Assembly (NCBI GenBank): GCA_001311565.1
Contig: BBBM01000010.1
Location: forward strand, 1-64,000
Direction of reading: 5' to 3'
DNA length: 64,000 nucleotides
Source of the DNA: Desulfothermus okinawensis JCM 13304
GTDB lineage: Bacteria > Desulfobacterota > Desulfovibrionia > Desulfovibrionales > Desulfothermaceae
Shown: one piece after another, positions 1-64,000 of the stretch
Layout: every line of letters begins with the position of its first letter
Numbering within the stretch: the stretch's first letter is position 1
The notes under the pieces: model-generated
Told to the model about the DNA's origin: nothing
The model's database searches: none
Seen by the model: the letters and a program-made list of their open reading frames with translations, nothing else
Translations under genes and position numbers: made by a program

Positions 1-307
1 CAGACCTTCATTGGTACTTGCTGTAAATAGTGCTACATATTCCCTGGGAAGTAGAGCGGATAAGCCTATGGTTTCGCCTGTTCTGCTCTGATAAATTTTT
101 ATAAGTTTATTGTCTTTACTGGGTAAAAGGTGGTCAACTGATCCATCCAATATCATAAAAATAGAATTTGTTTTAGAGCCATATTCAAAAAGAACAGTTG
201 GTGTGTTGTAGTGTATTAACTTACATATTTTGGATATTTTTTTCTAAATGTTTATCCTCCACTTCTTGTAATATATTTATCTTCTTTAAAAGAGATATAT
301 CTATCAT
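1..307 (-). CDS. Cyclic-nucleotide-binding-domain protein (partial, cut by window start)
   Basis: The reading starts at ATG 307 and runs off the window edge, so only about the first 100 residues are visible. They match the N-terminal half of a CRP-type cNMP-binding beta-roll: a strand reading SIFMILDGSVD, then KIYQSRTGETIGLSALLP, which resembles the phosphate-binding-cassette region. A T7 run at 237-243 must be read as six bases to keep the frame. It lies 12 bp after a second protein of the same fold and is probably the last visible gene of the Mrp transcript. Whether a DNA-binding domain follows cannot be seen, and the ligand is unknown. Confidence 0.65.
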
Positions 308-319
308 ATAATTGTCCTT

Positions 320-826
320 TTATACACTAAAGTCTACTATTGAAGATAGAATATCAATATCATCAATATTCCCTCTATCACCTATGGCTTTTATAACGTC
401 CTGGCTTTTGCTATAAGTTATCTTGTGGTAAAATTTTATCATTTCATAGTGGAACTTTAAACCAAAATTTAAGTTTTTTTCTAAATACATTTTCAAGCTG
501 TTCTATTGGGAAGGCAATGACTTCAGATGGTTTAAAACAGTATGCATTATGATATGTCTTCACTCCACAGAGGGCAGAAATTCCAAAAAAAAGTACCTGG
601 CCTTATATTTGATAGTATAAGCACCATCTCAGAACTTATTTCATGGGTAAGAGATATCTCCCCACTCACCATAAAGTATAGATTTTGTAACTTCGTATTT
701 TGCTTAAATATTTTTTTTGTCCTCACTAAAGATATGGAGCTGTCCAATAGTGGCTAACATTTCCAGTTCACTGTTATCAAATACACTTAAGGTTTCAAAT
801 CTTTTTAGCTCTTCTAATTTTACCAT
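320..826 (-). CDS. Stand-alone cNMP-binding-domain protein downstream of the Mrp antiporter
   Basis: About 167 residues after three homopolymer repairs (T8 at 711-718, A8 at 585-592, T7 at 474-480). The core reads LYFMVSGEISLTHE and PGTFFGISALCGVKTYH, a cyclic-nucleotide-binding beta-roll like the CRP sensor domain. The C-terminal tail is only a short helix ending VDFSV, with no helix-turn-helix, so this looks like a sensor domain without DNA binding. The start ATG (826-824) overlaps the stop of the upstream antiporter gene, implying translational coupling. Two such proteins in tandem at the end of an antiporter operon suggest a regulatory role on the transporter, which is inference. Confidence 0.6.
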
Positions 827-2592
827 AGAGTTTTCCCCAACAAGAATATTAATACCAAAAATATTCCCGATATGGCAGCCCCTATCCCTACTGGTAATAG
901 GTCTTCTTTTATGTCATAATATAGGGTCTCTTTTTTAATTTCCAGTTTTTTGCCACTGACTCCTTTAAATAGCCAGATGTTTACAAATATAAATAATGCA
1001 ATATTTGCTATAAAATCACTAAATAGTCCTGCAATGGTCTTAACTAGAGATATCACAAATTTATCTACCACATAGTTTATGGTGTTTAAAGATTTATCAA
1101 AGATCACATATAGCAGCCTTCCCCCTTTTCTGTAGAACCAATCAGTATCAAGTGAAATTGTATCTGTTCTTTTTAACATTGGCAAAAACAAGAAGAACAC
1201 AAGTGCTGAGAACATAAGTAGTTGTAGTTGTGTAATAAGGTGGGGTGCAGTATAGGCATTGTAATCTCCAACAGAATATGGTAATATTTTATATAAGGGT
1301 TTAGGATATACACCCAAAAATATGCATATAAATGACAAAAATGCCATTGCAATAAGCATGGATTTGTTTGTCTCACCAGGTCTAAGCCCCCTATCCTTTG
1401 CAAAAAAATACAAAATATGGGAACTTTATACCTGCGTGTAAAAAGACCCCGGCAGATGCCACTTCTAAGATAAGCCATGCCCACATAAGGTGCTGGTGAA
1501 CAGATGATTCAATGATCATTGATTTGGTAGTAAAGCCACTGGTTAAAGGAAAAGCCGATATTGACAAAGCACCAATACATCCAAAGAGCAGTGTGTACGG
1601 CATGGTCTTATATAGTCCCCCTAGCTCAGTACATTTGGATTTCCCTGTCATATACAACACCGCTCCTGCAGACATAAATAAAAGACCTTTGTACACAATA
1701 TGTGCAAATGCATGGGCTGCAGCACCATTTATGGCCATAGCTGTTCCTATACCTGCCCCGCATATCATAAATCCCACCTGGTTTATAATGGAATATGCCA
1801 GGATCCTCCTCATGTCATTTTCCAGTAGGGCATAGAAGATTCCATAGATGCTCATAAGACAACCAACAAAGATTAAAATTTCCCATCCAGGAAAGCCTCT
1901 AAGTAAGGTATAAACAGCAGTTTTTGTTGTATAAGCACTTAAAATCACACTACCTGTTGGTGTTGATTCTGGATATGCATCTGGAAGCCAGGCTCCCAGT
2001 GGTGGTGCTGCTGCATTCAGTAAAAATCCTATCAAAATTAGATAAGTAGCAGGATTATGTTCTGTAAATTTTGAAAATTCTACTGAATGTCCCTGACTTA
2101 TATACATGACTATCCCTGCTAAAAGACAGAGTCCCCCTAATATATGAACAAGGATATATCTGTATCCAGCTTCAATAGCCCTGTTGGTTTCCCTTGCAAG
2201 TATTAATATTACTGAGCCACTGCCATAAGTTCCCAGTAAAAATATAGGGTAATTATATCTCCTGAAAATACCACTCCAAGGGCTCCACCCATGTATATGA
2301 GTCCTGATAGTTGCTGTCTTAGGTCCTTTAAATAAAAACTGTAAATCCCAGTTGCAAACCCATATATTGTAAAAATATACCCAAATACCTTTGATAATTT
2401 GTCCACTCGAAGCAGGGTTAAATCAAATCCAAAAAATGAGATATTTAGATATGACCCTGTTTTTAAATTTAATATGTATAAAAATGCAATTGCAGGTGTA
2501 AAAATAACAATCCATCTCCTGGCTGCAGGTAGAAATATTGGAAGCACCAATGCTCCTAGAAAAAGTATAAATGCAGGAGGTATATGTACCAT
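820..2592 (-). CDS. Third Mrp antiporter-type subunit (NuoL/MrpD-like, long)
   Basis: Integral membrane proton/cation-translocating subunit of about 590 residues, the longest of three NuoL/M/N-like proteins in this operon. TM5 keeps the conserved glutamate (YFYWELMAV). The TM7 segment reads LLNAAAPPLGAWLPDAYP, so the usual lysine position is Asn. A downstream TTKTAVYTLLRG supplies another lysine. The C terminus carries extra helices and a loop with SLDTDWFYRKGG, typical of longer Mrp/Mbh-type subunits. A base is missing near 2215 (after MAV, stop otherwise) and A7 at 1402-1408 should be six. It follows the small gene at 2598-2863 and overlaps the cNMP gene. Probable Na+/H+ antiporter subunit; ion specificity cannot be read from sequence. 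Confidence 0.8.
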
Positions 2593-2597
2593 ATTCT

Positions 2598-2863
2598 TTA
2601 TCCCTGGTCTTTTATGTCTTTATTTTTATTGTAATAATCTGGATCTTTCTTTAGGAAGATCCCGCCTGCCTTTGCAATTAATATCAAGGCGATACATGAC
2701 AAAAATCCCAGAATTGCATAAAATCCAAAAAAAATTATCAATACCAAAATGTCCTTCCCTTTTTATAAATAATTCTGGTATTAATGTGAGTCCACAGGAT
2801 ATGTAGAGTAGCTTCCAGAGCAATTTTATGGTTTCAGGTCTTTCTAAAAAAATCCTTTTTCAT
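2598..2863 (-). CDS. Small two-helix membrane protein inside the mrp operon
   Basis: About 87 residues after repairing T7 and T8 runs. It starts MKKDFLERPETIK, then shows two hydrophobic segments (LLYISCGLTLIPEL and FFGFYAILGFLSCIALIL) and ends in a short charged tail. I do not recognise a named family. It sits with 5-13 bp gaps between two NuoL/M/N-like subunits on the same strand, so it is very likely co-expressed and probably an accessory subunit of the antiporter membrane arm. That role is inferred from position only. Confidence 0.6.
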
Positions 2864-2876
2864 ATAACAGTTCCTT

Positions 2877-4345
2877 TTATAATTTTAGTCCTATTGAAAT
2901 CAATTTATAAAAAAATATCTTGGTAGAAAAACAGGACAATTGAAATTAATGATGTAATTATCATGGGTATTATGCAACATATTGGAGCCTCTTTGTATGT
3001 TTCAATATTGCTTCCTTTATAGAAAAATCCCTTAAATACTATGGGCAAAAAAATAAACTCCATTTAAAAAAAGACGATACAAGTAAAACTACCAGTAAAA
3101 ATATACTGTGTGCATCCATACATCCCAACACAAGATACCATTTACTGTAAAAACCCCCGGTGGGCGGTAGACCTATTACACTCAAGGCACCAATTAAAAA
3201 GGTCAAAAATGTAATAGGCATCTTTTTACCAAGGCCATTTAATTGACTGATATATTTTTTTCCCAGTGGCAACATATATTGCCCCTGCGCCAAAAAAAAA
3301 GAGTAATTTTCCCAAAGGCATGCATGACTATGTGATAATACCACCCACCATCCCCCTTGGTGTAAGTAAAGATATACCCAGAATTATATACGATAGCTGG
3401 CTTATGGTGGAAAAGGCAAGTCTTCTTTTTAACTCGTCCTGGGACATGGCAATAAGCGATCCAACTAAAATGGTAAATGCTGCAATATATGCAGAATACA
3501 CACCTAGATTTAAACTTTTAATTAGTCCTACTCCGTATATTCCGGTAAATATTCTAATAATACTAAACACCCCAACTTTTACAACTGCAACTGCATGTAA
3601 TAGGGCACTCACAGGGGTAGGCGCAACCATTGCAGCAGGAAGCCATGAATGAAGAGGCATCATAGCTGCCTTTGCAAATCCAAATAAAAACATGAAAAAT
3701 AAAATGGTTAAGAGCATGGGAGATGCCTTCCCCATGAGGATTCCATTTGGTTGAAAATCCAAGGTGTGGGCATGGATATAACATATTATCATTGCCGGGA
3801 GAACCAGGCCAACTGATGTTGAAATGATGTAAGTTAAATACTTCCTTCCAGATATCTTTGCATCTTGATCTTGATGGTGGACAACTAAAGGATATGTGGA
3901 TAAGGAGAGTATCTCATAAAACATATACATTGTGAGCAGATTTGCTGAAAATGCAACTCCAATTGTAGAGGAGAGGGCCAGGGCAAAAAAAGCTAAAAAA
4001 TCTGGTTTGACTGTGTTCTTTTAGCCCCCTCATATAACCTATGGAATAAAGAGAGGTAACTATCCACAAAAATGATGCTACCAATGCAAAGGCAAGTCCA
4101 ATACCATCTACCTTGAAACTAATTGAGAGTCCAGGTGCCAACTTAAATAGGGGATAATAATATTGAACCCCTTTTAAAACCCCTGGAACCATTGAAGCAA
4201 TTATTGAAAACTTTACTATTCCAGCAAGAAAAGTCCAAGCTTCTCTAAAATTGGGTCTGTTATCCCCACATGATACAATGATTGGAATAACAAAAAGGGG
4301 CACCAGAATAGCAGCAAGAGGTCTTATAGAAAGAGTGAGTTCCAT
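2877..4345 (-). CDS. Second Mrp antiporter-type subunit (NuoM/MrpD-like)
   Basis: About 485 residues. The TM5 glutamate is present (MYMFYEILSLSTY), and the TM7 lysine motif is classical (FAKAAMMPLHSWLPAAM, then APTPVSALLHAVAVVKVGV). The middle also has the SQDELKRRLAFSTISQL signature of the NuoL/M/N family. All the residues needed for a proton half-channel are visible. The frame is broken at least six times: A7 near 3985, a missing C near 3335 (GGIIHIVMHAFGK is restored), A9 at 3292, T7 near 3255, and three runs in the last 300 bp. The start ATG is 2 bp from the stop of the preceding subunit. Confidence 0.85.
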
Positions 4346-4347
4346 GC

Positions 4348-5843
4348 CTAAATTCCTCTGGATACAAATGGTATTATTAAAGTAGATACTATTTTACCTG
4401 AGTACAAACCCAACACTATCAATATAACACAGACAAATAATAGACCAATTACCATATTTGTTGGGGCTTCTTGCGTCTTTATACCATCAGATGAGCCAGG
4501 TGGTCTTTACGGTTATTAAAGAGTGATTTTTCAAATATCCTGAAAAACAGTATTACGCTAAGTAGGCTGCTTAAAATAAGAGATGCAGCAAAAAAAGTAT
4601 TGTCTTGCTTCCATTGCTCCAATAAGTAGATACCATTTGCTGAAAAAACCACAGGTTGGCGGTATCCCAATAATTGACATACCAGCAATTACAAAGCCAG
4701 CACTGGTCCATGGCATGGTTTGAAATATCTCTTTCAAATTATCAACACTGAGTTCCTTTATTCTCCATGCAAAATTTCCTGCAGCTATAAAAAGCGCAAA
4801 GGTCATAAAGGCATCATTGATAATATGCAGAATTGCACCTGTAAGTGCTGCCTTGTTCCCAATCCATGCCCCTCCAACCATATAACCAATTTCAGATACT
4901 ATTATGTATGTTAACATCTTCTTTAAGTCTCTTTGACTCAGCGCCATAAGTGCTCCAAATATGATTGCTATGGATGCCAGAAGGACAACTTCATTTGAAA
5001 GGGTCAGTGTCCTGAATAGATAGTCATACCCAAAAACTGTAAACATGAGTCTTATCATCACATATACCATCACCTTGGTCATTAAAGGCGAGATTAATCT
5101 ACTGCTGGTGGTAGGGGCATATGTGTATGCATTTGGAAGCCATATGTGTAAGGGGAATAGGGCCATTTTTATCCACACCCCAACAATGCAAAAGATAAAT
5201 GCAACAAATATGGCCTGGGATTGATGAAGGTGTTTTATAATATTTGCAACATCACCCATGTTGAGTGAACCAGTCATCATATATAAATACCCCACCCCTA
5301 AAAGGTAAAAACTTGCACCAATAACACCAATAAATATATAGTTTAGACTGGCAATTGGCCCCCTTTTTTTTGTCTCCCAGGGCAATTTGGGCATATGCAG
5401 ATAAGGACGTAATCTCCAAGAGTACATATAGGTTAAATAGATCCCCAGTTATAACTACCCCCACAAGCCCTGTTATAAATAAGAGGTATAAGCTGTAAAA
5501 TGTACCTTTTTTTTTCTGGGAGGTCAATACTTACCTGGTTAAAGCTGGTAAATATATTTATAAGGGCGATAAATGTAATAAGTACTAAAATAGACCCATT
5601 TAATGTGTCGATTTTATATTCAATTCCTATTGGTGGAGGCCATCCACCCAGTTTATACTGTATTATCCCATGGGAGATAACGCTGTATAGGGTTATTATT
5701 GAAGATATAAAGGAGATGGTAATTGCCAGGATAGTAAGGGGTAGACACAGACGCTATCCACCCAATGGAGTCCCATTACAAAAAAATGCACACACAAGTG
5801 GCGTTATTACAATTAAGATGGGTACAAATTGATTTATATTCAT
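4348..5843 (-). CDS. mrpD: Mrp antiporter subunit D (NuoN/MrpD-like)
   Basis: About 490 residues, polytopic. Conserved ion-path residues are present: LFNLYVLLEITSLSAYA (TM5 Glu), IKMALFPLHIWLPNAY (TM7 Lys) and LMTKVMVYV (TM8 Lys). The MrpD-like SQRDLKKMLTYIIVSEIGY motif follows. The start ATG overlaps the mrpC stop as ATGA. The reading needs about six repairs; the N-terminal third (around 5740-5790) is the least certain because both an extra A and a missing base are needed there. The last helix (TNMVIGLLFVCVILIVLG) is reached only after one further repair near 4500. Confidence 0.85.
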
Positions 5844-6246
5844 CTCTCCCTAATCCTCATCCTGATCTCATCTTCTTCCAGTGTGTTGTATTCCTTATAT
5901 ATCTTTAAGGCAATGGCAAGTGCCACACCAAAGGTAGCCACAGATACAACTATTGCAGTAAGCATCAAGACATGAGGTAAGGGATTTATGTATTTTGATA
6001 TATCAATTGCATCAGGAGGTATTTCATGGTGGTGAGGAGGGAGTTCAATTATTGGAAGTGTTCCTCCTTTTTTATATCCCATAGAAATATAAAACAGGAT
6101 AATAGCTGTCTGGAAGATATTCATCCCAACCAATTTTTTTTATTAGATTATTTTTTTGCTATCATGGCATAGAGGCCAATCATCATAAGCACTATGTAAA
6201 GCCAATAATTGTATTTTCCTACAATTTCTCTTAATAAACCTTCCAT
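5840..6246 (-). CDS. mrpC: Mrp antiporter subunit C (NuoK-like)
   Basis: About 133 residues, with three hydrophobic segments of the NuoK/MrpC fold (LYIVLMMIGLYAMIAKN, then MNIFQTAIILFYISMG, then HVLMLTAIVVSVATFGVA). The second helix region NIFQTAIILF and the LPHVLMLTAIVV segment are MrpC hallmarks. The loop PPHHHEIPPDAIDISKY is longer than usual and rich in His and Pro. Two runs (A7 near 6152, A8 near 6134) must each lose one base. It lies 3 bp after the MrpB-like gene and its stop overlaps the mrpD start. Confidence 0.85.
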
Positions 6247-6248
6247 TT

Positions 6249-7080
6249 TTAAAGCCCTTCGTGGTGTTTTCCTTCAGATGCAATGTTTATATAGATAATT
6301 ATCATAACAGCCATAACTGCAATACCTACTCCAATCTCCACCCCAAGCATTCCAAGAGCCCTTGCCTTTATTGGATTAACAGGGAGTATCTCAGCCAGTT
6401 TTCCATAGTCCAGGAAGTGTCCTTTGAGTAAAAGACACAGGCATCCAATTCCTGCATAGATGAATACGCCCAGGGCACTCAAGATCCCAAGGGTCTTTTC
6501 GCTTATCTTTGCTATTGCGGTCTTTAGATTAAAGGTTATGGCAAGCAGTATTATTGATGCCCCTAAGATTACTCCACCTTGAAATCCTCCACCAGGGCTA
6601 AAGTCACCATGGGCAATGACATAAAGGGCATACAACTGAATAAAGGGGATTAAGACCCTGCTTACAGTTTTTATTATGAGATCATAAGGCACAAATTTGG
6701 AGTCAATTAATTCAAAATCCTCATCCCTTATATCCACATCATCCCGCTTAAAATAAATTACAACTCCAGTTGGCAGATGCCTGTAATAGACCCCTTCTTC
6801 CTCCCCTTGTTCATTAAAGATTCTAAGTAGTAAAAAACAGGTAAGGCCAGCGCAAAATATAACCGTGGTCTCAAACATGGTGTCAAAACCACGGTAGTCA
6901 GCAAGCACAGATGTGACTATATTGGGAACTTCAGTCTCTTCCACTGAATATTTGATGTAATGGGGAGATACGTGTAAGCTGGCAGGTGAATTTGGATCTC
7001 CCCACTCTGGGAATTCAGATGTGGCATAAATCAAGATTGCTCCACAGAGGATTGCAACAATGAGTGCAAGTTTTTTTCAA
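6249..7080 (-). CDS. mrpB: MrpB-type subunit with MbhE-like N-terminal half
   Basis: About 276 residues. The N-terminal part (a signal-anchor helix, then a soluble loop, then FDTMFETTVIFCAGLTCFLL) resembles the MbhE/MrpA C-terminal region. The C-terminal half is MrpB, with IAHGDFSPGGGFQGGVI followed by two more helices. Fused MbhE-MrpB architecture is known from Mrp/Mbh antiporter modules. I choose TTG at 7080 as start because reading the T7 run at 7071-7077 as six gives MKKLALIVAILCG, a normal first helix; it overlaps the previous stop as TTGA. Subunit of the membrane antiporter complex. Confidence 0.8.
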
Positions 7081-7322
7081 TCTTTGGTCCTCCTGGTGGT
7101 TCTAAATATTGCTGCTACAAAAAATACAGTTGACACCCCTGCACCAACAGATGCTTCAGTAAAGGCAACGTCAACTGCTCCCATTATTGCCCATAAAACA
7201 CACATCATAAAGCTATATGCCCCAAGTAAAATGGCGGTACCTAGAAGGTCCTTTACTGTTATGGCGCCTATTGCACAAACAATAATAAGCGCCAAAATGA
7301 TTAGGTCTAAAATCCAATACAT
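7077..7322 (-). CDS. MbhD/DUF4040-type subunit of the Mrp antiporter
   Basis: An intact 81-residue protein and one of the few unbroken genes here. It has three helices with the DUF4040 core (ITVKDLLGTAILLGAYS and AFTEASVGAGVSTVFFVAAI). The AFTEA motif carries the conserved Glu of this family, which corresponds to part of MrpA in fused systems and to MbhD in archaeal hydrogenases. The start ATG is 5 bp after the mrpG stop. Together with the next gene it replaces the C-terminal part of a long MrpA. Confidence 0.85.
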   Translation of the reverse strand: MYWILDLIILALIIVCAIGAITVKDLLGTAILLGAYSFMMCVLWAIMGAVDVAFTEASVGAGVSTVFFVAAIFRTTRRTKD

Positions 7323-7326
7323 GGTT

Positions 7327-7664
7327 TTATTTCTCCTGGTCTTTCTTTGTCCATGGCCTGAGTCCCGCCCTTATCCCGGCATCTACAATGGCGTGCGTGG
7401 CAGTTGGACTGGAAAGAGAGACAAAAAAATACTATTAATAACATCTTGAGTGAGACAATCAAATTTCCCCAGGTAAAGTGCTGGAGATTGTAGATAAAAA
7501 AAACCAATTACAAAGGACATGAGGCCCATTGTATCCAATTTCCCAGCAGGATGGAGCCTGGTATAGAAATCAGGCATTCTAATTATGCCAACAGTACCTC
7601 CTGTGAAGAAGATAAGGCCAATTATAAAGAAGATAATCGCTATGGTATTGATAATAACACTCAT
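7327..7664 (-). CDS. mrpG: Mrp antiporter subunit G
   Basis: About 111 residues. The N terminus has the MrpG helix and the conserved FTGGTVGIIRMPDFYTRLHP motif. After repairing T8 and T7 runs the C terminus becomes SSPTATHAIVDAGIRAG, which is the SP-AT-HA signature of the family. The unrepaired frames run into unrelated sequence, which supports the repair. Membrane subunit of the Mrp complex; 44 bp after mrpF. Confidence 0.85.
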
Positions 7665-7708
7665 TTAAAAACTCCTGATATTAAAGAAAACGCTGTTATT
7701 GCTAAAAT

Positions 7709-7987
7709 TCAGACTCTTCGTATAATCCCCGTTTTTTTATGAAAATATCTGGCAGCTGCAAGCACTGCAATAAAATTTAACAGTGCATAGGCAAGGGCAA
7801 TGTCAATGAACATATCCTCTCTCTGATAAATAAATCCAATTAATAGCAAAAAAACCACTGTCTTAGAGCCTATTGCATTTACTCCAACCAGCCTATCCAA
7901 TACAGTGGGTCCAAAAATTCCCCTGTATAGGGAAAATACCATCAAAATACAGATATAAACACCAATATAAGTGAATAAGTCTAGCAT
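7709..7987 (-). CDS. mrpF: Mrp antiporter subunit F
   Basis: About 92 residues with three helices and the MrpF signature: FGPTVLDRLVGVNAIGSKTV, then MFIDIALAYALLNFIAVLAA. Start at ATG 7987, 4 bp after the mrpE stop. As written the frame is open to TGA 7709. If the A7 run near 7737 is really six, the protein would end a few residues later with a different tail, so the exact C terminus is uncertain. Confidence 0.88.
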   Translation of the reverse strand: MLDLFTYIGVYICILMVFSLYRGIFGPTVLDRLVGVNAIGSKTVVFLLLIGFIYQREDMFIDIALAYALLNFIAVLAAARYFHKKTGIIRRV

Positions 7988-7991
7988 ATAT

Positions 7992-8490
7992 CTACTCCCC
8001 AAAAACTTTTGCAACCCTCTGTTCCATTTCCCCTGGCAGATCATCTGCACATGCCTTATCTATTGCATGGACCCTGAATTTTCCATCAGGATTTGCAGTA
8101 ATGGTTATTGTGCCTGGGGTGAGTGTTATGGAATTTGCCATTGTGACAATCGAAAAGTCTTTTTTTTAATCTGGTGTTAAATACAATTATGTGTGGATCT
8201 ATTTTATCCATTAAATCCCTTGAAAAGACTATTTTTAAGACATGGATATTTGCCTTTATAATTTGTAAAATTATCCATGGAAGGTATCCCAAAAATCTAA
8301 AAAAAAGTGGGGAGGTAATCATCTGTGGGATTTGAAAATAAAAGTTGTCCTGAAAGTAAGCTCACAATTGTAACAGATACAAAACCCAGAAAAAGAAGTA
8401 GGGGCTCAAATTTCCCAGATAAAGTTACCCACAAAATGGCCATAAAAAAAGAACGTAAGACAAAAGGATATGACTTTTTTTTAAGTCCAT
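7992..8490 (-). CDS. mrpE: Mrp antiporter subunit E
   Basis: About 164 residues after two repairs (A8 near 8300 and T8 near 8160). N-terminal hydrophobic helices are followed by YLPWIILQIIKANIHVLKIV. The conserved MANSITLTPGTITI segment of MrpE is restored in the C-terminal half. Start ATG 8490 lies 3 bp after the histidine kinase stop, so the kinase and the antiporter appear to form one transcript. First structural gene of the Mrp set (order E-F-G-MbhD-B-C-D-D-x-D). Confidence 0.85.
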
Positions 8491-8493
8491 GGT

Positions 8494-9568
8494 CTATTTT
8501 CCCTTTGGAATAGTAATGAAAAACTTTGAGCCTTCTCTCTCTTTAGACTGAAAGCCAATGTCTCCGCCAAGCTTGCCCATTATTTCCCTGCATAGGGCAA
8601 GCCCAAGTCCTGTACCCTCACCAGCAGGCTTGGTTGTGAAGAAAAATTCGAATATCCTATTTTGTCTATCCTCAGGTATGCCAATTCCATTGTCCCCAAT
8701 GGTCACCTTTATGTAATCTCTGTCTTCTTTGGTTTCAACTACTATCTTTCCCTCTGATATTCCCTTCTTCCTAATGGCATATATGGCATTGGTGATGAGA
8801 TTTATAAGCACCTGTTGAAGAAGTCCACTATTTGAACTAATTGCATTTGTGGTGTGTCCATACTGTTTTTCAAGCTTAATCCTGGGGGACTTTAATTCAG
8901 GTCCTATAAGCTTTAATGTGTTCTCTATTAAATTAGTCAAATTTACCTGTTGATGCTCCTCGTGTGGACTCCTCACAAAGGTCAAAATTTCGTTGGTAAT
9001 ATCGCTGCTCCTCTGGGTTTGATTTTCAATCTCTTCAAAAATCTTTTCCAGTTCTTCTCCGTCTGGTCCCAGTCTTTCTAGATTGTCCTTTACCAATACC
9101 TTGCCCCACCCAGAGGCCTGATTTATTATTGCAAGGAGATTTTTTTACTTCATGGACGATTCCTGCGGCCAATTGTCCAATCTCTGCCATCCTTTCAAGT
9201 CTTATAAGACTCTCATGAATTGAACTGAAATTAATATAACTTTTAGGTGTTCCAATCCAGAGCACACTATCTTTTTCTTCTTCTAAATAACAACTCTTCA
9301 CCATAAATTGAAAGATGTATTCATATCTTTTACCAGAATAGGATAAAAATGTTAGTTCCTTCTCACCCCCTCTCTCTTTTAATAACAGATCTTTTTCTAA
9401 TATATAATCTCTCATGTTCTTTCCAATCAGATATTCAGATGGAAATTCGACTATCTCCTCTAGTCTAAAATTTACAACAAGAAAATTTAGATCTGTATCT
9501 GTTAGAAAAATGATTTCATTACTGAACTGAAGGATGTCTTTTAATATGTTTTTATTAACTAAGTTCAT
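8494..9568 (-). CDS. PAS-containing sensor histidine kinase co-transcribed with mrp
   Basis: About 357 residues without obvious membrane segments, so probably cytoplasmic. Residues 1-110 resemble a PAS sensor domain. The H-box reads AAGIVHEVKNLLAIINQ after an A7 run near 9140 is shortened, with the phospho-acceptor His at about residue 139. The ATPase domain shows the N-box (VLINLITNAIYAI), G1 (GDNGIGIPED) and G2 (GEGTGLGLAL). It follows the response regulator by 26 bp and precedes mrpE by 3 bp. The signal is unknown; the link to ion transport is inferred from the operon. Confidence 0.85.
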
Positions 9569-9594
9569 TGATTCAATTGTAAATACGTATGAAA

Positions 9595-10096
9595 TTACTC
9601 TTCAATGCCATATATCTTTTTTTAACTTTTTAAGGGCCTTTTTTTATGCCCCTTGCTCCCAGCCCAGATCTATATATGTCTTCCACCTCTTTTTTTTAAA
9701 TTTCTCACCTTGTAATTTCATTTTAAACTCATATGCCTCTTTAATAGTTTCCACTAATTCATCATAGTCAATAGGTTTTAAAAGGTATTTATACGCATCA
9801 TGTTTTCCGCTTTCCAAAGCACTTTCTATTGATCCGTGACCTGTTAAAACTATACATTGTAAAAAGGGCTGGATTTCTTTAAGTCGTCTTTGTGTCTCCA
9901 CTCCATCTATGCCTGGCATTTTTAGGTCAACTACAGCTACATCAAAGTTTTCATTAGAGGCAGTCTGAACGGCTTCTTCCCCGGAAAATGTAGCTTTTAC
10001 TGTAAAGCCTTCTCTCAGCAATCTCTTGGCAAGGTACTCAACAAGTGTCTGCTCATCATCAATTAACAATACTTTTACATCTTTCCTATCTTCCAT
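9595..10096 (-). CDS. Single-domain-type response regulator
   Basis: About 165 residues. The REC domain is complete: LLIDDE acidic pocket, phospho-acceptor Asp in VAVVDLKMPG (about residue 57), Thr in VLTGHG and Lys in LLKPID. After the REC domain only a short helical tail follows. Repairing three A/T runs gives a tail ending LKKLKKIYGIEE and a stop at 9595. No DNA-binding or effector domain is visible, so its output may be by protein contact. It is the first gene of the kinase-mrp transcript. Confidence 0.82.
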
Positions 10097-10208
10097 TACA
10101 TGACTCCTTTTTCAAGGTGGATTAAAGACTAAACAAAAATAAAAAAAAATGTCAATATGAAAAATAAAAATAAAATCTGTTATATCCCAATCAATTGGCT
10201 GAAAACAC

Positions 10209-10238
10209 AAAAAAGGAGGAGTAACTCCTCCTTTTTTT
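10209..10238 (-). terminator. Intrinsic terminator after asd
   Basis: A 7-bp stem GGAGGAG / CTCCTCC (10215-10221 with 10225-10231), a 3-nt spacer, flanked by A6 and T7, so it can work on both strands. It lies 9 bp beyond the asd stop on the minus strand and ahead of the response-regulator operon. Confidence 0.85.
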
Positions 10239-10246
10239 CATCCAGT

Positions 10247-11272
10247 TTACTTAGCTAAAAGCCCTCTTTTAAGTAGTTCCTCTGCTATTTGCACAGCATT
10301 TAAGGCAGCTCCCTTTCTAATATTATCCGCCACTATCCACATATTAATTCCATTTTTAATTGTATCGTCATCTCTTATCCTGCCAACAAATACATCATCT
10401 TCACCTGCAGCAAATATGGGCATTGGATAAATTTTTTTCTTTGGGATTATCCAATACCTTAACACCAGGTGCCTGGGACAAAATAGCCCTTACTTCTTTA
10501 GCAGTTATCTTTTTTTTCTGTCTCTATATTCACAGCTTCACTGTGTCCGTAGAAAACTGGCACCCTAACAGTTGTTGCAGTTACCTTTATGGTGTCATCC
10601 CCCATGATTTTCTTTGTCTCATTTACCATTTTCATCTCTTCTTTTGTGTAGTCATTGTCTAAAAACACATCTATATGGGGCAGACAATTAAATGCAATCT
10701 GATATGGATATACCTTGCATTCCACATCCTGCATGTTAAATAGGACCCTGACCTGTTTCTCAAGTTCATCAATAGCCTTTTGACCTGTTCCAGATACCGC
10801 CTGGTAAGTAGATACTACTATCCTCTTTATTTTTGCTACATCATGTATTGGTTTTAATGGGACCACCATCTGAATAGTGGAACAATTTGGATTTGCGATT
10901 ATATTTTTGTGTTTTTCAAGGTCATCTGGATTTACCTCTGGTACCACCAACGGTACTTCTGGATCCATTCTCCATGCAGATGAATTGTCAACAACAACAC
11001 AGTTTTTTTTAGCTGCAATAGGTGCAAATTCCTTGGATACAGACCCTCCTGCAGAAAATAGGGCAAGGTCCAGGTCATCAAAGGAACTTGGGTTAAGTTC
11101 TTCAACTACAATCTCACTACCCTTAAACTCCAATTTTTTTCCCAGCAGATCTAGAAGATGCCAGGGTCTTGATCCTGGTCAATGGAAAGTTTCTCTGCTC
11201 CAGTACTTTTAACATCTCGCGGCCCACTGCGCCGGTTGCTCCAACTACACCTACAGCTAGTTCTTTAGACAT
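10247..11272 (-). CDS. asd: Aspartate-semialdehyde dehydrogenase
   Basis: Makes L-aspartate semialdehyde from aspartyl phosphate with NADPH, the branch point to lysine/diaminopimelate, threonine and methionine. It starts MSKELAVGVVGATGAVGREM (N-terminal GxxGxxG nucleotide fold) and has the active-site Cys in IIANPNCSTIQMV and a conserved GHSEAVN in the C-terminal part. Length is about 340 residues, normal for the family. Three repairs are needed (A7 near 11138, A8 near 10510, A7 near 10432). It lies 35 bp after pilC on the same strand and ends at a strong terminator. Confidence 0.92.
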
Positions 11273-11307
11273 TTTAAGCTCCTCCATTTATAATTTTTTA
11301 AATATAG

Positions 11308-12531
11308 TTATCCTTGACCTGACACTACACCAGCGATCTTGAATATTGGTAGATACATAGATATGACCAATCCACCAACCACAACACCTAAAAAAAACAA
11401 TCATTAGAGGTTCTATTAAAGAAGTCAAGGCTGAGACTGCCACATCTACTTCGTCGTCGTAGAAGTCTGCAATTTTTTTTCCAACATGGTATCTAGTGCA
11501 CCTGTTGTCTCACCAATGGATATCATGTGTATAACCATTGAAGGGAATACTCCTGTGTCTTCTAAAGGTTCACTAATTGTCTGACCTTCGGAAATACTCT
11601 TTTTTGCATCTAATACCCCAAGTTCAATTACTTTATTACCCGAGGTCTTGGCCACAATATCCAAGGCCTGAAGTATTGGAACACCACTAGATATCATAGT
11701 GCTAAATGTTCTGCTAAATCGTGCAACTGCTACTTTTCTTAGAAGTGGGCCAAAAATGGGTAAGAATAAAACTGTCCTATCAATAAAGATTTTGAATGCC
11801 TCAACCCTCTTGTATAATAACCTGAATATTACAATAAAACCAATTATTCCCAAAAAAAAGGTAACCAATATTTGATTTAAACCAGTTACTCAAATTTATA
11901 ACTATTTGCGTTGGAAGTGGAAGGGCGCTGCCAAAATCTGCAAACATCTTGGCAAAGGTAGGGATCACAAATATCATTATGATAGTAATTACAGCAACAG
12001 CCACTGTTACTACCACAGCTGGATAGATCATTGCTCCTTTTACCTTGGACTTTAGGCTCGCTGCCTTTTCAATATATCCAGCCAACCTATCTAAAACAAC
12101 ATCAAGCACACCTCCAACTTCACCAGCATCAACCATGTTTATATAGAGGTCGTCAAATACATCTCTGTGCTTGTTCAATGCGTCAAATAGTGAACTACCT
12201 CCTTCTACATCATTTCTTATTTCATAGAGCTTTCTCTTTAGTTTTTTTGTTTTCAGTTTGTTCTGCCAGGACATTTAATGACTGTAAAATTGGGACACCA
12301 GCATTAATCATAGTAGAAAATTGTCTGGAAAATACAACCATATCCCTGGGGGATACCTTGCCCTCTAGAAATGTTCCCTCAAAAAGGTCCTTGGGCTTGG
12401 GTTTTACCTTTATATTGGTATACCCCTTTCTTTGTAAGGCATTTTGAGCAAGCTCAATGGTTGGTGCCTCAATTTCTCCTTTTATTTTCCTTCCAGCCCT
12501 ATTTTTCGCCTTGTAGATAAAAAAAAGGCAT
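11308..12531 (-). CDS. pilC: Type IV pilus / type II secretion inner-membrane platform protein PilC
   Basis: About 402 residues with the start chosen at ATG 12531 after a GGAGGG ribosome-binding site, giving the typical MPFFIYKAKNRAGRKIKGEI opening. Two T2SSF domains are visible: SRQFSTMINAGVPILQSL and later SRTFSTMISSGVPILQAL, each followed by a hydrophobic segment. The last helix reads VVVGGLVISMYLPIFKIAG. Breaks occur at A8 near 12515, A7 near 12246, A8 near 11854 and A8 near 11473 (the last needs six bases to restore LEKIADFYDDEVD). It assembles pili together with ATPases that are not in this window. Confidence 0.9.
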
Positions 12532-12681
12532 GATCCCTCCTGATTTTTGGGGATATTTTTCCCCTTGTATTTATAACTAACTTGTGGCACTGCTCCTAAA
12601 AATAATGAATAACTTGAATTAGGTTTCAAATGTATCCAATTTTATTTTTTTTCTTCAATATTTAAGTGGGGATATTAAGTT

Positions 12682-13448
12682 ATGAAAAACAAAAAAAGTG
12701 TTTGGGATAATTCCGGCAAGATATGCATCCACAAGATTTCCTGGAAAACCCCTTGCCCCTATTCTGGGAAAACCCATGTTTTTACACGTGTATGAGAGGG
12801 CAATTCAAAGTGAGAATATAGACAAAGTTATCCTTGCCACAGACCATGAAGAGATCTTTAATGTGGCAGAGAAACACAATGTACCAGTAGTAATGACCAG
12901 GTCTTCTCACAGGTCAGGAACTGATAGGGTTCATGAAGCAGCATGCATCCTTGGTGCAGAAGATGACAATATTGTCATAAATATTCAGGGAGATGAGCCT
13001 CTTTTAGACCCCAAAATGTTGGATGAATTAATTGAATGTTTTCAAAATTCGGATGTGGAAATAGCTACCCTGGCCAGGGAAATATCCTTTGAGGATGTTG
13101 TAAATCCCAATATTGTAAAGGTGGTTTTGGACCTTAAAAGTTTTGCAATATATTTTTCAAGGGCCCCTATACCCTATTTTTTTTCCAATTTAGAGGGGAA
13201 TTTTTAGGCCATATTGGCATGTATGGATTTAAGTTTGGAGCATTGAAAAAAATTTGTTGAGCTTCAACAAACACCTTTAGAAAAGGCTGAAAAATTGGAA
13301 CAGCTAAGGCTAATTCAAAATCGTATACCCATCTTTGTTAGGGCAACAGAGTGTTTTAGCTATGGGGTTGACACCCCCGAAGATTTGGCTAAGGTAGAAA
13401 AAAATTTTACGAAAGGAGACATGTCAATGCGGGCATTGTTGGCATTAG
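12682..13448 (+). CDS. kdsB: 3-deoxy-manno-octulosonate cytidylyltransferase (CMP-KDO synthetase)
   Basis: Activates KDO with CTP for lipopolysaccharide core synthesis, direct evidence for an outer membrane. The N terminus [20 protein letters not shown] carries the nucleotide-binding loop, followed by [13 protein letters not shown] and [10 protein letters not shown]. Repairs are at A7 (12693), T8 (13182, needs six for [14 protein letters not shown]), A7 (13245) and A7 (13398). The C terminus [12 protein letters not shown] is typical. The repaired reading overlaps the carA start by about 20 bp. Length about 250 residues. Confidence 0.9.
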
Positions 13449-14545
13449 AAGACGGTACATACTTTGAAGGATATTCCTTTACAGGAGAAGGGGAGAGTGG
13501 CGGAGAAGTTATTTTTAATACTGGCATGACAGGATACCAGGAAATACTAACAGACCCCTCTTATAAACATCAGCTGGTATGTATGACCTATACCATATGG
13601 GTAACTATGGAATAAACTTTGAGGATATAGAATCAGATAAAGTTCAGGTGGCTGGATTTATTGTAAAAGAATGTTGCAGGGAACCATCAAATTGGCGCTC
13701 TAAGATGTCTCTTCCAGAATATCTAAAAAGACATAATGTAATTGGCATAGAAGGAATAGATACAAGGGCCTTACCAGACACATAAGAATACATGGTGCCA
13801 TGAGGGGATATGTTTCAACAAATGTTTTGGATCCCAAAAAACTCACAAAAATGGCACAGGACATAGAGCCAATGGAAGGCCTAAATTTGGTTGACATGGT
13901 GAGTACAAAACAAGTCTATAAATGGGAACATGGACCTAAAAAAAGTAGAGATTAGAAACGGCAAATACAGTTGGGATAGTGATAAACTGAGACTGGTGGT
14001 TTATGACTTTGGTGTTAAATACAATATACTCAGGTTGCTTGAAAAGGAAGGTTTTGAAGTTTTAGTTGTGCCTGCCACGTATTCTGCCTCTAAAATAAGG
14101 GAGTTAGAGCCTCATGCTGTGTTTCTGTCAAATGGTCCAGGGGATCCAGCGGCAGTGCATTATGCCTTAGATGAAGTTTCAAAGATAATTTCAGATTATC
14201 CAATTGGGGGTATCTGTCTGGGACATCAGATTTTAGGGCTGGTTCTAGGAGGCAAGACCTACAAGCTAAAATTTGGCCATCACGGTGTAAATCATCCTGT
14301 TAGGAGACTGGATGCAAAATATGTGGAGATTACATCCCAGAACCATGGTTTTTGTGTGGATGTGTCTGATATTGATTATTTGAAACAGACCCATATTAAT
14401 TTAAATGATAGGACATTGGAAGGATTTGTCCACAGGAAATTGCCTATTATGGCGGTTCAATACCATCCAGAAGCTGCACCAGGCCCTCATGATTCCAGAT
14501 ATTTTTTTTAAGGACTTTTCAGAAATGGTGAAAAGGGTGTGCTAA
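13427..14545 (+). CDS. carA: Carbamoyl-phosphate synthase small (glutaminase) subunit
   Basis: Hydrolyses glutamine and passes ammonia to CarB for carbamoyl phosphate, needed for arginine and pyrimidines. It starts [18 protein letters not shown]. The class I amidotransferase nucleophile is in [12 protein letters not shown], and the His/Glu pair is in [15 protein letters not shown]. Two single-base losses (near 13592, restoring THMGNYGIN, and near 13778, restoring [15 protein letters not shown]) and a T8 near 14502 break the frame. About 370 residues, full length. CarB is not in the window. An alternative start at 13421 adds two residues. Confidence 0.92.
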
Positions 14546-14567
14546 TTGTGTCTTTTAGGGGGAGTCA

Positions 14568-15369
14568 ATGTCAGAAATAGCAAAGGCAAGGTCAAAGCTT
14601 AGTTCTGTATCCACATTGTTAAAAAAAGAAAAAGTTCCTGGTGGCTCTTATGAGTATTCAGGATGCAATTGCTATTTATCTCAAGACCCCCCTTATGAAA
14701 CACGAAAAACAGGACTTTCAGAAAAAGTTAGATGACGCAATTTACCTGTTAAAAATCAACAAAGAATTTGTACAGCAATATCCAATACCCATTGAATACC
14801 AGGTGGGAAGAGAAAAAGAACTATGGGAGACTTTAAACGAGGCTGTTAAAGAACTCCAGGCCTCTACTGTGGAAGAGGCAAAAAAAACAGTTAAAAGAGC
14901 TGGAAGATCTCAAGGCAAGAGAGCTTGAAAAGGGGAAGAAACATTTAAAAGACAAAGAATATTCCGAGGCAGAAAAGGTCTTTAAGCGTTTGATTAAGAC
15001 CTTTAAAGACGATACTGATTTAAAGCTCACCATCAGTGATATATATATGGATGAGGGATTGGTTGACCAGGCGATCAAATATCTTAAAGATGCTTATAAA
15101 GAAGACCCTGATGCAGTTTATCTCTTAAATAAGATGGGAATTACCTTGAGGAGAGCTGGAAAGCACGATCTTGCCTCAAGGGTATTTTTAGAGGCAGTAT
15201 CCAAGTCCCCTGACGATGAATATCTATTATTTAACCTGGGCAGGGTATATATTGATGAAAAAAAATGGGAAGAGGCTGCAAAAGTTGCAAAAAAAGGCCC
15301 TTGAGTTAAAGCCGGATTTTTTTAGAAGCACAAAAGATGTTGAAATATGCTCAAAAGAGACTTTCTTAA
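14568..15369 (+). CDS. TPR-repeat protein
   Basis: About 265 residues after four repairs (runs near 14622, 14880, 15290 and 15318). The first 100 residues are helical and charged. The C-terminal 150 residues contain tetratricopeptide-like repeats (SEAEKVFKRLIKTF, QAIKYLKDAYKEDPDAVYLL, DLASRVFLEAVSKSPDDEYL, EEAAKVAKKALELKPDF). It starts 23 bp after carA, with a GGGGGAG ribosome-binding site. No catalytic motif; probably a scaffold for protein contacts. Its specific partner is unknown. Confidence 0.75.
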
Positions 15370-15420
15370 TCCGGGTTTATTATCACAAGGTTGAAGGTTC
15401 TTTGATTGTTATTTCCTCTC

Positions 15421-15470
15421 CCTTTTACCTTCACCCTTCTCCCTTCACTAATCACTAATCACTTGATCCA
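15421..15470. repeat. Intergenic repeat copy A
   Basis: A pyrimidine-rich stretch (CACCCTTCTCCC) followed by TCACTAATCACTAATCAC and TTGATCCA. It shares its core TCACTAATCACTTGATCCA with copy B at 16823-16871. On the minus strand it covers the last codons and stop of pdxA. The origin is unknown, and only two copies are in the window. Confidence 0.55.
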
Positions 15471-16434
15471 CAGCCTTGAGGCCAGTTTAATGGCATGAAT
15501 TAAGCTCTCTGTTTTTGCCATCCCTTTTCCCACCAGATCATAGGCCGTCCCATGATCCACAGAGGTTCTGATAATTGGCAGACCCAGGGTCACATTCACA
15601 GATTCATTGAAATGTACAAGTTTTAATGGTCCAAGCCCTTGGTCGTGGTACATGGCCAGGACTGCTGAAAATTCTCCAATATACGCCCTGTGAAATAGGG
15701 TGTCTGCAGGATATGGCCCCATTACATTTATTCCTATTTTTTTTGCTGATTCAATGGCTGGTCCAATCACCTCTATCTCCTCAGAACCAATTTTACCCCC
15801 TTCACCTGCATGGGGATTTAGGCCACATACTCCTATAGGTTTTTCGTATTCTCCCAGTTTTATTAGCATCTCATGGGTTAGTGTAAGACATCTTAATATT
15901 TTTTTTTCTGGTAATTAGAGAAGGTACCTCTCTTAATGGAGGATGGGTAGTTACAAGGGATACCTTAAGTTTAGGACCACACAGGTGCATACACACATCA
16001 TCTTTGGACAGACCAAATCTATTTGCAAAAAAATTCAGTGTGTCCTGGAAAGTTAAAACCAGCATCCATTAGAGATTTCTTATTAATTGGGCAGGTTACA
16101 ACTGCATAAGCTTTTTTTTTTCTTTAAAATCTGGATGGCAACTTCCAGGATTTTACCACTGATGAGGCCACTTTCTTTTGATGGCACTCCAGGAGTAAAG
16201 GAAAAATCCTCCAATCCTTTAGAGTATAGGTTGATCTTGTTTTTTTAGGAAGTCAGAGGGTTGTTCTGTTTGTATCCAGAACTTATCTATTGAAAATAGA
16301 TTACAAAAGTATTCAAGTGGGGCCTTGGGGCTATTATTAAAAAAACTATCATCTATTGGCAGGTCCTTGGAAAATACCCTGCAAATTAGCTCTGGACCTA
16401 TGCCATTGGGATCCCCCATTGTTATTAATATCAT
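15459..16434 (-). CDS. pdxA: 4-hydroxythreonine-4-phosphate dehydrogenase
   Basis: NAD-dependent oxidation step in the DXP-dependent pyridoxal phosphate pathway. It starts [16 protein letters not shown] and has GHTEFFANRFG (metal-binding His), then [14 protein letters not shown] and [13 protein letters not shown], all PdxA hallmarks with metal-ligand histidines. About 323 residues, full length. At least five runs are over-long (near 16243, 16121, 16029, 15902). Its stop lies inside intergenic repeat copy A. It follows the orphan antitoxin-like gene by about 100 bp. Confidence 0.9.
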
Positions 16435-16538
16435 GAAAATGTTCCTTTTTTTACTTAGTTGATTATTCCCCATCTCTTGTACAGCAATAACTGTTCAGTT
16501 CTTCTTGGCACACTGGAGTGCAGTGAATTGGCTGTCAG

Positions 16539-16736
16539 TTACACTACTTTGTCCGGCTTCTTATTTCTATATCTTTTCATAAGCCTGGCCAATGACCTGA
16601 GTGCTTCATTGACTGAATTTGAATCTGGAAAATATTCTATTAAGTCTGGATCAATTACTACTAAATTTGTCCCTTCTTTATATTTTGAGGCATATTTCCC
16701 ACGAATACCATTACTAAAATCATATTCTTCTAACAT
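16539..16736 (-). CDS. Small antitoxin-like protein (orphan)
   Basis: 65 residues in an intact frame: MLEEYDFSNGIRGKYASKY, then NLVVIDPDLIEYFPDSNSVN and EALRSLARLMKR. The opening (E-Y-D-F-S-x-G-x-R-G-K) is typical of short antitoxin-type proteins found next to small toxins, followed by a strand-helix-helix layout. I see no toxin gene adjoining it: upstream is low-complexity DNA and downstream is pdxA. It may be a remnant of a toxin-antitoxin pair or act alone. The family assignment is from memory of similar small proteins and is uncertain. Confidence 0.5.
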   Translation of the reverse strand: MLEEYDFSNGIRGKYASKYKEGTNLVVIDPDLIEYFPDSNSVNEALRSLARLMKRYRNKKPDKVV

Positions 16737-16871
16737 ATCTGAATCATTTTTCTGCTGTGATCTGTTATCTGTGTCTGTGGTCTGTAACTTCCATATACTC
16801 ACACATACACATACACTCACACTTTCACATACACCCTTCGCCCTTCTACCTTTCACTAATCACTTGATCCA
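16737..16871. repeat. Low-complexity CA-rich tract with intergenic repeat copy B
   Basis: From about 16760 to 16825 the sequence is CTGTG/ACACA-rich (for example CACACATACACATACACTC). It then leads into CACCCTTCGCCCTTCTACC and TCACTAATCACTTGATCCA, the same core as copy A. There is no coding potential. It lies between the NUDIX gene and the orphan antitoxin-like gene. Confidence 0.55.
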
Positions 16872-16905
16872 TAACGGAGTTAAAGAAATAAGCAGATTTT
16901 TTTTA

Positions 16906-17396
16906 TTATATAAATAGGCTCCTTCCAATGGATACCGTGTTTTTATTGAGCTTGTCAAAGCGTTTAAAAAAAATCCCTCAAGATTATTTGGTGGTCAAAG
17001 GCCATCTGGGGAAGAGCATAGAGGGGGAAAAAAACCATATTCCTTTGCATCGTCTCCAGCCCTGGGTATTTGTCCATCTGGCATCCTGGCAACAAACACA
17101 GTGGTAATAGTATGGTTTCTGGGGTCTCTGTCTGGAGATGAATATACCCCAAAAACAGAATCTATCTCTATTTTTAGTCCTGTTTCTTCCAGTATTTCCC
17201 TTAATGCTGCCTCTTCCAAACTTTCACCAACATCCACAAATCCCCCTGGTAGGGCATATCCATAGGGGGATTCTTCCTTTTAATTAAGAGCACTTCTTTT
17301 TTTGAGGGTATAGATTATTACATCCACAGTTGGTAGGGGATTTTTGTAAATCTCTATACTTTCCCCACACCTGGGACATTTTAGGACGTCCTTCAT
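16906..17396 (-). CDS. NUDIX hydrolase with N-terminal CxxC
   Basis: About 162 residues. The N terminus [20 protein letters not shown] has a CxxC as in NUDIX proteins with a zinc ribbon, though no second CxxC pair is seen. The Nudix box is present: [20 protein letters not shown], followed by ETG. A missing C near 17262 and over-long runs near 17300 and 17030 break the frame. The start ATG follows a GGAGAAG ribosome-binding site. Substrate unknown; the layout resembles ADP-ribose or NADH pyrophosphatase types. Confidence 0.78.
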
Positions 17397-17506
17397 GTTT
17401 ACTTCTCCTTGGGTATTTATTAACCTTTCTTTTGATGACTTACTCTATCCTTAGTTCTGTTTTTTTTCAAATAGAAGAAATGGGCTAAAATTGAGGCTAT
17501 ATTAAT

Positions 17507-18548
17507 ATGAAAATTTATCTTGTAGGTGGAAGTATACGAGATAGGCTCCTTGGAAAAAAATCCAAAGATAGGGATTTTGTTGTGTTTGATGCCACAGAAA
17601 ATGAATTCCTTAATAGATTTCCCAGGGCAAAAAAAAGTTGGGAAAAAGATCTCTGTTTATTTAATTGGTAGAGATGAATATACCATATCAAAGTACCAGA
17701 ATATAATGGATGATCTCATGTCCAGGGACCTGACGATTAATGCAATTGCTGAAGATGATAAGGGAAGGATATACCACCACCCCCTGGCCATAGAAGACCT
17801 TAAAAACAGGGTCTTGAGGGCAATTTCCAGGAAAAACTTTGAAGAAGATCCCTTGAGGGTCCACAGGATGGCAAGATTTTATGCCCAATTTCCCGATTTT
17901 TCAGTGGACATAAACTCCCTTGAGATTATTAGACAGGTTGGTGGCAATATTCATCTCATGAAAAAGATATCAAAGGAAAGGGTGTCTCAAGAAGTATCAA
18001 AGGCCATTTGCGCTAAAAAAACCATCAAACTTTTTTTTCTCTTTTAATTGAGACAGGTGCAACTGGATATTGGTTTTCTGAACTTGAACAACTAAAAAGA
18101 AGTAATAGGTGGAAAGGGATTTTAGATGCATGTAACATGAATGAGATATGTGCATGGATGTCCCTTGGATATGGTTTTATAGAAAATTTTGATGAAATAA
18201 ATTCTGCTAAAGTGGCCTTTAGAAATATGAGCAACAGAATTGGTATGCCCAAAAAGATTACAGCAGCAGGAATAAGTTTTGTGGCCAATTATTTGGCAGC
18301 TAAAGAGATTTTTTTTTAAGTCTCCAGAAGTGATAAGGGATTTATTATACATTATGGATAGGCAAAAAAAATAGTTGAACCTTTTTTTTTATGTTATGGA
18401 GAAGATTACCCAAAAGATTTACCTGGATAAGGTCACTATGCTTTTAAACACAATAAAAAGTACAAAACTCCCCAATAAATATAAGGGACTTGGCCTGAGT
18501 CTGGGAGATTTTGAGAAATATGCAGATAAGAGAGATCGAGAAATGCTT
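17507..18548 (+). CDS. tRNA CCA-adding / poly(A) polymerase family nucleotidyltransferase
   Basis: The N terminus [20 protein letters not shown] plus DRDFVVFD is the class II nucleotidyltransferase head with the metal-binding D-x-D. The family motifs [12 protein letters not shown] and [17 protein letters not shown] follow. The C-terminal helical part is less conserved ([20 protein letters not shown]). About 340 residues. Seven or so homopolymer breaks, with the densest cluster at 18305-18385. The junction with the next gene is unclear: after repair the two frames are continuous around 18540. CCA-adding versus poly(A) activity cannot be decided from sequence. Confidence 0.72.
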
Positions 18549-19377
18549 ATGTTTATAGTGGAAGAGGAGTCCTCATTGGATACATATTTGAGGAAAAAGA
18601 CAAAAAAAAGGGCTCAGGCAAATAAAAGAGCTTATTTCTGAACAAAGGGTAGTTGTTAATGGTACACTGTGTAAAAAGAGAAAAAAGATACTAAAAATAG
18701 GGGATGTTATTGAGATTTTAGATTTAGATATTCCCACCACCAGTTTTGCAGGCAAAGGTAAGGATATCTTTATTACCCCTCAAATTATTAAAGGAAATGA
18801 TTTTATTTATGGGGTGTATAAACCACCTTTTGTTCATTCTACAAGGGGTAAAAGTAATCCAAACATGGAAGATATTTTGGAGAAATTTTTAATGAAAAGG
18901 TTTTTTTTGCTAAACAGGCTGGATTTTTTTGACCAGTGGTATTTTGCTTTTTGGACTTTTAGAAAATTCTAAAAGTATATACCTTTCTATGCAGGATAGT
19001 GGTGGTATTGAAAAAAAGGTATATTGCACTTGTTCACGGATATGTGGAAAAGGAGATTATTATTAAAAATAAAATTAATCACTGTAAAAGAAAAAAAAGT
19101 AAAGGTCTTAGATGAAGAAGACAAAGATAGTACGAGGCATACAAAAATAGTTCCAAAAAAAATTTTTGAAAAACAAAATAGGACCCTTGTTGAGGCCATA
19201 ATTTTAAAAGGTAAAAGACATCAAATAAGGGCCCATCTATCTTACATGGGACATCCAATCCTTGGTGACCCTTTATATGGCTACAGTAACTTCGCTATGC
19301 CCAGGATGTACTTACATAATTTTATGGTAAAGGGTTTTAATTTTAATATAAAAATAAAAAAAGGAATTTTAATGTAG
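18549..19377 (+). CDS. RluA-family 23S/tRNA pseudouridine synthase with S4-like N terminus
   Basis: About 274 residues after five repairs. The N terminus has an S4-like RNA-binding segment (LRQIKELISEQRVVVNG). The catalytic part gives YGVYKPPFVHSTRGK, LLNRLDFLTSGILLFGL (the Asp in the R-L-D motif is the catalytic residue) and RHQIRAHLSYMGHPILGDPLYG. Starts possible at 18543 or 18549. The R-L-D-x-x-T-S-G version differs slightly from the usual R-L-D-x-x-T-S/T-G-L. It lies 1 bp before a second RluA-family gene. Target uridine unknown. Confidence 0.75.
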
Positions 19378-19378
19378 C

Positions 19379-20352
19379 ATGTATAATTTAAAGAAATATT
19401 CATATATACCAGATACAGACAAACCAATTAGGATAGATAAGTTTTTACATTTAAAACTAAAAGACTTAAATTATTCCAGACAAAGGGTAAAGGAATTAAT
19501 TGAACAGGGATCAGTATTTGTAAATAAAAAGAAAGTAACAAAACCTTCAATAAAGGTCTCGGACAAGGATTTAATAGAAATATCTATAGGTAAGAGAGAT
19601 GAGATTGAGCCAGAACAAGGGAATTTAAAGATTGTTTATGAAGATGAATACATGGTAGTAATAGACAAACCAAAAGGTTTGGTCACCCACCCAGCTCCTT
19701 CCTGTAAGGAAACCACCCTGGTAAACTTCATTTTGCATAAATATCCCTGGATGAAAGAGTTAGATGATGAGAGACCAGGTATTGTTCACAGGTTGGATAA
19801 GGACACAACTGGCCTAATGGTTATAGCCCTGGAAAAGAAGAGTCAAGAACTGTTAAAAGAGCTTTTTTTTAAATAGAAAGGTTACAAAAAGGTATCTGGC
19901 AATTGTTGTAGGTATACTTGAGAAAAAAACAAGGAGAGATTAAGGTTTTTATAGACAGGGATGATAAGACCAAGATTAAGATGAAGGTATATGGATCTAG
20001 AGGGAGGGAGTCCATAACTAAATATAGAGTCATTTATGAGTTCAAAGATTATAATCTAAGCCTTATTGAGGCCCAGATATTAACTGGAAGGACACATCAA
20101 ATAAGGGTCCATTTTTCCCACATTGGGCATCCTGTATTGGGAGACAAACTTTATTCAAATGGCAAAAGAGTTGAAAATAAGATACTAAACAAGCTTGCTA
20201 AAAGACAAATGCTCCATGCATGGAAACTTTCCCTAACCCATCCTATTTATGAGGAAAACTTGAGTTTTATATCAACAGTACCAAAGGATTTTTTTCAGGG
20301 TGGTCCTTTATGCTTCAAAGAAAAGACCTATGGTAGTGGGCGTCACAGGTAG
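19379..20352 (+). CDS. rluD: RluD-type 23S rRNA pseudouridine synthase
   Basis: About 320 residues. An S4 domain (IDKFLHLKLKDLNYSRQRVK) is followed by the catalytic domain VIDKPKGLVTHPAP, PGIVHRLDKDTTGLMVIA (catalytic Asp in HRLDKDTTG) and GRTHQIRVHFSHIGHPVLGD. Probably modifies helix 69 uridines of 23S rRNA, as in E. coli RluD. T8 near 19863 and A7 near 19923 need shortening. The exact C terminus is uncertain: with the T7 run at 20289 as written the gene ends at 20352, overlapping coaE, but a six-base run would join it to coaE. Confidence 0.85.
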
Positions 20353-21001
20353 TGTTGGTTCTGGAAAGTCTACGGTGTGCAGGCTCCTTGCAGGAGATAA
20401 GTATCCTTTGTGGAGTGCAGATAAGGCAGTTGAGTCATTGTATGGGGAAGGAAATGCTGGCTATGAAATGATAAAAAGGACCTTTGGTCTGGAGTTTGTG
20501 GATGAGGATAGGGGAGTGGTGGACAAAAAGAAATTATTTGCCCACATGAATATGGATAGAGATTTTAGAGAAGAGGTGGAGAAGATAATCCATCCCCTTG
20601 TGTTTGAGGATATGAAGGATTTTATTTCAAGAAATAAGACAAAGAATATGGTGATACTGGAAATTCCACTCCTTGTTGAGGCTGGGTGGGACAAAAGTTT
20701 AGAAGATTCCATTTTTGACGTAATAGTTGGTGTGTTTTGTTCGGATATGGTGCGCATAAAAAGGCTTCAACAACTAAGGGGATGGAGCCAGGTACAGATA
20801 TCAGGAGTTGACAGGTGGCAACTGCCTCAAAAGGAGAAACTAAAAAGATGTAATATAATAATAGATAATTCTTCAACCATTGAAGATACCAGAATAAAAG
20901 TTGCTAATTTGCGAGGTTTGCTACGGAAAATTAGAAAAAAAAGACTCTTATCCCGAGTTTATCAGTTTGATAAGCTCGGGATAACTAGCTTTTTAAAATA
21001 G
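20330..21001 (+). CDS. coaE: Dephospho-CoA kinase
   Basis: Last step of coenzyme A synthesis, phosphorylating the ribose 3'-hydroxyl. The start is chosen at ATG 20330 so the protein begins MVVGVTGSVGSGKSTVCRLL with the P-loop near the N terminus. Further motifs: LWSADKAVESLY (usual D-A-D-x-L region), IIHPLVFEDM and LEIPLLVEAGWDK. The C terminus is longer than needed and its last 20 residues are coded by a palindrome (20948-20984), so the natural stop may be earlier. Essentially intact frame, about 223 residues. Confidence 0.87.
   Translation: MVVGVTGSVGSGKSTVCRLLAGDKYPLWSADKAVESLYGEGNAGYEMIKRTFGLEFVDEDRGVVDKKKLFAHMNMDRDFREEVEKIIHPLVFEDMKDFISRNKTKNMVILEIPLLVEAGWDKSLEDSIFDVIVGVFCSDMVRIKRLQQLRGWSQVQISGVDRWQLPQKEKLKRCNIIIDNSSTIEDTRIKVANLRGLLRKIRKKRLLSRVYQFDKLGITSFLK
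20948..20984. repeat. 37-nt near-perfect palindrome at the 3' end of coaE
   Basis: Outer arms TTATCCCGAG / CTCGGGATAA (20948-20957 and 20975-20984) with inner arms TTATCA / TGATAA around a short loop. The hairpin is strong and lies inside the apparent coaE frame. It could be a terminator hairpin (followed by CTTTTT) or a REP-like element. No second copy was seen in the window. Confidence 0.7.
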
Positions 21002-21134
21002 TACCTTGATTAGTTGTGATGTATTATAGAATGAATAAAATTTTTTTTAAAATTATTCAGGTGACAAAATTATAATTGGGACTTAAATTAAAAGTTAACA
21101 CTATGTTTAATCGAGAAAACATTTGGAGGGTTGT

Positions 21135-21893
21135 ATGTTACAGATAGAGGACCTACACGTTGAGGTAGGAGGGAAAGAGGTCTTAAAAGGGGTCAACCTC
21201 TCAATTGGTAAAAATGAGACCTTTATTTTATTTGGTCCAAATGGTTCTGGAAAGACCACTTTGCTTATGACAATTATGGGTTTTTCCAATTACAAAGTCA
21301 CAAAGGGGAAGATCGTTTTTAGGGGACATGATATTACATATCTCCCCACCTATGAAAGGGCCAGACTTGGGATAGGTATGTCATTTCAAAGGCCGCCAAC
21401 AATAAATGGCCTTAGAACCAAAGACCTTGTTAAACTGTGTGCCAGGGGGCGGGAGATAGACATTAATTCCCTTGCAAAAAGGGTGAACATGGTGGATTTT
21501 TTAGATAGGGATATAAACCTTGGTTTTTCAGGGGGCGAGATCAAGAGGTCTGAGCTACTCCAGCTAATGGCACAGGAACCAAAATTGCTTCTCTTTGACG
21601 AGCCTGAATCTGGTGTGGATTTGGAGAATATGGCTCTAATTGGTGAAGTAGTAAAGGAGTTGCTTGGACAGAAATTAACACCTGCACCTAATACCTCCAT
21701 GAAGAAATTAAAAGAAGGAAGGGATATTTCAGGTCTTATAATCACCCATACAGGATATATCTTAGAATATATTAATGCCGATAGGGGAATGGTTATGTAT
21801 AATGGTGTGTTGTGCTGTGAAGCAAGGCCCAGGGATATTTTGGAACACATAAGAAAATATGGATACAAGGAGTGTGTAAAATGTCTAATATAA
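21135..21893 (+). CDS. sufC: SufC-type Fe-S assembly ATPase
   Basis: An intact ABC-type ATPase of 252 residues. Motifs in order: Walker A GPNGSGKTT, Q-loop SFQRPP, signature FSGGEIKRSE, Walker B LLLFDEPESGVD and H-loop ITHTG. The FSGGE-KR signature and the E-S-G-V-D switch are SufC features. Start at ATG 21135 after a GGAGGG ribosome-binding site. A 133-bp AT-rich leader precedes it. It overlaps sufB by 13 bp. With sufB it makes a two-gene Fe-S scaffold. Confidence 0.9.
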   Translation: MLQIEDLHVEVGGKEVLKGVNLSIGKNETFILFGPNGSGKTTLLMTIMGFSNYKVTKGKIVFRGHDITYLPTYERARLGIGMSFQRPPTINGLRTKDLVKLCARGREIDINSLAKRVNMVDFLDRDINLGFSGGEIKRSELLQLMAQEPKLLLFDEPESGVDLENMALIGEVVKELLGQKLTPAPNTSMKKLKEGRDISGLIITHTGYILEYINADRGMVMYNGVLCCEARPRDILEHIRKYGYKECVKCLI

Positions 21894-23052
21894 ATGAAAA
21901 TATAAATCTGGAAGAATTTATCTTTGATGGAGAAGAAGCAGTTGAGATTCAGGATTTAAGGGAAATAGATGAAAAAGATAGAGAGAATTTGTTGATGGCA
22001 GGTATTGATGTAGAGGAAAGAGAGAGAAGTGCAAGTTTCCTTCATGTGAATCACTCAAGGGCCCATTGTAAGAGTTGTGAGCCAGGAGTTGAGGTCCTGG
22101 ATGTCAAAGAAGCCCTGGAGAGGTACAATGGATTAAAAGATTATTACTGGAAATTGGTTGATCCAGATAAGGATGAATATACAAAGGCAGTTTATGAAAA
22201 ATTGCATGGGGGATATTTTATTAAGACAGAGAAGGGAGTAAAAATAAAAAAATCCAGTCCAGTCATGTCTGTTTATCAGAAAAGAGAAAGTGGGGCAAAA
22301 TGTACACAATATTATTATTGTGGAAGAGGATTCTGAGCTCCATATTATTACTGGATGTTCTGTTGCCCATGATGTAAAGGCTGCACTTCATCTTGGTATC
22401 TCTGAGATTTACGTAAAAAAAGGGTGGTAAATTGACATTTACAATGATCCACAACTGGGGATCAAATGTCCATGTGAGACCTAGATCTGTTGCTATAGTT
22501 GAAGAAGGTGGGGCCTTGGTGAACAATTACATATTAATTAAGCCTGTAAAAAGTGTTCAATTATACCCCACAATATTTTTAAATGGCAAGGGAGCAGTGG
22601 CCAGGTCCAGTTCAATTATTGTCTCGCCCCCTGGCTCTTACATCAATGCAGGTAGCAGGATGGTTCTAAATGCACCTGATACAAGGGCTGAGATAATATC
22701 AAGGACAATCACAACTGGTGGTACTATAGTTGCGCCCGGACATATCCAGGGGAATGCTGTTCCCGCCAAAGGCCATCTGGAGTGTAAGGGGCTCATTTTA
22801 AAGGATGGAACAATTCACGCAATCCCTGAGTTAGAGGGAACAGTGGCTGGTGTTGAACTATCCCATGAGGCAGCAGTGGGAAAAGTAGCCCAGGAAGAAA
22901 TTGAGTATCTAATGGCCAGGGGATTGGATGAAGATGAAGCAACATCAACTATTGTCAGGGGATTTTTAAATGTGGATATAATGGGTCTTCCCCCAGAGCT
23001 AAAACAGGCAGTTGATAAGATAATTGAAGAGGCAGGGGAGGAGATGTTTTAA
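21881..23052 (+). CDS. sufB: SufB/SmsB-type Fe-S cluster scaffold
   Basis: About 390 residues, shorter than the roughly 480-500 of classical SufB. A conserved core appears after an A7 run near 22245 is read as six: [20 protein letters not shown], then [13 protein letters not shown]. The C-terminal beta-helix part includes [14 protein letters not shown] and [20 protein letters not shown], and ends with [19 protein letters not shown]. Short length and pairing with sufC alone resemble the minimal SmsCB form of anaerobes. A second A7 near 22415 also needs trimming. A strong terminator follows at once. Confidence 0.88.
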
Positions 23053-23058
23053 AAAAAA

Positions 23059-23081
23059 GGGGCCATCAGGCCCCTTTTTTT
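23059..23081 (+). terminator. Intrinsic terminator after sufB
   Basis: A GC-rich 6-bp stem GGGGCC / GGCCCC with a 4-nt loop, preceded by A8 and followed by T7. It lies between the converging sufB and OmpA-like genes and can serve both. Confidence 0.88.
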
Positions 23082-24296
23082 AGTTGTTTCTCATCTCATA
23101 TAGTCCTTTAAAGTAAAATTCTACCCTTCTATTTAACATTCTACCTTCAAGGGTATGGTTGTCAGCAACTGGCATACTTTCCCCAAATCCAATTGCCTTT
23201 ATCCTCTTTGGCTGGATATTGAATTTTGTAATGAGATAGTTTTTTTATGGCTTCAGCCCGTTTCTGTGATAACTTTTGATTGTATTTTGCAGAACCTATG
23301 CTGTCAGTATGCCCTGCAACTGTGACCTTACTCTTAGGATTTTCCACCAGCATCCTTCCTATTTTATCTAAGATGTTAAAGTACTTGGGATCTATTTTTG
23401 CACTATTTGATTTAAAGTTTATGTGATATGTGAGTTTTAAGGGAATGGGACAGCCAAATTCATCCACTCTGTATTGTTTTGGGGTGTTTGGGCACTTGTC
23501 CATGTAATCGTATACCCCATCTCCATCTGAATCATATGGGCATCCGTCTTTGTCTACCTTTACACCTGCTGGGGTCTTGGGACACCAGTCCATGGAGTCT
23601 ACTACCCCATCACCATCAGAGTCTAAAACCTTTTTAATCAATGCATCTTCAACAAATCCTTTTAGTTTCATGGGACACATGGCATCTTTGGCGTCAATAA
23701 TCTTCCCGCACCCACCGATATCCGCTATTTTTCTCAGTATTTCTTTTTCCTTTGGCTTTGTGGCATAGCTTACCACGTAAAAACAAACCATCTTGTTATT
23801 GTCCATATAGACCTTTTTTTGCAGCATCAACTGGACTTACACCAGAATTTTGTCCTCCGTCTGAAAATAGGATTATAGCAGTCTTACCTGAAAAGGTTTT
23901 TAAATCTCTATCTATTCCAAGCAATCCCTCTCCCAGCGTGGTTGGTGGTCCAAAAATAGACTTGTTTACCAATTTTTTTTTCAATTTGATTTAAGAAATT
24001 ACTAAAGGACTCCTTTGAATAATTCCTTTTTTTTAAATAAGATTTTAGCCCACATACCTGATAAACAGAATATTTGTAGTCTAGATTGGGAATAAAATTT
24101 TTCATGGTTTTAAGTGCTTCAAAGACCATCTTTGATTTTTTTCTTAGACGCACCTGGATAGGTCCATCCCATTGAGCCTGACATGTCAATAAGAATCACA
24201 AAATTATCTACCTTTTTCTGGTAGATGCTATTTGCTTCCACACTAAAACAAAAGCCCAGTACAATCAAAAATAAAAAAAAATAAAATACGCTTCAT
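23080..24296 (-). CDS. VWA-domain / thrombospondin type-3 / OmpA-like surface protein
   Basis: About 402 residues. A signal peptide (MKRILFFLFLIVLGFCFSVEA) is followed by a von Willebrand A domain with an intact MIDAS (LIDMSGSMG, later FSDGG). Then come two calcium-type thrombospondin-3 repeats (DSDGDGVVDSMDWCPKTP and DSDGDGVYDYMDKCPNTP). The C-terminal OmpA peptidoglycan-binding domain reads KVTVAGHTDSIGSAKYNQKL and ends NRRVEFYFKGLYEMRNN. It is probably exported and anchored to peptidoglycan in the outer envelope. Six or so runs are over-long. Ligand unknown; the VWA-OmpA order is an uncommon combination. Confidence 0.82.
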
Positions 24297-24385
24297 AACA
24301 CCCCTCCTTATTTGAAATTTTTTTATTTATTATGAAAACATTAAGTTACTTATATTACTTAGTCAAGAAAATATAACACTAAACA

Positions 24386-24419
24386 TTAGTTAACTAGATC
24401 GCATGATGATGTTGACAAA
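24386..24419 (+). promoter_or_regulatory. Probable BirA (biotin repressor) operator upstream of bioB
   Basis: Half-sites TTAGTTAAC (24386-24394) and GTTGACAAA (24411-24419) form an inverted repeat with a 16-bp spacer, the same 9-16-9 layout as the E. coli bio operator. Seven of nine positions are complementary. It lies 54 bp before the bioB start, followed by an AGGAGAGG ribosome-binding site. The role is inferred from geometry and context. Confidence 0.55.
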
Positions 24420-24472
24420 GCAAAATGATCAAATTAACTTGTTTTTGGAATTAACAACAATCAGGAGAGGTT

Positions 24473-25435
24473 ATGGTAAATAGGCTAGTTAATAGAATCT
24501 TAAATGGGGAAAAGATATCATCCAGTGATCTGGTTTCCATTGTTAATTTAGATGATCTCTGTGATTTTTTTTGGGGGGCCACAAAGTTAAGAGAACATTT
24601 TAAAGGGAAAAGAGTATTTACCTGTTCAATAATAAATGCAAAGTCTGGTCTGTGTTCTGAGGATTGTGCTTTTTGTGCGCAATCAAAATATCACAATACA
24701 AATATTTCTGTCTATCCCCTTTTGGACAAGGATGAGCTGGTTGGTAGGGGGATTGAAATGGCCAAGATGGGGGCAAGACGGTTTTCATTTGTAACCAGTG
24801 GTAAAAAAACTTTCAAAAAGAGAAATTTACACCATATGTGAGGCAGCCAATTTATTAAAACAAGAGACAGAACTTGGGCTTTGTGGATCTCTGGGAATTT
24901 TAGATGAAGATAGGGCCATTTCACTTAAACAAGCAGGTATTTCTAGGTACCACCACAACCTGGAAACAGCCAGGTCTTTTTTTTAAAAATATTTGCACCA
25001 CCCATGAATATGATGAAGACGTGCTCACTATAAAGGTTGCCAAGGAGGCTGGTCTTGAGGTCTGTAGTGGAGGAATTATTGGTCTAGGTGAAGACTTTTC
25101 CCACAGGCTTGAGCTGGCCAGCTTATTACAGGAACTAGACGTTGATTCAATACCTATAAATTTTTTTGAATCCAATAAAGGGCACAAGACTCGAAAACAT
25201 GCCAATACTTGAGCCCATGGAAGCCCTTATTGCCATAGCAATTTTTAGATTTTTGAATCCAGCTAAAGATATTACCATTTGCGGAGGAAGGGAAGTGTGC
25301 TTGGGAGATTTTCAATCATGGATATTTTTAGCAGGAGCCAATGGGGTGATGATAGGGAATTACCTCACAACCCTTGGAAGGGATATTAATGACGACCTTA
25401 AGATGATTAGGTATCTTGGGCTAAAGATATGCTGA
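24473..25435 (+). CDS. bioB: Biotin synthase
   Basis: Radical SAM enzyme inserting sulfur into dethiobiotin. The radical SAM cysteines are in [14 protein letters not shown]. Further motifs: [37 protein letters not shown] and, after T7 at 25158 is read as six, [14 protein letters not shown], then [11 protein letters not shown]. About 319 residues, full length. Start at ATG 24473 with a strong ribosome-binding site. It is the first gene of an eight-gene biotin operon, and its stop overlaps the next start. Confidence 0.93.
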
Positions 25436-25733
25436 TGGAGAAAATCTCTGGAGCATTTTACTTTGATTCCAAAATGGACATATTTAAGACACATTTTCCA
25501 GGTCATCCAGTTGTTCCTGGATCAATTATTGTGGATAAATTTATTTCCCAAATAGTGGGACGGGGATGTGAACCTGTTGGATTAAAGATACAGGGTTTCA
25601 AATTCTTGAAGTTCATCCCCCTGGTGTTTATCATTTTTGTATAGAACCACTGAATAATGGATATTATTGCCAATTATTTGATGATGAGATGTTAGTTGCA
25701 AAAGGAGAGATCTTGCTTGAAGCAAAAAAGTAG
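25435..25733 (+). CDS. FabZ-like hotdog dehydratase subunit (His-bearing)
   Basis: About 99 residues. The FabZ signature THFPGHPVVPGSIIVDKFIS is present with the catalytic His, but the partner Glu position ten residues on is Asp. A missing C in the C-run near 25620 breaks the frame; repair gives FIPPGVYHFCIEPLNNGYY. It is short for FabZ (usually about 145). It sits in the biotin operon between bioB and a reductase, so a 3-hydroxyacyl-ACP dehydration in pimeloyl chain building is likely. See the partner gene at 28018. An alternative start at 25429 adds two residues. Confidence 0.72.
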
Positions 25734-26448
25734 TAGTAACAAATGTTTAATATTAGGTGGCAGCTCAGAGATTGGACTTTTACTTGCCAAAAGACTATTT
25801 GAGGAAAACATAACACCAATTATTACATATTCATCTGAAAAGGGCCTGAAAAAGATAAGAGAAGATATAAAAAAAACAATATAACAACCTATAAGGTAGA
25901 CCTATCTTCATTGAACTCAATTTATGATTTTTTTTCTAAAGTGGATTTTGAGATACAATATTTTGTGGATCTGGCGCATACAAACGAGGAAGAGTTATTT
26001 CTATCATTAAAAGATGAAGAGATTATTTCTTATTACACAACCAATGTCATAAACAGGTCCATTTTTATAAAACACCTTGTTAGGTCAATGCTGCCCAGGA
26101 GAAAGGGTAGACTTATCTATATTTCATCAACTGCTGCGAATATACCAAATATAGGACAGGGTATTTATTGTTCATCAAAACTGGCAGTGGAGGGGATATA
26201 TAAGATTATTGGAATTGAGATGTATAAAAAAGGCATATCAACCCTTATTTTAAGGCCTGGATATATTAATTCAGGACGGTCTAAAAGGTTTATTCAACAA
26301 AAAAACAATTTATTAAATCCATATCTTTTAGATAAAGATGACATTGTAGATGCTATTATATACTTTTTAAAAGACAATGGAAGATGTTTTAATGCCAGAG
26401 AAATAACTATGGATAGAGGATTTTTTTGCACAAAAGATATTTTATTAG
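25717..26448 (+). CDS. SDR-family 3-oxoacyl-ACP reductase-like protein
   Basis: About 243 residues. A Rossmann loop of the SDR type (CLILGGSSEIGLLLAKRL), the catalytic Ser in LIYISSTAANIPN and the Y-x-x-x-K pair in GIYCSSKLAVEG are present. It therefore looks like an active FabG-like reductase with an atypical GGSSEIG start loop. No ATG is in frame at the right place, so I infer a TTG start near 25717 overlapping the upstream gene. Runs near 25876 and 26421 were shortened. Proposed role: ketoreduction on the operon's own ACP. Confidence 0.72.
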
Positions 26449-26459
26449 GGAGTAATGCT

Positions 26460-26832
26460 ATGAATATAGAAAAATCACTGAAAAATATAATTGCAGATAT
26501 TTTAGATATTAATCCTCTGGATATAGATGATGATACTTATCTTATACGCGATTTAAATATGGAGTCCATTGACTTATTGGAACTAGGGGTGGCATTAAAT
26601 ACCACCTTTAAAATAGATGTAGATGAAGATGTGGCGTTCTTAAAAGACTTGAGGTTTAATTTGGATAAACTTTCTTTAGATAATCCCTCTAGGGAAAAAG
26701 CCCTATCTAAGATATATACCCATTTATCCCAGAAGAGGATCCATGAGATATTAAAGGACTTGGATAATGGCCCGGTACTTAAATTTAAAGATGTGTTAGA
26801 TTATGTGAGATTTAAAAAAAAGCAGCTTGTAA
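26460..26832 (+). CDS. Acyl carrier protein with large insertion
   Basis: About 123 residues, versus about 77 for a normal ACP. The phosphopantetheine Ser is in LIRDLNMESIDLLELG (about residue 36; E-S instead of D-S). After FKIDVDED there is an insertion of about 45 helical, charged residues before a typical last ACP helix, KFKDVLDYV. The start ATG 26460 has an AGGGAG ribosome-binding site. The stop is at 26832 if the A8 run near 26814 is really seven; as written it would run to 26852, overlapping the next gene. Probably the dedicated carrier of the biotin-precursor chain. Confidence 0.75.
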
Positions 26833-26833
26833 T

Positions 26834-28021
26834 ATGTCCAAAAAACGGGTAGTAATTACTGGGATTGGTCTGGTTACCTCCCTGGGGGACAGCCCAAAAG
26901 GGGTAATAAATTCTGTTTTAAATGACAGGGTTAATTTTCTAGTTTCAGGAGATGATCCTGAACTAATCATTTGTCCTGTTAGAGACTTTCAGTTAAAAAG
27001 CTACATTTCATCCTACAAATATATAAGATATTTACCCAAAAGCTGGCAGTTTGGACTGGCTTCAGCAAAAATGGCAATTGAATCTGCTGGACTAAGTGAT
27101 GAGGATCTAAAACAGGGTGGATTATTTGTTGGAATCGGTCCCAATGTGGAAGTAATCAATGATAATGTCCTGGAAAAGGCATTGGGGCTAGTTTCCATCC
27201 TGCCCAATACCCTTTGCTTTTGCATATCACACCTCTTTGGTATCCATGGAGAAAATTTGACCATCTCAAATGCCTGTGCCAGTTCCCTCCAGGCAATTGG
27301 GGAAGGCTTTTTGCGTATTCGAAATGGAGAACTCAAATTGGCCCTGTGTGGGGGATCAGATAGTAGAATAGGTAAATATGGTTTAAAATTGTATAAAAAT
27401 GCACGTGTACTTCTCAAAAATAATAAACTACTTGATCCTTGTTTTCAGTATGGACCATTTGACTCAAAAAATGGGGGTTTTGTCCCTGGGGAAGGGGGGC
27501 GTTTTTGGTATTAGAAGATATGGAGATGGCCATTTTAAGAGGAGCGGAGGTATTTGGCGAGGTCATTGGCTACTCTAGCAGCTTGATGGCATAAATCCCA
27601 CTGCGCCAGACACATCTGCAAAATGGGCTGGATTGTGTGTAAAAAGGGCAATTGAGATGGCGGGGTTAGACCCAGGGGATATTGACGTTATTTTTGCACA
27701 TGGTACAGGCACTGTGTTAAATGACACCATGGAGATAAACTTGATCAAGGATTTGTTCTCAAGAAAATGTCCTTATGTCTCGTCCATAAAGTCCTGGATT
27801 GGACACCTGGCTTCATCTTGTGGTGCTGCAGAAATGGCCATAGGGATAATTTGTCTCAAAAAAAGGGTTGGTCCCAAGGATTAGGAATTTGGAAAATCCA
27901 CGGGACGGAGAGATAAATTTTTTTGCCAAAAGACCTTTATGGAGAATTTACCAATGCAATTTTCCAATCCTTTGGCTTTGGTGGACAAAACGCAGCTTTA
28001 ATTGTAAGTACCGGTCAATGA
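26834..28021 (+). CDS. Beta-ketoacyl-ACP synthase (FabF-like) of the biotin operon
   Basis: About 395 residues of the thiolase fold. The Cys-His-His triad is intact: ISNACASSLQAIGEG (Cys about 148), FAHGTGTVLNDTMEINLI and SIKSWIGHLASSCGAAEMA. The C terminus SFGFGGQNAALIVSTGQ is restored after repairs near 27505, 27575, 27862 and 27920. Catalytically competent Claisen condensing enzyme by sequence. As it lies between an ACP and bioF, it is likely the elongating synthase of pimeloyl-ACP. It stops by overlap (ATGA) with the next gene. Confidence 0.83.
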
Positions 28022-28389
28022 AGCTTATAGCCATTACTAATATAAATAAGAAAGATATCTCAGTTAGATGTAAGATCGAAAAATCCATCCATTGGCAAAT
28101 GATTGAGGCAATTGCCCAGTCATGTGGGCTCCATCTAAGGTGGCTTCTTGATTTCGAGAAACATGTTTTTCTTGCAAAGATACGAGAATTTGAGTTTTTA
28201 AGTAACTCTCTTTTAGATTGTGTACTGGTCAAGGCCCATCAAATATCTTTGACTAAGTCTGCAGCTTTATATAAAGGTTGGTTACTAGGTCCTCATGGAA
28301 AACAAGAACTTGCAAAAGGGAAATTTTTGTTGTCCCATATAGACTTTGCAGGTGATTTTAAAAAAAGAATTAATAATTCCATACTTTAA
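28018..28389 (+). CDS. Hotdog-fold dehydratase-like partner (Glu-bearing)
   Basis: An intact 123-residue frame. The region HWQMIEAIAQSCGLHLRW matches the central helix of FabA/FabZ hotdog proteins and carries the catalytic-helix Glu. The upstream F-P-G-H-P loop with the catalytic His is absent. The rest (VKAHQISLTKSAALYKGWLL and GKQELAKGKFLLSHI) fits hotdog strands. With the gene at 25435, which has the His but Asp instead of Glu, the pair could form a mixed active site. Function inferred from fold and operon. Confidence 0.62.
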   Translation: MKLIAITNINKKDISVRCKIEKSIHWQMIEAIAQSCGLHLRWLLDFEKHVFLAKIREFEFLSNSLLDCVLVKAHQISLTKSAALYKGWLLGPHGKQELAKGKFLLSHIDFAGDFKKRINNSIL

Positions 28390-28401
28390 GGGGCTTTTTG
28401 G

Positions 28402-29559
28402 ATGTTTGATGAATACAAGAGACTATTAAACATACAAAAAAATCCTCTCTTTATAGGGATCCTGAGGTAATTTTAAACAGGCAGGGTAAGTATGTTGATG
28501 TTGGAAAAAGACGACTCATAAATTTTTCCTCCAATGACTACCTTGGTCTTTCTTCTGATAAGTATATTAAGGATATTATAATAAAAAAATTTCAAAAAAT
28601 ATCCCACTTCCTCTTCATCCTCCAGGGTGGTGTGTGGAAACTATTCAATTGTCCTAGAGGCAGAAAAAAACATTTGCTGAATTTTTTTGGATATGAGGAC
28701 TGCCTTTTTTTTTCAATCTGGATTCCAGGCAAACCTTGCACTTATGTCCACTATATTCTTAAAAGACCATATGGTCTTTGCAGATAAGCATATACATGCA
28801 AGTAGTGTATTAGGTCTAAAATTAGGTGGGTGCAGGTTTAAAACATATAATCACAACGACATAAACCACTTAAGAAAAAGAATCAAAGCAACCGAAAAAA
28901 AGACATATTGGGGTGGTTACTGAGTCTTTATTTTCAATGGATGGGGACGTGTTAGACGTAGATAATTTCTTTAGTCTCAAAGAGGATGCCAAGTTTTTTT
29001 AGTGTAGTAGACGAGGCACATTCATTGGGGGCAATGGGAAAATTGGGAAAAGGTGTTACAACTGGTAGGTCTGATGTGATTGTTGGTACATTTACCAAGG
29101 CGTTTGGTTTTTTTTGGAGCATTTTTGCTTATGCCATCTTTAGTTAAGGAATATATGTTTAATTTCGCAATTCCCTTAATATACTCAACTGCCCTTCCCC
29201 CAGCCCATGCTGCCTGTGCAATGGATATTCTGGAGGTCATACATGGTTTAGAAGATAGGAGGTGGTACTTACAGGAAATATCTCTCTATGTCAGGGAAAA
29301 GTTAAGGGATTTGGGTATTTCTTTTGTTGGAGAAAGCTATATCCTGAGTATAAAAATAGGAGATGAAGCCCTTGCAAAAGATGTTGCAAAGGAATTATTG
29401 AGTAGGGGTTATTTGGTATTTTACTCAAGGTATCCAACTGTTCCAATTGGTAAATCCATTTTGAGGCTAAGCCTTTGTTATTTTCATACAGAAAAGGATC
29501 TTGATAATTTTATATTCAATTTAAAAGAAGTGTTATTTAAATATGGAATTTTGACATGA
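28402..29559 (+). CDS. bioF: 8-amino-7-oxononanoate synthase
   Basis: PLP enzyme condensing pimeloyl thioester with alanine. Motifs: INFSSNDYLGLSSD, GYEDCLFFNSGFQAN, a D-E-A-H-S-like motif near 29010, and the PLP Lys in VGTFTKAFG. C terminus: SILRLSLCYFHTEKDLDN. About 382 residues after at least six repairs (A7 near 28436 needs five to give the SSLYRDPEVILNRQG opening). Start ATG 28402. Stop overlaps the bioD start (ATGA). Confidence 0.9.
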
Positions 29560-30257
29560 ATCATATATTTGTTACTGGTACAGATACTGGAGTTGGAAAG
29601 ACTTTGATTTCTTCTTTAATTATGAATTTTTAAGAAAAAAAACAAAAATTCAATTTATTTAAAATTGATTCAAACTGGTTGTCATGACGTATGTCATGAT
29701 GATTCTGATGCATATTTTGTCTATAATAATCTTATGAGAAAGGTTGATAGAGGTTTTTTATTAGACAAAGTATGTTATCTATTTAAAAATCCAAAGGCCC
29801 CCTATTTTGCAGCCCGAGATGAAAATAAGGAGATAGATATTAATTATTTAACAGAGTGGATTATTAAAAGGACCAGGGGATATGACAGGGTGGTTTTAGA
29901 AGGAGCTGGTGGGCTAATGGTGCCCATTACCAGGGATTTTTTTGGTTATTGATCTCATAAACTTACTAAGGACCCATGTAATTTTGGTTGCACGAGCATC
30001 TCTTGGCACCATAAACCACACCCTTTTGTCAATTGAAGCCTTAAAAAAAAGGGATATCCCTGTTTTAGGGGTAATATTTTCAATGAAAAAAAAAAGAACA
30101 TAAGAATCTGGTGGAGGAGAATATGGAAGCTATTTCTATGTTTTCCGGGGTAAAGGTATATTTAGTTGAGGAGATAAAAGATCCATCTATAGATTGTGAA
30201 GACTATTTTGGTTTAATTGAGGAATTGGAAGATAAAATGGTTTTAAACAGGGCCTAA
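29556..30257 (+). CDS. bioD: Dethiobiotin synthetase
   Basis: ATP-dependent carboxylation closing the ureido ring. P-loop [17 protein letters not shown] at the start, then LIQTGCHD and [17 protein letters not shown]. The C-terminal part after repair reads [20 protein letters not shown]. About 228 residues, broken at runs near 29632, 29938, 30048 and 30090. Last gene of the operon; its final codons form the left arm of the terminator hairpin. No bioA is visible, so the DAPA aminotransferase must be elsewhere or different. Confidence 0.9.
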
Positions 30258-30278
30258 TTTAGGCCCTGTTTTTTTTAT
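30246..30278. terminator. Bidirectional terminator between bioD and ppaC
   Basis: Long inverted repeat AACAGGGCCTAA / TTAGGCCCTGTT (30246-30257 with 30259-30270) followed by a T run. The left arm covers the bioD stop codon. On the minus strand it lies just past the ppaC stop. Confidence 0.85.
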
Positions 30279-30280
30279 TT

Positions 30281-31204
30281 TTAAGCTGAAAATGCCTTTT
30301 CAAAGTTAGGCACCACCTGTTTCTTTCTGGACATAACCCCATCTAACCAAACTCTGTCACCTTCAGGGGCCTTGCCAAAGGCCTTTTCAACAACAGATGG
30401 ATCGTCAGATGCAATGAGCATTAGGGAGCCTTCTTTCATAATGTCTGTGAGTAGCAAGAATACACTGTGATATCCACCTTCTTCTTTTAACTTTTTGATA
30501 TCTTCAGCGAGCTGCTCTTTAACTGGATCTAAGATAGACAAGTCAACAACCTCAAGCTGACCAATTCCAACCTTGTTTCCACTCATGTCAAAGTCTTTGT
30601 AGTCTCTCTTTACCAGATCCTAATTGGTGTGCCTTCAACAGCGGATTTTACTTTAAACATCTCCATACCCAGTGATTGTAGATCATCTATTCCAGCGATC
30701 TTTGCCAGTGCTTCTGCTGCTTCTTTGTCTTTGTCTGTGCATGTTGCAGATTTGAAGATAACAGTATCGCTCAAAATTGCACATGCCATTATCCCAGCGA
30801 TATTTTTGGGGATTTCAACCCCAAAGAAATCATACATGTTTTTGAGTACAGTGCATGTACATCCAACTGGCCAGGTCCAAACTTCCACAGGATTTGGGGT
30901 AGTCACATCTCCCACCTTATGGTGATCAACTATTCCCAAAATCTCTGCCTTGTCTAAGTTGTCCAGTGACTGGGAGATATCAGAGTGGTCTACTAAGATA
31001 ACCTGTTTCCCCTCTCCATCGGTGATTTTTTTCTGGTGCTTGCACCCCAAATTTTTCCAATACAAATTTGGTCTCATTGTTTAAGTCGCCCTGGGCTGCT
31101 GGTACGCATTCTAAACCCAACTTACTTTTGAGATCTGCAAGGGCAATTGCTGCACAGACAGAGTCTGTATCCGGACTTTTGTGACCTACTACGTAAACTG
31201 CCAT
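30281..31204 (-). CDS. ppaC: Manganese-dependent inorganic pyrophosphatase (family II)
   Basis: Soluble DHH-family enzyme hydrolysing pyrophosphate. The N terminus VVGHKSPDTDSVCAAIALAD has the metal-binding His and Asp residues, followed by LVDHSD, GIVDHHK (DHH motif) and AILSDT. The C-terminal DHHA2 domain ends VWLDGVMSRKKQVVPNFEKA with the S-R-K-K-Q substrate motif. About 307 residues, full length. A T7 near 31026 is too long and a G is missing near 30617. Confidence 0.93.
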
Positions 31205-31401
31205 ATCTACCTCCTAATAATTTTTTTGTGAATTTAAATTCATATCCTAGACAAGACTTTGTGAAAAGTAGCACAAGTTTTTTTCAATTGCCAAGTCCTA
31301 GTTTAGGCCTTTTATTTTTTTTGTTGATTTTATCTAGATTATCATATAATGAGTTCTCCATTAAAATTGACAAGAATAAAATTTTAGTGAGGAGCAAAAA
31401 G

Positions 31402-31772
31402 GTGTTACGTAGTGAAGATTTAAAGTATTTCAGAAATCAACTGGAAAAAAATGTTGGAAGAAATAGAACAAAAAGGAAAGCAGACCATAGAAGAGATGGT
31501 TGATTCTTCTTCTATGTATCCAGACCCTGCTGACAGGGCATCTGTTGAATCTGAACAGTTTTTTTGCCCTCCGCTTAAGGGATAGAGAAAGAAAGCTCAG
31601 AAAAAAGATCTTAGAGGCCATTGAAAGGATAGATAATGGCACGTATGGTATCTGCGAAGGATGTGGTGGTGAAATTGGTATAGCCCGTCTAAAAGCAAGG
31701 CCTGTTACTACCCTTTGTATTGAATGTAAGAACAGACAGGAAGAAGAGGAGAAGTTACGTCGGGGAAAATAA
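31402..31772 (+). CDS. DksA/TraR-family C4 zinc-finger regulator
   Basis: About 122 residues. A coiled-coil region (LKYFRNQLEKMLEEIEQKG) is followed by the MYPDPADRASVESEQFFALR hinge with the conserved Asp-x-Ala-Asp. The zinc finger CEGCGGEIGIARLKARP ends with TLCIECK. It binds RNA polymerase through the secondary channel in the stringent response. I choose GTG 31402, with AGGAG 9 bp upstream. A7 near 31446 and T7 near 31560 were shortened. DksA itself versus a related TraR/YocK-type protein is not resolved. Confidence 0.82.
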
Positions 31773-31841
31773 AGAAAGTAAGGAGTGTTTTGTCCCACCC
31801 CATGGCCGAGATTGGCTTGATGGGCCCTGGTTTATTTTAGA

Positions 31842-33328
31842 ATGGATGCAAATTTTTTTTCGCTTCATAATAAGAGATGGTTACAATCTTTTAAAATCTG
31901 CCAGGATTGAAAAGGTATATAATCCTATAAGTAGAGTCTGGACCTTTAAGCTCTCTTCAAAGACACACTTAATATTTTTTTTTGATGCCAAAAACAATTT
32001 TTTGTTCTTCTCAAAAAAATAAGCCAGAAAATCCCCTTAAACCCTCTCCCAAGGTTGGTTGGTGGAGAAAGAGGACTCAAAATCATGTAATAAGCCACGT
32101 ATCAGTGGATTGGCCAAATAGACGGATCTCCCTGAAAATTGAAAAAAATTGGCATTGCTCCCCAGTGGATCTTTTTTGATCTAAAGGATGGACTTGAGCT
32201 TATGTCCAGTGATCCAGTGGGGCAAATCAATGTGACCTGGCCCACCCTTGATGAAGTTTTGAGTAGTAGAGAAATTTATAAAAAAATATCCAAACATAAC
32301 CTCCCCCATAAGATATTCCCTCTTAAATTTAAGAAGTGATTCAGAAAGGGAGTTCTGGTACTCAAAGTTGGTCTCTGGAGATATTGAAAAATTTTATGTA
32401 TATGAAAATCCCTGTACTGAAGAAATTATTTTGTCTCTCTGGCCCGTATCTAACCTAAGAGATAATAGGGAAACTGTATTTGAATCAGCATTAGATGCTG
32501 CAGAATACTATGGATGGTCTATTTTAAATAGATTGATAAAAAAAAGGCACCAATGAAGGCAAAAGGACTAAGAGACTTAAAAAAAAGGCTTATAAAAGAG
32601 CGAGAAAAGCTTGATAAGTGGATTTCACTGGAAAGTCATGCCAATATAATAAAAGATAACCTCCATAAAATTGACCCAAATGTGCATTGTTCCTCCTTGG
32701 AGTTGGGTCAGGATAATGGTACCAGGGTAAAAATAGAGCTCGATCCATCCTAAGTGTGTTGGAAAACATGAACCTTATGTTTCAAAGGGCCAAAAAGGGG
32801 AAAAGGGGACTGGTGTCATTGCAAAAAAAGGGAAGAGAGATTATTGTCTCTAAAAGACAGTCAAGGAGGAATAAAATTTGTCTGGTCAGAAAAGTCAGGA
32901 TTAAAGAAAACCAAAGAAATACCATCCAGGTTTGCCAACCTAAAGGTGCGGGTGTATAAAAGTAGTGATGGTATATTAATTGTTAGGGGTAAGAACAAAG
33001 TAGCCAATCACAAGCTCTTGAGTTTTGGAGCAAGGTCCCATGACATCTGGTTTCATGCCCAGGGCGGTCCAGGGGCCCATGTTATTGTTATTAGGGATAA
33101 CCCAAAAAAAAGAAGTGCCAATAACTACCCTGGAGCAAGCTGCTATGCTTGCTGGACTGGCAAGTTACCAAAGAGACAGTGACTATGCAGAAGTAATTGG
33201 AACTGAAGTAAGGTATGTAAAAAAAGAAGAAAAATATGGCCCTTGGAGAGGTTGAAGTAACAAAGGTGCTTTATTCATTTAGAATAAAAATAGACCCTTT
33301 AATTGAAGATAGATTGAGGATATATTAG
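31842..33328 (+). CDS. NFACT-family protein (RqcH/FbpA-like)
   Basis: About 490 residues after roughly eight repairs. The N terminus MDANFFRFIIRDGYNLLKSA plus RIEKVYNPISRVWTFKL is the NFACT-N opening. The middle is a coiled coil (DLKKRLIKEREKLDKWI). The C-terminal NFACT-R domain shows GILIVRGKNKVANHKLLS and HDIWFHAQGGPGAHVIV. Family members bind stalled 50S subunits and add alanine tails in ribosome quality control. Its stop abuts the moaA start, so they may be co-transcribed. Confidence 0.8.
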
Positions 33329-34329
33329 ATGAAAAATGGTGGTGTTAAAGATAAGAGTATAAGAAAGGTTAGCTACCTTAGAGTGAGTGTCACTGATAGG
33401 TGTAACTTAAGGTGTATTTACTGCTCCCCTGTCAAGAATTTTAAATTTTTCCCCCATAAGGATATACTCACTTTTGAAGAGATTGTAAGACTTGTAAAAG
33501 TTGGTCAAATGCTAGGTATAGAAAAGGTGAGGTTAACAGGAGGAGAGCCCTTTGTAAGACGTAATTTTTTTAGATTTGTTGGAAAAACTTATAAATCATT
33601 TTCCAGGGCTGGATCTTAGAATAACAACCAATGGAACTTTATTAACAGATGAGATAATTTCCACCTTAAAGCAAATAGGAATAAGGGCAATAAATGTATC
33701 CCTGGATACCTTTGATGAGAAAAAATTTTTTTGAAATCACAGGAAGGGATCTTTATAAGCAGGTAATTAATTCCATTTATGGATTAATGCATGCAGGAAT
33801 AAAGACAAAAATAAATGTAGTGGCCCTTAAAAACATAAATCAAGACGAGGTATTGGATTTTGCAAAATTTGCCTATAACAATCCAGTGCATGTGAGATTT
33901 ATAGAATTTATGGATATATCAACTTCTAAAGCAGAAAACCATAGCTATTTTTACTCTGCCAAGGATATTTTATCTATTATTAAACAAAGATATAATCTAA
34001 CAAAGGACAGAATTGCCAAAGATTCAAAGGGGCCTGCAAGGATGTATAGTATAGATGGGGGGAAGGGAAAATAGGTATAATTTCCCCCCTTTCCAATCAT
34101 TTTTGTAATACATGCAACAGATTTAGGATTACTGCAGATGGGAGGCTCAAGACCTGTCTTTTTGCTGTTAAAGATTATAATTTAAGACCTATTTTGAGGA
34201 ATCCCAGGCTAGGGGATATTTTTTTTGTATAAGATTATGAAAAACGCAGTGTCAAGAAAGCCAATCGGTAGGGAGTTGTTAGCCAGGCGAGGAAATGGCC
34301 TTAAAGGCATGTATGCAGTGGGGGGGTAG
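33329..34329 (+). CDS. moaA: GTP 3',8-cyclase (molybdenum cofactor synthesis)
   Basis: Radical SAM enzyme for the first step of molybdopterin synthesis. The N-terminal cluster motif is in [13 protein letters not shown]; then [10 protein letters not shown] and [10 protein letters not shown]. The second cluster is in [20 protein letters not shown]. The C terminus ends in two glycines (YAVGG), which the enzyme needs. About 330 residues, full length. Repairs near 33566, 33727, 34070 and 34222. It suggests molybdo- or tungsto-enzymes such as formate dehydrogenase in the host, which would also fit the tRNA-Sec gene. Confidence 0.92.
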
Positions 34330-34336
34330 TTGGGGA

Positions 34337-34610
34337 TTAGAATTTATTCAATAAAATAAGTAGGCCTATTGAAATGAATAATAGGCCTGATATCTTTTTT
34401 ATAATGTTTTGGGAAATAAAATTTGTAAGAGAGTTAGCAACAAATACCCCAAGCAGGGTAACTAAAATAAGGGCTAAAGATGCAGATAAAAATACTGTCC
34501 AAATTTTGTGGGTCTTTGATGTCATAACCATTGCTGTAAGCTGTGTTTTGTCTCCAAGTTCTGCTAAAAATACCATCCAGAATGTGGTAAAAAAAGAGCT
34601 TCCAATCCAT
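34337..34610 (-). CDS. GDT1/TMEM165 (UPF0016) family half-size cation transporter
   Basis: About 90 residues, three helices. The family motif MVFLAELGDKTQLTAMVM is complete (E-x-G-D-K-T). Most members have two such repeats in about 200 residues; this has only one, so it would have to dimerise. Start ATG 34610 with an AAGGAGAT ribosome-binding site; T7 near 34590 reads as six. It converges with moaA, with 7 bp between stops. Family members export Mn2+ or Ca2+; the substrate here is not known. Confidence 0.8.
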
Positions 34611-34698
34611 ATTTATATCTCCTTATAATTTTTTTTTGATAATATACAAAGAAGTATGTCCTGTAAATTATTAATCTTAGGTAGGAGGAGTAAAATAG

Positions 34699-35667
34699 GT
34701 GATAGACAGGGAATTGGAGTTTAAGGATTCTTTACTTGCACAGCAACTTTTTGGTCCCCAGGAAAAATATTTGAAGTTCATTACAAAAAGGCTTGGGGTT
34801 GATATATCCTCCAGGGGATCTAAGTTGTTTTTGTCTTCAGAGGATAGAGAAAAGGTTGATATTGCATGTAATTTCTTGATTCAGATGTATGAACTAATAA
34901 GGCATGGTTTTTCCATTCATGCGCCAGATTATGACTATGCACTCACCTATCTTGAGAATTATCCAGGTGCTGATCTGGGAAAGTTATTTAAAGAAAAGTT
35001 TTTTTGCAATTTCACCAAAAAAAGACTATTTCACCAAAAACCATTGTTCAAAAAGAGTATTTAGAGGCAATTAGGGACAATGAGGTTGTTTTTGCCATTG
35101 GACCTGCTGGAACTGGAAAGACATATCTTGCAGTGGCCATGGCGGTATCCTTTTTGTTGCAAAAAAAGTAAAGAGACTTATCTTAACCAGACCAGCGCTT
35201 GAGGCAGGGGAAAAACTTGGTTTTTTTGCCAGGTGATATACTTGAAAAGGTAAATCCGTACCTTAGGCCCCTATACGATGCCCTGCACGATCTGTTGGAC
35301 TTTAAAAAGGTTCAGGAATTTATGGACAGCGGCATAATAGAGGTGGCACCCCTTGCCTTTATGAGAGGTAGGACCTTAAATAGGTCCTTTATTATTTTAG
35401 ATGAGGCGCAAAATACAACCTCTGAACAAATGAAAATGTTTTTGACCAGGCTTGGATATGGATCAAGGGCAATTATTACAGGTGATATTACTCAGATAGA
35501 TCTCCCAACAAAGGAGAAATCGGGGCTCATAGAGGCAGAAAAGGTGCTTAGACAAATTGAGGGAATAAGATTTGTCTATTTTACAAAAAAAGGATGTCAT
35601 TAGACACAGACTTGTTGGTGAAATAATTGATGCATATGAGAGATATGAGGATAAAAATAACAGTTGA
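34699..35667 (+). CDS. phoH: PhoH-family ATPase/RNA helicase-like protein
   Basis: About 321 residues. Walker A is in [18 protein letters not shown], and the switch [20 protein letters not shown] and Walker [21 protein letters not shown] follow. Start GTG 34699 after a strong AGGAGGAG site. Breaks near 35006, 35020, 35162, 35223 and 35586. PhoH/YbeZ proteins act with YbeY in rRNA handling; the next gene is ybeY and overlaps it, as in many genomes. Confidence 0.9.
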
Positions 35668-36068
35668 TTATGAAAAGATAATTCCTTTTTTTATTGGATA
35701 TGAGGCAAGTTAAGATATGTACCAAGAAAATTTGTGAATTTATTGATGTGATGGGAGAGGTGGAGATAAAACTAACAGGAGATCTGGAGATAGAGGCCTT
35801 AAATAGAGAGTTTTTAAAATTAGAGGGGCCAACTAATGTTTTGAGCTTTCCAGGAGATGAAGAGGATTTCCTGGGATCTATTTGTGTATCAATTGATACA
35901 ATAATAAGGGAGGCAAACCTCTATTGCCAAGATACAGAAGAATATTTTTACAGAATGCTTATCCATGGCATACTACACCTTTGTGGTTATGGACATGGGG
36001 ATATTATGTATGAAACAACAGATTTAATATTAGAGCGTCTGAAAGGTGAAGGATTAATTCAGGGTTAA
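35645..36068 (+). CDS. ybeY: Endoribonuclease YbeY (16S rRNA 3' maturation)
   Basis: About 140 residues. Metal site H-x3-H-x5-H is complete in LIHGILHLCGYGH. The preceding region LEGPTNVLSFPGDE is also characteristic. Start ATG 35645 lies inside phoH, and T7 at 35684 reads as six. Acts in ribosome maturation and quality control. Confidence 0.92.
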
Positions 36069-36086
36069 TGTGATAAGGAGCAAAAA

Positions 36087-36984
<898 letters not shown>

Positions 36985-37006
36985 ACAAGATTGTTGGGGA
37001 GGAAAT

Positions 37007-38208
37007 ATGAGTTCAATAAAAAAAAGTGGTTTTGGCATATTCTGGGGGGCTAGACACATCTGTTATATTAAAATGGATAAAAAAACACATATAACTGTGA
37101 AGTAATAACATTCACCGCTGATCTGGGTCAGGGTGAAGAACTCACCGGGATCGAGGAAAAGGCGAAAAATACTGGTGCCACAAAGGCATATGTCCTGGAT
37201 TTAAAAGAAGAATTTGCAAGGGACTATGTATTTCCAGCATTTAGGCTGGGGCCATATATGAAGGAAGATACCTTCTGGGGACCTCTCTGGCAAGGCCCAT
37301 TATTGCAAAAAAAATGGTGGAAATTGCAAAACAGGAAGGGGCAGATGCTGTAGCCCACGGTGCAACAGGTAAGGGAAATGACCAGGTGAGGTTTGAGATC
37401 TCTGTTATGGCCCTGTCACCAGAATTAAAGATAATAGCCCCCTGGAGGGAATGGAATTTAAGGTCCAGGAGTGATCTCATAAATTATGCAAAGGAAAATG
37501 GAATCCCTGTACCTGTGACCAAGGAAAAACCATATAGTTGTGATAGAAATCTTTTGCATTTGAGTTTTGAAGGGGGAGAGCTTGAAGATCCTTGGAAAGA
37601 GGGCTCAAGACACACATATCTTTTAACAGTTCCCCCTGAAGAGGCCCCAGATGAGCCTGAAGTTTTAACCCTGGATTTTGATAAGGGAGATCCAGTTGCA
37701 ATAAATGGTGAATCTTATTCTCCTGCACAACTTATTCTTAAACTAAATGAAATTGGTGGAAGACACGGGATTGGCAGGATTGATATGGTTGAAAATAGGT
37801 TTGTGGGGATGAAGTCCAGAGGTATTTACGAGACCCCTGGTGGTACAATAATTTACACAGCCCACAGGGATTTAGAGGGAATTTGTCTGGATAGGGAAGT
37901 TATGCATATCAGGGACACCCTGATTCCCAGATATTCTGAGATGATCTACTATGGCTTTTGGTTTTCTCCAGAGAGGGAGAGTTTGCAGTCCTTTTTTTGA
38001 TCATGCCCAGGAAAAGGTCACAGGGACAGTTAAATTAAAGTTGTATAAAGGGGGTGTCTATCCAATTGGAAGGAAGTCACCAAATTCCCTGTATAGTCCA
38101 GATTTAGTTACTTTTGAAGAGGATGATGTGTACAACCAGGCAGATGCAACAGGATTTATCAGGATTCAGGGGTTAAGACTAATGGCAAGATATGGGACTT
38201 TTAAGTAA
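37007..38208 (+). CDS. argG: Argininosuccinate synthase
   Basis: ATP-dependent ligation of citrulline and aspartate. The PP-loop [15 protein letters not shown] is near the N terminus; [22 protein letters not shown] and [13 protein letters not shown] follow. About 400 residues, full length. Breaks near 37020, 37080, 37255 and 37995. It lies 22 bp after argF and 17 bp before argH. Confidence 0.93.
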
Positions 38209-38225
38209 AAGGGGATATTTCATAG

Positions 38226-39619
38226 ATGTGGAAGGGAAGGTTTAAGCAGGATACAGATGAGTTGGTGCTTAACTATACTGCGTCTATAGATGTTGATAGG
38301 GTTTTTGCAGAATTTGATATACACGGCTCCATTGCCCATGCAAGGATGCTCATTAAACAGGGAATATTGAATTTTGAAGAAGGTGAAAAAAATTGTACAA
38401 GGTCTTCTTGAAATCAAAGAAGAGATTGAGCAGGGGAAATTCCCATGGCGCAAGGAGCTTGAGGATGTGCATTTAAATATAGAGATGCGACTCACAGAGC
38501 TAATTGGTGATGTTGGGAAAAAAACTGCATACTGCAAGGAGCAGAAACGACCAAGTGGCACTTGATTTTAGACTTTTTGTATCAAGTAGACTTAAATTCT
38601 GGAAACAGTCCCTTTTGGAACTGGTGGATATTTTTCTAAATAGGGCTGAAGAAAATGTATATGTTATAATGCCAGGATATACCCACCTACAACCAGCTCA
38701 GCCAATATCCCTTGGGCATCATATACTTGCCTATGTTGAGATGTTTAAAAGGGATGTGGAAAGGATTGAGGAGACAAAAAAAAGGGTGGAAGTCTCTCCC
38801 TTGGAGCGGCAGCTCTAGCCGGGACTACATATAATATTGATCCTGAATTTGTTGCTAGGGAGCTTGGTCTAAATTTTCGTTTTTCCAATAGCCTGGATGC
38901 TGTATCTGACAGGGACTTTGTGGTAGAGGCCCTTTTTATTGGGTCACTTATAATGATGCACCTATCAAGGCTCTGTGAGGAAATAATACTCTGGGCCAAT
39001 CCATGTTTTTGTTTCATAACACTTCCCGATGAATTTGCAACAGGATCATCTATTATGCCCCAGAAAAAGAATCCAGATATTGCAGAGCTAATTAGGGGTA
39101 AGAGTTCCAGGACATTTGGAAATTTGATGTCCCTTTTGGGTCTTATGAAATCTTTACCACTTGCCTATAACAGGGATATGCAGGAGGACAAACCTCCTTT
39201 TTTTAGATACAGATAAAGTGGTGTCAGCTTCTCTTGTTATTATGGCAAGAATGTTTGAAAAAAATAAAATTTAACCCTGATAAGATGAAGGATGCCTTAA
39301 ACAAAGGCTTTTTAAATGCAACTGAACTTGCTGATTACTTGGTGTTGAGGGGGATTCCATTTAGGGAAGCCCACCACATAACTGGTTCCTTGGTTGCCTA
39401 TGCAGAAGAGAAAAATAAATCCTTAGAAGAGCTTAACATAGAAGAATTTAAAAAAATTCTGTACTTTAATTGATGAGGATGTATATAAGGTACTTGACTA
39501 TAAAAATGCAGTTGCAAGGAGAAAGATATTTGGAGCAACTGGATTTGATTCAGTGACAAAACAGATTAAGGTGTCCAGAAAATGGCTTGAGGACAAAAAA
39601 AAATGGCGGAAGCGTATAG
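38226..39619 (+). CDS. argH: Argininosuccinate lyase
   Basis: Splits argininosuccinate to arginine and fumarate. Motifs: [19 protein letters not shown], the [15 protein letters not shown] segment and the catalytic loop [13 protein letters not shown]. About 462 residues. Breaks near 38385, 38518, 38782, 39205, 39258 and the A9 run at 39595. If that run is eight, the stop is TAG 39617, which lies inside the tRNA-Sec gene on the other strand. Last of the arg operon. Confidence 0.92.
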
Positions 39620-39697
39620 GAGTCGAACCTACCGGCGACCTCTCGGCCGCCCACTGGATTTGAAGTCCAGGCGCCACACCGGTGACGTAACGCTTCC
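39604..39697 (-). tRNA. selC: tRNA-Sec (selenocysteine), anticodon TCA
   Basis: 94 nt including an encoded CCA. The acceptor arm GGAAGCGT / ACGCTTCC is 8 bp long. The anticodon stem-loop is CTGGACTTCAAATCCAG with TCA at 39663-39661. The variable arm is long (GGGCGGCCGAGAGGTCGCC region), and the T-loop GGTTCGACTCC is present. The G discriminator and overall sequence closely match the classical bacterial selC pattern. It decodes UGA as selenocysteine, so the genome should hold selABD and selenoproteins. No clear selenoprotein is in the window. Confidence 0.95.
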
Positions 39698-39764
39698 GCG
39701 TGAGGAAAAATATTTAACTACTTTTTAAAAAAATGTAAATAGTTTAATTTAGGAGGGTTAAGGT

Positions 39765-41659
39765 TTGAATAATTTTGGAAAAAACTTAGTTGTTTGGATA
39801 GTGATTTCCCTTGTATTGGTTGCCCTTTTTAATGTGTTCAATAAGCCCATGAATGCTCAGATGAAAATTTCCTATTCTCAGTTTGTGAAACTGGTGGAGC
39901 AGGGAGAAGTTGCTGGTGTCAGGATTGAGGGGGAGAAAGTGGTTGGTAAGATGATAAATAATAATTCCTTTGTTACTTACATCCCAAACAATGATAACAC
40001 GTTAATTCCCCTCTTACTTAAAAAGGGCGTTTCAGTAGATGTGAAACCAAAAGAGGAATCTCCATGGTATATAACCTTACTTGTATCCTGGTTCCCAATG
40101 CTTTTATTAATTGGTGTGTGGATATTTTTTTATGAGGCAGATGCAGGGGGGAGTAGGAGGTGGTAAGGCCTTTTCATTTGGGAGATCCAGGGCAAAATTA
40201 CTTTCAGATGAGAATAACAGGGTGACCTTTGAAGACGTGGCTGGTGTGGAAGAGGCCAAGGAAGAACTTCAAGAAGTTGTTGAATTTTTAAAAAAAATCC
40301 AAAAAAAATTTACAAGACTTGGTGGAAGGATCCCAAAAGGAGTACTCCTTGTTGGACCTCCTGGTACAGGAAAGACCTTGCTTGCCAGAGCAGTTGCAGG
40401 TGAGGCAGGGGTTCCCTTTTTTTCCATATCAGGTTCTGATTTTGTGGAGATGTTTGTTGGTGTTGGTGCGGCCAGGGTCAGGGATCTTTTTATGCAGGGT
40501 AAAAAAACATGCCCCCTGTCTTATATTTATTGATGAAATCGATGCAGTTGGCAGGCAAAGAGGGGCAGGTCTTGGTGGAGGACACGATGAAAGGGAACAG
40601 ACCTTAAACCAGTTGCTTGTTGAAATGGATGGTTTTGAGACCAATGAAGGGTTATTTTAATAGCTGCTACCAACAGACCAGATGTTCTAGATCCAGCACT
40701 CCTTCGACCTGGAAGATTTGATAGACAGGTTGTGGTGCCAAATCCAGATGTAAAAGGTAGATTGGAGATATTAAAGATTTATGCAAAAAAAAGTGGCCAT
40801 GTCAGAGGAAGTGGACCTTGAGGTTCTTGCCAGGGGAACTCCTGGTTTTTCTGGAGCAGATTTAGAGAATATGGTGAATGAGGCAGCACTCATTGCTGCT
40901 AAAAAAAATAAAGACAAAATTGAGATGGAAGATCTAGAAGAAGCAAAAGACAAGGTGCTTATGGGCAAAGAGAGAAAGAGTGTTATCTTAAGTGAGGAAG
41001 AAAAGAAGATCACTGCATATCATGAGGCAGGACATGCGGTTGTGGCAAAGCTGCTTCCAAATGCAGATCCAGTACATAAGGTATCAATTGTTCCCAGGGG
41101 ACAGGCCCTTGGGGTAACCATGCAACTTCCCCTTGATGACAGACATAACTATACAAAGGCGTATTTAGATGATACATTGGCAGTTCTTCTGGGAGGTAGG
41201 GTTTCTGAAGAACTCTTCTTAAAAGAAATGACAACAGGTGCATCCAATGATCTAGATAGGGCAACTAAAATGGCCAGGAGAATGGTATGTGAGTGGGGAA
41301 TGAGCGAGACCTTTGGCTCCATTGCCCTGGGAGAGAGTGGACAGGAGGTATTTTTGGGAAGAGAACTTGTTCAACATAAGCATTATAGCGAGGAAACAGC
41401 CAGACTCATTGATCGGGAAGTTATAAAAATAATAAAACAAGCATATGACAGGGCAAAGGAGATCCTGAGCCAAAACCAGGACAAGATGCACAACATTGTA
41501 GAGCATCTTTTAGAGAGGGAGACCTTAAGTGGAGAAGAACTATCCATGATCATGAAGGTAAGGACCTTCCGCCGGCTAAAAAAAGATATAGCTAAAGAGA
41601 AAACTATCCATGAAAAAGGTGACGAGGAACAATTTTTAATAGAGGAAGATGAAGGATAA
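39765..41659 (+). CDS. ftsH: ATP-dependent membrane zinc protease FtsH
   Basis: About 628 residues. An N-terminal helix, a periplasmic domain and a second helix ([18 protein letters not shown]) are followed by the AAA domain with Walker [20 protein letters not shown] and Walker [14 protein letters not shown]. The pore segment is [12 protein letters not shown]. The protease site is [12 protein letters not shown]. The TTG start 39765 has AGGAGGG at ideal spacing. Breaks: T7 near 40125, runs near 40286-40300 and 40502, a missing G near 40650 and A8 near 40785. Membrane protein quality control. Confidence 0.95.
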
Positions 41660-41686
41660 GTTTGGAGCTTTTTGGAGGTAACTTGC

Positions 41687-42546
41687 ATGGATGGTCAACA
41701 GAAGTGGAAGATATTGGGTGGAGAAGAGTTAGATCTACGTGATTTTTTTAATAGTAGGAATTTTAAATGTAACTCCAGATTCCTTTTTTGATGGGGGAAA
41801 ATATTATGATACATCTATTGCAATTGAGCATGCCAGGGAGATGATAGCCCATGGTGCCAGGGTAATAGATATTGGAGGTGAATCCACAAGGCCCTTTTCA
41901 AAAAGGGTTAGTGTGGAAGAAGAACTTGATCGTGTTATTCCTGTTCTGGAAAAATTGATATCTCAAATTGATGGTGTTACTATATCAGTTGATACATATA
42001 AGGCAAAGGTGGCAAAAGAGTCTATACTAAAGGGTGCTAAGATAATTAACGATGTATCTGCCTGTAGATTTGATCCAGAATTATTTGATGTTGTATGCGA
42101 ATATAAGCCTGGATATGTACTCATGCATTCTCTGGGCAGGCCAGAGGATATGCAAAAGGACCCAAAGTATACAGATGTTGTAGGAGAGCTCTTGGATTTT
42201 TTTTGAAAAAAATTTAAAGAAATTAACTGATGCAGGGTTGCCTGAGGAAAATATTGTAATAGACCCGGGTATTGGTTTTGGAAAACTTTTAGAGCACAAT
42301 CTGGCAATTTTAAAAAAACATAGAGAGATTTTTTTGTCCTGGGAAGACCTGTATATATGGGATTATCAAATAAATCCATGTGGCAGAAACTTTTGGGACT
42401 TCCCTTTGATCAGAGGGAAGTTGCAACCCAGGTGGCAACAGGACTACTTGCCTCAAAAAAATGTGCTTATACACAGGGTGCACAATGTAAAACTTACAAG
42501 GGATACCTTAAAGATAGTAAAAGCCATTATTAAGGAGAAAAATTGA
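41687..42546 (+). CDS. folP: Dihydropteroate synthase
   Basis: Condenses pterin pyrophosphate with p-aminobenzoate in folate synthesis. Motifs: LIVGILNVTPDSFFDGG, IDIGGESTRPFS and VIDPGIGFGK. About 285 residues. Breaks at T7 near 41743, T8 near 42197, A7/T7 near 42315-42332 and A7 near 42455. Start ATG 41687; 27 bp after ftsH as in many bacteria (ftsH-folP-glmM order). Here hicBA is inserted between folP and glmM. Confidence 0.92.
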
Positions 42547-42759
42547 TGCAAAGGCAATATCATGCTGTAATAAAAAAAAGAAGATGATTGGTGGATTGGT
42601 TGGATTGAGGAAATACCTGGTGTAAATTGTCAAGAAAGGACACTAGAAGAGTTAAAAAAAACATTAGCAATTACTTTAAAAGAAGCTTTAGAAATGAATC
42701 GTGAAGATGCTATAACTGCTGTTGGAAAGGAATATAAAGAAGAACTCATTACTATATGA
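42546..42759 (+). CDS. hicB: HicB-type antitoxin
   Basis: About 70 residues. After A8 near 42575 is read as seven: YHAVIKKEDDWWIGWIEEIP and GVNCQERTLEELKKTL, the small RNase-H-like HicB fold. No C-terminal DNA-binding domain is seen. Start overlaps the folP stop (TGATG), and its stop overlaps the hicA start (ATGA). Antitoxin-first order (hicB then hicA) is the reverse of the more common arrangement. Confidence 0.75.
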
Positions 42760-42944
42760 AATGTAATAAACTTTTACAATATCTTCGCAGTGAAGGATGC
42801 AAATTGCTACGTGAGGGAGCAAAACATTCATGGTGGTATAATCCAAGAACAAATAAAAGATCATCTGTTCCAAGGCATTCAGAAATTAGTGATATATTGG
42901 CAAAGAAGATATGCAAGGACTTAGGGGTTAAACCACTTAAATAA
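42756..42944 (+). CDS. hicA: HicA-type mRNA interferase toxin
   Basis: An intact 62-residue protein. It has the double-stranded-RNA-binding-like HicA fold: KLLQYLRSEGCKLLREGAKH, then SWWYNPRTNKRSSVPRHSEI and AKKICKDLGV. The catalytic His is in GAKHSWW. It pairs with the upstream hicB-type gene. The pair lies between folP and glmM and is followed by an attC-like hairpin, suggesting arrival as a mobile cassette. Confidence 0.82.
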   Translation: MKCNKLLQYLRSEGCKLLREGAKHSWWYNPRTNKRSSVPRHSEISDILAKKICKDLGVKPLK

Positions 42945-42950
42945 ATAAGT

Positions 42951-43014
42951 GCTAACAAAGCAGTGCAGTGGACTGGTTTTTTTCGCTGCGCTCCAAACCA
43001 GCCACTGACCTTAG
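42951..43014 (+). mobile_element. attC-like inverted repeat after hicBA
   Basis: GCTAACAAAG is followed by an imperfect stem CAGTG-GA-CTGGTTT (from 42966) paired with AAACCAG-C-CACTG (42995-43007), with a TCGCTGCGC loop between. It ends ACCTTAG. The interrupted stem and the AACAAAGC / CTTAG ends resemble recombination sites of integron gene cassettes. The canonical GTTRRRY end is not seen, so it may be degenerate. It can also act as a terminator for hicBA. Confidence 0.45.
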
Positions 43015-43033
43015 TGGATATAGGGATAAAATT

Positions 43034-44400
43034 ATGGAGAAGATAAAAAAATCTTTTTGGAACCGATGGAATTAGAGGCCTTGTTAATGAATTCCCCATG
43101 GAGCCTGAAGTTGCTCTTAGGCTTGGTCTTGCAGCAGGGGAGTATTTTAGACAGGGAAGCAGGAAGCACAAGGTGATTATTGGTAAAGATACCAGGTTGT
43201 CAGGATATATTTTTGAGACGGCCTTAACCTCTGGACTGTGTGCATCGGGTATGGATGTATATTTAGTTGGACCACTTCCCACACCGGCCATATCCTTTTT
43301 GACCAGGAACATGCGCGCAGATCTAGGTATAGTGATTTCTGCATCCCATAACCCATATTATGATAATGGCATCAAATTTTTTTGATAGAATGGGTTTTAA
43401 ATTGAATAATGGTGCTGAGGAAGAAATATCGAGGATGGTTATTGAAAAAAATAGAAAATGGAATTATCCCAAGAGTCATGAGGTGGGTCGCGCCTATAAA
43501 ATCGAAGACAGCCCTGGAAGATATATAGTATCTTTAAAACAGAGTTTTCCTCCAGATATTACCTTAGATGGGATAAAGATAGTTCTTGATTGTGCAAATG
43601 GGGCTCCATACAGGGTGGCTCCACTGGTTTTTGAAGAGCTTGGAGCTGATGTAGTGAAAATAGGGATATCTCCCAATGGTCTTAATATTAATGATGAATG
43701 CGGAGCACTTTATCCTGAAAAAGTGAGGGATATGGTGTTAAAAGTTGGTGCTGATATAGGTATAGCCTTGATGGAGATGGGGATAGGGTGATACTTGTAG
43801 ATGAAAAGGGGAAGGTTTTAGATGGTGATCAGATTATGGCCTTTTGTGCCGAGGAAATGATCAAAAATGGGGAACTTCCCCATGGTAAGCTAGTTGCCAC
43901 AGTTATGAGCAACATGGCTCTGGAGATATTTATGAGAAATATTGGAGGTGAACTTGTCCGGACTCCTGTTGGGGATAGATATGTTGTTGAAAAAATGAGG
44001 GATATTGGAGCAGTATTTGGTGGCGAACAATCTGGTCATTTGATATTTTTAAAGTATTCAACAACAGGAGATGGAATATTGGCTGCGCTTCAGGCACTAA
44101 AGATAATGATAAAAAAAGGAAAAAAAAATTGTCTGAATTGGCACGGCAACTTGAACTCTTTCCCCAAAAGCTTATAAATGTTAAGGTAAATAAAAAAAAG
44201 TTCCCTTTGACCAGGTGGATGAGATTGCAAAGATGATTAAAAGGGCCCATGAAAAGCTAAAAGACAAGGGCAGAGTGCTCCTGAGATATTCTGGTACCGA
44301 GCCAAAGGCCAGGGTTATGGTTGAAGGGGAGGATGAGGAATTGGTTGAGACCATCTCAATGGAGTTGGCAGAGGTGGTTAAGGCAAGTCTCAGCAAATAA
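43034..44400 (+). CDS. glmM: Phosphoglucosamine mutase
   Basis: Converts glucosamine-6-P to glucosamine-1-P for cell-wall and LPS precursors. It starts [19 protein letters not shown]. The active-site phosphoserine is in [20 protein letters not shown], the Mg2+ loop DGDGDRV is restored by adding a missing G near 43768, and [15 protein letters not shown] is near the C terminus. About 453 residues. Other breaks near 43047, 43379, 44124 and 44193. Confidence 0.93.
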
Positions 44401-44419
44401 AAAAAGGAGTAATTATTTT

Positions 44420-45294
44420 ATGAAGATTAATAAAGTAGTAATACCAGTAGCTGGGTGGGGCACCAGGTCTCTTCCTGCGACTAAAAATTTGCCAAAAGAG
44501 ATATTGCCAGTTTTCAAAAAAACCAGCAATCCAGTACATTGTAGAGGAAGCAATAGCCGCAGGGCTAGATAATGTTATTTTTATTACAAATAAGAATAAA
44601 AATATCTTAGAAGACCACTTTGATTATAATCTTTCCCTGGAATGGGTACTTGAGAGAAGTGGAAAAATGGAACTACTCAGGGAGGTCAGGAAGGTTGGAG
44701 AACTAGCAAATATTATAAGCATCAGACAGAAAAGGCAACTGGGGCTTGGGCATGCCATATTGTGTGCAAAAGAGGTTATAAGAGATGAGGCCTTTGCGGT
44801 TATTCTGGGAGATGACCTTTTATTTAGTAGTGTGCCTGGAATCAAACAACTAATAGATGTAGCTGAGACAGAAAATATGGCCGTGGTTGGGGTGATGCCA
44901 GTTGAAAGGAGCAAGGTGAACAGATATGGTATCCTTAATGCTGAGGAGATAGGGCCACACATCTATCGTGTTCGTGACCTCCAGGAAAAGCCAAGGGTGG
45001 AGGAGGCTGCGTCAAATCTTGCTGTTATTGGAAGGTATGTACTTACTCCTGAGATCTTTTATCATTTAGAGAAGGTCTTTGATCCAGATCAGGGTGGAGA
45101 ATTGGAATTAACCGAGGGGTTGAGGCGACTTGCAAAAGAAAATAAGTTATTGGCTGTGAGGCTCCATGGTATGCGTTTTGATGTGGGGCACTGGGTGGAT
45201 TACTTGATAGCAAATATATATTTTTCACTTCAGGATGAAGAACTAAGAGACGATGTAATAAAAAAAACTCAGGGAGCTAATACCTTGTTCCTAA
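44420..45294 (+). CDS. galU: UTP-glucose-1-phosphate uridylyltransferase
   Basis: Makes UDP-glucose for envelope polysaccharides. The N-terminal loop [20 protein letters not shown] with KEILPV is the nucleotidyltransferase signature (W where Gly-Leu-Gly is more usual). [11 protein letters not shown] and [14 protein letters not shown] follow. About 290 residues once A7 at 44517 and A8 at 45260 are shortened; the latter gives the stop TAA 45292. As written, the frame runs into the next gene. 20 bp after glmM. Confidence 0.9.
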
Positions 45295-45903
45295 GATTTG
45301 TGTTGATATTTCTTTGTGTGCTACTTCCCGTAAATATTTTTGGTAAACCGCCTGATATAAATGAGATTATTACCAACGTACAAACCCAATACAAGGGGCT
45401 TGTATCATTTGATATTGGCGTCAATTTTCCCAGTATAAATGCTTCAACGATTGTGTATAGGTATGTTCAAAAGGGCAGTGATGTAAGGATCTTGTGGGGT
45501 AAAAATATTAATGGAACTGTTGATTGTTTTATGTATGGCCGTGTTACAAATGGAAAGGTTATAGAAGATGCGCCAATTATCCCATTGATTCTGGAAGATT
45601 TTATAAATCTAGATAAAGAACTAGATTCAATGGGTATAGAAAAAGACAATATATATTTTGATTATGTGGACCATATCCCATGTTTTGTAATTGGAGGGTT
45701 AGACAAAATTTATGTGGACATTGAAAACTTTGCCATTAGAAAAAGGGTAGCCCATGGAAAGGAGTATATTTTTAGAGATTTTGTACACATAGGAAATTAT
45801 TTTTTTACCAAATAGAGTTGAGATTAAGTGTGGAGAAAATAAATACAGTGGAGAGATTTTGTGGAATGGTATAAATAGTGGACAGGAAATTGAAAAAAAT
45901 TGA
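45285..45903 (+). CDS. Exported LolA-like/outer-membrane lipoprotein-sorting-type protein
   Basis: About 205 residues. A signal peptide ([18 protein letters not shown]) is followed by PDINEIITNVQTQYKGLVSF, which resembles the start of LolA/LolB-fold proteins. Later DNIYFDYVDHIPCFVIGG and VDIENFAIRKRV have the strand pattern of this fold. The TTG start at 45285 overlaps the galU end. T7 near 45805 is shortened, and the exact end near 45903 is uncertain. The family assignment is by overall look, not a strict motif. Confidence 0.55.
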
Positions 45904-45923
45904 CTTAAAAAAACAAAAAAAAA

Positions 45924-45960
45924 GGAGGCCCCGTACCAAAACAGATGCCTCCTTTTTTTT
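45924..45960. terminator. Bidirectional terminator
   Basis: Stem GGAGGC / GCCTCC (45924-45929 with 45947-45952), a 17-nt loop, A9 before and T8 after. It lies between the converging lipoprotein-sorting-like gene and the DsrE-like gene. Confidence 0.8.
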
Positions 45961-45988
45961 AAGTGTTTGCCCATGGCCTCAAGCTTTT

Positions 45989-46542
45989 TTAAATGAAGAG
46001 CTGTAGTTTGCTCTCTCCTGCTTCTTTTAAAAAAGTGGCAACTCCCACATACTTTAGATCTGGATAATCAATCATCTCCTCAGGACTAAAGCCCATTAGA
46101 TCCATAGACATTTCACAAATATATATTTTTACGCCCAATTCAGCGGCTATTTTTATTAGCTCATCAAGGTCCTTTACGTTCTTTTTTTTCATCAGGTTTT
46201 TCATCATCTTGGTGCCCAATCCCCCCATATTCATCTTAGACAGTTTTACGTCTTTTAGCCCTTTGGGCAACATAAAGCCAAACATCTTTCCCATAAAGTC
46301 TTTGATACCTGGCTTTTTCTTTGGATCTCTAAGGGCTGGGGTAGCCCAAAATGTAAAAAAACATACACACTTCCGTATCCATTGCTGCTGCACCTGTGGC
46401 AATTATAAATGCAGCGAGCAACCTGTCCATGTCTCCACTAAACACAACCATGGACAATTTGTCCTTTGGCATTAAGCTTTTTTTGCTTTTCGATCTCAAC
46501 CCTCATATCTTCTAGAGCCTTTTTCATCTCTTCATTATTCAT
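45989..46542 (-). CDS. DsrE/DsrF/DrsH-like family protein
   Basis: About 183 residues. After trimming A7 near 46485 and 46364: LSMVVFSGDMDRLLAAFIIA, TGAAAMDTEVCMFFTFWATP, KLSKMNMGGLGTKMMK and ICEMSMDLMGFSPEEM. Members carry or handle sulfane sulfur; the Cys in YICEMSMD is the usual conserved cysteine. The N-terminal 25 residues are a charged helix. Start ATG 46542 with GGAGG. It is downstream of a MarR-type regulator on the same strand, which may control it. Confidence 0.82.
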
Positions 46543-46612
46543 AATGTACCTCCATTTTTAAAAAAAAAGTAAATAGTGTTAACTATATATACAAAAAAAA
46601 TCCAAAGCAGCC

Positions 46613-47081
46613 CTATATCATTTCTTTTTTTTACAATTTGCATGCTTTCTATTAGTTTTTCCAGGTAAAAAAAATAGATTAGATCTATCATCTGGATTGA
46701 TATTCTCAACTAGCTTTTTATGAATTTCCAGCCTGAATTTTTCTATTTCCTCTATTTTTTTTTCACCTTTAGGAGAGAGGCTAAGTAGTTTTACTCTGTT
46801 ATCCTTTGGATCTTCAATTTTTTTCAACTAATCCCTTGGCCATTAATCCCTTTATTATTTTTGTTATTCTGCTCTTGGCAGCTTCCATTCTATTTGCAAG
46901 GGTCTTGACAGTCAGATACCTTTCACCTCTAAAAAAAGAGTAAACAAGTAATTTCGGCATAGGGAATGCCAAATTTTTCTTTGGTATAAGTACGTTTGTC
47001 ATTACAACACGAGACAATACTATCGATTATTTCCCTTAGCCTATGGGCCTGGTATTCCAGCAATGCATCATTGTTGTTCAT
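46613..47081 (-). CDS. MarR-family transcriptional regulator
   Basis: About 154 residues. The winged-helix part reads YLTVKTLANRMEAAKSRITK, then LMAKGLVEKIEDPKDNRVKL and LSLSPKGEKKIEEIE, the typical MarR recognition helix and wing (D-x-R). Over-long runs near 46930, 46817, 46660 and 46625. The N-terminal CC pair (SIVSCCNDK) could be redox-sensitive, which is inference. It faces a divergent promoter region (47082-47233) and precedes the DsrE-like gene by 70 bp. Confidence 0.8.
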
Positions 47082-47233
47082 GTTATGAATCATTAATGGT
47101 AAAAAAATAAAAATGTCAAGATTCATTTTTTTAATTAACCTCTTTTTTAAAAGAGGATTGCAAAAAATAAAACTTTGTTTTATAAGAAGAGCAAGTTTTA
47201 TCTTAACAAAAAAATATTTTAAGGAGGTGTTTG

Positions 47234-47800
47234 ATGCTTAAAAAAATTATTTCTAATGGTTGTTTTGGCCATACTTATTCCGAGTTTTTCCATGGGTTAT
47301 GAGATTGCAGGCGTGAGTTTACCTGATACTTTACCGGCTGGTAAGGAAAAACTCATTTTAAATGGTGCGGGTATTAGAAAAAAAATTTTTCTTAAACTCT
47401 ATGTGGCGGGCCTTTATGTTAAAGAAAAGACTTCATCTGCTGATAAGATATTGAACTCAGATGTGCCTGTTGCCATGAGACTACACATTATATCCAGGCT
47501 TATTAGCAGTAAGAATATGGAAAAAGCCACCAGAGAAGGTTTTGAGAAATCCACCATGGGAATCTTGCAGGGTTGGAACAAAGGATCGATGAGTTTATAT
47601 CTCTATTTAAATCTGAGCCAATAAAAAAACACGATGAATTTGATTTCGTGTATATCCCTGGTGAAGGAGTGCACTCTATTAAAAATGGAAAAGAGTTGAA
47701 GCTCATTAAAGGAGAAGATTTTAAAAAGGCCCTTTTTGGTATCTGGCTATCAGACAATCCAGTACAACAAGATTTAAAGGATGCACTTTTAGGGAAATAA
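47234..47800 (+). CDS. Exported chalcone-isomerase-like domain protein
   Basis: About 188 residues. The signal peptide MLKKLFLMVVLAILIPSFSM is restored by reading A7 near 47242 as six. The mature part GVSLPDTLPAGKEKLILNGA, KIFLKLYVAGLYV, PVAMRLHIISRLISS and later FGIWLSDNPVQQDLKDALLG match the bacterial chalcone-isomerase-like family, whose members are usually not flavonoid enzymes. Ribosome-binding site AAGGAGGTG is very strong. Single gene between a divergent regulator and a terminator. Function unknown. Confidence 0.78.
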
Positions 47801-47824
47801 TCAATCTAGCTTTAAATTGTATGG

Positions 47825-47853
47825 GCGTTGTCTTTTGGGCAACGCTTTTTTTT
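47825..47853 (+). terminator. Intrinsic terminator after chalcone-isomerase-like gene
   Basis: Stem GCGTTG / CAACGC (47825-47830 with 47840-47845) with a 9-nt loop and T8. Confidence 0.85.
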
Positions 47854-47980
47854 TGGAAGGATACATTTAAAATTTAGACTTCTTTTCCCATTGAAAATAC
47901 AATAACTAGTTAGTCACACTATTATTTTGGAATAATTTGCACAAGTTTTCCAAAAAAAATGTTTTCTCTAGGAGGCGGTC

Positions 47981-47998
47981 TTGACAAAATTCTGTCAA
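47981..47998 (+). promoter_or_regulatory. Palindromic operator-like site upstream of the cytochrome b / HdrC-like / metV genes
   Basis: TTGACA-N6-TGTCAA is a perfect 6-bp inverted repeat about 85 bp before the start codon at 48083. Its layout resembles sites of the CRP/FNR superfamily, and TTGACA can also serve as a -35 box, so a bound regulator would block or shape transcription. No regulator can be assigned from sequence. Confidence 0.45.
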
Positions 47999-48082
47999 AC
48001 AATTACTCATTGTAAGTCAATTTTTTTGATAATTTTTTTTAGAGGGTTAAAAGTCCTTATAATCTTAAAGGAGGATTTTTTT

Positions 48083-48772
48083 ATGCACCAAGTATACCTG
48101 TTTGTGAGGGGTCCCTTGGCCCTAATCTCTTTTATTGTGTTTGTGATAGGTATAATTTATCAGGTTATATGGTTTTTTAATCATACCAAAAAACAGGAGA
48201 TTCCAAAAAAATTTAGGAGCACTTCCATCAAAAAAAGGAAATAAAATCTTATTATCCTTCTGAAGACATAAAGAGATTGGCAAGGTGGGAGGGAAGTTCC
48301 TGGTCAATGGAGCCAGCCTTTACTATCTTAACTTCCTTATTCCATATTCTGGTAATACTCACTCCAATATTTTTACTTGCACACAATATTCTTATAAATG
48401 AGTCCTGGGGTATTGCACCTCCATCCTTTTCTGAGACCATATCTGATGTTTTAACTATAATAGTCCTGTGTTTTGGGGCATATTTTCTCTACAGAAGGCT
48501 TTTTATCCCAAAGGTAAAGGCAATTACAGGTAGTGGAGATTGGTTCATGTTTCTTTTAGTATTCCTTCCCTATCTAACTGGATTTCTGGCATACCATCAA
48601 ATTTTGCCTTACCTGCCAATGGTCATTATACATATGCTCCTGGGCGAACTCATGCTCATATGTATCCCTTTTACTAGACTCAAACATATGATATTTTTCT
48701 TTTTAAATAGATTTTGTATTAAAAGTGAGTATTCTTTTTTTTAAGGCAGGAAATAGGGTTTGGAATCTATGA
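48083..48772 (+). CDS. Membrane cytochrome b, NarI/HdrE/DsrM-like
   Basis: About 228 residues with five or so helices. His residues suited to b-type haem lie in helices: SLFHILVILTPIFLLAHNI and FLAYHQILPYLPMVIIHMLL. The same family includes NarI, HdrE, DsrM and TmcC, which pass quinol electrons to cytoplasmic Fe-S proteins. A run near 48208 is too long, and T8 near 48735 should be seven to give the ending KAGNRVWNL. Start ATG 48083 after AAGGAGG. Next gene is an HdrC-like Fe-S protein, so the two may form a membrane electron-transfer unit. Confidence 0.75.
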
Positions 48773-48802
48773 GATATAATGTAGTATTGGGAGGAAAATA
48801 AT

Positions 48803-49155
48803 ATGTCAAATATGCCAGATATGTTATCTAAAAATAAATCTCTGATAAAATTTGCCATGTCCCTTTGTGCCAGGTGCTCCATGTGTGCTCAAAGTTGTTT
48901 TTTTATATAGGGCAAAGGGTGAGGACCCAACATATATGCCCTCTTACAAGATGTTAAACTCCATTGGGCTCATCTATAAGAAAAAGGGGAAATTATCAGA
49001 TATTGAAATGGAAAATATAAAAAAATATAGTATGGGAAAAATGTGTCTTATGTACTAGGTGTTATTGCTCATTGGGAATTGATATTCCATACTTAATCTC
49101 CCTTGCAAGGGATTTTTGCAGACAAAAGGGAGTATACAAGACATATGATAATTAA
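48803..49155 (+). CDS. HdrC-like 2x[4Fe-4S] protein
   Basis: About 116 residues. Two cysteine clusters: LCARCSMCAQSC near the N terminus and KCVLCTRCYCSLGIDIPY in the second half, as in HdrC and QmoC N-terminal domains. The second cluster appears only after trimming runs near 48900 and 49020. Soluble, cytoplasmic. It follows the cytochrome b gene by 30 bp and precedes metV by 26 bp, so it probably shuttles electrons between them. Confidence 0.78.
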
Positions 49156-49181
49156 CATAATAAATTTAGAGGAGGTTTTAG

Positions 49182-49863
49182 ATGATAAAGGTCAAAAGAA
49201 AGAAATTTGATGAAATTATAGATTGTATAGATAAATATAACAATATTTTAAATGTAGGTTGTGGGGGTTGTGTATCTGTATGTCTTGGAGGTGGACAAAA
49301 GGAAGTGGATATTTTAAATGAAGAACTGAGGCTCTATTATGAAAAAAAATGGTCAAAAGAAAAACATATCTGCTTATACAGTTGAAAGGGCATGTAATGA
49401 AAAATGTTTTTTAGATCTTCCAAACATTATCCAGAATGGAAATTTTGATGCAATAATTACCATGTGCTGCTCTGCAGGAACGCAGCTTATAGCTGAGAAA
49501 TTTATTAAAATACCAGTTTTTCCTGCAGTTGATACCATTGCCATTGGTGTTGACAGGGATATAGGGCTGTATGAAGAAAAATGTAGGGCTTGTGGACATT
49601 GTGTTATAGGATATACTGGAGGCATATGTCCGATTACCAGATGTGCCAAAAGCCTTTTTAATGGTCCATGTGGAGGTACAAATAAGGTATGTGCGAAGTA
49701 AATCCCAACATACCATGTGCCTGGTATGATATATATAATAGATTAAAGGAACAAAATAGATTGGAAGATATTAAAAAAAATTCATCCACCTGTTGATTGG
49801 AAAAATCAGATTCAGAGAACAGTTGTTCAATATGGCTATGAAGAGAGATATATGAGCTCTTAA
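49182..49863 (+). CDS. metV: MetV (methylenetetrahydrofolate reductase C-terminal-type zinc/Fe-S protein)
   Basis: About 226 residues. The N-terminal motif NVGCGGCVSVCLGGGQKEV and the C-terminal EKCRACGHCVIGYTGGICPI, RCAKSLFNGPCGG and CEVNPNIPCAWYDIYNRL are the MetV signature. MetV partners MetF in the methyl branch of the Wood-Ljungdahl pathway. Repairs: A8 near 49341, a missing G near 49687, A8 near 49775. Ribosome-binding site GGAGG. No metF follows within the window. Confidence 0.88.
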
Positions 49864-49883
49864 GTAAGGTAAGGTCAAATTTA

Positions 49884-49917
49884 GCCACTGTTCGTTCAAT
49901 TTGACAGTGGCTTTTTT
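49884..49917 (+). terminator. Intrinsic terminator after metV
   Basis: Stem GCCACTG / CAGTGGC (49884-49890 with 49905-49911), a 14-nt loop and T6. Confidence 0.82.
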
Positions 49918-49936
49918 ATATTTAATAATAGTTGTC

Positions 49937-50138
49937 ATGTATGTAACTCCAGCCCAACTTTTCTTCTGTGCCCTGGGACTTGCCTTTATCTTTGAAGGAA
50001 TGATATATTTTTTTATTCCCATCAAATTTAAAAAGATTCCTGGAAAGCATATCTGATATCAAGGTATCTACCCTTAGAAATTTTGGTTTACTTGCAATGG
50101 TAACAGGGCTTTTTATTGTTTATCTGGTGTTAAGATAA
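49937..50138 (+). CDS. DUF2065 small membrane protein
   Basis: About 66 residues, two helices: TPAQLFFCALGLAFIFEGMI, then YFLFPSNLKRFLESI, and NFGLLAMVTGLFIVYLVLR. This is the YjeT/DUF2065 pattern (short protein with an F-E-G and an F-P-x-x-L-K motif). T7 near 49999 must be six. Function unknown. Confidence 0.72.
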
Positions 50139-50238
50139 AAGAAAGAATTAGACTCCAATTAAAATTTTTTTACAATGGGCCTCTATTTTTTAGATTAATT
50201 TTGATTTCTGGATTAGGCTTATAAGATTGGATTTTATC

Positions 50239-51557
50239 ATGCTTGAATCAAAGATCCTGGCTGAGATAATTTTTGGATTTACCTATTTAGGTATAGCCTT
50301 TGGCACAATACCCGGGCTTGCAATTGACAGGACAGGGATAACAATACTGGGTGCCACAGCCATGATTGCCACTGGACTTGCAACTCCTGTAGAGGCTGCC
50401 CACTATATAGACGTATCCACTATGCTGCTCCTCTACGGCCTAATGGTCCTTTCTGCCCAGTTAAGTATAGGAGGTTTCTATACTAGGGTTGCCTTTAGTA
50501 TTGTAAAGAGGATGAAGAAACCAAAATTGTTTCTTTTGCAACTCATGATGGTATCTGCTGTGTTTTCTGCTATCCTGCAAATGACATCGTATGCCTTGCA
50601 TTTACCCCTGTTATTTCTGTTTCTATGATAAGGGCAGGTTACAACCCTATCCCTTTTCTCCTGGGACTGGTGATGTCCAGCAATATAGGGTCTGCAGCAA
50701 CAATTATAGGCAACCCACAGAACATGTTGATAGGTCAGGCTGGCAGGCTCCATTTTGGCAGGTTTATTTTATGGTGTGCTCCTCCCTCCCTTATAGCTCT
50801 TTTTGTTTGTTATTTGATTTTGCTTCTGATTTATAGAAATAAGTGGAAATTGGCTGTTTCCCGTAGCATAAATTTTTCTGCTCCAATTGGACCTGAGTTC
50901 AATATATATCACTCTATGAAAGGAATTATCCTAACAGTGGTCTTAATAGTCATGTTTTTTTACCAGTGTGCCCAGAGAAATAGCAGCCCTTGGAGTAGCT
51001 GGCATTCTACTGTGTAGTCGGGATTTTACCACAAGACAGTTGCTGGAGCGTGTTGACTGGCATCTTATTTTGTTATTTGCCGGGTTATTTGTCATAGTTG
51101 GGGTTATATCAAAATATGGTATCCCTGATGAGATAATTGTTTTTTTTAAACTCAAAGGGACTTAATATAAATAACCCTCTTGTCCTTATCCCTTCAACTG
51201 TGTTACTGTGTAATATATTTAGCAATGTGCCTGCTGTAATGCTACTTCTAAAAAAATATTACCTTCCACAACGTAGAAAATCTCTACCTCCTTGCTCTCA
51301 TAAGCACCTATTCAGGAAATATGATTACAATAGGTAGTCTTGCAAACCTTATAACCATTGAACAGGCATCACAATTTGGCATAAAAGTTTCATTTAAAGA
51401 ATATGCAAGGGCAGGTATCCCTGTATGTATTGCCTCTGTGTTGGTGGTAATTGTATGGAGGCATTATTGTCAGGACCTTAGCCAGGATATTGACAGGAAT
51501 ATAAAAACCTGTTACAGCAAATTTCTGTCTTTCATAGCGGGATGGAGTCCCCCTTAA
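50239..51557 (+). CDS. SLC13/ArsB/NhaD-type permease
   Basis: About 435 residues, ten or more helices. Features: IPGLAIDRTGITILGATAMI, SAVFSAILANDIVCLAFTPV (the N-D pair of this superfamily), SNIGSAATIIGNPQNMLIG and GSLANLITIEQA near the C terminus. This superfamily covers anion/sodium symporters, arsenite permeases and Na+/H+ antiporters; the repeated G-N-P-Q-N segment is typical. Breaks near 50572, 50955, 51140, 51255 and 51300. Start at ATG 50239 is chosen because it fits the first helix. It lies just upstream of the hydrogenase-related complex, which uses or makes an ion gradient. Confidence 0.75.
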
Positions 51558-51812
51558 AATGCCCGTATTTGGGCTGATGACTCCTGCCTAATAAATTTAG
51601 GGAGGGCTCCAGATGAGAATTTTTTTCAAATATTTTTATCCCCATCCATTTATTTCCTTTTATTTTCCCCCACTTTTTTTGGTGAAATATTTCCTGAGAT
51701 TAAAGGTCAGTTAGATCTAAAGAGATTTTTGTTTCTTTTGCTTAACCTGCAACTGTAGGAGTGCAGGAAATAATATTCTTTTGTCTATTTCTTTTGGGGA
51801 GGATAAGAGATC
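51558..51812. other. Gap between the permease and the Ehr operon
   Basis: 255 bp, AT-rich and pyrimidine-rich. A possible short hydrophobic frame opens at ATG 51613 after GGAGGG but has no recognisable family, and its length depends on how a T7 run is read. The main visible signal is the ribosome-binding site GGGGAGG for the gene at 51813. Confidence 0.4.
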
Positions 51813-52766
51813 ATGTTAAAATCTGTTGTCTTTAATTTAATGCAGATGTTTGTTGTAATGGGACTATCCCCACTCTGCGTGTATATTGAATAAATTAAAA
51901 GAAATAGTTCAATCAAAGACCGGTCCCAGCATATTCCAGCCCTACAGGGATCTATATAAACTCTTTTCCAAAGACGAAATAGTCCCTACAGGATCTACCT
52001 GGATATTTCGTTTTACCCCCTATCTGGTTTTTATGGCTCCTTTGTTTGTAACTTTGCTTATTCCTGTGTTAACAGATTATCCCCTCTTTTGGGCATTTAT
52101 GGGCGATATGGTTGGTGGAGGATTTGTCCTCGCACTTGCTGGATTTTTTTTCCACCCTGGCAGCTGTGGATACCTCCAATCCTTATGGAGCAATGGGAAG
52201 TAGTAGAACCAGAATGGTTGGTTTTTTTGGCAGAGCCAATTTTTATTATCGTATTTTTTTACTGTATCATATGTAGCTGATTCAACTATTCCTTTTATCG
52301 TTCAACAAAAATGGGTTAGTCCCATAAGCAATTTTTTTTGAGCCCTCCCACATTTTAATCTTAATTGCATTTTTGATGTTGATCCTTGCAGAAAAGGGAC
52401 GCATACCTGTAGATAATCCATCAGGTCATTTTGAACTGGCAATGATAGATGATTCAAAGTCCCTGGAATTTTCTGGAAAAGGTGCAGCCTGATGAAATGG
52501 GGAAGTTATATGAAGTTTTTTTGTACTTATGTGTATTTTTTTAAATGTATTGGTAACTCCCTGGGGGCTTGCTTCAACTAAGGATTTCATAAAATTAATC
52601 CTGGCTATTCCTCTAATTTTTTCTAAGATTGTAATTTTTTTTGGTGGTACTTACCATAATTGAATCTTCCCTTGCAAAACTGAGGTTATATAGAATCACT
52701 GAATTTATGGCATCGGCCTTTGTAATTGCAACAATTGCAATGATAATGAGTGCTTTTCAACATTAA
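51813..52766 (+). CDS. HyfC/NuoH-like membrane subunit of the Ehr complex
   Basis: About 313 residues, polytopic. Family motifs: KTGPSIFQPYRDLYKLFSKD, LAAVDTSNPYGAMGSSRT and LAEKGRIPVDNPSGHFELAM, which ends in DDSKSLEFSG. These loops line the proton/quinone-like channel in the NuoH family. Breaks: missing bases near 51883, over-long runs near 52147, 52225, 52257, 52333 and 52632, and others. Start ATG 51813. First gene of a six-gene operon. Confidence 0.83.
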
Positions 52767-52780
52767 ACCCGGGAGGAATC

Positions 52781-53470
52781 ATGGATACAAATATTTCTTT
52801 ACTAATGAATTTAAATGCACTTGCTGGCGGATTTTTTTTCTTGTCTGTGCTTTCTTTTTAGTTGCAGGTCGCCAAATAGGCACATGTATTAAGTTTTTTT
52901 ATCCTGGAATCCTTTTTTTCTGGCATGTTCTGCCTTTTTGGTTGGAGTAGAGATAAAATCATTTCACCTCATAGGAGTTGGAATTATAAATTTGATAACC
53001 AAAGTTATCCTTATTCCATATGTTTTAAAACTCTTGCTACCCTCCACTGTTTATACAAAACGAGAGATTGAACATGTTTTGAATATTCCTTCATCTCTTA
53101 TTGTATCTCTGATTTTAACAATAATAGGATGGTTTTTTTGCATATCCCATAATGCATCAACTTGGCCCATGGCCTGCACTTTACGTAAATATTCCTATAG
53201 GTATTTCTGGATTTCTACTTGGAGCTTTTACTCTGACTATTAGAAGGGAAGCAATACCACAACTATTAGGGATACTGGCCATGGAAAATGGGGCCTTTTT
53301 TTGCGGGTATATCACTGGCTCCAGATTTATCTGTGATAACTGAACTGGTGGCTGCCTTTGATATACTTATTCTAGTGTTTGTAATAGGAGTGCTTACCAG
53401 AAAAATACATGAACAAACAGGTACTACTTTTGTTGGAATATTAAAATTCCTCAGGGAGGAGGCAAAGTAA
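52781..53470 (+). CDS. HyfE-like (NuoK-related) membrane subunit of the Ehr complex
   Basis: About 228 residues, several helices, for example VGVEIKSFHLIGVGIINLIT and GLFAAFDILILVFVIGVL-like segments near the C terminus (ELVAAFDILILVFVIGVLTR). The C-terminal GTTFVGILKFLREEAK end is hydrogenase-4-component-E-like. Start ATG 52781 after GGGAGG. Breaks near 52833, 52858, 52893, 52917, 53138 and 53300. It sits between the HyfC-like and HyfF-like genes as in hyf operons. Confidence 0.78.
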
Positions 53471-54916
53471 TGTCCATTTTATATGTTTTAATGTCTATTC
53501 CCATATTTTGTATTATTATGTGTATAATATTTAATTGGAATTATTATTGTAAATATATTACAGTTATAGGTGCATTATTTATATTTTTAATTGCTCTCTA
53601 TTTAACAACCAAATTAAATTCATCCAATTTGTTTATTGGATCTAAGTATGGATTAATTGGAATTGAAGGATTCGGGATTGTTATTTTACTTTTAATTGGA
53701 TTTGTAAATTTGTGTGCATCTATTTTTTCCATTGGATATATGCAGATAAAGAGCAAAAGGCTAATAAAAAGATATTATTTAAATTATAGTCTTTTTGTCT
53801 TTTCAATGTTAATTGTTCCTTTAATTCAGGAGCCAAACGTAGTTTGGATTGCAGTAGAATTGACAACCTTATTCTCAGTAATGTTAGTTGGTTTTGAAAA
53901 TACAAATAAGGCCCTTGAGGCTGCCTGGAAATACGTAGTATTAACCTTAATGGGGGCAGGAATTGCACTTTTAGGATTTCTCATACTATATGCAGCAGCT
54001 AAAAAAAGCAGGAATAGAAAATTATACCTGGACAGGACTTGAGAAAATTGCACCAGCTCTATCTCCGATTTTAGTTAAAACCAGCTTTTTTTTGATTTTA
54101 ATTGGATTTGGCACAAAAGTAGGCCTGGTTCCAATGCACACATGGCTACCTGATGCACATAGCCAGGCGCCTTCTCCTGTGTGTGCGCTATTATCAGGCA
54201 TTGAAACATCAGTAGTCCTGTATGTAATTCTAAAATTCATTCCAATTATACAACATGTTCATGGACTAAATATATTTTACCTAATACTTATATTTGGCCT
54301 AATATCAACAGGGGTAGCTGCAATCTTAATAATACAGGTTAAGGACTATAAACGCTTATTTGCGTTTTCCACTGTGGAACACATGGGAATTATTTTAGTT
54401 GCATTCAGTATAGTTTCATATTCAGGCAATATTTCAGGTATGCTTCAAATAATTGCACATGCAATTACAAAGTCAATGTGTTTTTATGCTGCAGGTGTAG
54501 TATTATTTTTATACAATACCAGAGAAATTAGTTCAATTAAATCTCTTATAAAGAATTCACCTTTTGTTGGTATATATTTACTTATTGCAGGACTTTCTAT
54601 TGCTGGTGCACCTCCATTTTTGGTATTTTTCAGTGAATTTTCTATTATAAAATCAGCTTTATATTCTAGACATTATATAATGATTTCATTTCTTGCAATA
54701 TTTATCATAATTGCATTCTTTGCTATAATGAATCATATCAGTAGAATGGTTTTTTTCCAAAAATAATATAAAACAAAACTCTATATATATGGACAACATA
54801 CCAATCTCAATGAAAATAGGACTTTTGTTATCTGGGTTACCAGTAATCATATTTGGAATATATCCTGTATGGATCTATAAAATTGCAAAAATTGCGGCAC
54901 TCTCAATTGGAGGTTA
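53470..54916 (+). CDS. HyfF/NuoN-like antiporter-type subunit of the Ehr complex
   Basis: About 480 residues, fourteen or so helices. TM5 Glu is in VWIAVELTTLFSVMLV and TM7 Lys in FGTKVGLVPMHTWLPDAHSQ, then APSPVCALLSGIETSVVLY. A second lysine is in QVKDYKRLFAFSTVEHMGI. All ion-path residues look intact, so this subunit could pump. Breaks at A7 near 54001 and T7 near 54752. Start overlaps the HyfE-like stop. Confidence 0.85.
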
Positions 54917-54920
54917 ATCA

Positions 54921-56476
54921 ATGAAATCAATAAATATAGATATATTATCTGATTTTAAAATTGATATTAATGTAGATGGAGACAAGGTAGAGATAGAGTC
55001 AACCATGGAAAATAATCCACAATTATTAAACACCTTATTTAATAACAATGAATTACCATTTGCGGGGATAGTATTAGACACTAAAGATAAAAATTGGATA
55101 ATTTATTATATATTTTTATCCAAAGGTAAAAAGATTATAATTACCACTAAGATGCCAATAATTGAAAAAAACATTTAAGAGCGTTAGCACATACATTCAT
55201 GGAGCTGATTGGTTTGAAAGGGAACTAGAAGATTTATTCGGTATTAATTTTGAGGGACATCCAAAACTGGGAGATTTTATATTACACGACGATATATGGC
55301 CGGAAGATGTTGAACCAATGAGGCCTGATTTCGATTTGTCTTCAATAGTGCCTCTCTATAGAAAGGACATTGGGACAAAAAGAATTGTTAAGGAAAAAGG
55401 CTCTTTTATTATGCCAATAGGACCTATTTTCTCTGGCGAAGAGGAGTCGGTGCATTTTAGATTGGAAACAATAGGTGAAGAAATTATAAAGTGTCATCCG
55501 AGACTATTTTATAAATATCGTGCTATAGAAAAAAAAAGCCGAAAATAAACCTGTTTATCAGGTACTTTTATTGAGTGAAAGGATCTGCGGAAAAACCGCT
55601 GTTTCCCATTCCCTGGCCTTTTGTCTTGCTGTGGAAGAGATCTGTCAGATAAAGATACCAGAGCGTGCTTCTTTTCTCAGAATGTATCTTGCCGAGTTGG
55701 AAAGGATTAGACACCACATAGAAGTCATTGGTAGAATTTGCAATTCAACAGGACTTTTAGTGGCTGAAAATCAGGTTAGCATTTTAGAAGAGGGACTTCT
55801 TAGAATAAGTCAGGAACTTACGGGTCATAGGTATCTCTTTTCTATTAATCAAATTGGGGGGCTTAGTTGGGATATAAAGGACGAATTAATAATAGAGAAA
55901 ACCAAGGAGATAGGAAAGATTCTAAAAGAACTTGGAAAAATAAAAAAAATGCTCATATCAACTAGCACTTTTTTAGATAGACTAGAACAGGTTGGTGTCC
56001 TGGATATATCTTCTGTAAAGGATTATGCAATGGTGGGGCCAGTGGCCAGGGCTACAGGTTATAATAATGATGTTAGAAAATATATACCTTATCTTGAATA
56101 TAGAGATATGGAATTTGACGTGAGTTTAGAAAAAGAAGGTGATGGATACGCTAGACTCAGGATATTTTTTTTCTGAAATAGAACAATCCTATAACATAAT
56201 GGAACAAATTGTAAAAAAAGTTACCTGAGGGGAAAGTCAACACCAATGTCCAATTAAAGAGAGGTAGTGGAATAGGGATTGTGGAAGGCCCAAAGGGACT
56301 TTGTGTGCAATTTGTTCGCATAGAAGATGGAGGTAAAATAGGCCGCTATCGTGTAATCTCTCCATCTTTTTTTTAATTGGCATGGATATCACCTAGCTGT
56401 TGAGGGTTTTGCTTTTCAAGACTTCCCAATAATTTTGGCAACCTTTGGACTTAGTGCAGCAGATAATGATAGATAA
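54921..56476 (+). CDS. HyfG/NuoCD-like large subunit lacking Ni ligands (Ehr type)
   Basis: About 515 residues. The N-terminal third is NuoC-like (GADWFERELEDLFGINFEGH). The rest is the hydrogenase/NuoD large-subunit fold. The first nickel motif, normally R-I-C-G-I-C, is RICGKTAVSHS, keeping only its first Cys. The last motif, normally D-P-C-x-x-C-x-x-R, reads FGLSAADNDR with no Cys. Three of four Ni-binding cysteines are thus missing, while the fold and the small subunit are intact. This fits an energy-converting hydrogenase-related complex, not an active hydrogenase. Breaks near 55165, 55530, 56165 and 56365. Confidence 0.85.
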
Positions 56477-56506
56477 AAAAAATTACTTTAAGTTAGGGAG
56501 TTAAAT

Positions 56507-57221
56507 ATGAGTAGGTGGGTTTTAACAGGGTTAAGTAGAGGTATAATTACAACAAAGTATCCCAAAAAGAAGGACAAAACCCCAGGAATTACCCCAGGAA
56601 TTCCAGTTACTTATATGGGGAATAAAATTTATGAAAAAATAATAGAGATATGCCCAACAAATGCTATATATATGAAAGATAATATACCCAGGGTGGATAT
56701 CTCAAAATGTATTCATTGTCTTAGGTGTATAAGACATGGCAAAGATTCAATATCATGGGCTATGGATTATGAATGGGCCCAGGCAGTTCATGAACACTTT
56801 TCCCTTCCCTCGATCTTTAAGAAATCTGCCCACATAAGGGTGGTTGATGCTGGTGATTGTGGAGCATGCTTAAATGAAGTGAAACTGCTTAATAATCCAT
56901 ATTACAACATGCACAGATTGGGATTTTTTTATTACTCCCACCCCAAGGAAGGCAGATATATTGCTGGTGGTTGGTTGCCTTACAGAACATATGAAAATGC
57001 CGTTAATTAAAGCATACGAGGCCATGCCTTCTCCAAAGAGGGTAGTTGCTGTGGGCACATGTTCAGTGAGTGGTGGAATATTTCAGCCAGATTTTATCAC
57101 ATATTCATCTGTATCAGAAGTTATTCCTGTAGATATCTATGTCCCTGGCTGTCCTCCTCCACCACTAGCTATACTACATGCAATTATGATGGTGTGTAAT
57201 AAAGAAATAAATCCTAAATAG
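56507..57221 (+). CDS. HyfI/NuoB-like small subunit fused to a ferredoxin-like domain
   Basis: About 237 residues. The N-terminal 85 residues hold one [4Fe-4S] site (EICPTNAI and KCIHCLRCIRHGKD). The C-terminal NuoB-like part holds DAGDCGACLNEVKLL, VAVGTCSVSGG and YVPGCPPPPLAIL, the four-Cys site of the proximal cluster. T7 near 56925 read as six restores FFITPTPRKADILLVVGCLT. So electrons could still flow through this subunit even though the large subunit lacks Ni ligands. 30 bp after the large subunit gene. Confidence 0.85.
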
Positions 57222-57235
57222 TCTAAGGAGGAAGT

Positions 57236-59365
57236 ATGTTTCTAGAACAGACCTTGCTTCTTGCATTATGTTGTTTTGTTTTCGCTATGATGTCCTCAAT
57301 ATTTTTTTCCTAAAAGATATCTTCCCTCTCTAACTTTAATACTTGGTATTATTGGTTCTATATTTTTATTGATATGTTCTTTTTCTGGATGTATTAACAG
57401 TCATAATATTGATATATCTCTTTGGAATATATTTGGTAAACAGACAATAAAAATTTCAATAAATACTTTATCTTCTTTTTTTTATGATAATTATATCTAT
57501 TATATCATTTTGTTGCTCAATTTTTTTCATTTAATAAATTCAAAAATAGATCAGATATTAGAGTATTATCTTTTTTTATTCTTCTCTTTAATTATTTCAT
57601 GTTTATTGATTTTTGTATCTAATGACGTTTTTTTCATTTATAATATCATGGGAGATTATGTCTATTATAATATATGTAATTATAGCTATATCTGGTAAAG
57701 AACGGCCTGGTTATATTATGCTTGCTATTTCAGAAGCTGGCACCATAGCCGTGCTTATAGCATTTGTGTTACTATCAAATAAAGCAGGGTCCACAGACTT
57801 TACCCTTATAAAATTATCCTATAAAAATATACCTTCAAATTTAAGAGGGTGGATATTTTTTTCTGTCATTTATCGGATTTGGGATAAAAGCTGGGATTTT
57901 ACCCCTTAACTTCTGGCTACCAAGGGCATATAAAGCATGTGACAGGTCCCTTATTCCTTTAGTTGCAGGGGTGAGCCTAAACCTGGGAATCTATGGAATT
58001 ATAAAGGTTAATCTTGATTTGCTTCCCATAAATAATCTTATACCAGCGATAATTGTATTAATTACTGGTGCCATCACTGCTATTATAGGAATTTTGTATG
58101 CAACAATTGAAGATGATCTCAAAGCAGTGTTGGCACACAGTTCAATTGAAAATGCAGGCATTATTACCACTGGACTTGGGGCTGGTTTTGTATTTCTGAT
58201 TTTAAATTTAAAGGCATACGCTGCAATGGCGTTTGTTGTGAGTTTTTATCATATACTCAATCATTCTATATTTAAGACCCTTTTGTTTATGGGACAAAGT
58301 GAAGTTGAAGAAAAGATAACTACCTCATCATTGGACAATATGGGAGGATTACTTAAGAAGATGCCATATGTGGGCTCACTGATCCTTATAGGAGTATTAT
58401 CAATATCAGGACTTCCTCCTTTTAATGGTTTTGTAAGTGAATGGCTTACCTTAGAGGTTTTGTTAAGGAGTGTGGAAATAACTTCTTCAGGTGTAAAACT
58501 AGCCTTTGTATTCTCTGGAGTTCTACTTGCTTTAACTGCAGGGCTAGCGGTTAGCTGTTTTGTTAGAGCCTTTGCAATGGGATTTTTGGGAATGCCCAGG
58601 AGTAAAAACATTGGAAATATCAGTGAGGGAAACAGATCTTCTTTAATTTCCATGGCTATTTTGGGAGCTTTTTGCCTGGGTTTAGGAATATTGCCAACAT
58701 ATGTGATACCATCGCTGGACAACGTAGTTTTTAATTTTTCAGGGGTAAAATCCGAGGATTCACTCATACCTCCTTTTTTTTAACAATTTTAAAGTAAAGG
58801 GTCCATCCCATCTTTCTAGGTCGTTTATAGAAGATTTTCACAACATTGGAGCTCAGATTGGAAAAAATATACTACCTGGAAGGGGACTTGTAATTATGCA
58901 CAGAGGTGGCACACAAAATCCAGTGGTTTTTGCTGCATCTCCTGCTTATACACTGATTACAATTTTAGCTATTATTGGGATCACCATGATTTTTGTATGG
59001 TTCTTTTTTTTCAAGAAAAAGAAAGCTAGAATATCTTCCAAGGTGGGATGGAGGAATTTCAAACTTCTGTCCTGAGATGACTTATACTGCTACAGGATTT
59101 TCTCAACCAGTAATGGTCATTTTTAATTCACTACTAAGACCAAGGGTAGTGGAAAAACAAAAGAATATTGGTGGATTTCAATTAGAGATAAAAAGGGAAA
59201 AGATTCAACTACATTTAATTGACAGGTATGTTTTTTTATCCTCTAATCAACGTACCAACATGGTTGGCAAGAAAAATAGCCAAGATACACTCAGGAGAAG
59301 TGACCACCTACACTACCTATGTATTTCTTGCCTTACTTGTTATAGTTGGTTTGTGTTGGTTTTAA
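57236..59365 (+). CDS. HyfB/NuoL-like antiporter-type subunit of the Ehr complex
   Basis: About 700 residues, the largest membrane subunit. TM5 Glu is in FFFIISWEIMSIIIYV; TM7 Lys in FGIKAGILPLNFWLPRAY. Later HILNHSIFKTLLFMGQSEVE and GVLSISGLPPFNGFVSEWL match the HyfB/NuoL family. The C-terminal PRWDGGISNFCPEMTYTATG segment is diagnostic for hydrogenase-4 B subunits. Start ATG 57236 with AAGGAGG. Breaks near 57304, 57482, 57530, 57862, 58775, 59005 and 59230. Last gene of the complex. Confidence 0.84.
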
Positions 59366-59379
59366 GATAGGGAGTAGTT

Positions 59380-60911
59380 GTGGTGTTCTTTAGTATTCTG
59401 CATCCTAGATGCAGTTTTCAGTATAACACATCAAATGAACCTGATTTCTTTTCTGATCTGCACCTTCACCAGGTGGTAGAGACAATAATAGGTAACAGGC
59501 AGGAATATAATCTATACCCTTTTTTTTGGACGCCACTACATGACCCTGACACCATTTGGTTTAGACAGGAAGTAATGCGGGATTTAGAAGATGAAGCCTT
59601 ATGGGAAATATCAAGGCATTTTGTGAGAGCATGAACACAGTGTATCATTGTTTAGAAGTAGCAGATACACTTGACTTTTCCTATCATAAAAAGGGGTGGG
59701 TGCTGGAAGCAGTGCTTATTTACTGTGATGCACTTAAGACCCTGACCCATCAGTTGTCCAGATCTCCTATGAAATCGCGGGGGTTATTGGCGTTTCGTGA
59801 ATACGTAGAGAGTTATGTTGAATCCCGGGAGTTCCAATCTCTCTTATTTGAGTCCCATAATATAAAGGAGTCTCTCTCAAAGTTAAGATATTGTATAGTA
59901 GTGGAGAGCGGAAGATTTAAAGTAAAACCATATGAAGGAGAATCTGACTACAGTCCGGAAATAGAGAAAACATTCGAAAAGTTCCGACAGGGGGATGAGG
60001 AGAGTTACCTGGTTAGATTCTCAGAAAGATCGGGCATGAGTCACATTGAATCAAAGATCCTGGAGTTCGTCTCTAAGTTATATCCCGGTCCTTTTGAAGA
60101 TCTGGATCATTTTTGTGAACATTATTCTAATTTTCTGGATGCAACTATTAGATCTTTTGAAAGAGAGGTTCAATTCTATATAAGTTATCTGGAATTAGTA
60201 ACAGATCTTAAAATCAAGGGCCTTCCTTTTTGCTATCCCATAGTAAGTGCTACCAGTAAAGAGGTTTACGTGCGGGAAGGGTTTGACCTTGCCCTGGCAC
60301 TTGAATCTAATGGAAACAAAGACTCAATCGTATTAAATAATTTTTACTTAAAGGATCCTGAAAGGATTATAGTTGTTACAGGTCCTAATCAAGGGGGTAA
60401 AACTACTTTCGCCCGTATGTTCGGGCAATTGCATTATCTTGCGAGTTTAGGTTGTCCTGTTCCTGCTCGTGAAGCACGCCTTTTTTTTGTTTGACAACAT
60501 TTTTACCCATTTCCAGCAGGAGGAAGATATAAGGAATCTACACGGAAAACTTGAAGACGATTTGATCAGGATTTGTGACATCCTCTCTAAAATTACTGGC
60601 AATAGTATTTTTATTTTAAACGAGATTTTTTTCTTCAACAACACTTCAGGACGCACTCTTTTTGAGTAAAAAAAATTATGGATCGGCTTACAAACCTGGA
60701 TGCACTGGGCGTATGGGTAGCCTTTTTGGATGAACTCAGCTCTTTTAATGAGAAAACCATCAGCATGGTGGCTATAGTGGATCCCAAGGATCCAACTACT
60801 CGGACCTTTAAAATCATGAGAAAATCTCCTACTGGGCTGGCCTATGCACTTTCACTGGCTAAAAAGCATGCTTTAACATATGAACAAATTAAGGAACGTC
60901 TCTCACAATGA
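59380..60911 (+). CDS. MutS-ATPase-like protein (first of tandem pair)
   Basis: About 510 residues. The N-terminal helical part (EPDFFSDLHLHQVVETII and WFRQEVMRDLEDEALWEISR) resembles the clamp/lever region of MutS relatives; the mismatch-binding domain is absent. The ATPase has Walker A VVTGPNQGGKTTFARMFGQL, then FDNIFTHFQQEEDIRNLHGK and a degenerate Walker B region SIFILNEIFSSTTLQDA. Start GTG 59380, 14 bp after the Ehr operon. Breaks near 59622, 60485, 60630 and 60668. Uses CGN arginine codons more than its neighbours. Function unknown. Confidence 0.75.
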
Positions 60912-62416
60912 AGGTGCTTCTGCTCCATCCCCTTAAAGATTTTGAGACATCATATAAATTGCCGCCTAATTTAGAAGATCTTATACAGGATCTGGATCTT
61001 TATCCCCTGCTAGAGGCCATGGCGCAAGAAGACGAATTTATATTTGAGGTAGTCCGATGTGTTTTATTCTCCAGTTTACATACAAGAGAGGAAATTTTTT
61101 ACAGACAGGAAATACTTAAAGACTGTTTGAAACATCCGGCTGTTGTTCGGGAAATATATTCTATTCCCCTGGAATTTGAACAGAGAAAAAAAGAAACAGT
61201 GGTTGTGGCTCTCTCCCCGTCACTGGAGTCCAACCTATATTTTAAATAGTGGTCGTAGATCCTGGAAACTTCCCTTGATCTGTTATGGAAGCTCCGTGAA
61301 ATAGCTGATAAAAATGGGAGAAAGTTTGAATCAAAAGGATTTCTCCGTTTTTTTTACCATGGTTCAGCAAGAACTGGATAATGATTATCTTGCCCGTGTT
61401 GAAGAGCAAATTAAGGCATTGTATTTTAAAAAAAGGCATTCTACTTAGTGCACAATTGGGAAAAGGAAACCAGGGTATAAATTACATGTTATGTAAACCA
61501 AAGACTAAGGATTATAATTGGTTAAAACGTATCTTTGCTTCAAGATCGCCCACCTATTCTTGTACCCTCCATCCACGAGATGAGCATGGAGCGCGAGTAC
61601 TAGGTGAGTTAAGGGATAGGGGATTAGCCAGGGCAGCAAGTGCAGTAGCTCAGGCTGCATCTCATATTGAAAGTTTTTTTCAATGTGCTGCGCTGGGAGC
61701 TGGCATTCTATATTGGTTGCTTAAATCTTTATGAACAGCTGAGGCAAGTAGGGGAAGATATTTGTTTTCCCCATCCTCTTGAACATGAAGAACATAATTT
61801 TTCCTGCACTGATCTCTATGATATTTCCCTGGCCTTGATCACAAAGAACAAAGTTGTAGGTAATGATATCAATGGAAATGAAAAGGATCTGGTGATAATT
61901 ACCGGAGCAAATCAGGGAGGCAAAACCACTTTTTTTGCGCAGTGTTGGTCAGGCTCAGTTGATGTTGCAGGCAGGCATGTTTGTTCCGGCGAAATCATTT
62001 GAGACCAATCTATGCTCAGGAGTCTTTACTCATTTTAGACGAAAAGAAGACAAAACCCTAGAAAGTGGAAAGTTCGAAGAGGAATTGAAACGAATGAGTA
62101 ACATCGTTGAGATGGTTAAACCCAATGGTCTTATTTTACTCAACGAGTCCTTTGCATCTACCAATGAACGTGAGGCTCAGAAATCGCCAGGCAGGTTGTA
62201 TGTGCCTTGATGGAAAACCATATCAGGATATTTTATGTTACCCACCTCTATGATTTTGCCAGTAGTTTCCTGGAAAAGAGGATGAAAAAAGTTCTTTTTC
62301 TCAGAGCAGAAAGGTTGGATGATGGAAGACGAACTTTTAAAATAAAAGAAGGAGAGCCCAAAGAAACCAGTTATGGGGTGGATCTGTATAACAGGATTAT
62401 TACTCAAAGGACTTAA
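60908..62416 (+). CDS. MutS-ATPase-like protein (second of tandem pair)
   Basis: About 500 residues, a divergent paralogue of the previous gene with the same layout: N-terminal FYRQEILKDCLKHPAVVREI, central helices, Walker A IITGANQGGKTTFLRSVGQA, then CSGVFTHFRRKEDKTLESGK and a Walker B region LILLNESFASTNEREGSEIA. Start ATG overlaps the previous stop (ATGA). Breaks near 61243, 61350, 61430, 61673, 61930 and 62180. Both proteins end in a typical MutS dimer-interface tail. They likely work as a heterodimer. Confidence 0.75.
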
Positions 62417-62457
62417 GTAATTTTTTTCAAAGAATTTAATAAGAATTGTTTTATTAA

Positions 62458-63189
62458 CTAGTTGGAGGCTGTGGCAACATAGATATTTACTATTCCAAAG
62501 GTCAGGGGAAAATAAAGCACATCCTTAAAACCAGCCTCTAGGAGTTCCATTTGTAATTTTTGTGCCAGGGGGAACTTTTTTTATGGTTTCACTGAGATAT
62601 GTGTATGCTAAAGGGTCCTTTGAGATTAACTGCCCGATTTTAGGTAATATGTGATTTAGATAGAGATTGTATAAACCAAAGAGAATTTTATTTCGGCTTG
62701 ACCCAAATTCCAGGATAAGAAATTTTCCTCCAGGTCTTAGCACCCTCAGGACCTCAGAATATGTATCTAAGCGGGGACTGATATTTCTAATCCCAAAGGC
62801 TATTGTGACAAAATCCACACTTGAGGTTGAAATGGGTAGTTCTTTTGCATTGGCACATACTGGATATATTTTAGAATTTTTGAGTTTTTTTTTGCCATGA
62901 CTCAACATTTCAAAAGATAGATCCATTCCAAGAATTATCCCTCCCCTGTGGCCAAATTTTTTTTCAATCTCCTTTGCCACATCCATGGTCCCTGTGGCAA
63001 GGTCCAAAAAAAATGGGACCCTTTTTTGAGGGAGTAATCAGGTTAATTAATTTTTTTTCTCCAATAGATATCAACTCCCAGGCTTAAAAAGTGATTTAAA
63101 AAGTCATACCATGGTGCTATCCTGGAAAACATTCTGGCTACTGTATAGTCCCTGGACTGTATCGTGGTTTTATTTTTCTCTATCTTCAT
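62458..63189 (-). CDS. ubiE: Demethylmenaquinone/ubiquinone methyltransferase
   Basis: SAM-dependent C-methylation in menaquinone synthesis. It starts MKIEKNKTTIQSRDYTVARM, then FSRIAPWYDFLNHFLSLGVD, motif I FLDLATGTMDVAKEI, ILGMDLSFEML, and the post-motif FVTIAFGIRNI and LRPGGKFLILEF. The C terminus gives FPLTFGIVNIYVATASN. About 238 residues. Breaks at runs near 62577, 62888, 62960, 63010 and 63052. In an anaerobe the substrate is probably demethylmenaquinone (menG role). Its start overlaps the small gene upstream. Confidence 0.88.
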
Positions 63190-63353
63190 CATTAGTTTCC
63201 CATGGAGATCCAATGGTTTTTAACACCTCCCTATAAATTGGAGCAAAAAAATTGGTCAAAATTGGTAGGAGATATCCTTCCAATTTCAATGAATTTAACT
63301 ATGATCTCTTTTGTAACCTGGACTGCCATTTTTTTTATTTCTTTATCTTTCAT
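63170..63353 (-). CDS. Small conserved-looking protein upstream of ubiE
   Basis: About 60 residues: MKDKEIKKMAVQVTKEIIVK, then FIEIGRISPTNFDQFFAPIY and REVLKTIGSPW. All-helical and soluble. T7 near 63248 must be six. It overlaps the ubiE start by 20 bp, so the two are translationally coupled. I do not recognise the family; possibly an accessory protein of quinone synthesis. Confidence 0.6.
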
Positions 63354-63398
63354 ACCAAAATACCTGTTATAATTTCTAGGTTACTAAAAATAAAAAAA

Positions 63399-63452
63399 CC
63401 GTCCGGATTGGGGAAATGGCCTGGCCTTTGTGACCTGGTCTTTTCCGGACGG
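63399..63452 (-). terminator. Complex hairpin/terminator downstream of the coiled-coil gene
   Basis: A 9-bp stem CCGTCCGGA / TCCGGACGG (63399-63407 with 63444-63452) encloses 36 nt that contain two more short palindromes (GGCCTGGCC and GACCTGGTC). On the minus strand it is followed by a T7 run, as expected for a terminator of the gene at 63494-64000. Confidence 0.6.
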
Positions 63453-63493
63453 AAAAAAGGAAGAGAAACCTGCTTGGCACCTCCTCCTTTTTA

Positions 63494-64000
63494 TTAATCC
63501 TCTTCTAGTTCTTCTTCCAATGCCTTTATTTCCTCTCTCACAATCCTGGCAGCTTCAACTGGGACTAGCCTATGGACTTCTTCTATTAGTTCTTTTTTTT
63601 AAGTCATCAAAAAAAGTCTTTAATAACTTTTTGTTGAGACGTTTCAATGTTATCTATTCTAGTGGAGAGGTCTTCTATTTTTTTTGTTAACAATGTCTAT
63701 TGAAGCCTTAATGTCATCTCTAAACTCATCAAATTTATTTAATATATCATGGACATCTATTTTCTGTTCTACCTTCTTTTCAAAATTGGCGATTTCTTCT
63801 AATTTAGATAATAGTGTATCTTCTAATTTGGAGAATCTGTCTTCAAGGTCATGAAGTTTATTTTCCAATGCTAAAAACCCTTCACTGACCACTTTGTCCT
63901 CTTCTTCAGAAATGGGCTTTGGCTCTTCTATACTTTGGGTTTCTTCTTCAACTCCTCCTATTAATTCTTCTTCCTCTTGGATTTTATTTTCCTCAATTGA
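63494..64000 (-). CDS. Acidic coiled-coil protein (partial, start outside window)
   Basis: The reading enters from the window end with a very acidic stretch (IEENKIQEEEELIGGVEEET), then long heptad-like helices (FLALENKLHDLEDRFSKLED, TLLSKLEEIANFEKKVEQKI, DVHDILNKFDEFRDDIKASI). After trimming runs near 63680 and 63597 it ends KELIEEVHRLVPVEAARIV, then REEIKALEEELEED. No enzyme motif. It may be a cell-surface or cytoskeletal-type adaptor; family unknown. Confidence 0.6.

Follow-up and report, generated by a model that had tools for sequence, protein, structure and literature searches.

The window, a stretch of 64,000 nucleotides, carries at 48083-49863 three co-directional genes on the + strand that encode a cytochrome b, a small Fe-S protein and MetV (Table 1). 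A purine-rich ribosome-binding site (AGGAGG or GGAGG) precedes each of them. Intrinsic terminators stand on both sides; the left one (-13.8 kcal/mol, z -3.8) ends an upstream chalcone isomerase-like gene and the right one reaches -14.5 kcal/mol (z -5.2). An earlier note on this DNA had placed the three genes in a single unit between terminators, and the strength of both hairpins together with the common direction of the genes bears this out. Small indels break all three genes in this assembly, and they were read across the frameshifts before profile matching.

Table 1. Features of the cytochrome b-MetV unit and its boundaries (positions in the window).
Feature	Position	Strand	Details
Intrinsic terminator, left unit boundary	47823..47856	+	11-bp stem 47823-47847 followed by T run
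TmcC/HmcE-like di-heme cytochrome b (predicted)	48083..48744	+	NF045723; frameshift near 48211-48244
Two-cluster [4Fe-4S] protein (predicted)	48803..49155	+	NF045711/NF045724; frameshifts near 48900 and 49035
MetV, cytochrome-linked clade	49182..49863	+	PF12225; frameshifts near 49361 and 49690
Intrinsic terminator, right unit boundary	49883..49918	+	9-10-bp stem 49883-49912 followed by T6

The cytochrome b matched the TmcC model NF045723 with 190 bits (E 3e-56; the curated cut-off of 240 bits was not reached) and HmcE with E 1.5e-44, also under the equivalog cut-off; it is therefore a relative of these proteins and no standard member. MetV-linked relatives of this cytochrome gave around 155-196 bits with the TmcC model, and canonical TmcC copies, which several carriers not belonging to the window's group possess, gave 305-341 bits. 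Four histidines (H86, H99, H182, and H200) were kept in 33-34 of the 34 homologues, a number that is enough for two predicted bis-His hemes b. For the AlphaFold model of the homologous cytochrome at locus L005, the eight best PDB matches were all E. coli NarI, at modest E-values, and searching solved structures by sequence returned weak NarI matches only.

The small Fe-S protein (116 aa) aligned to the N-terminal ~100 residues of HmcF/TmcB (NF045711, E 1.6e-24; NF045724, E 1.5e-22), covering only positions 36-137 of TmcB; it contains no CCG domains and thus falls short of a full-length TmcB. Eight cysteines were invariant in all 32 homologues, and in every one of these the second cluster motif was CxxCxxCxC rather than the CxxCxxCx3CP of the canonical TmcB/HmcF proteins examined. 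The sequence search of solved structures gave nothing useful for this protein. The labels first given to the two proteins, "NarI/HdrE-like cytochrome b" and "two-cluster HdrC-like protein", are superfamily-level only: a cytochrome b of NarI fold and the two clusters were recovered, whereas the names HdrE and HdrC were abandoned because the NCBIfam matches were to TmcC/HmcE and to the N-terminal part of TmcB/HmcF, respectively, with no HdrE or HdrC model among them.

The third gene had been taken for MetV, and its product indeed matched the DUF5981/MetV family PF12225 with 130 bits. A search with MetV yielded 69 named loci, nearly all from Desulfobacterota, which were of two kinds: cytochrome-linked (T) and HdrA-linked (H, with the composition MetV-MetF-HdrA-HdrA/FlpD). 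In the MetV tree, 34 T rows lay on one side of a branch with an SH-aLRT of 98, the window inside this group, but in the MetF tree both types interleaved with no separation, so that MetF phylogeny was dropped as a marker of type. Such a pattern would follow from MetV acting as the adaptor that sets which electron partner is used, with MetF as a catalyst that is shared or exchangeable, and this seems to be the simplest reading of both trees. The near-invariant cysteines for the cluster and the zinc were all common to T-type and H-type MetV; the two differed at five near-fixed sites, at which the window has K3, G29, S32, N73, and D125. No solved structure was found for MetV by sequence search; its AlphaFold model was partly of low confidence in the C-terminal half, and the fold search gave no usable information on fold or contacts.

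Gene order at the T loci was tmcA-metV-tmcC-FeS-metF (15 loci), tmcC-FeS-tmcA-metV (8), tmcC-FeS-metV (8, including the window), or one of a few others, and median intergenic gaps were 29-85 bp for gene pairs seen eight or more times. The gene termed tmcA codes for a TmcA-related tetraheme cytochrome c of class III (PF02085); a TmcA-like protein was present in most other T loci, several times under the curated cut-off. A small gene between those of the Fe-S protein and MetV (cluster c7) had been considered as MvhD and proved to encode a tetraheme cytochrome c. Genes for HdrA, HdrBC, or MvhD were absent beside the window's MetV and present at the paralogous MetV locus on contig C3 of the window's assembly and at 28 loci similar to that one.

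As an independent test, the Fe-S profile alone was searched against 395 genomes of the phylum. Matches formed a short group (124-183 aa, 177-203 bits, in 31 genomes, plus two weaker short ones) and a long, TmcB/HmcF-like group (mostly 440-516 aa, 147 bits or less). Within 1.5 kb of the best 30 loci, the cytochrome b was found at 29, MetV at 29, metF at 26, and tmcA at 21; the sole locus without MetV is cut by a contig end. In locus L190 (genome G203), where the cytochrome b and the Fe-S protein were identified by homology, a single same-strand run reads folD-acsD-cooS-acsB-acsC-acsE-metF-tmcC-FeS-tmcA-metV. Acetyl-CoA synthase occurred in 28 of the 31 strong carriers vs. 223 of the 364 other genomes (Fisher p 5e-4, a statistic inflated by kinship, which was uncorrected). 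The earlier note had proposed conserved linkage with metF or hdrA as the check, and a separate metVF-hdrABC locus combined with no linkage elsewhere as the refutation. The metF linkage was indeed found in other genomes, while the hdrA linkage belongs to the paralogous MetV locus instead; a separate metVF-HdrA locus does exist on contig C3, yet linkage elsewhere is strong, and the proposal thus withstood this refutation.

Three further arrangements were observed around these loci. Many T operons (L009, L011, L013-L015, L018, L021, L024, L025, L029, and L070), and also the HdrA-type locus in the window's genome (L075, contig C3), have beside them genes for a PAS histidine kinase and a response-regulator/histidine-kinase protein (clusters c6 and c8), which may serve as a dedicated sensor of redox state or C1 compounds. 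At L035:1-6674, genes for a full-length TmcB-type Fe-S protein (CxxCxxCx3CP) and TmcA directly precede a metV-metF operon of the HdrA type, an arrangement that is possibly intermediate between T and H types. At L190:2250-3212, a second, divergent MetF-like protein (PF02219, 90 bits) is encoded directly downstream of metV.

The window's genome holds two MetV and two MetF. Contig C3 carries the H-type metV-metF-HdrA locus, with acsB about 9 kb off on the same contig (C3:34372), and contig C14 carries TmcA (163 bits vs. a cut-off of 114), a zinc-phospholipase-C-like gene and MetF. Both metF genes are thus located away from the unit, in agreement with the first description of MetF as not adjacent. 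The L005 and L006 genomes likewise have the order tmcA-(PLC)-metF, and in that of L007 tmcA directly precedes metF. With tmcC-FeS-metV in the unit and tmcA and metF on C14, the five parts are present but split in two loci, which may function together. The MetV-linked cytochrome was the only TmcC-like protein in the window's genome and its three nearest relatives (G000-G003), apart from weak matches to longer cytochromes, and TmcA above the curated cut-off was retained in the four despite this lone TmcC-like protein. Coexistence of T and H loci suggests that the two serve different electron carriers or directions. In three of the four genomes, the gene between tmcA and metF is the zinc-dependent phospholipase C-like one (L143:2729-3652, L144:4600-5505, and L074 near 9129-9640), and at L145:6133-6909 two tandem TmcA domains share a single open frame directly upstream of metF, a probable octaheme cytochrome.

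We consider it probable that the unit supplies the membrane and adaptor components of a transmembrane methylene-THF reductase that is Tmc-like. We infer that the parts form a complex, with an electron path, directions and energy coupling as follows. Electrons would pass from the periplasmic TmcA-like tetraheme cytochrome c to the di-heme cytochrome b, the Fe-S protein on the inner face, MetV, the flavin of MetF and finally the methylene-THF/methyl-THF pair, with MetV plus MetF standing in for the CCG (catalytic) half of TmcB. Towards acetyl-CoA, methylene-THF (around -200 mV) would receive electrons moving inwards from periplasmic H2 or formate oxidation (around -414 to -432 mV), and the inward charge movement, together with cytoplasmic proton uptake, would generate proton motive force. 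During acetate oxidation, methyl-THF electrons would exit via the same path to c-type cytochromes and/or menaquinone. Electrons flowing inward from H2, with its potential of -414 mV, or from formate run downhill and separate charge. In the outward direction, the flow from methyl-THF is near equilibrium with cytochrome c3 and downhill to menaquinone, the potentials being -432 mV for formate (PMC6895022), -200 mV for methylene-/methyl-THF (PMC9430772), and around -200 mV for cytochrome c3 and -74 mV for menaquinone (PMC8578096). The direction taken in a given organism is beyond what sequence tells.

Because the conserved extra subunit is the periplasmic TmcA-like tetraheme cytochrome c, the cytochrome c3 pool is a likelier first partner outside than the quinone pool; a quinone link is possible. 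Of the coupling to the quinone pool proposed earlier for methylene-THF reduction, the membrane link was thus strengthened (by the metF linkage, the Wood-Ljungdahl run and the MetV clade) and the quinone pool became the less likely partner. Two findings argue against our assignment: the unit itself lacks metF and tmcA, and the same genome has the C3 metV-metF-HdrA locus, so that the Tmc-like set is not the sole route for the methylene-THF step. With somewhat less confidence, we favor the broader view that TmcA-TmcC-FeS-MetV-MetF constitutes a further class of membrane-integral methylene-THF reductase, widespread in sulfate reducers with the acetyl-CoA pathway, in which reduction by periplasmic electrons would be directly chemiosmotic and would be reversed in acetate oxidation.

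The gene set resembles several known systems. It shares with Tmc (TmcABCD of Desulfovibrio vulgaris and other sulfate reducers) the di-heme NarI-type cytochrome b, the two-cluster Fe-S domain and the tetraheme cytochrome c3, but its Fe-S protein is separate (about 116-180 aa), has the CxxCxxCxC motif and no CCG domains, and the set is linked to metV/metF and not to canonical tmc genes; a TmcD gene was noticed at none of the loci inspected. HmcE and the Fe-S domain of HmcF in Hmc (HmcABCDEF) are likewise homologous, whereas full-length HmcF and the 16-heme HmcA are missing from the unit. The MetV plus MetF core is common to the Hdr-type methylene-THF reductases (MetVF-HdrABC-MvhD in Moorella and Sporomusa, and the HdrA-type metVF loci of Desulfobacterota); in contrast to these, the set has no HdrA, HdrB, or MvhD, encodes its own membrane cytochrome b, and has a MetV of another clade. 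The same catalytic core occurs in MetVF and MetVF-RnfC2 of acetogens (Acetobacterium, Clostridium), which differ in being soluble, ferredoxin- or NADH-linked and devoid of cytochromes. In Sporomusa ovata, MetVF is membrane-associated through HdrCBA-MvhD, a link demonstrated by biochemical work, and the membrane-integral partner "could not be identified" (PMC9430772); cytochrome links have been proposed as a hypothesis in a review (PMC8578096). Tmc is discussed for Desulfobacterium autotrophicum (PMC2702500), Desulfotignum phosphitoxidans (PMC4046663), Desulfococcus multivorans (PMC5109826), and ANME-partner sulfate reducers (PMC10553843); in the passages found in these four papers, two treat MetF and none combines Tmc with MetF. 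We found no description of a Tmc-like or cytochrome-c-linked MetVF in the openly licensed literature, and the gene set is apparently a widely conserved, undescribed Tmc-MetVF hybrid. In research on the Wood-Ljungdahl pathway, the coupling of methylene-THF reduction to energy conservation has long been an open question. The set is a complete candidate wire in culturable organisms (Desulfoluna, Desulfocicer, and Desulfosarcina cetonica), so that this question becomes directly testable, and it could explain how complete-oxidising sulfate reducers handle the methyl-THF electrons at -200 mV.

The strongest competing explanation, which we regard as unlikely though worth serious consideration, is that MetVF is coupled to the menaquinone pool through a quinone site in the cytochrome b, with TmcA as an optional side branch; methyl-THF oxidation would then reduce menaquinone, much as proposed for Sporomusa and Thermacetogenium. 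The eight loci with no tmcA in the operon, the window among them, are consistent with this, as are the NarI fold of the cytochrome, typical of a quinol-oxidising family, and the quinone-dependent methylene-THF reductase activity reported for Thermacetogenium phaeum (PMC6895022). However, tmcA adjoins metF in the four genomes of the window's own group and, at 21 of the 30 independent loci, is a neighbor of metV or of the gene for the Fe-S protein, and cytochromes of the TmcC/HmcE type pair with c-type cytochromes. A generic Tmc-like complex through which DsrC, Hdr, or other acceptors in the cytoplasm would receive electrons from the periplasm, with MetV as a mere neighbor or serving MetF separately, appears improbable. 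It would fit the homology of the cytochrome b and the Fe-S protein to TmcC and TmcB, and the lone TmcC-like protein of G000-G003; nevertheless, the Fe-S protein (116 aa vs. mostly 440-516 aa) lacks the CCG domains predicted to face DsrC, the linkage is with metV and metF, and carriers in other families have a canonical Tmc in addition. That the unit is a decaying remnant, as frameshifts in all three genes and the absence of metF might suggest, is highly improbable and was rejected, since L005 (MetV 92% identical over 1-226) has the same three genes uninterrupted and in the same order, every motif residue is retained in the unit's proteins, and loci on contigs C3 and C14 of the same assembly show similar breaks. 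For the first and last of these reasons, the frameshifts look like assembly or sequencing indels.

Many genes in the whole window and on contigs C3 and C14 are split by small indels, of which the listed completeness of the assembly (44%) may be an effect. Downstream of the unit, at 50227-54766, a fragment of a CitMHS-type transporter is followed by HycD- and HyfB-like membrane subunits (NADHdh, Proton_antipo_M) that are part of a Hyf-type complex. These genes separate the MetV unit from ubiE, whereas in L006 the MetV unit and ubiE are close together.
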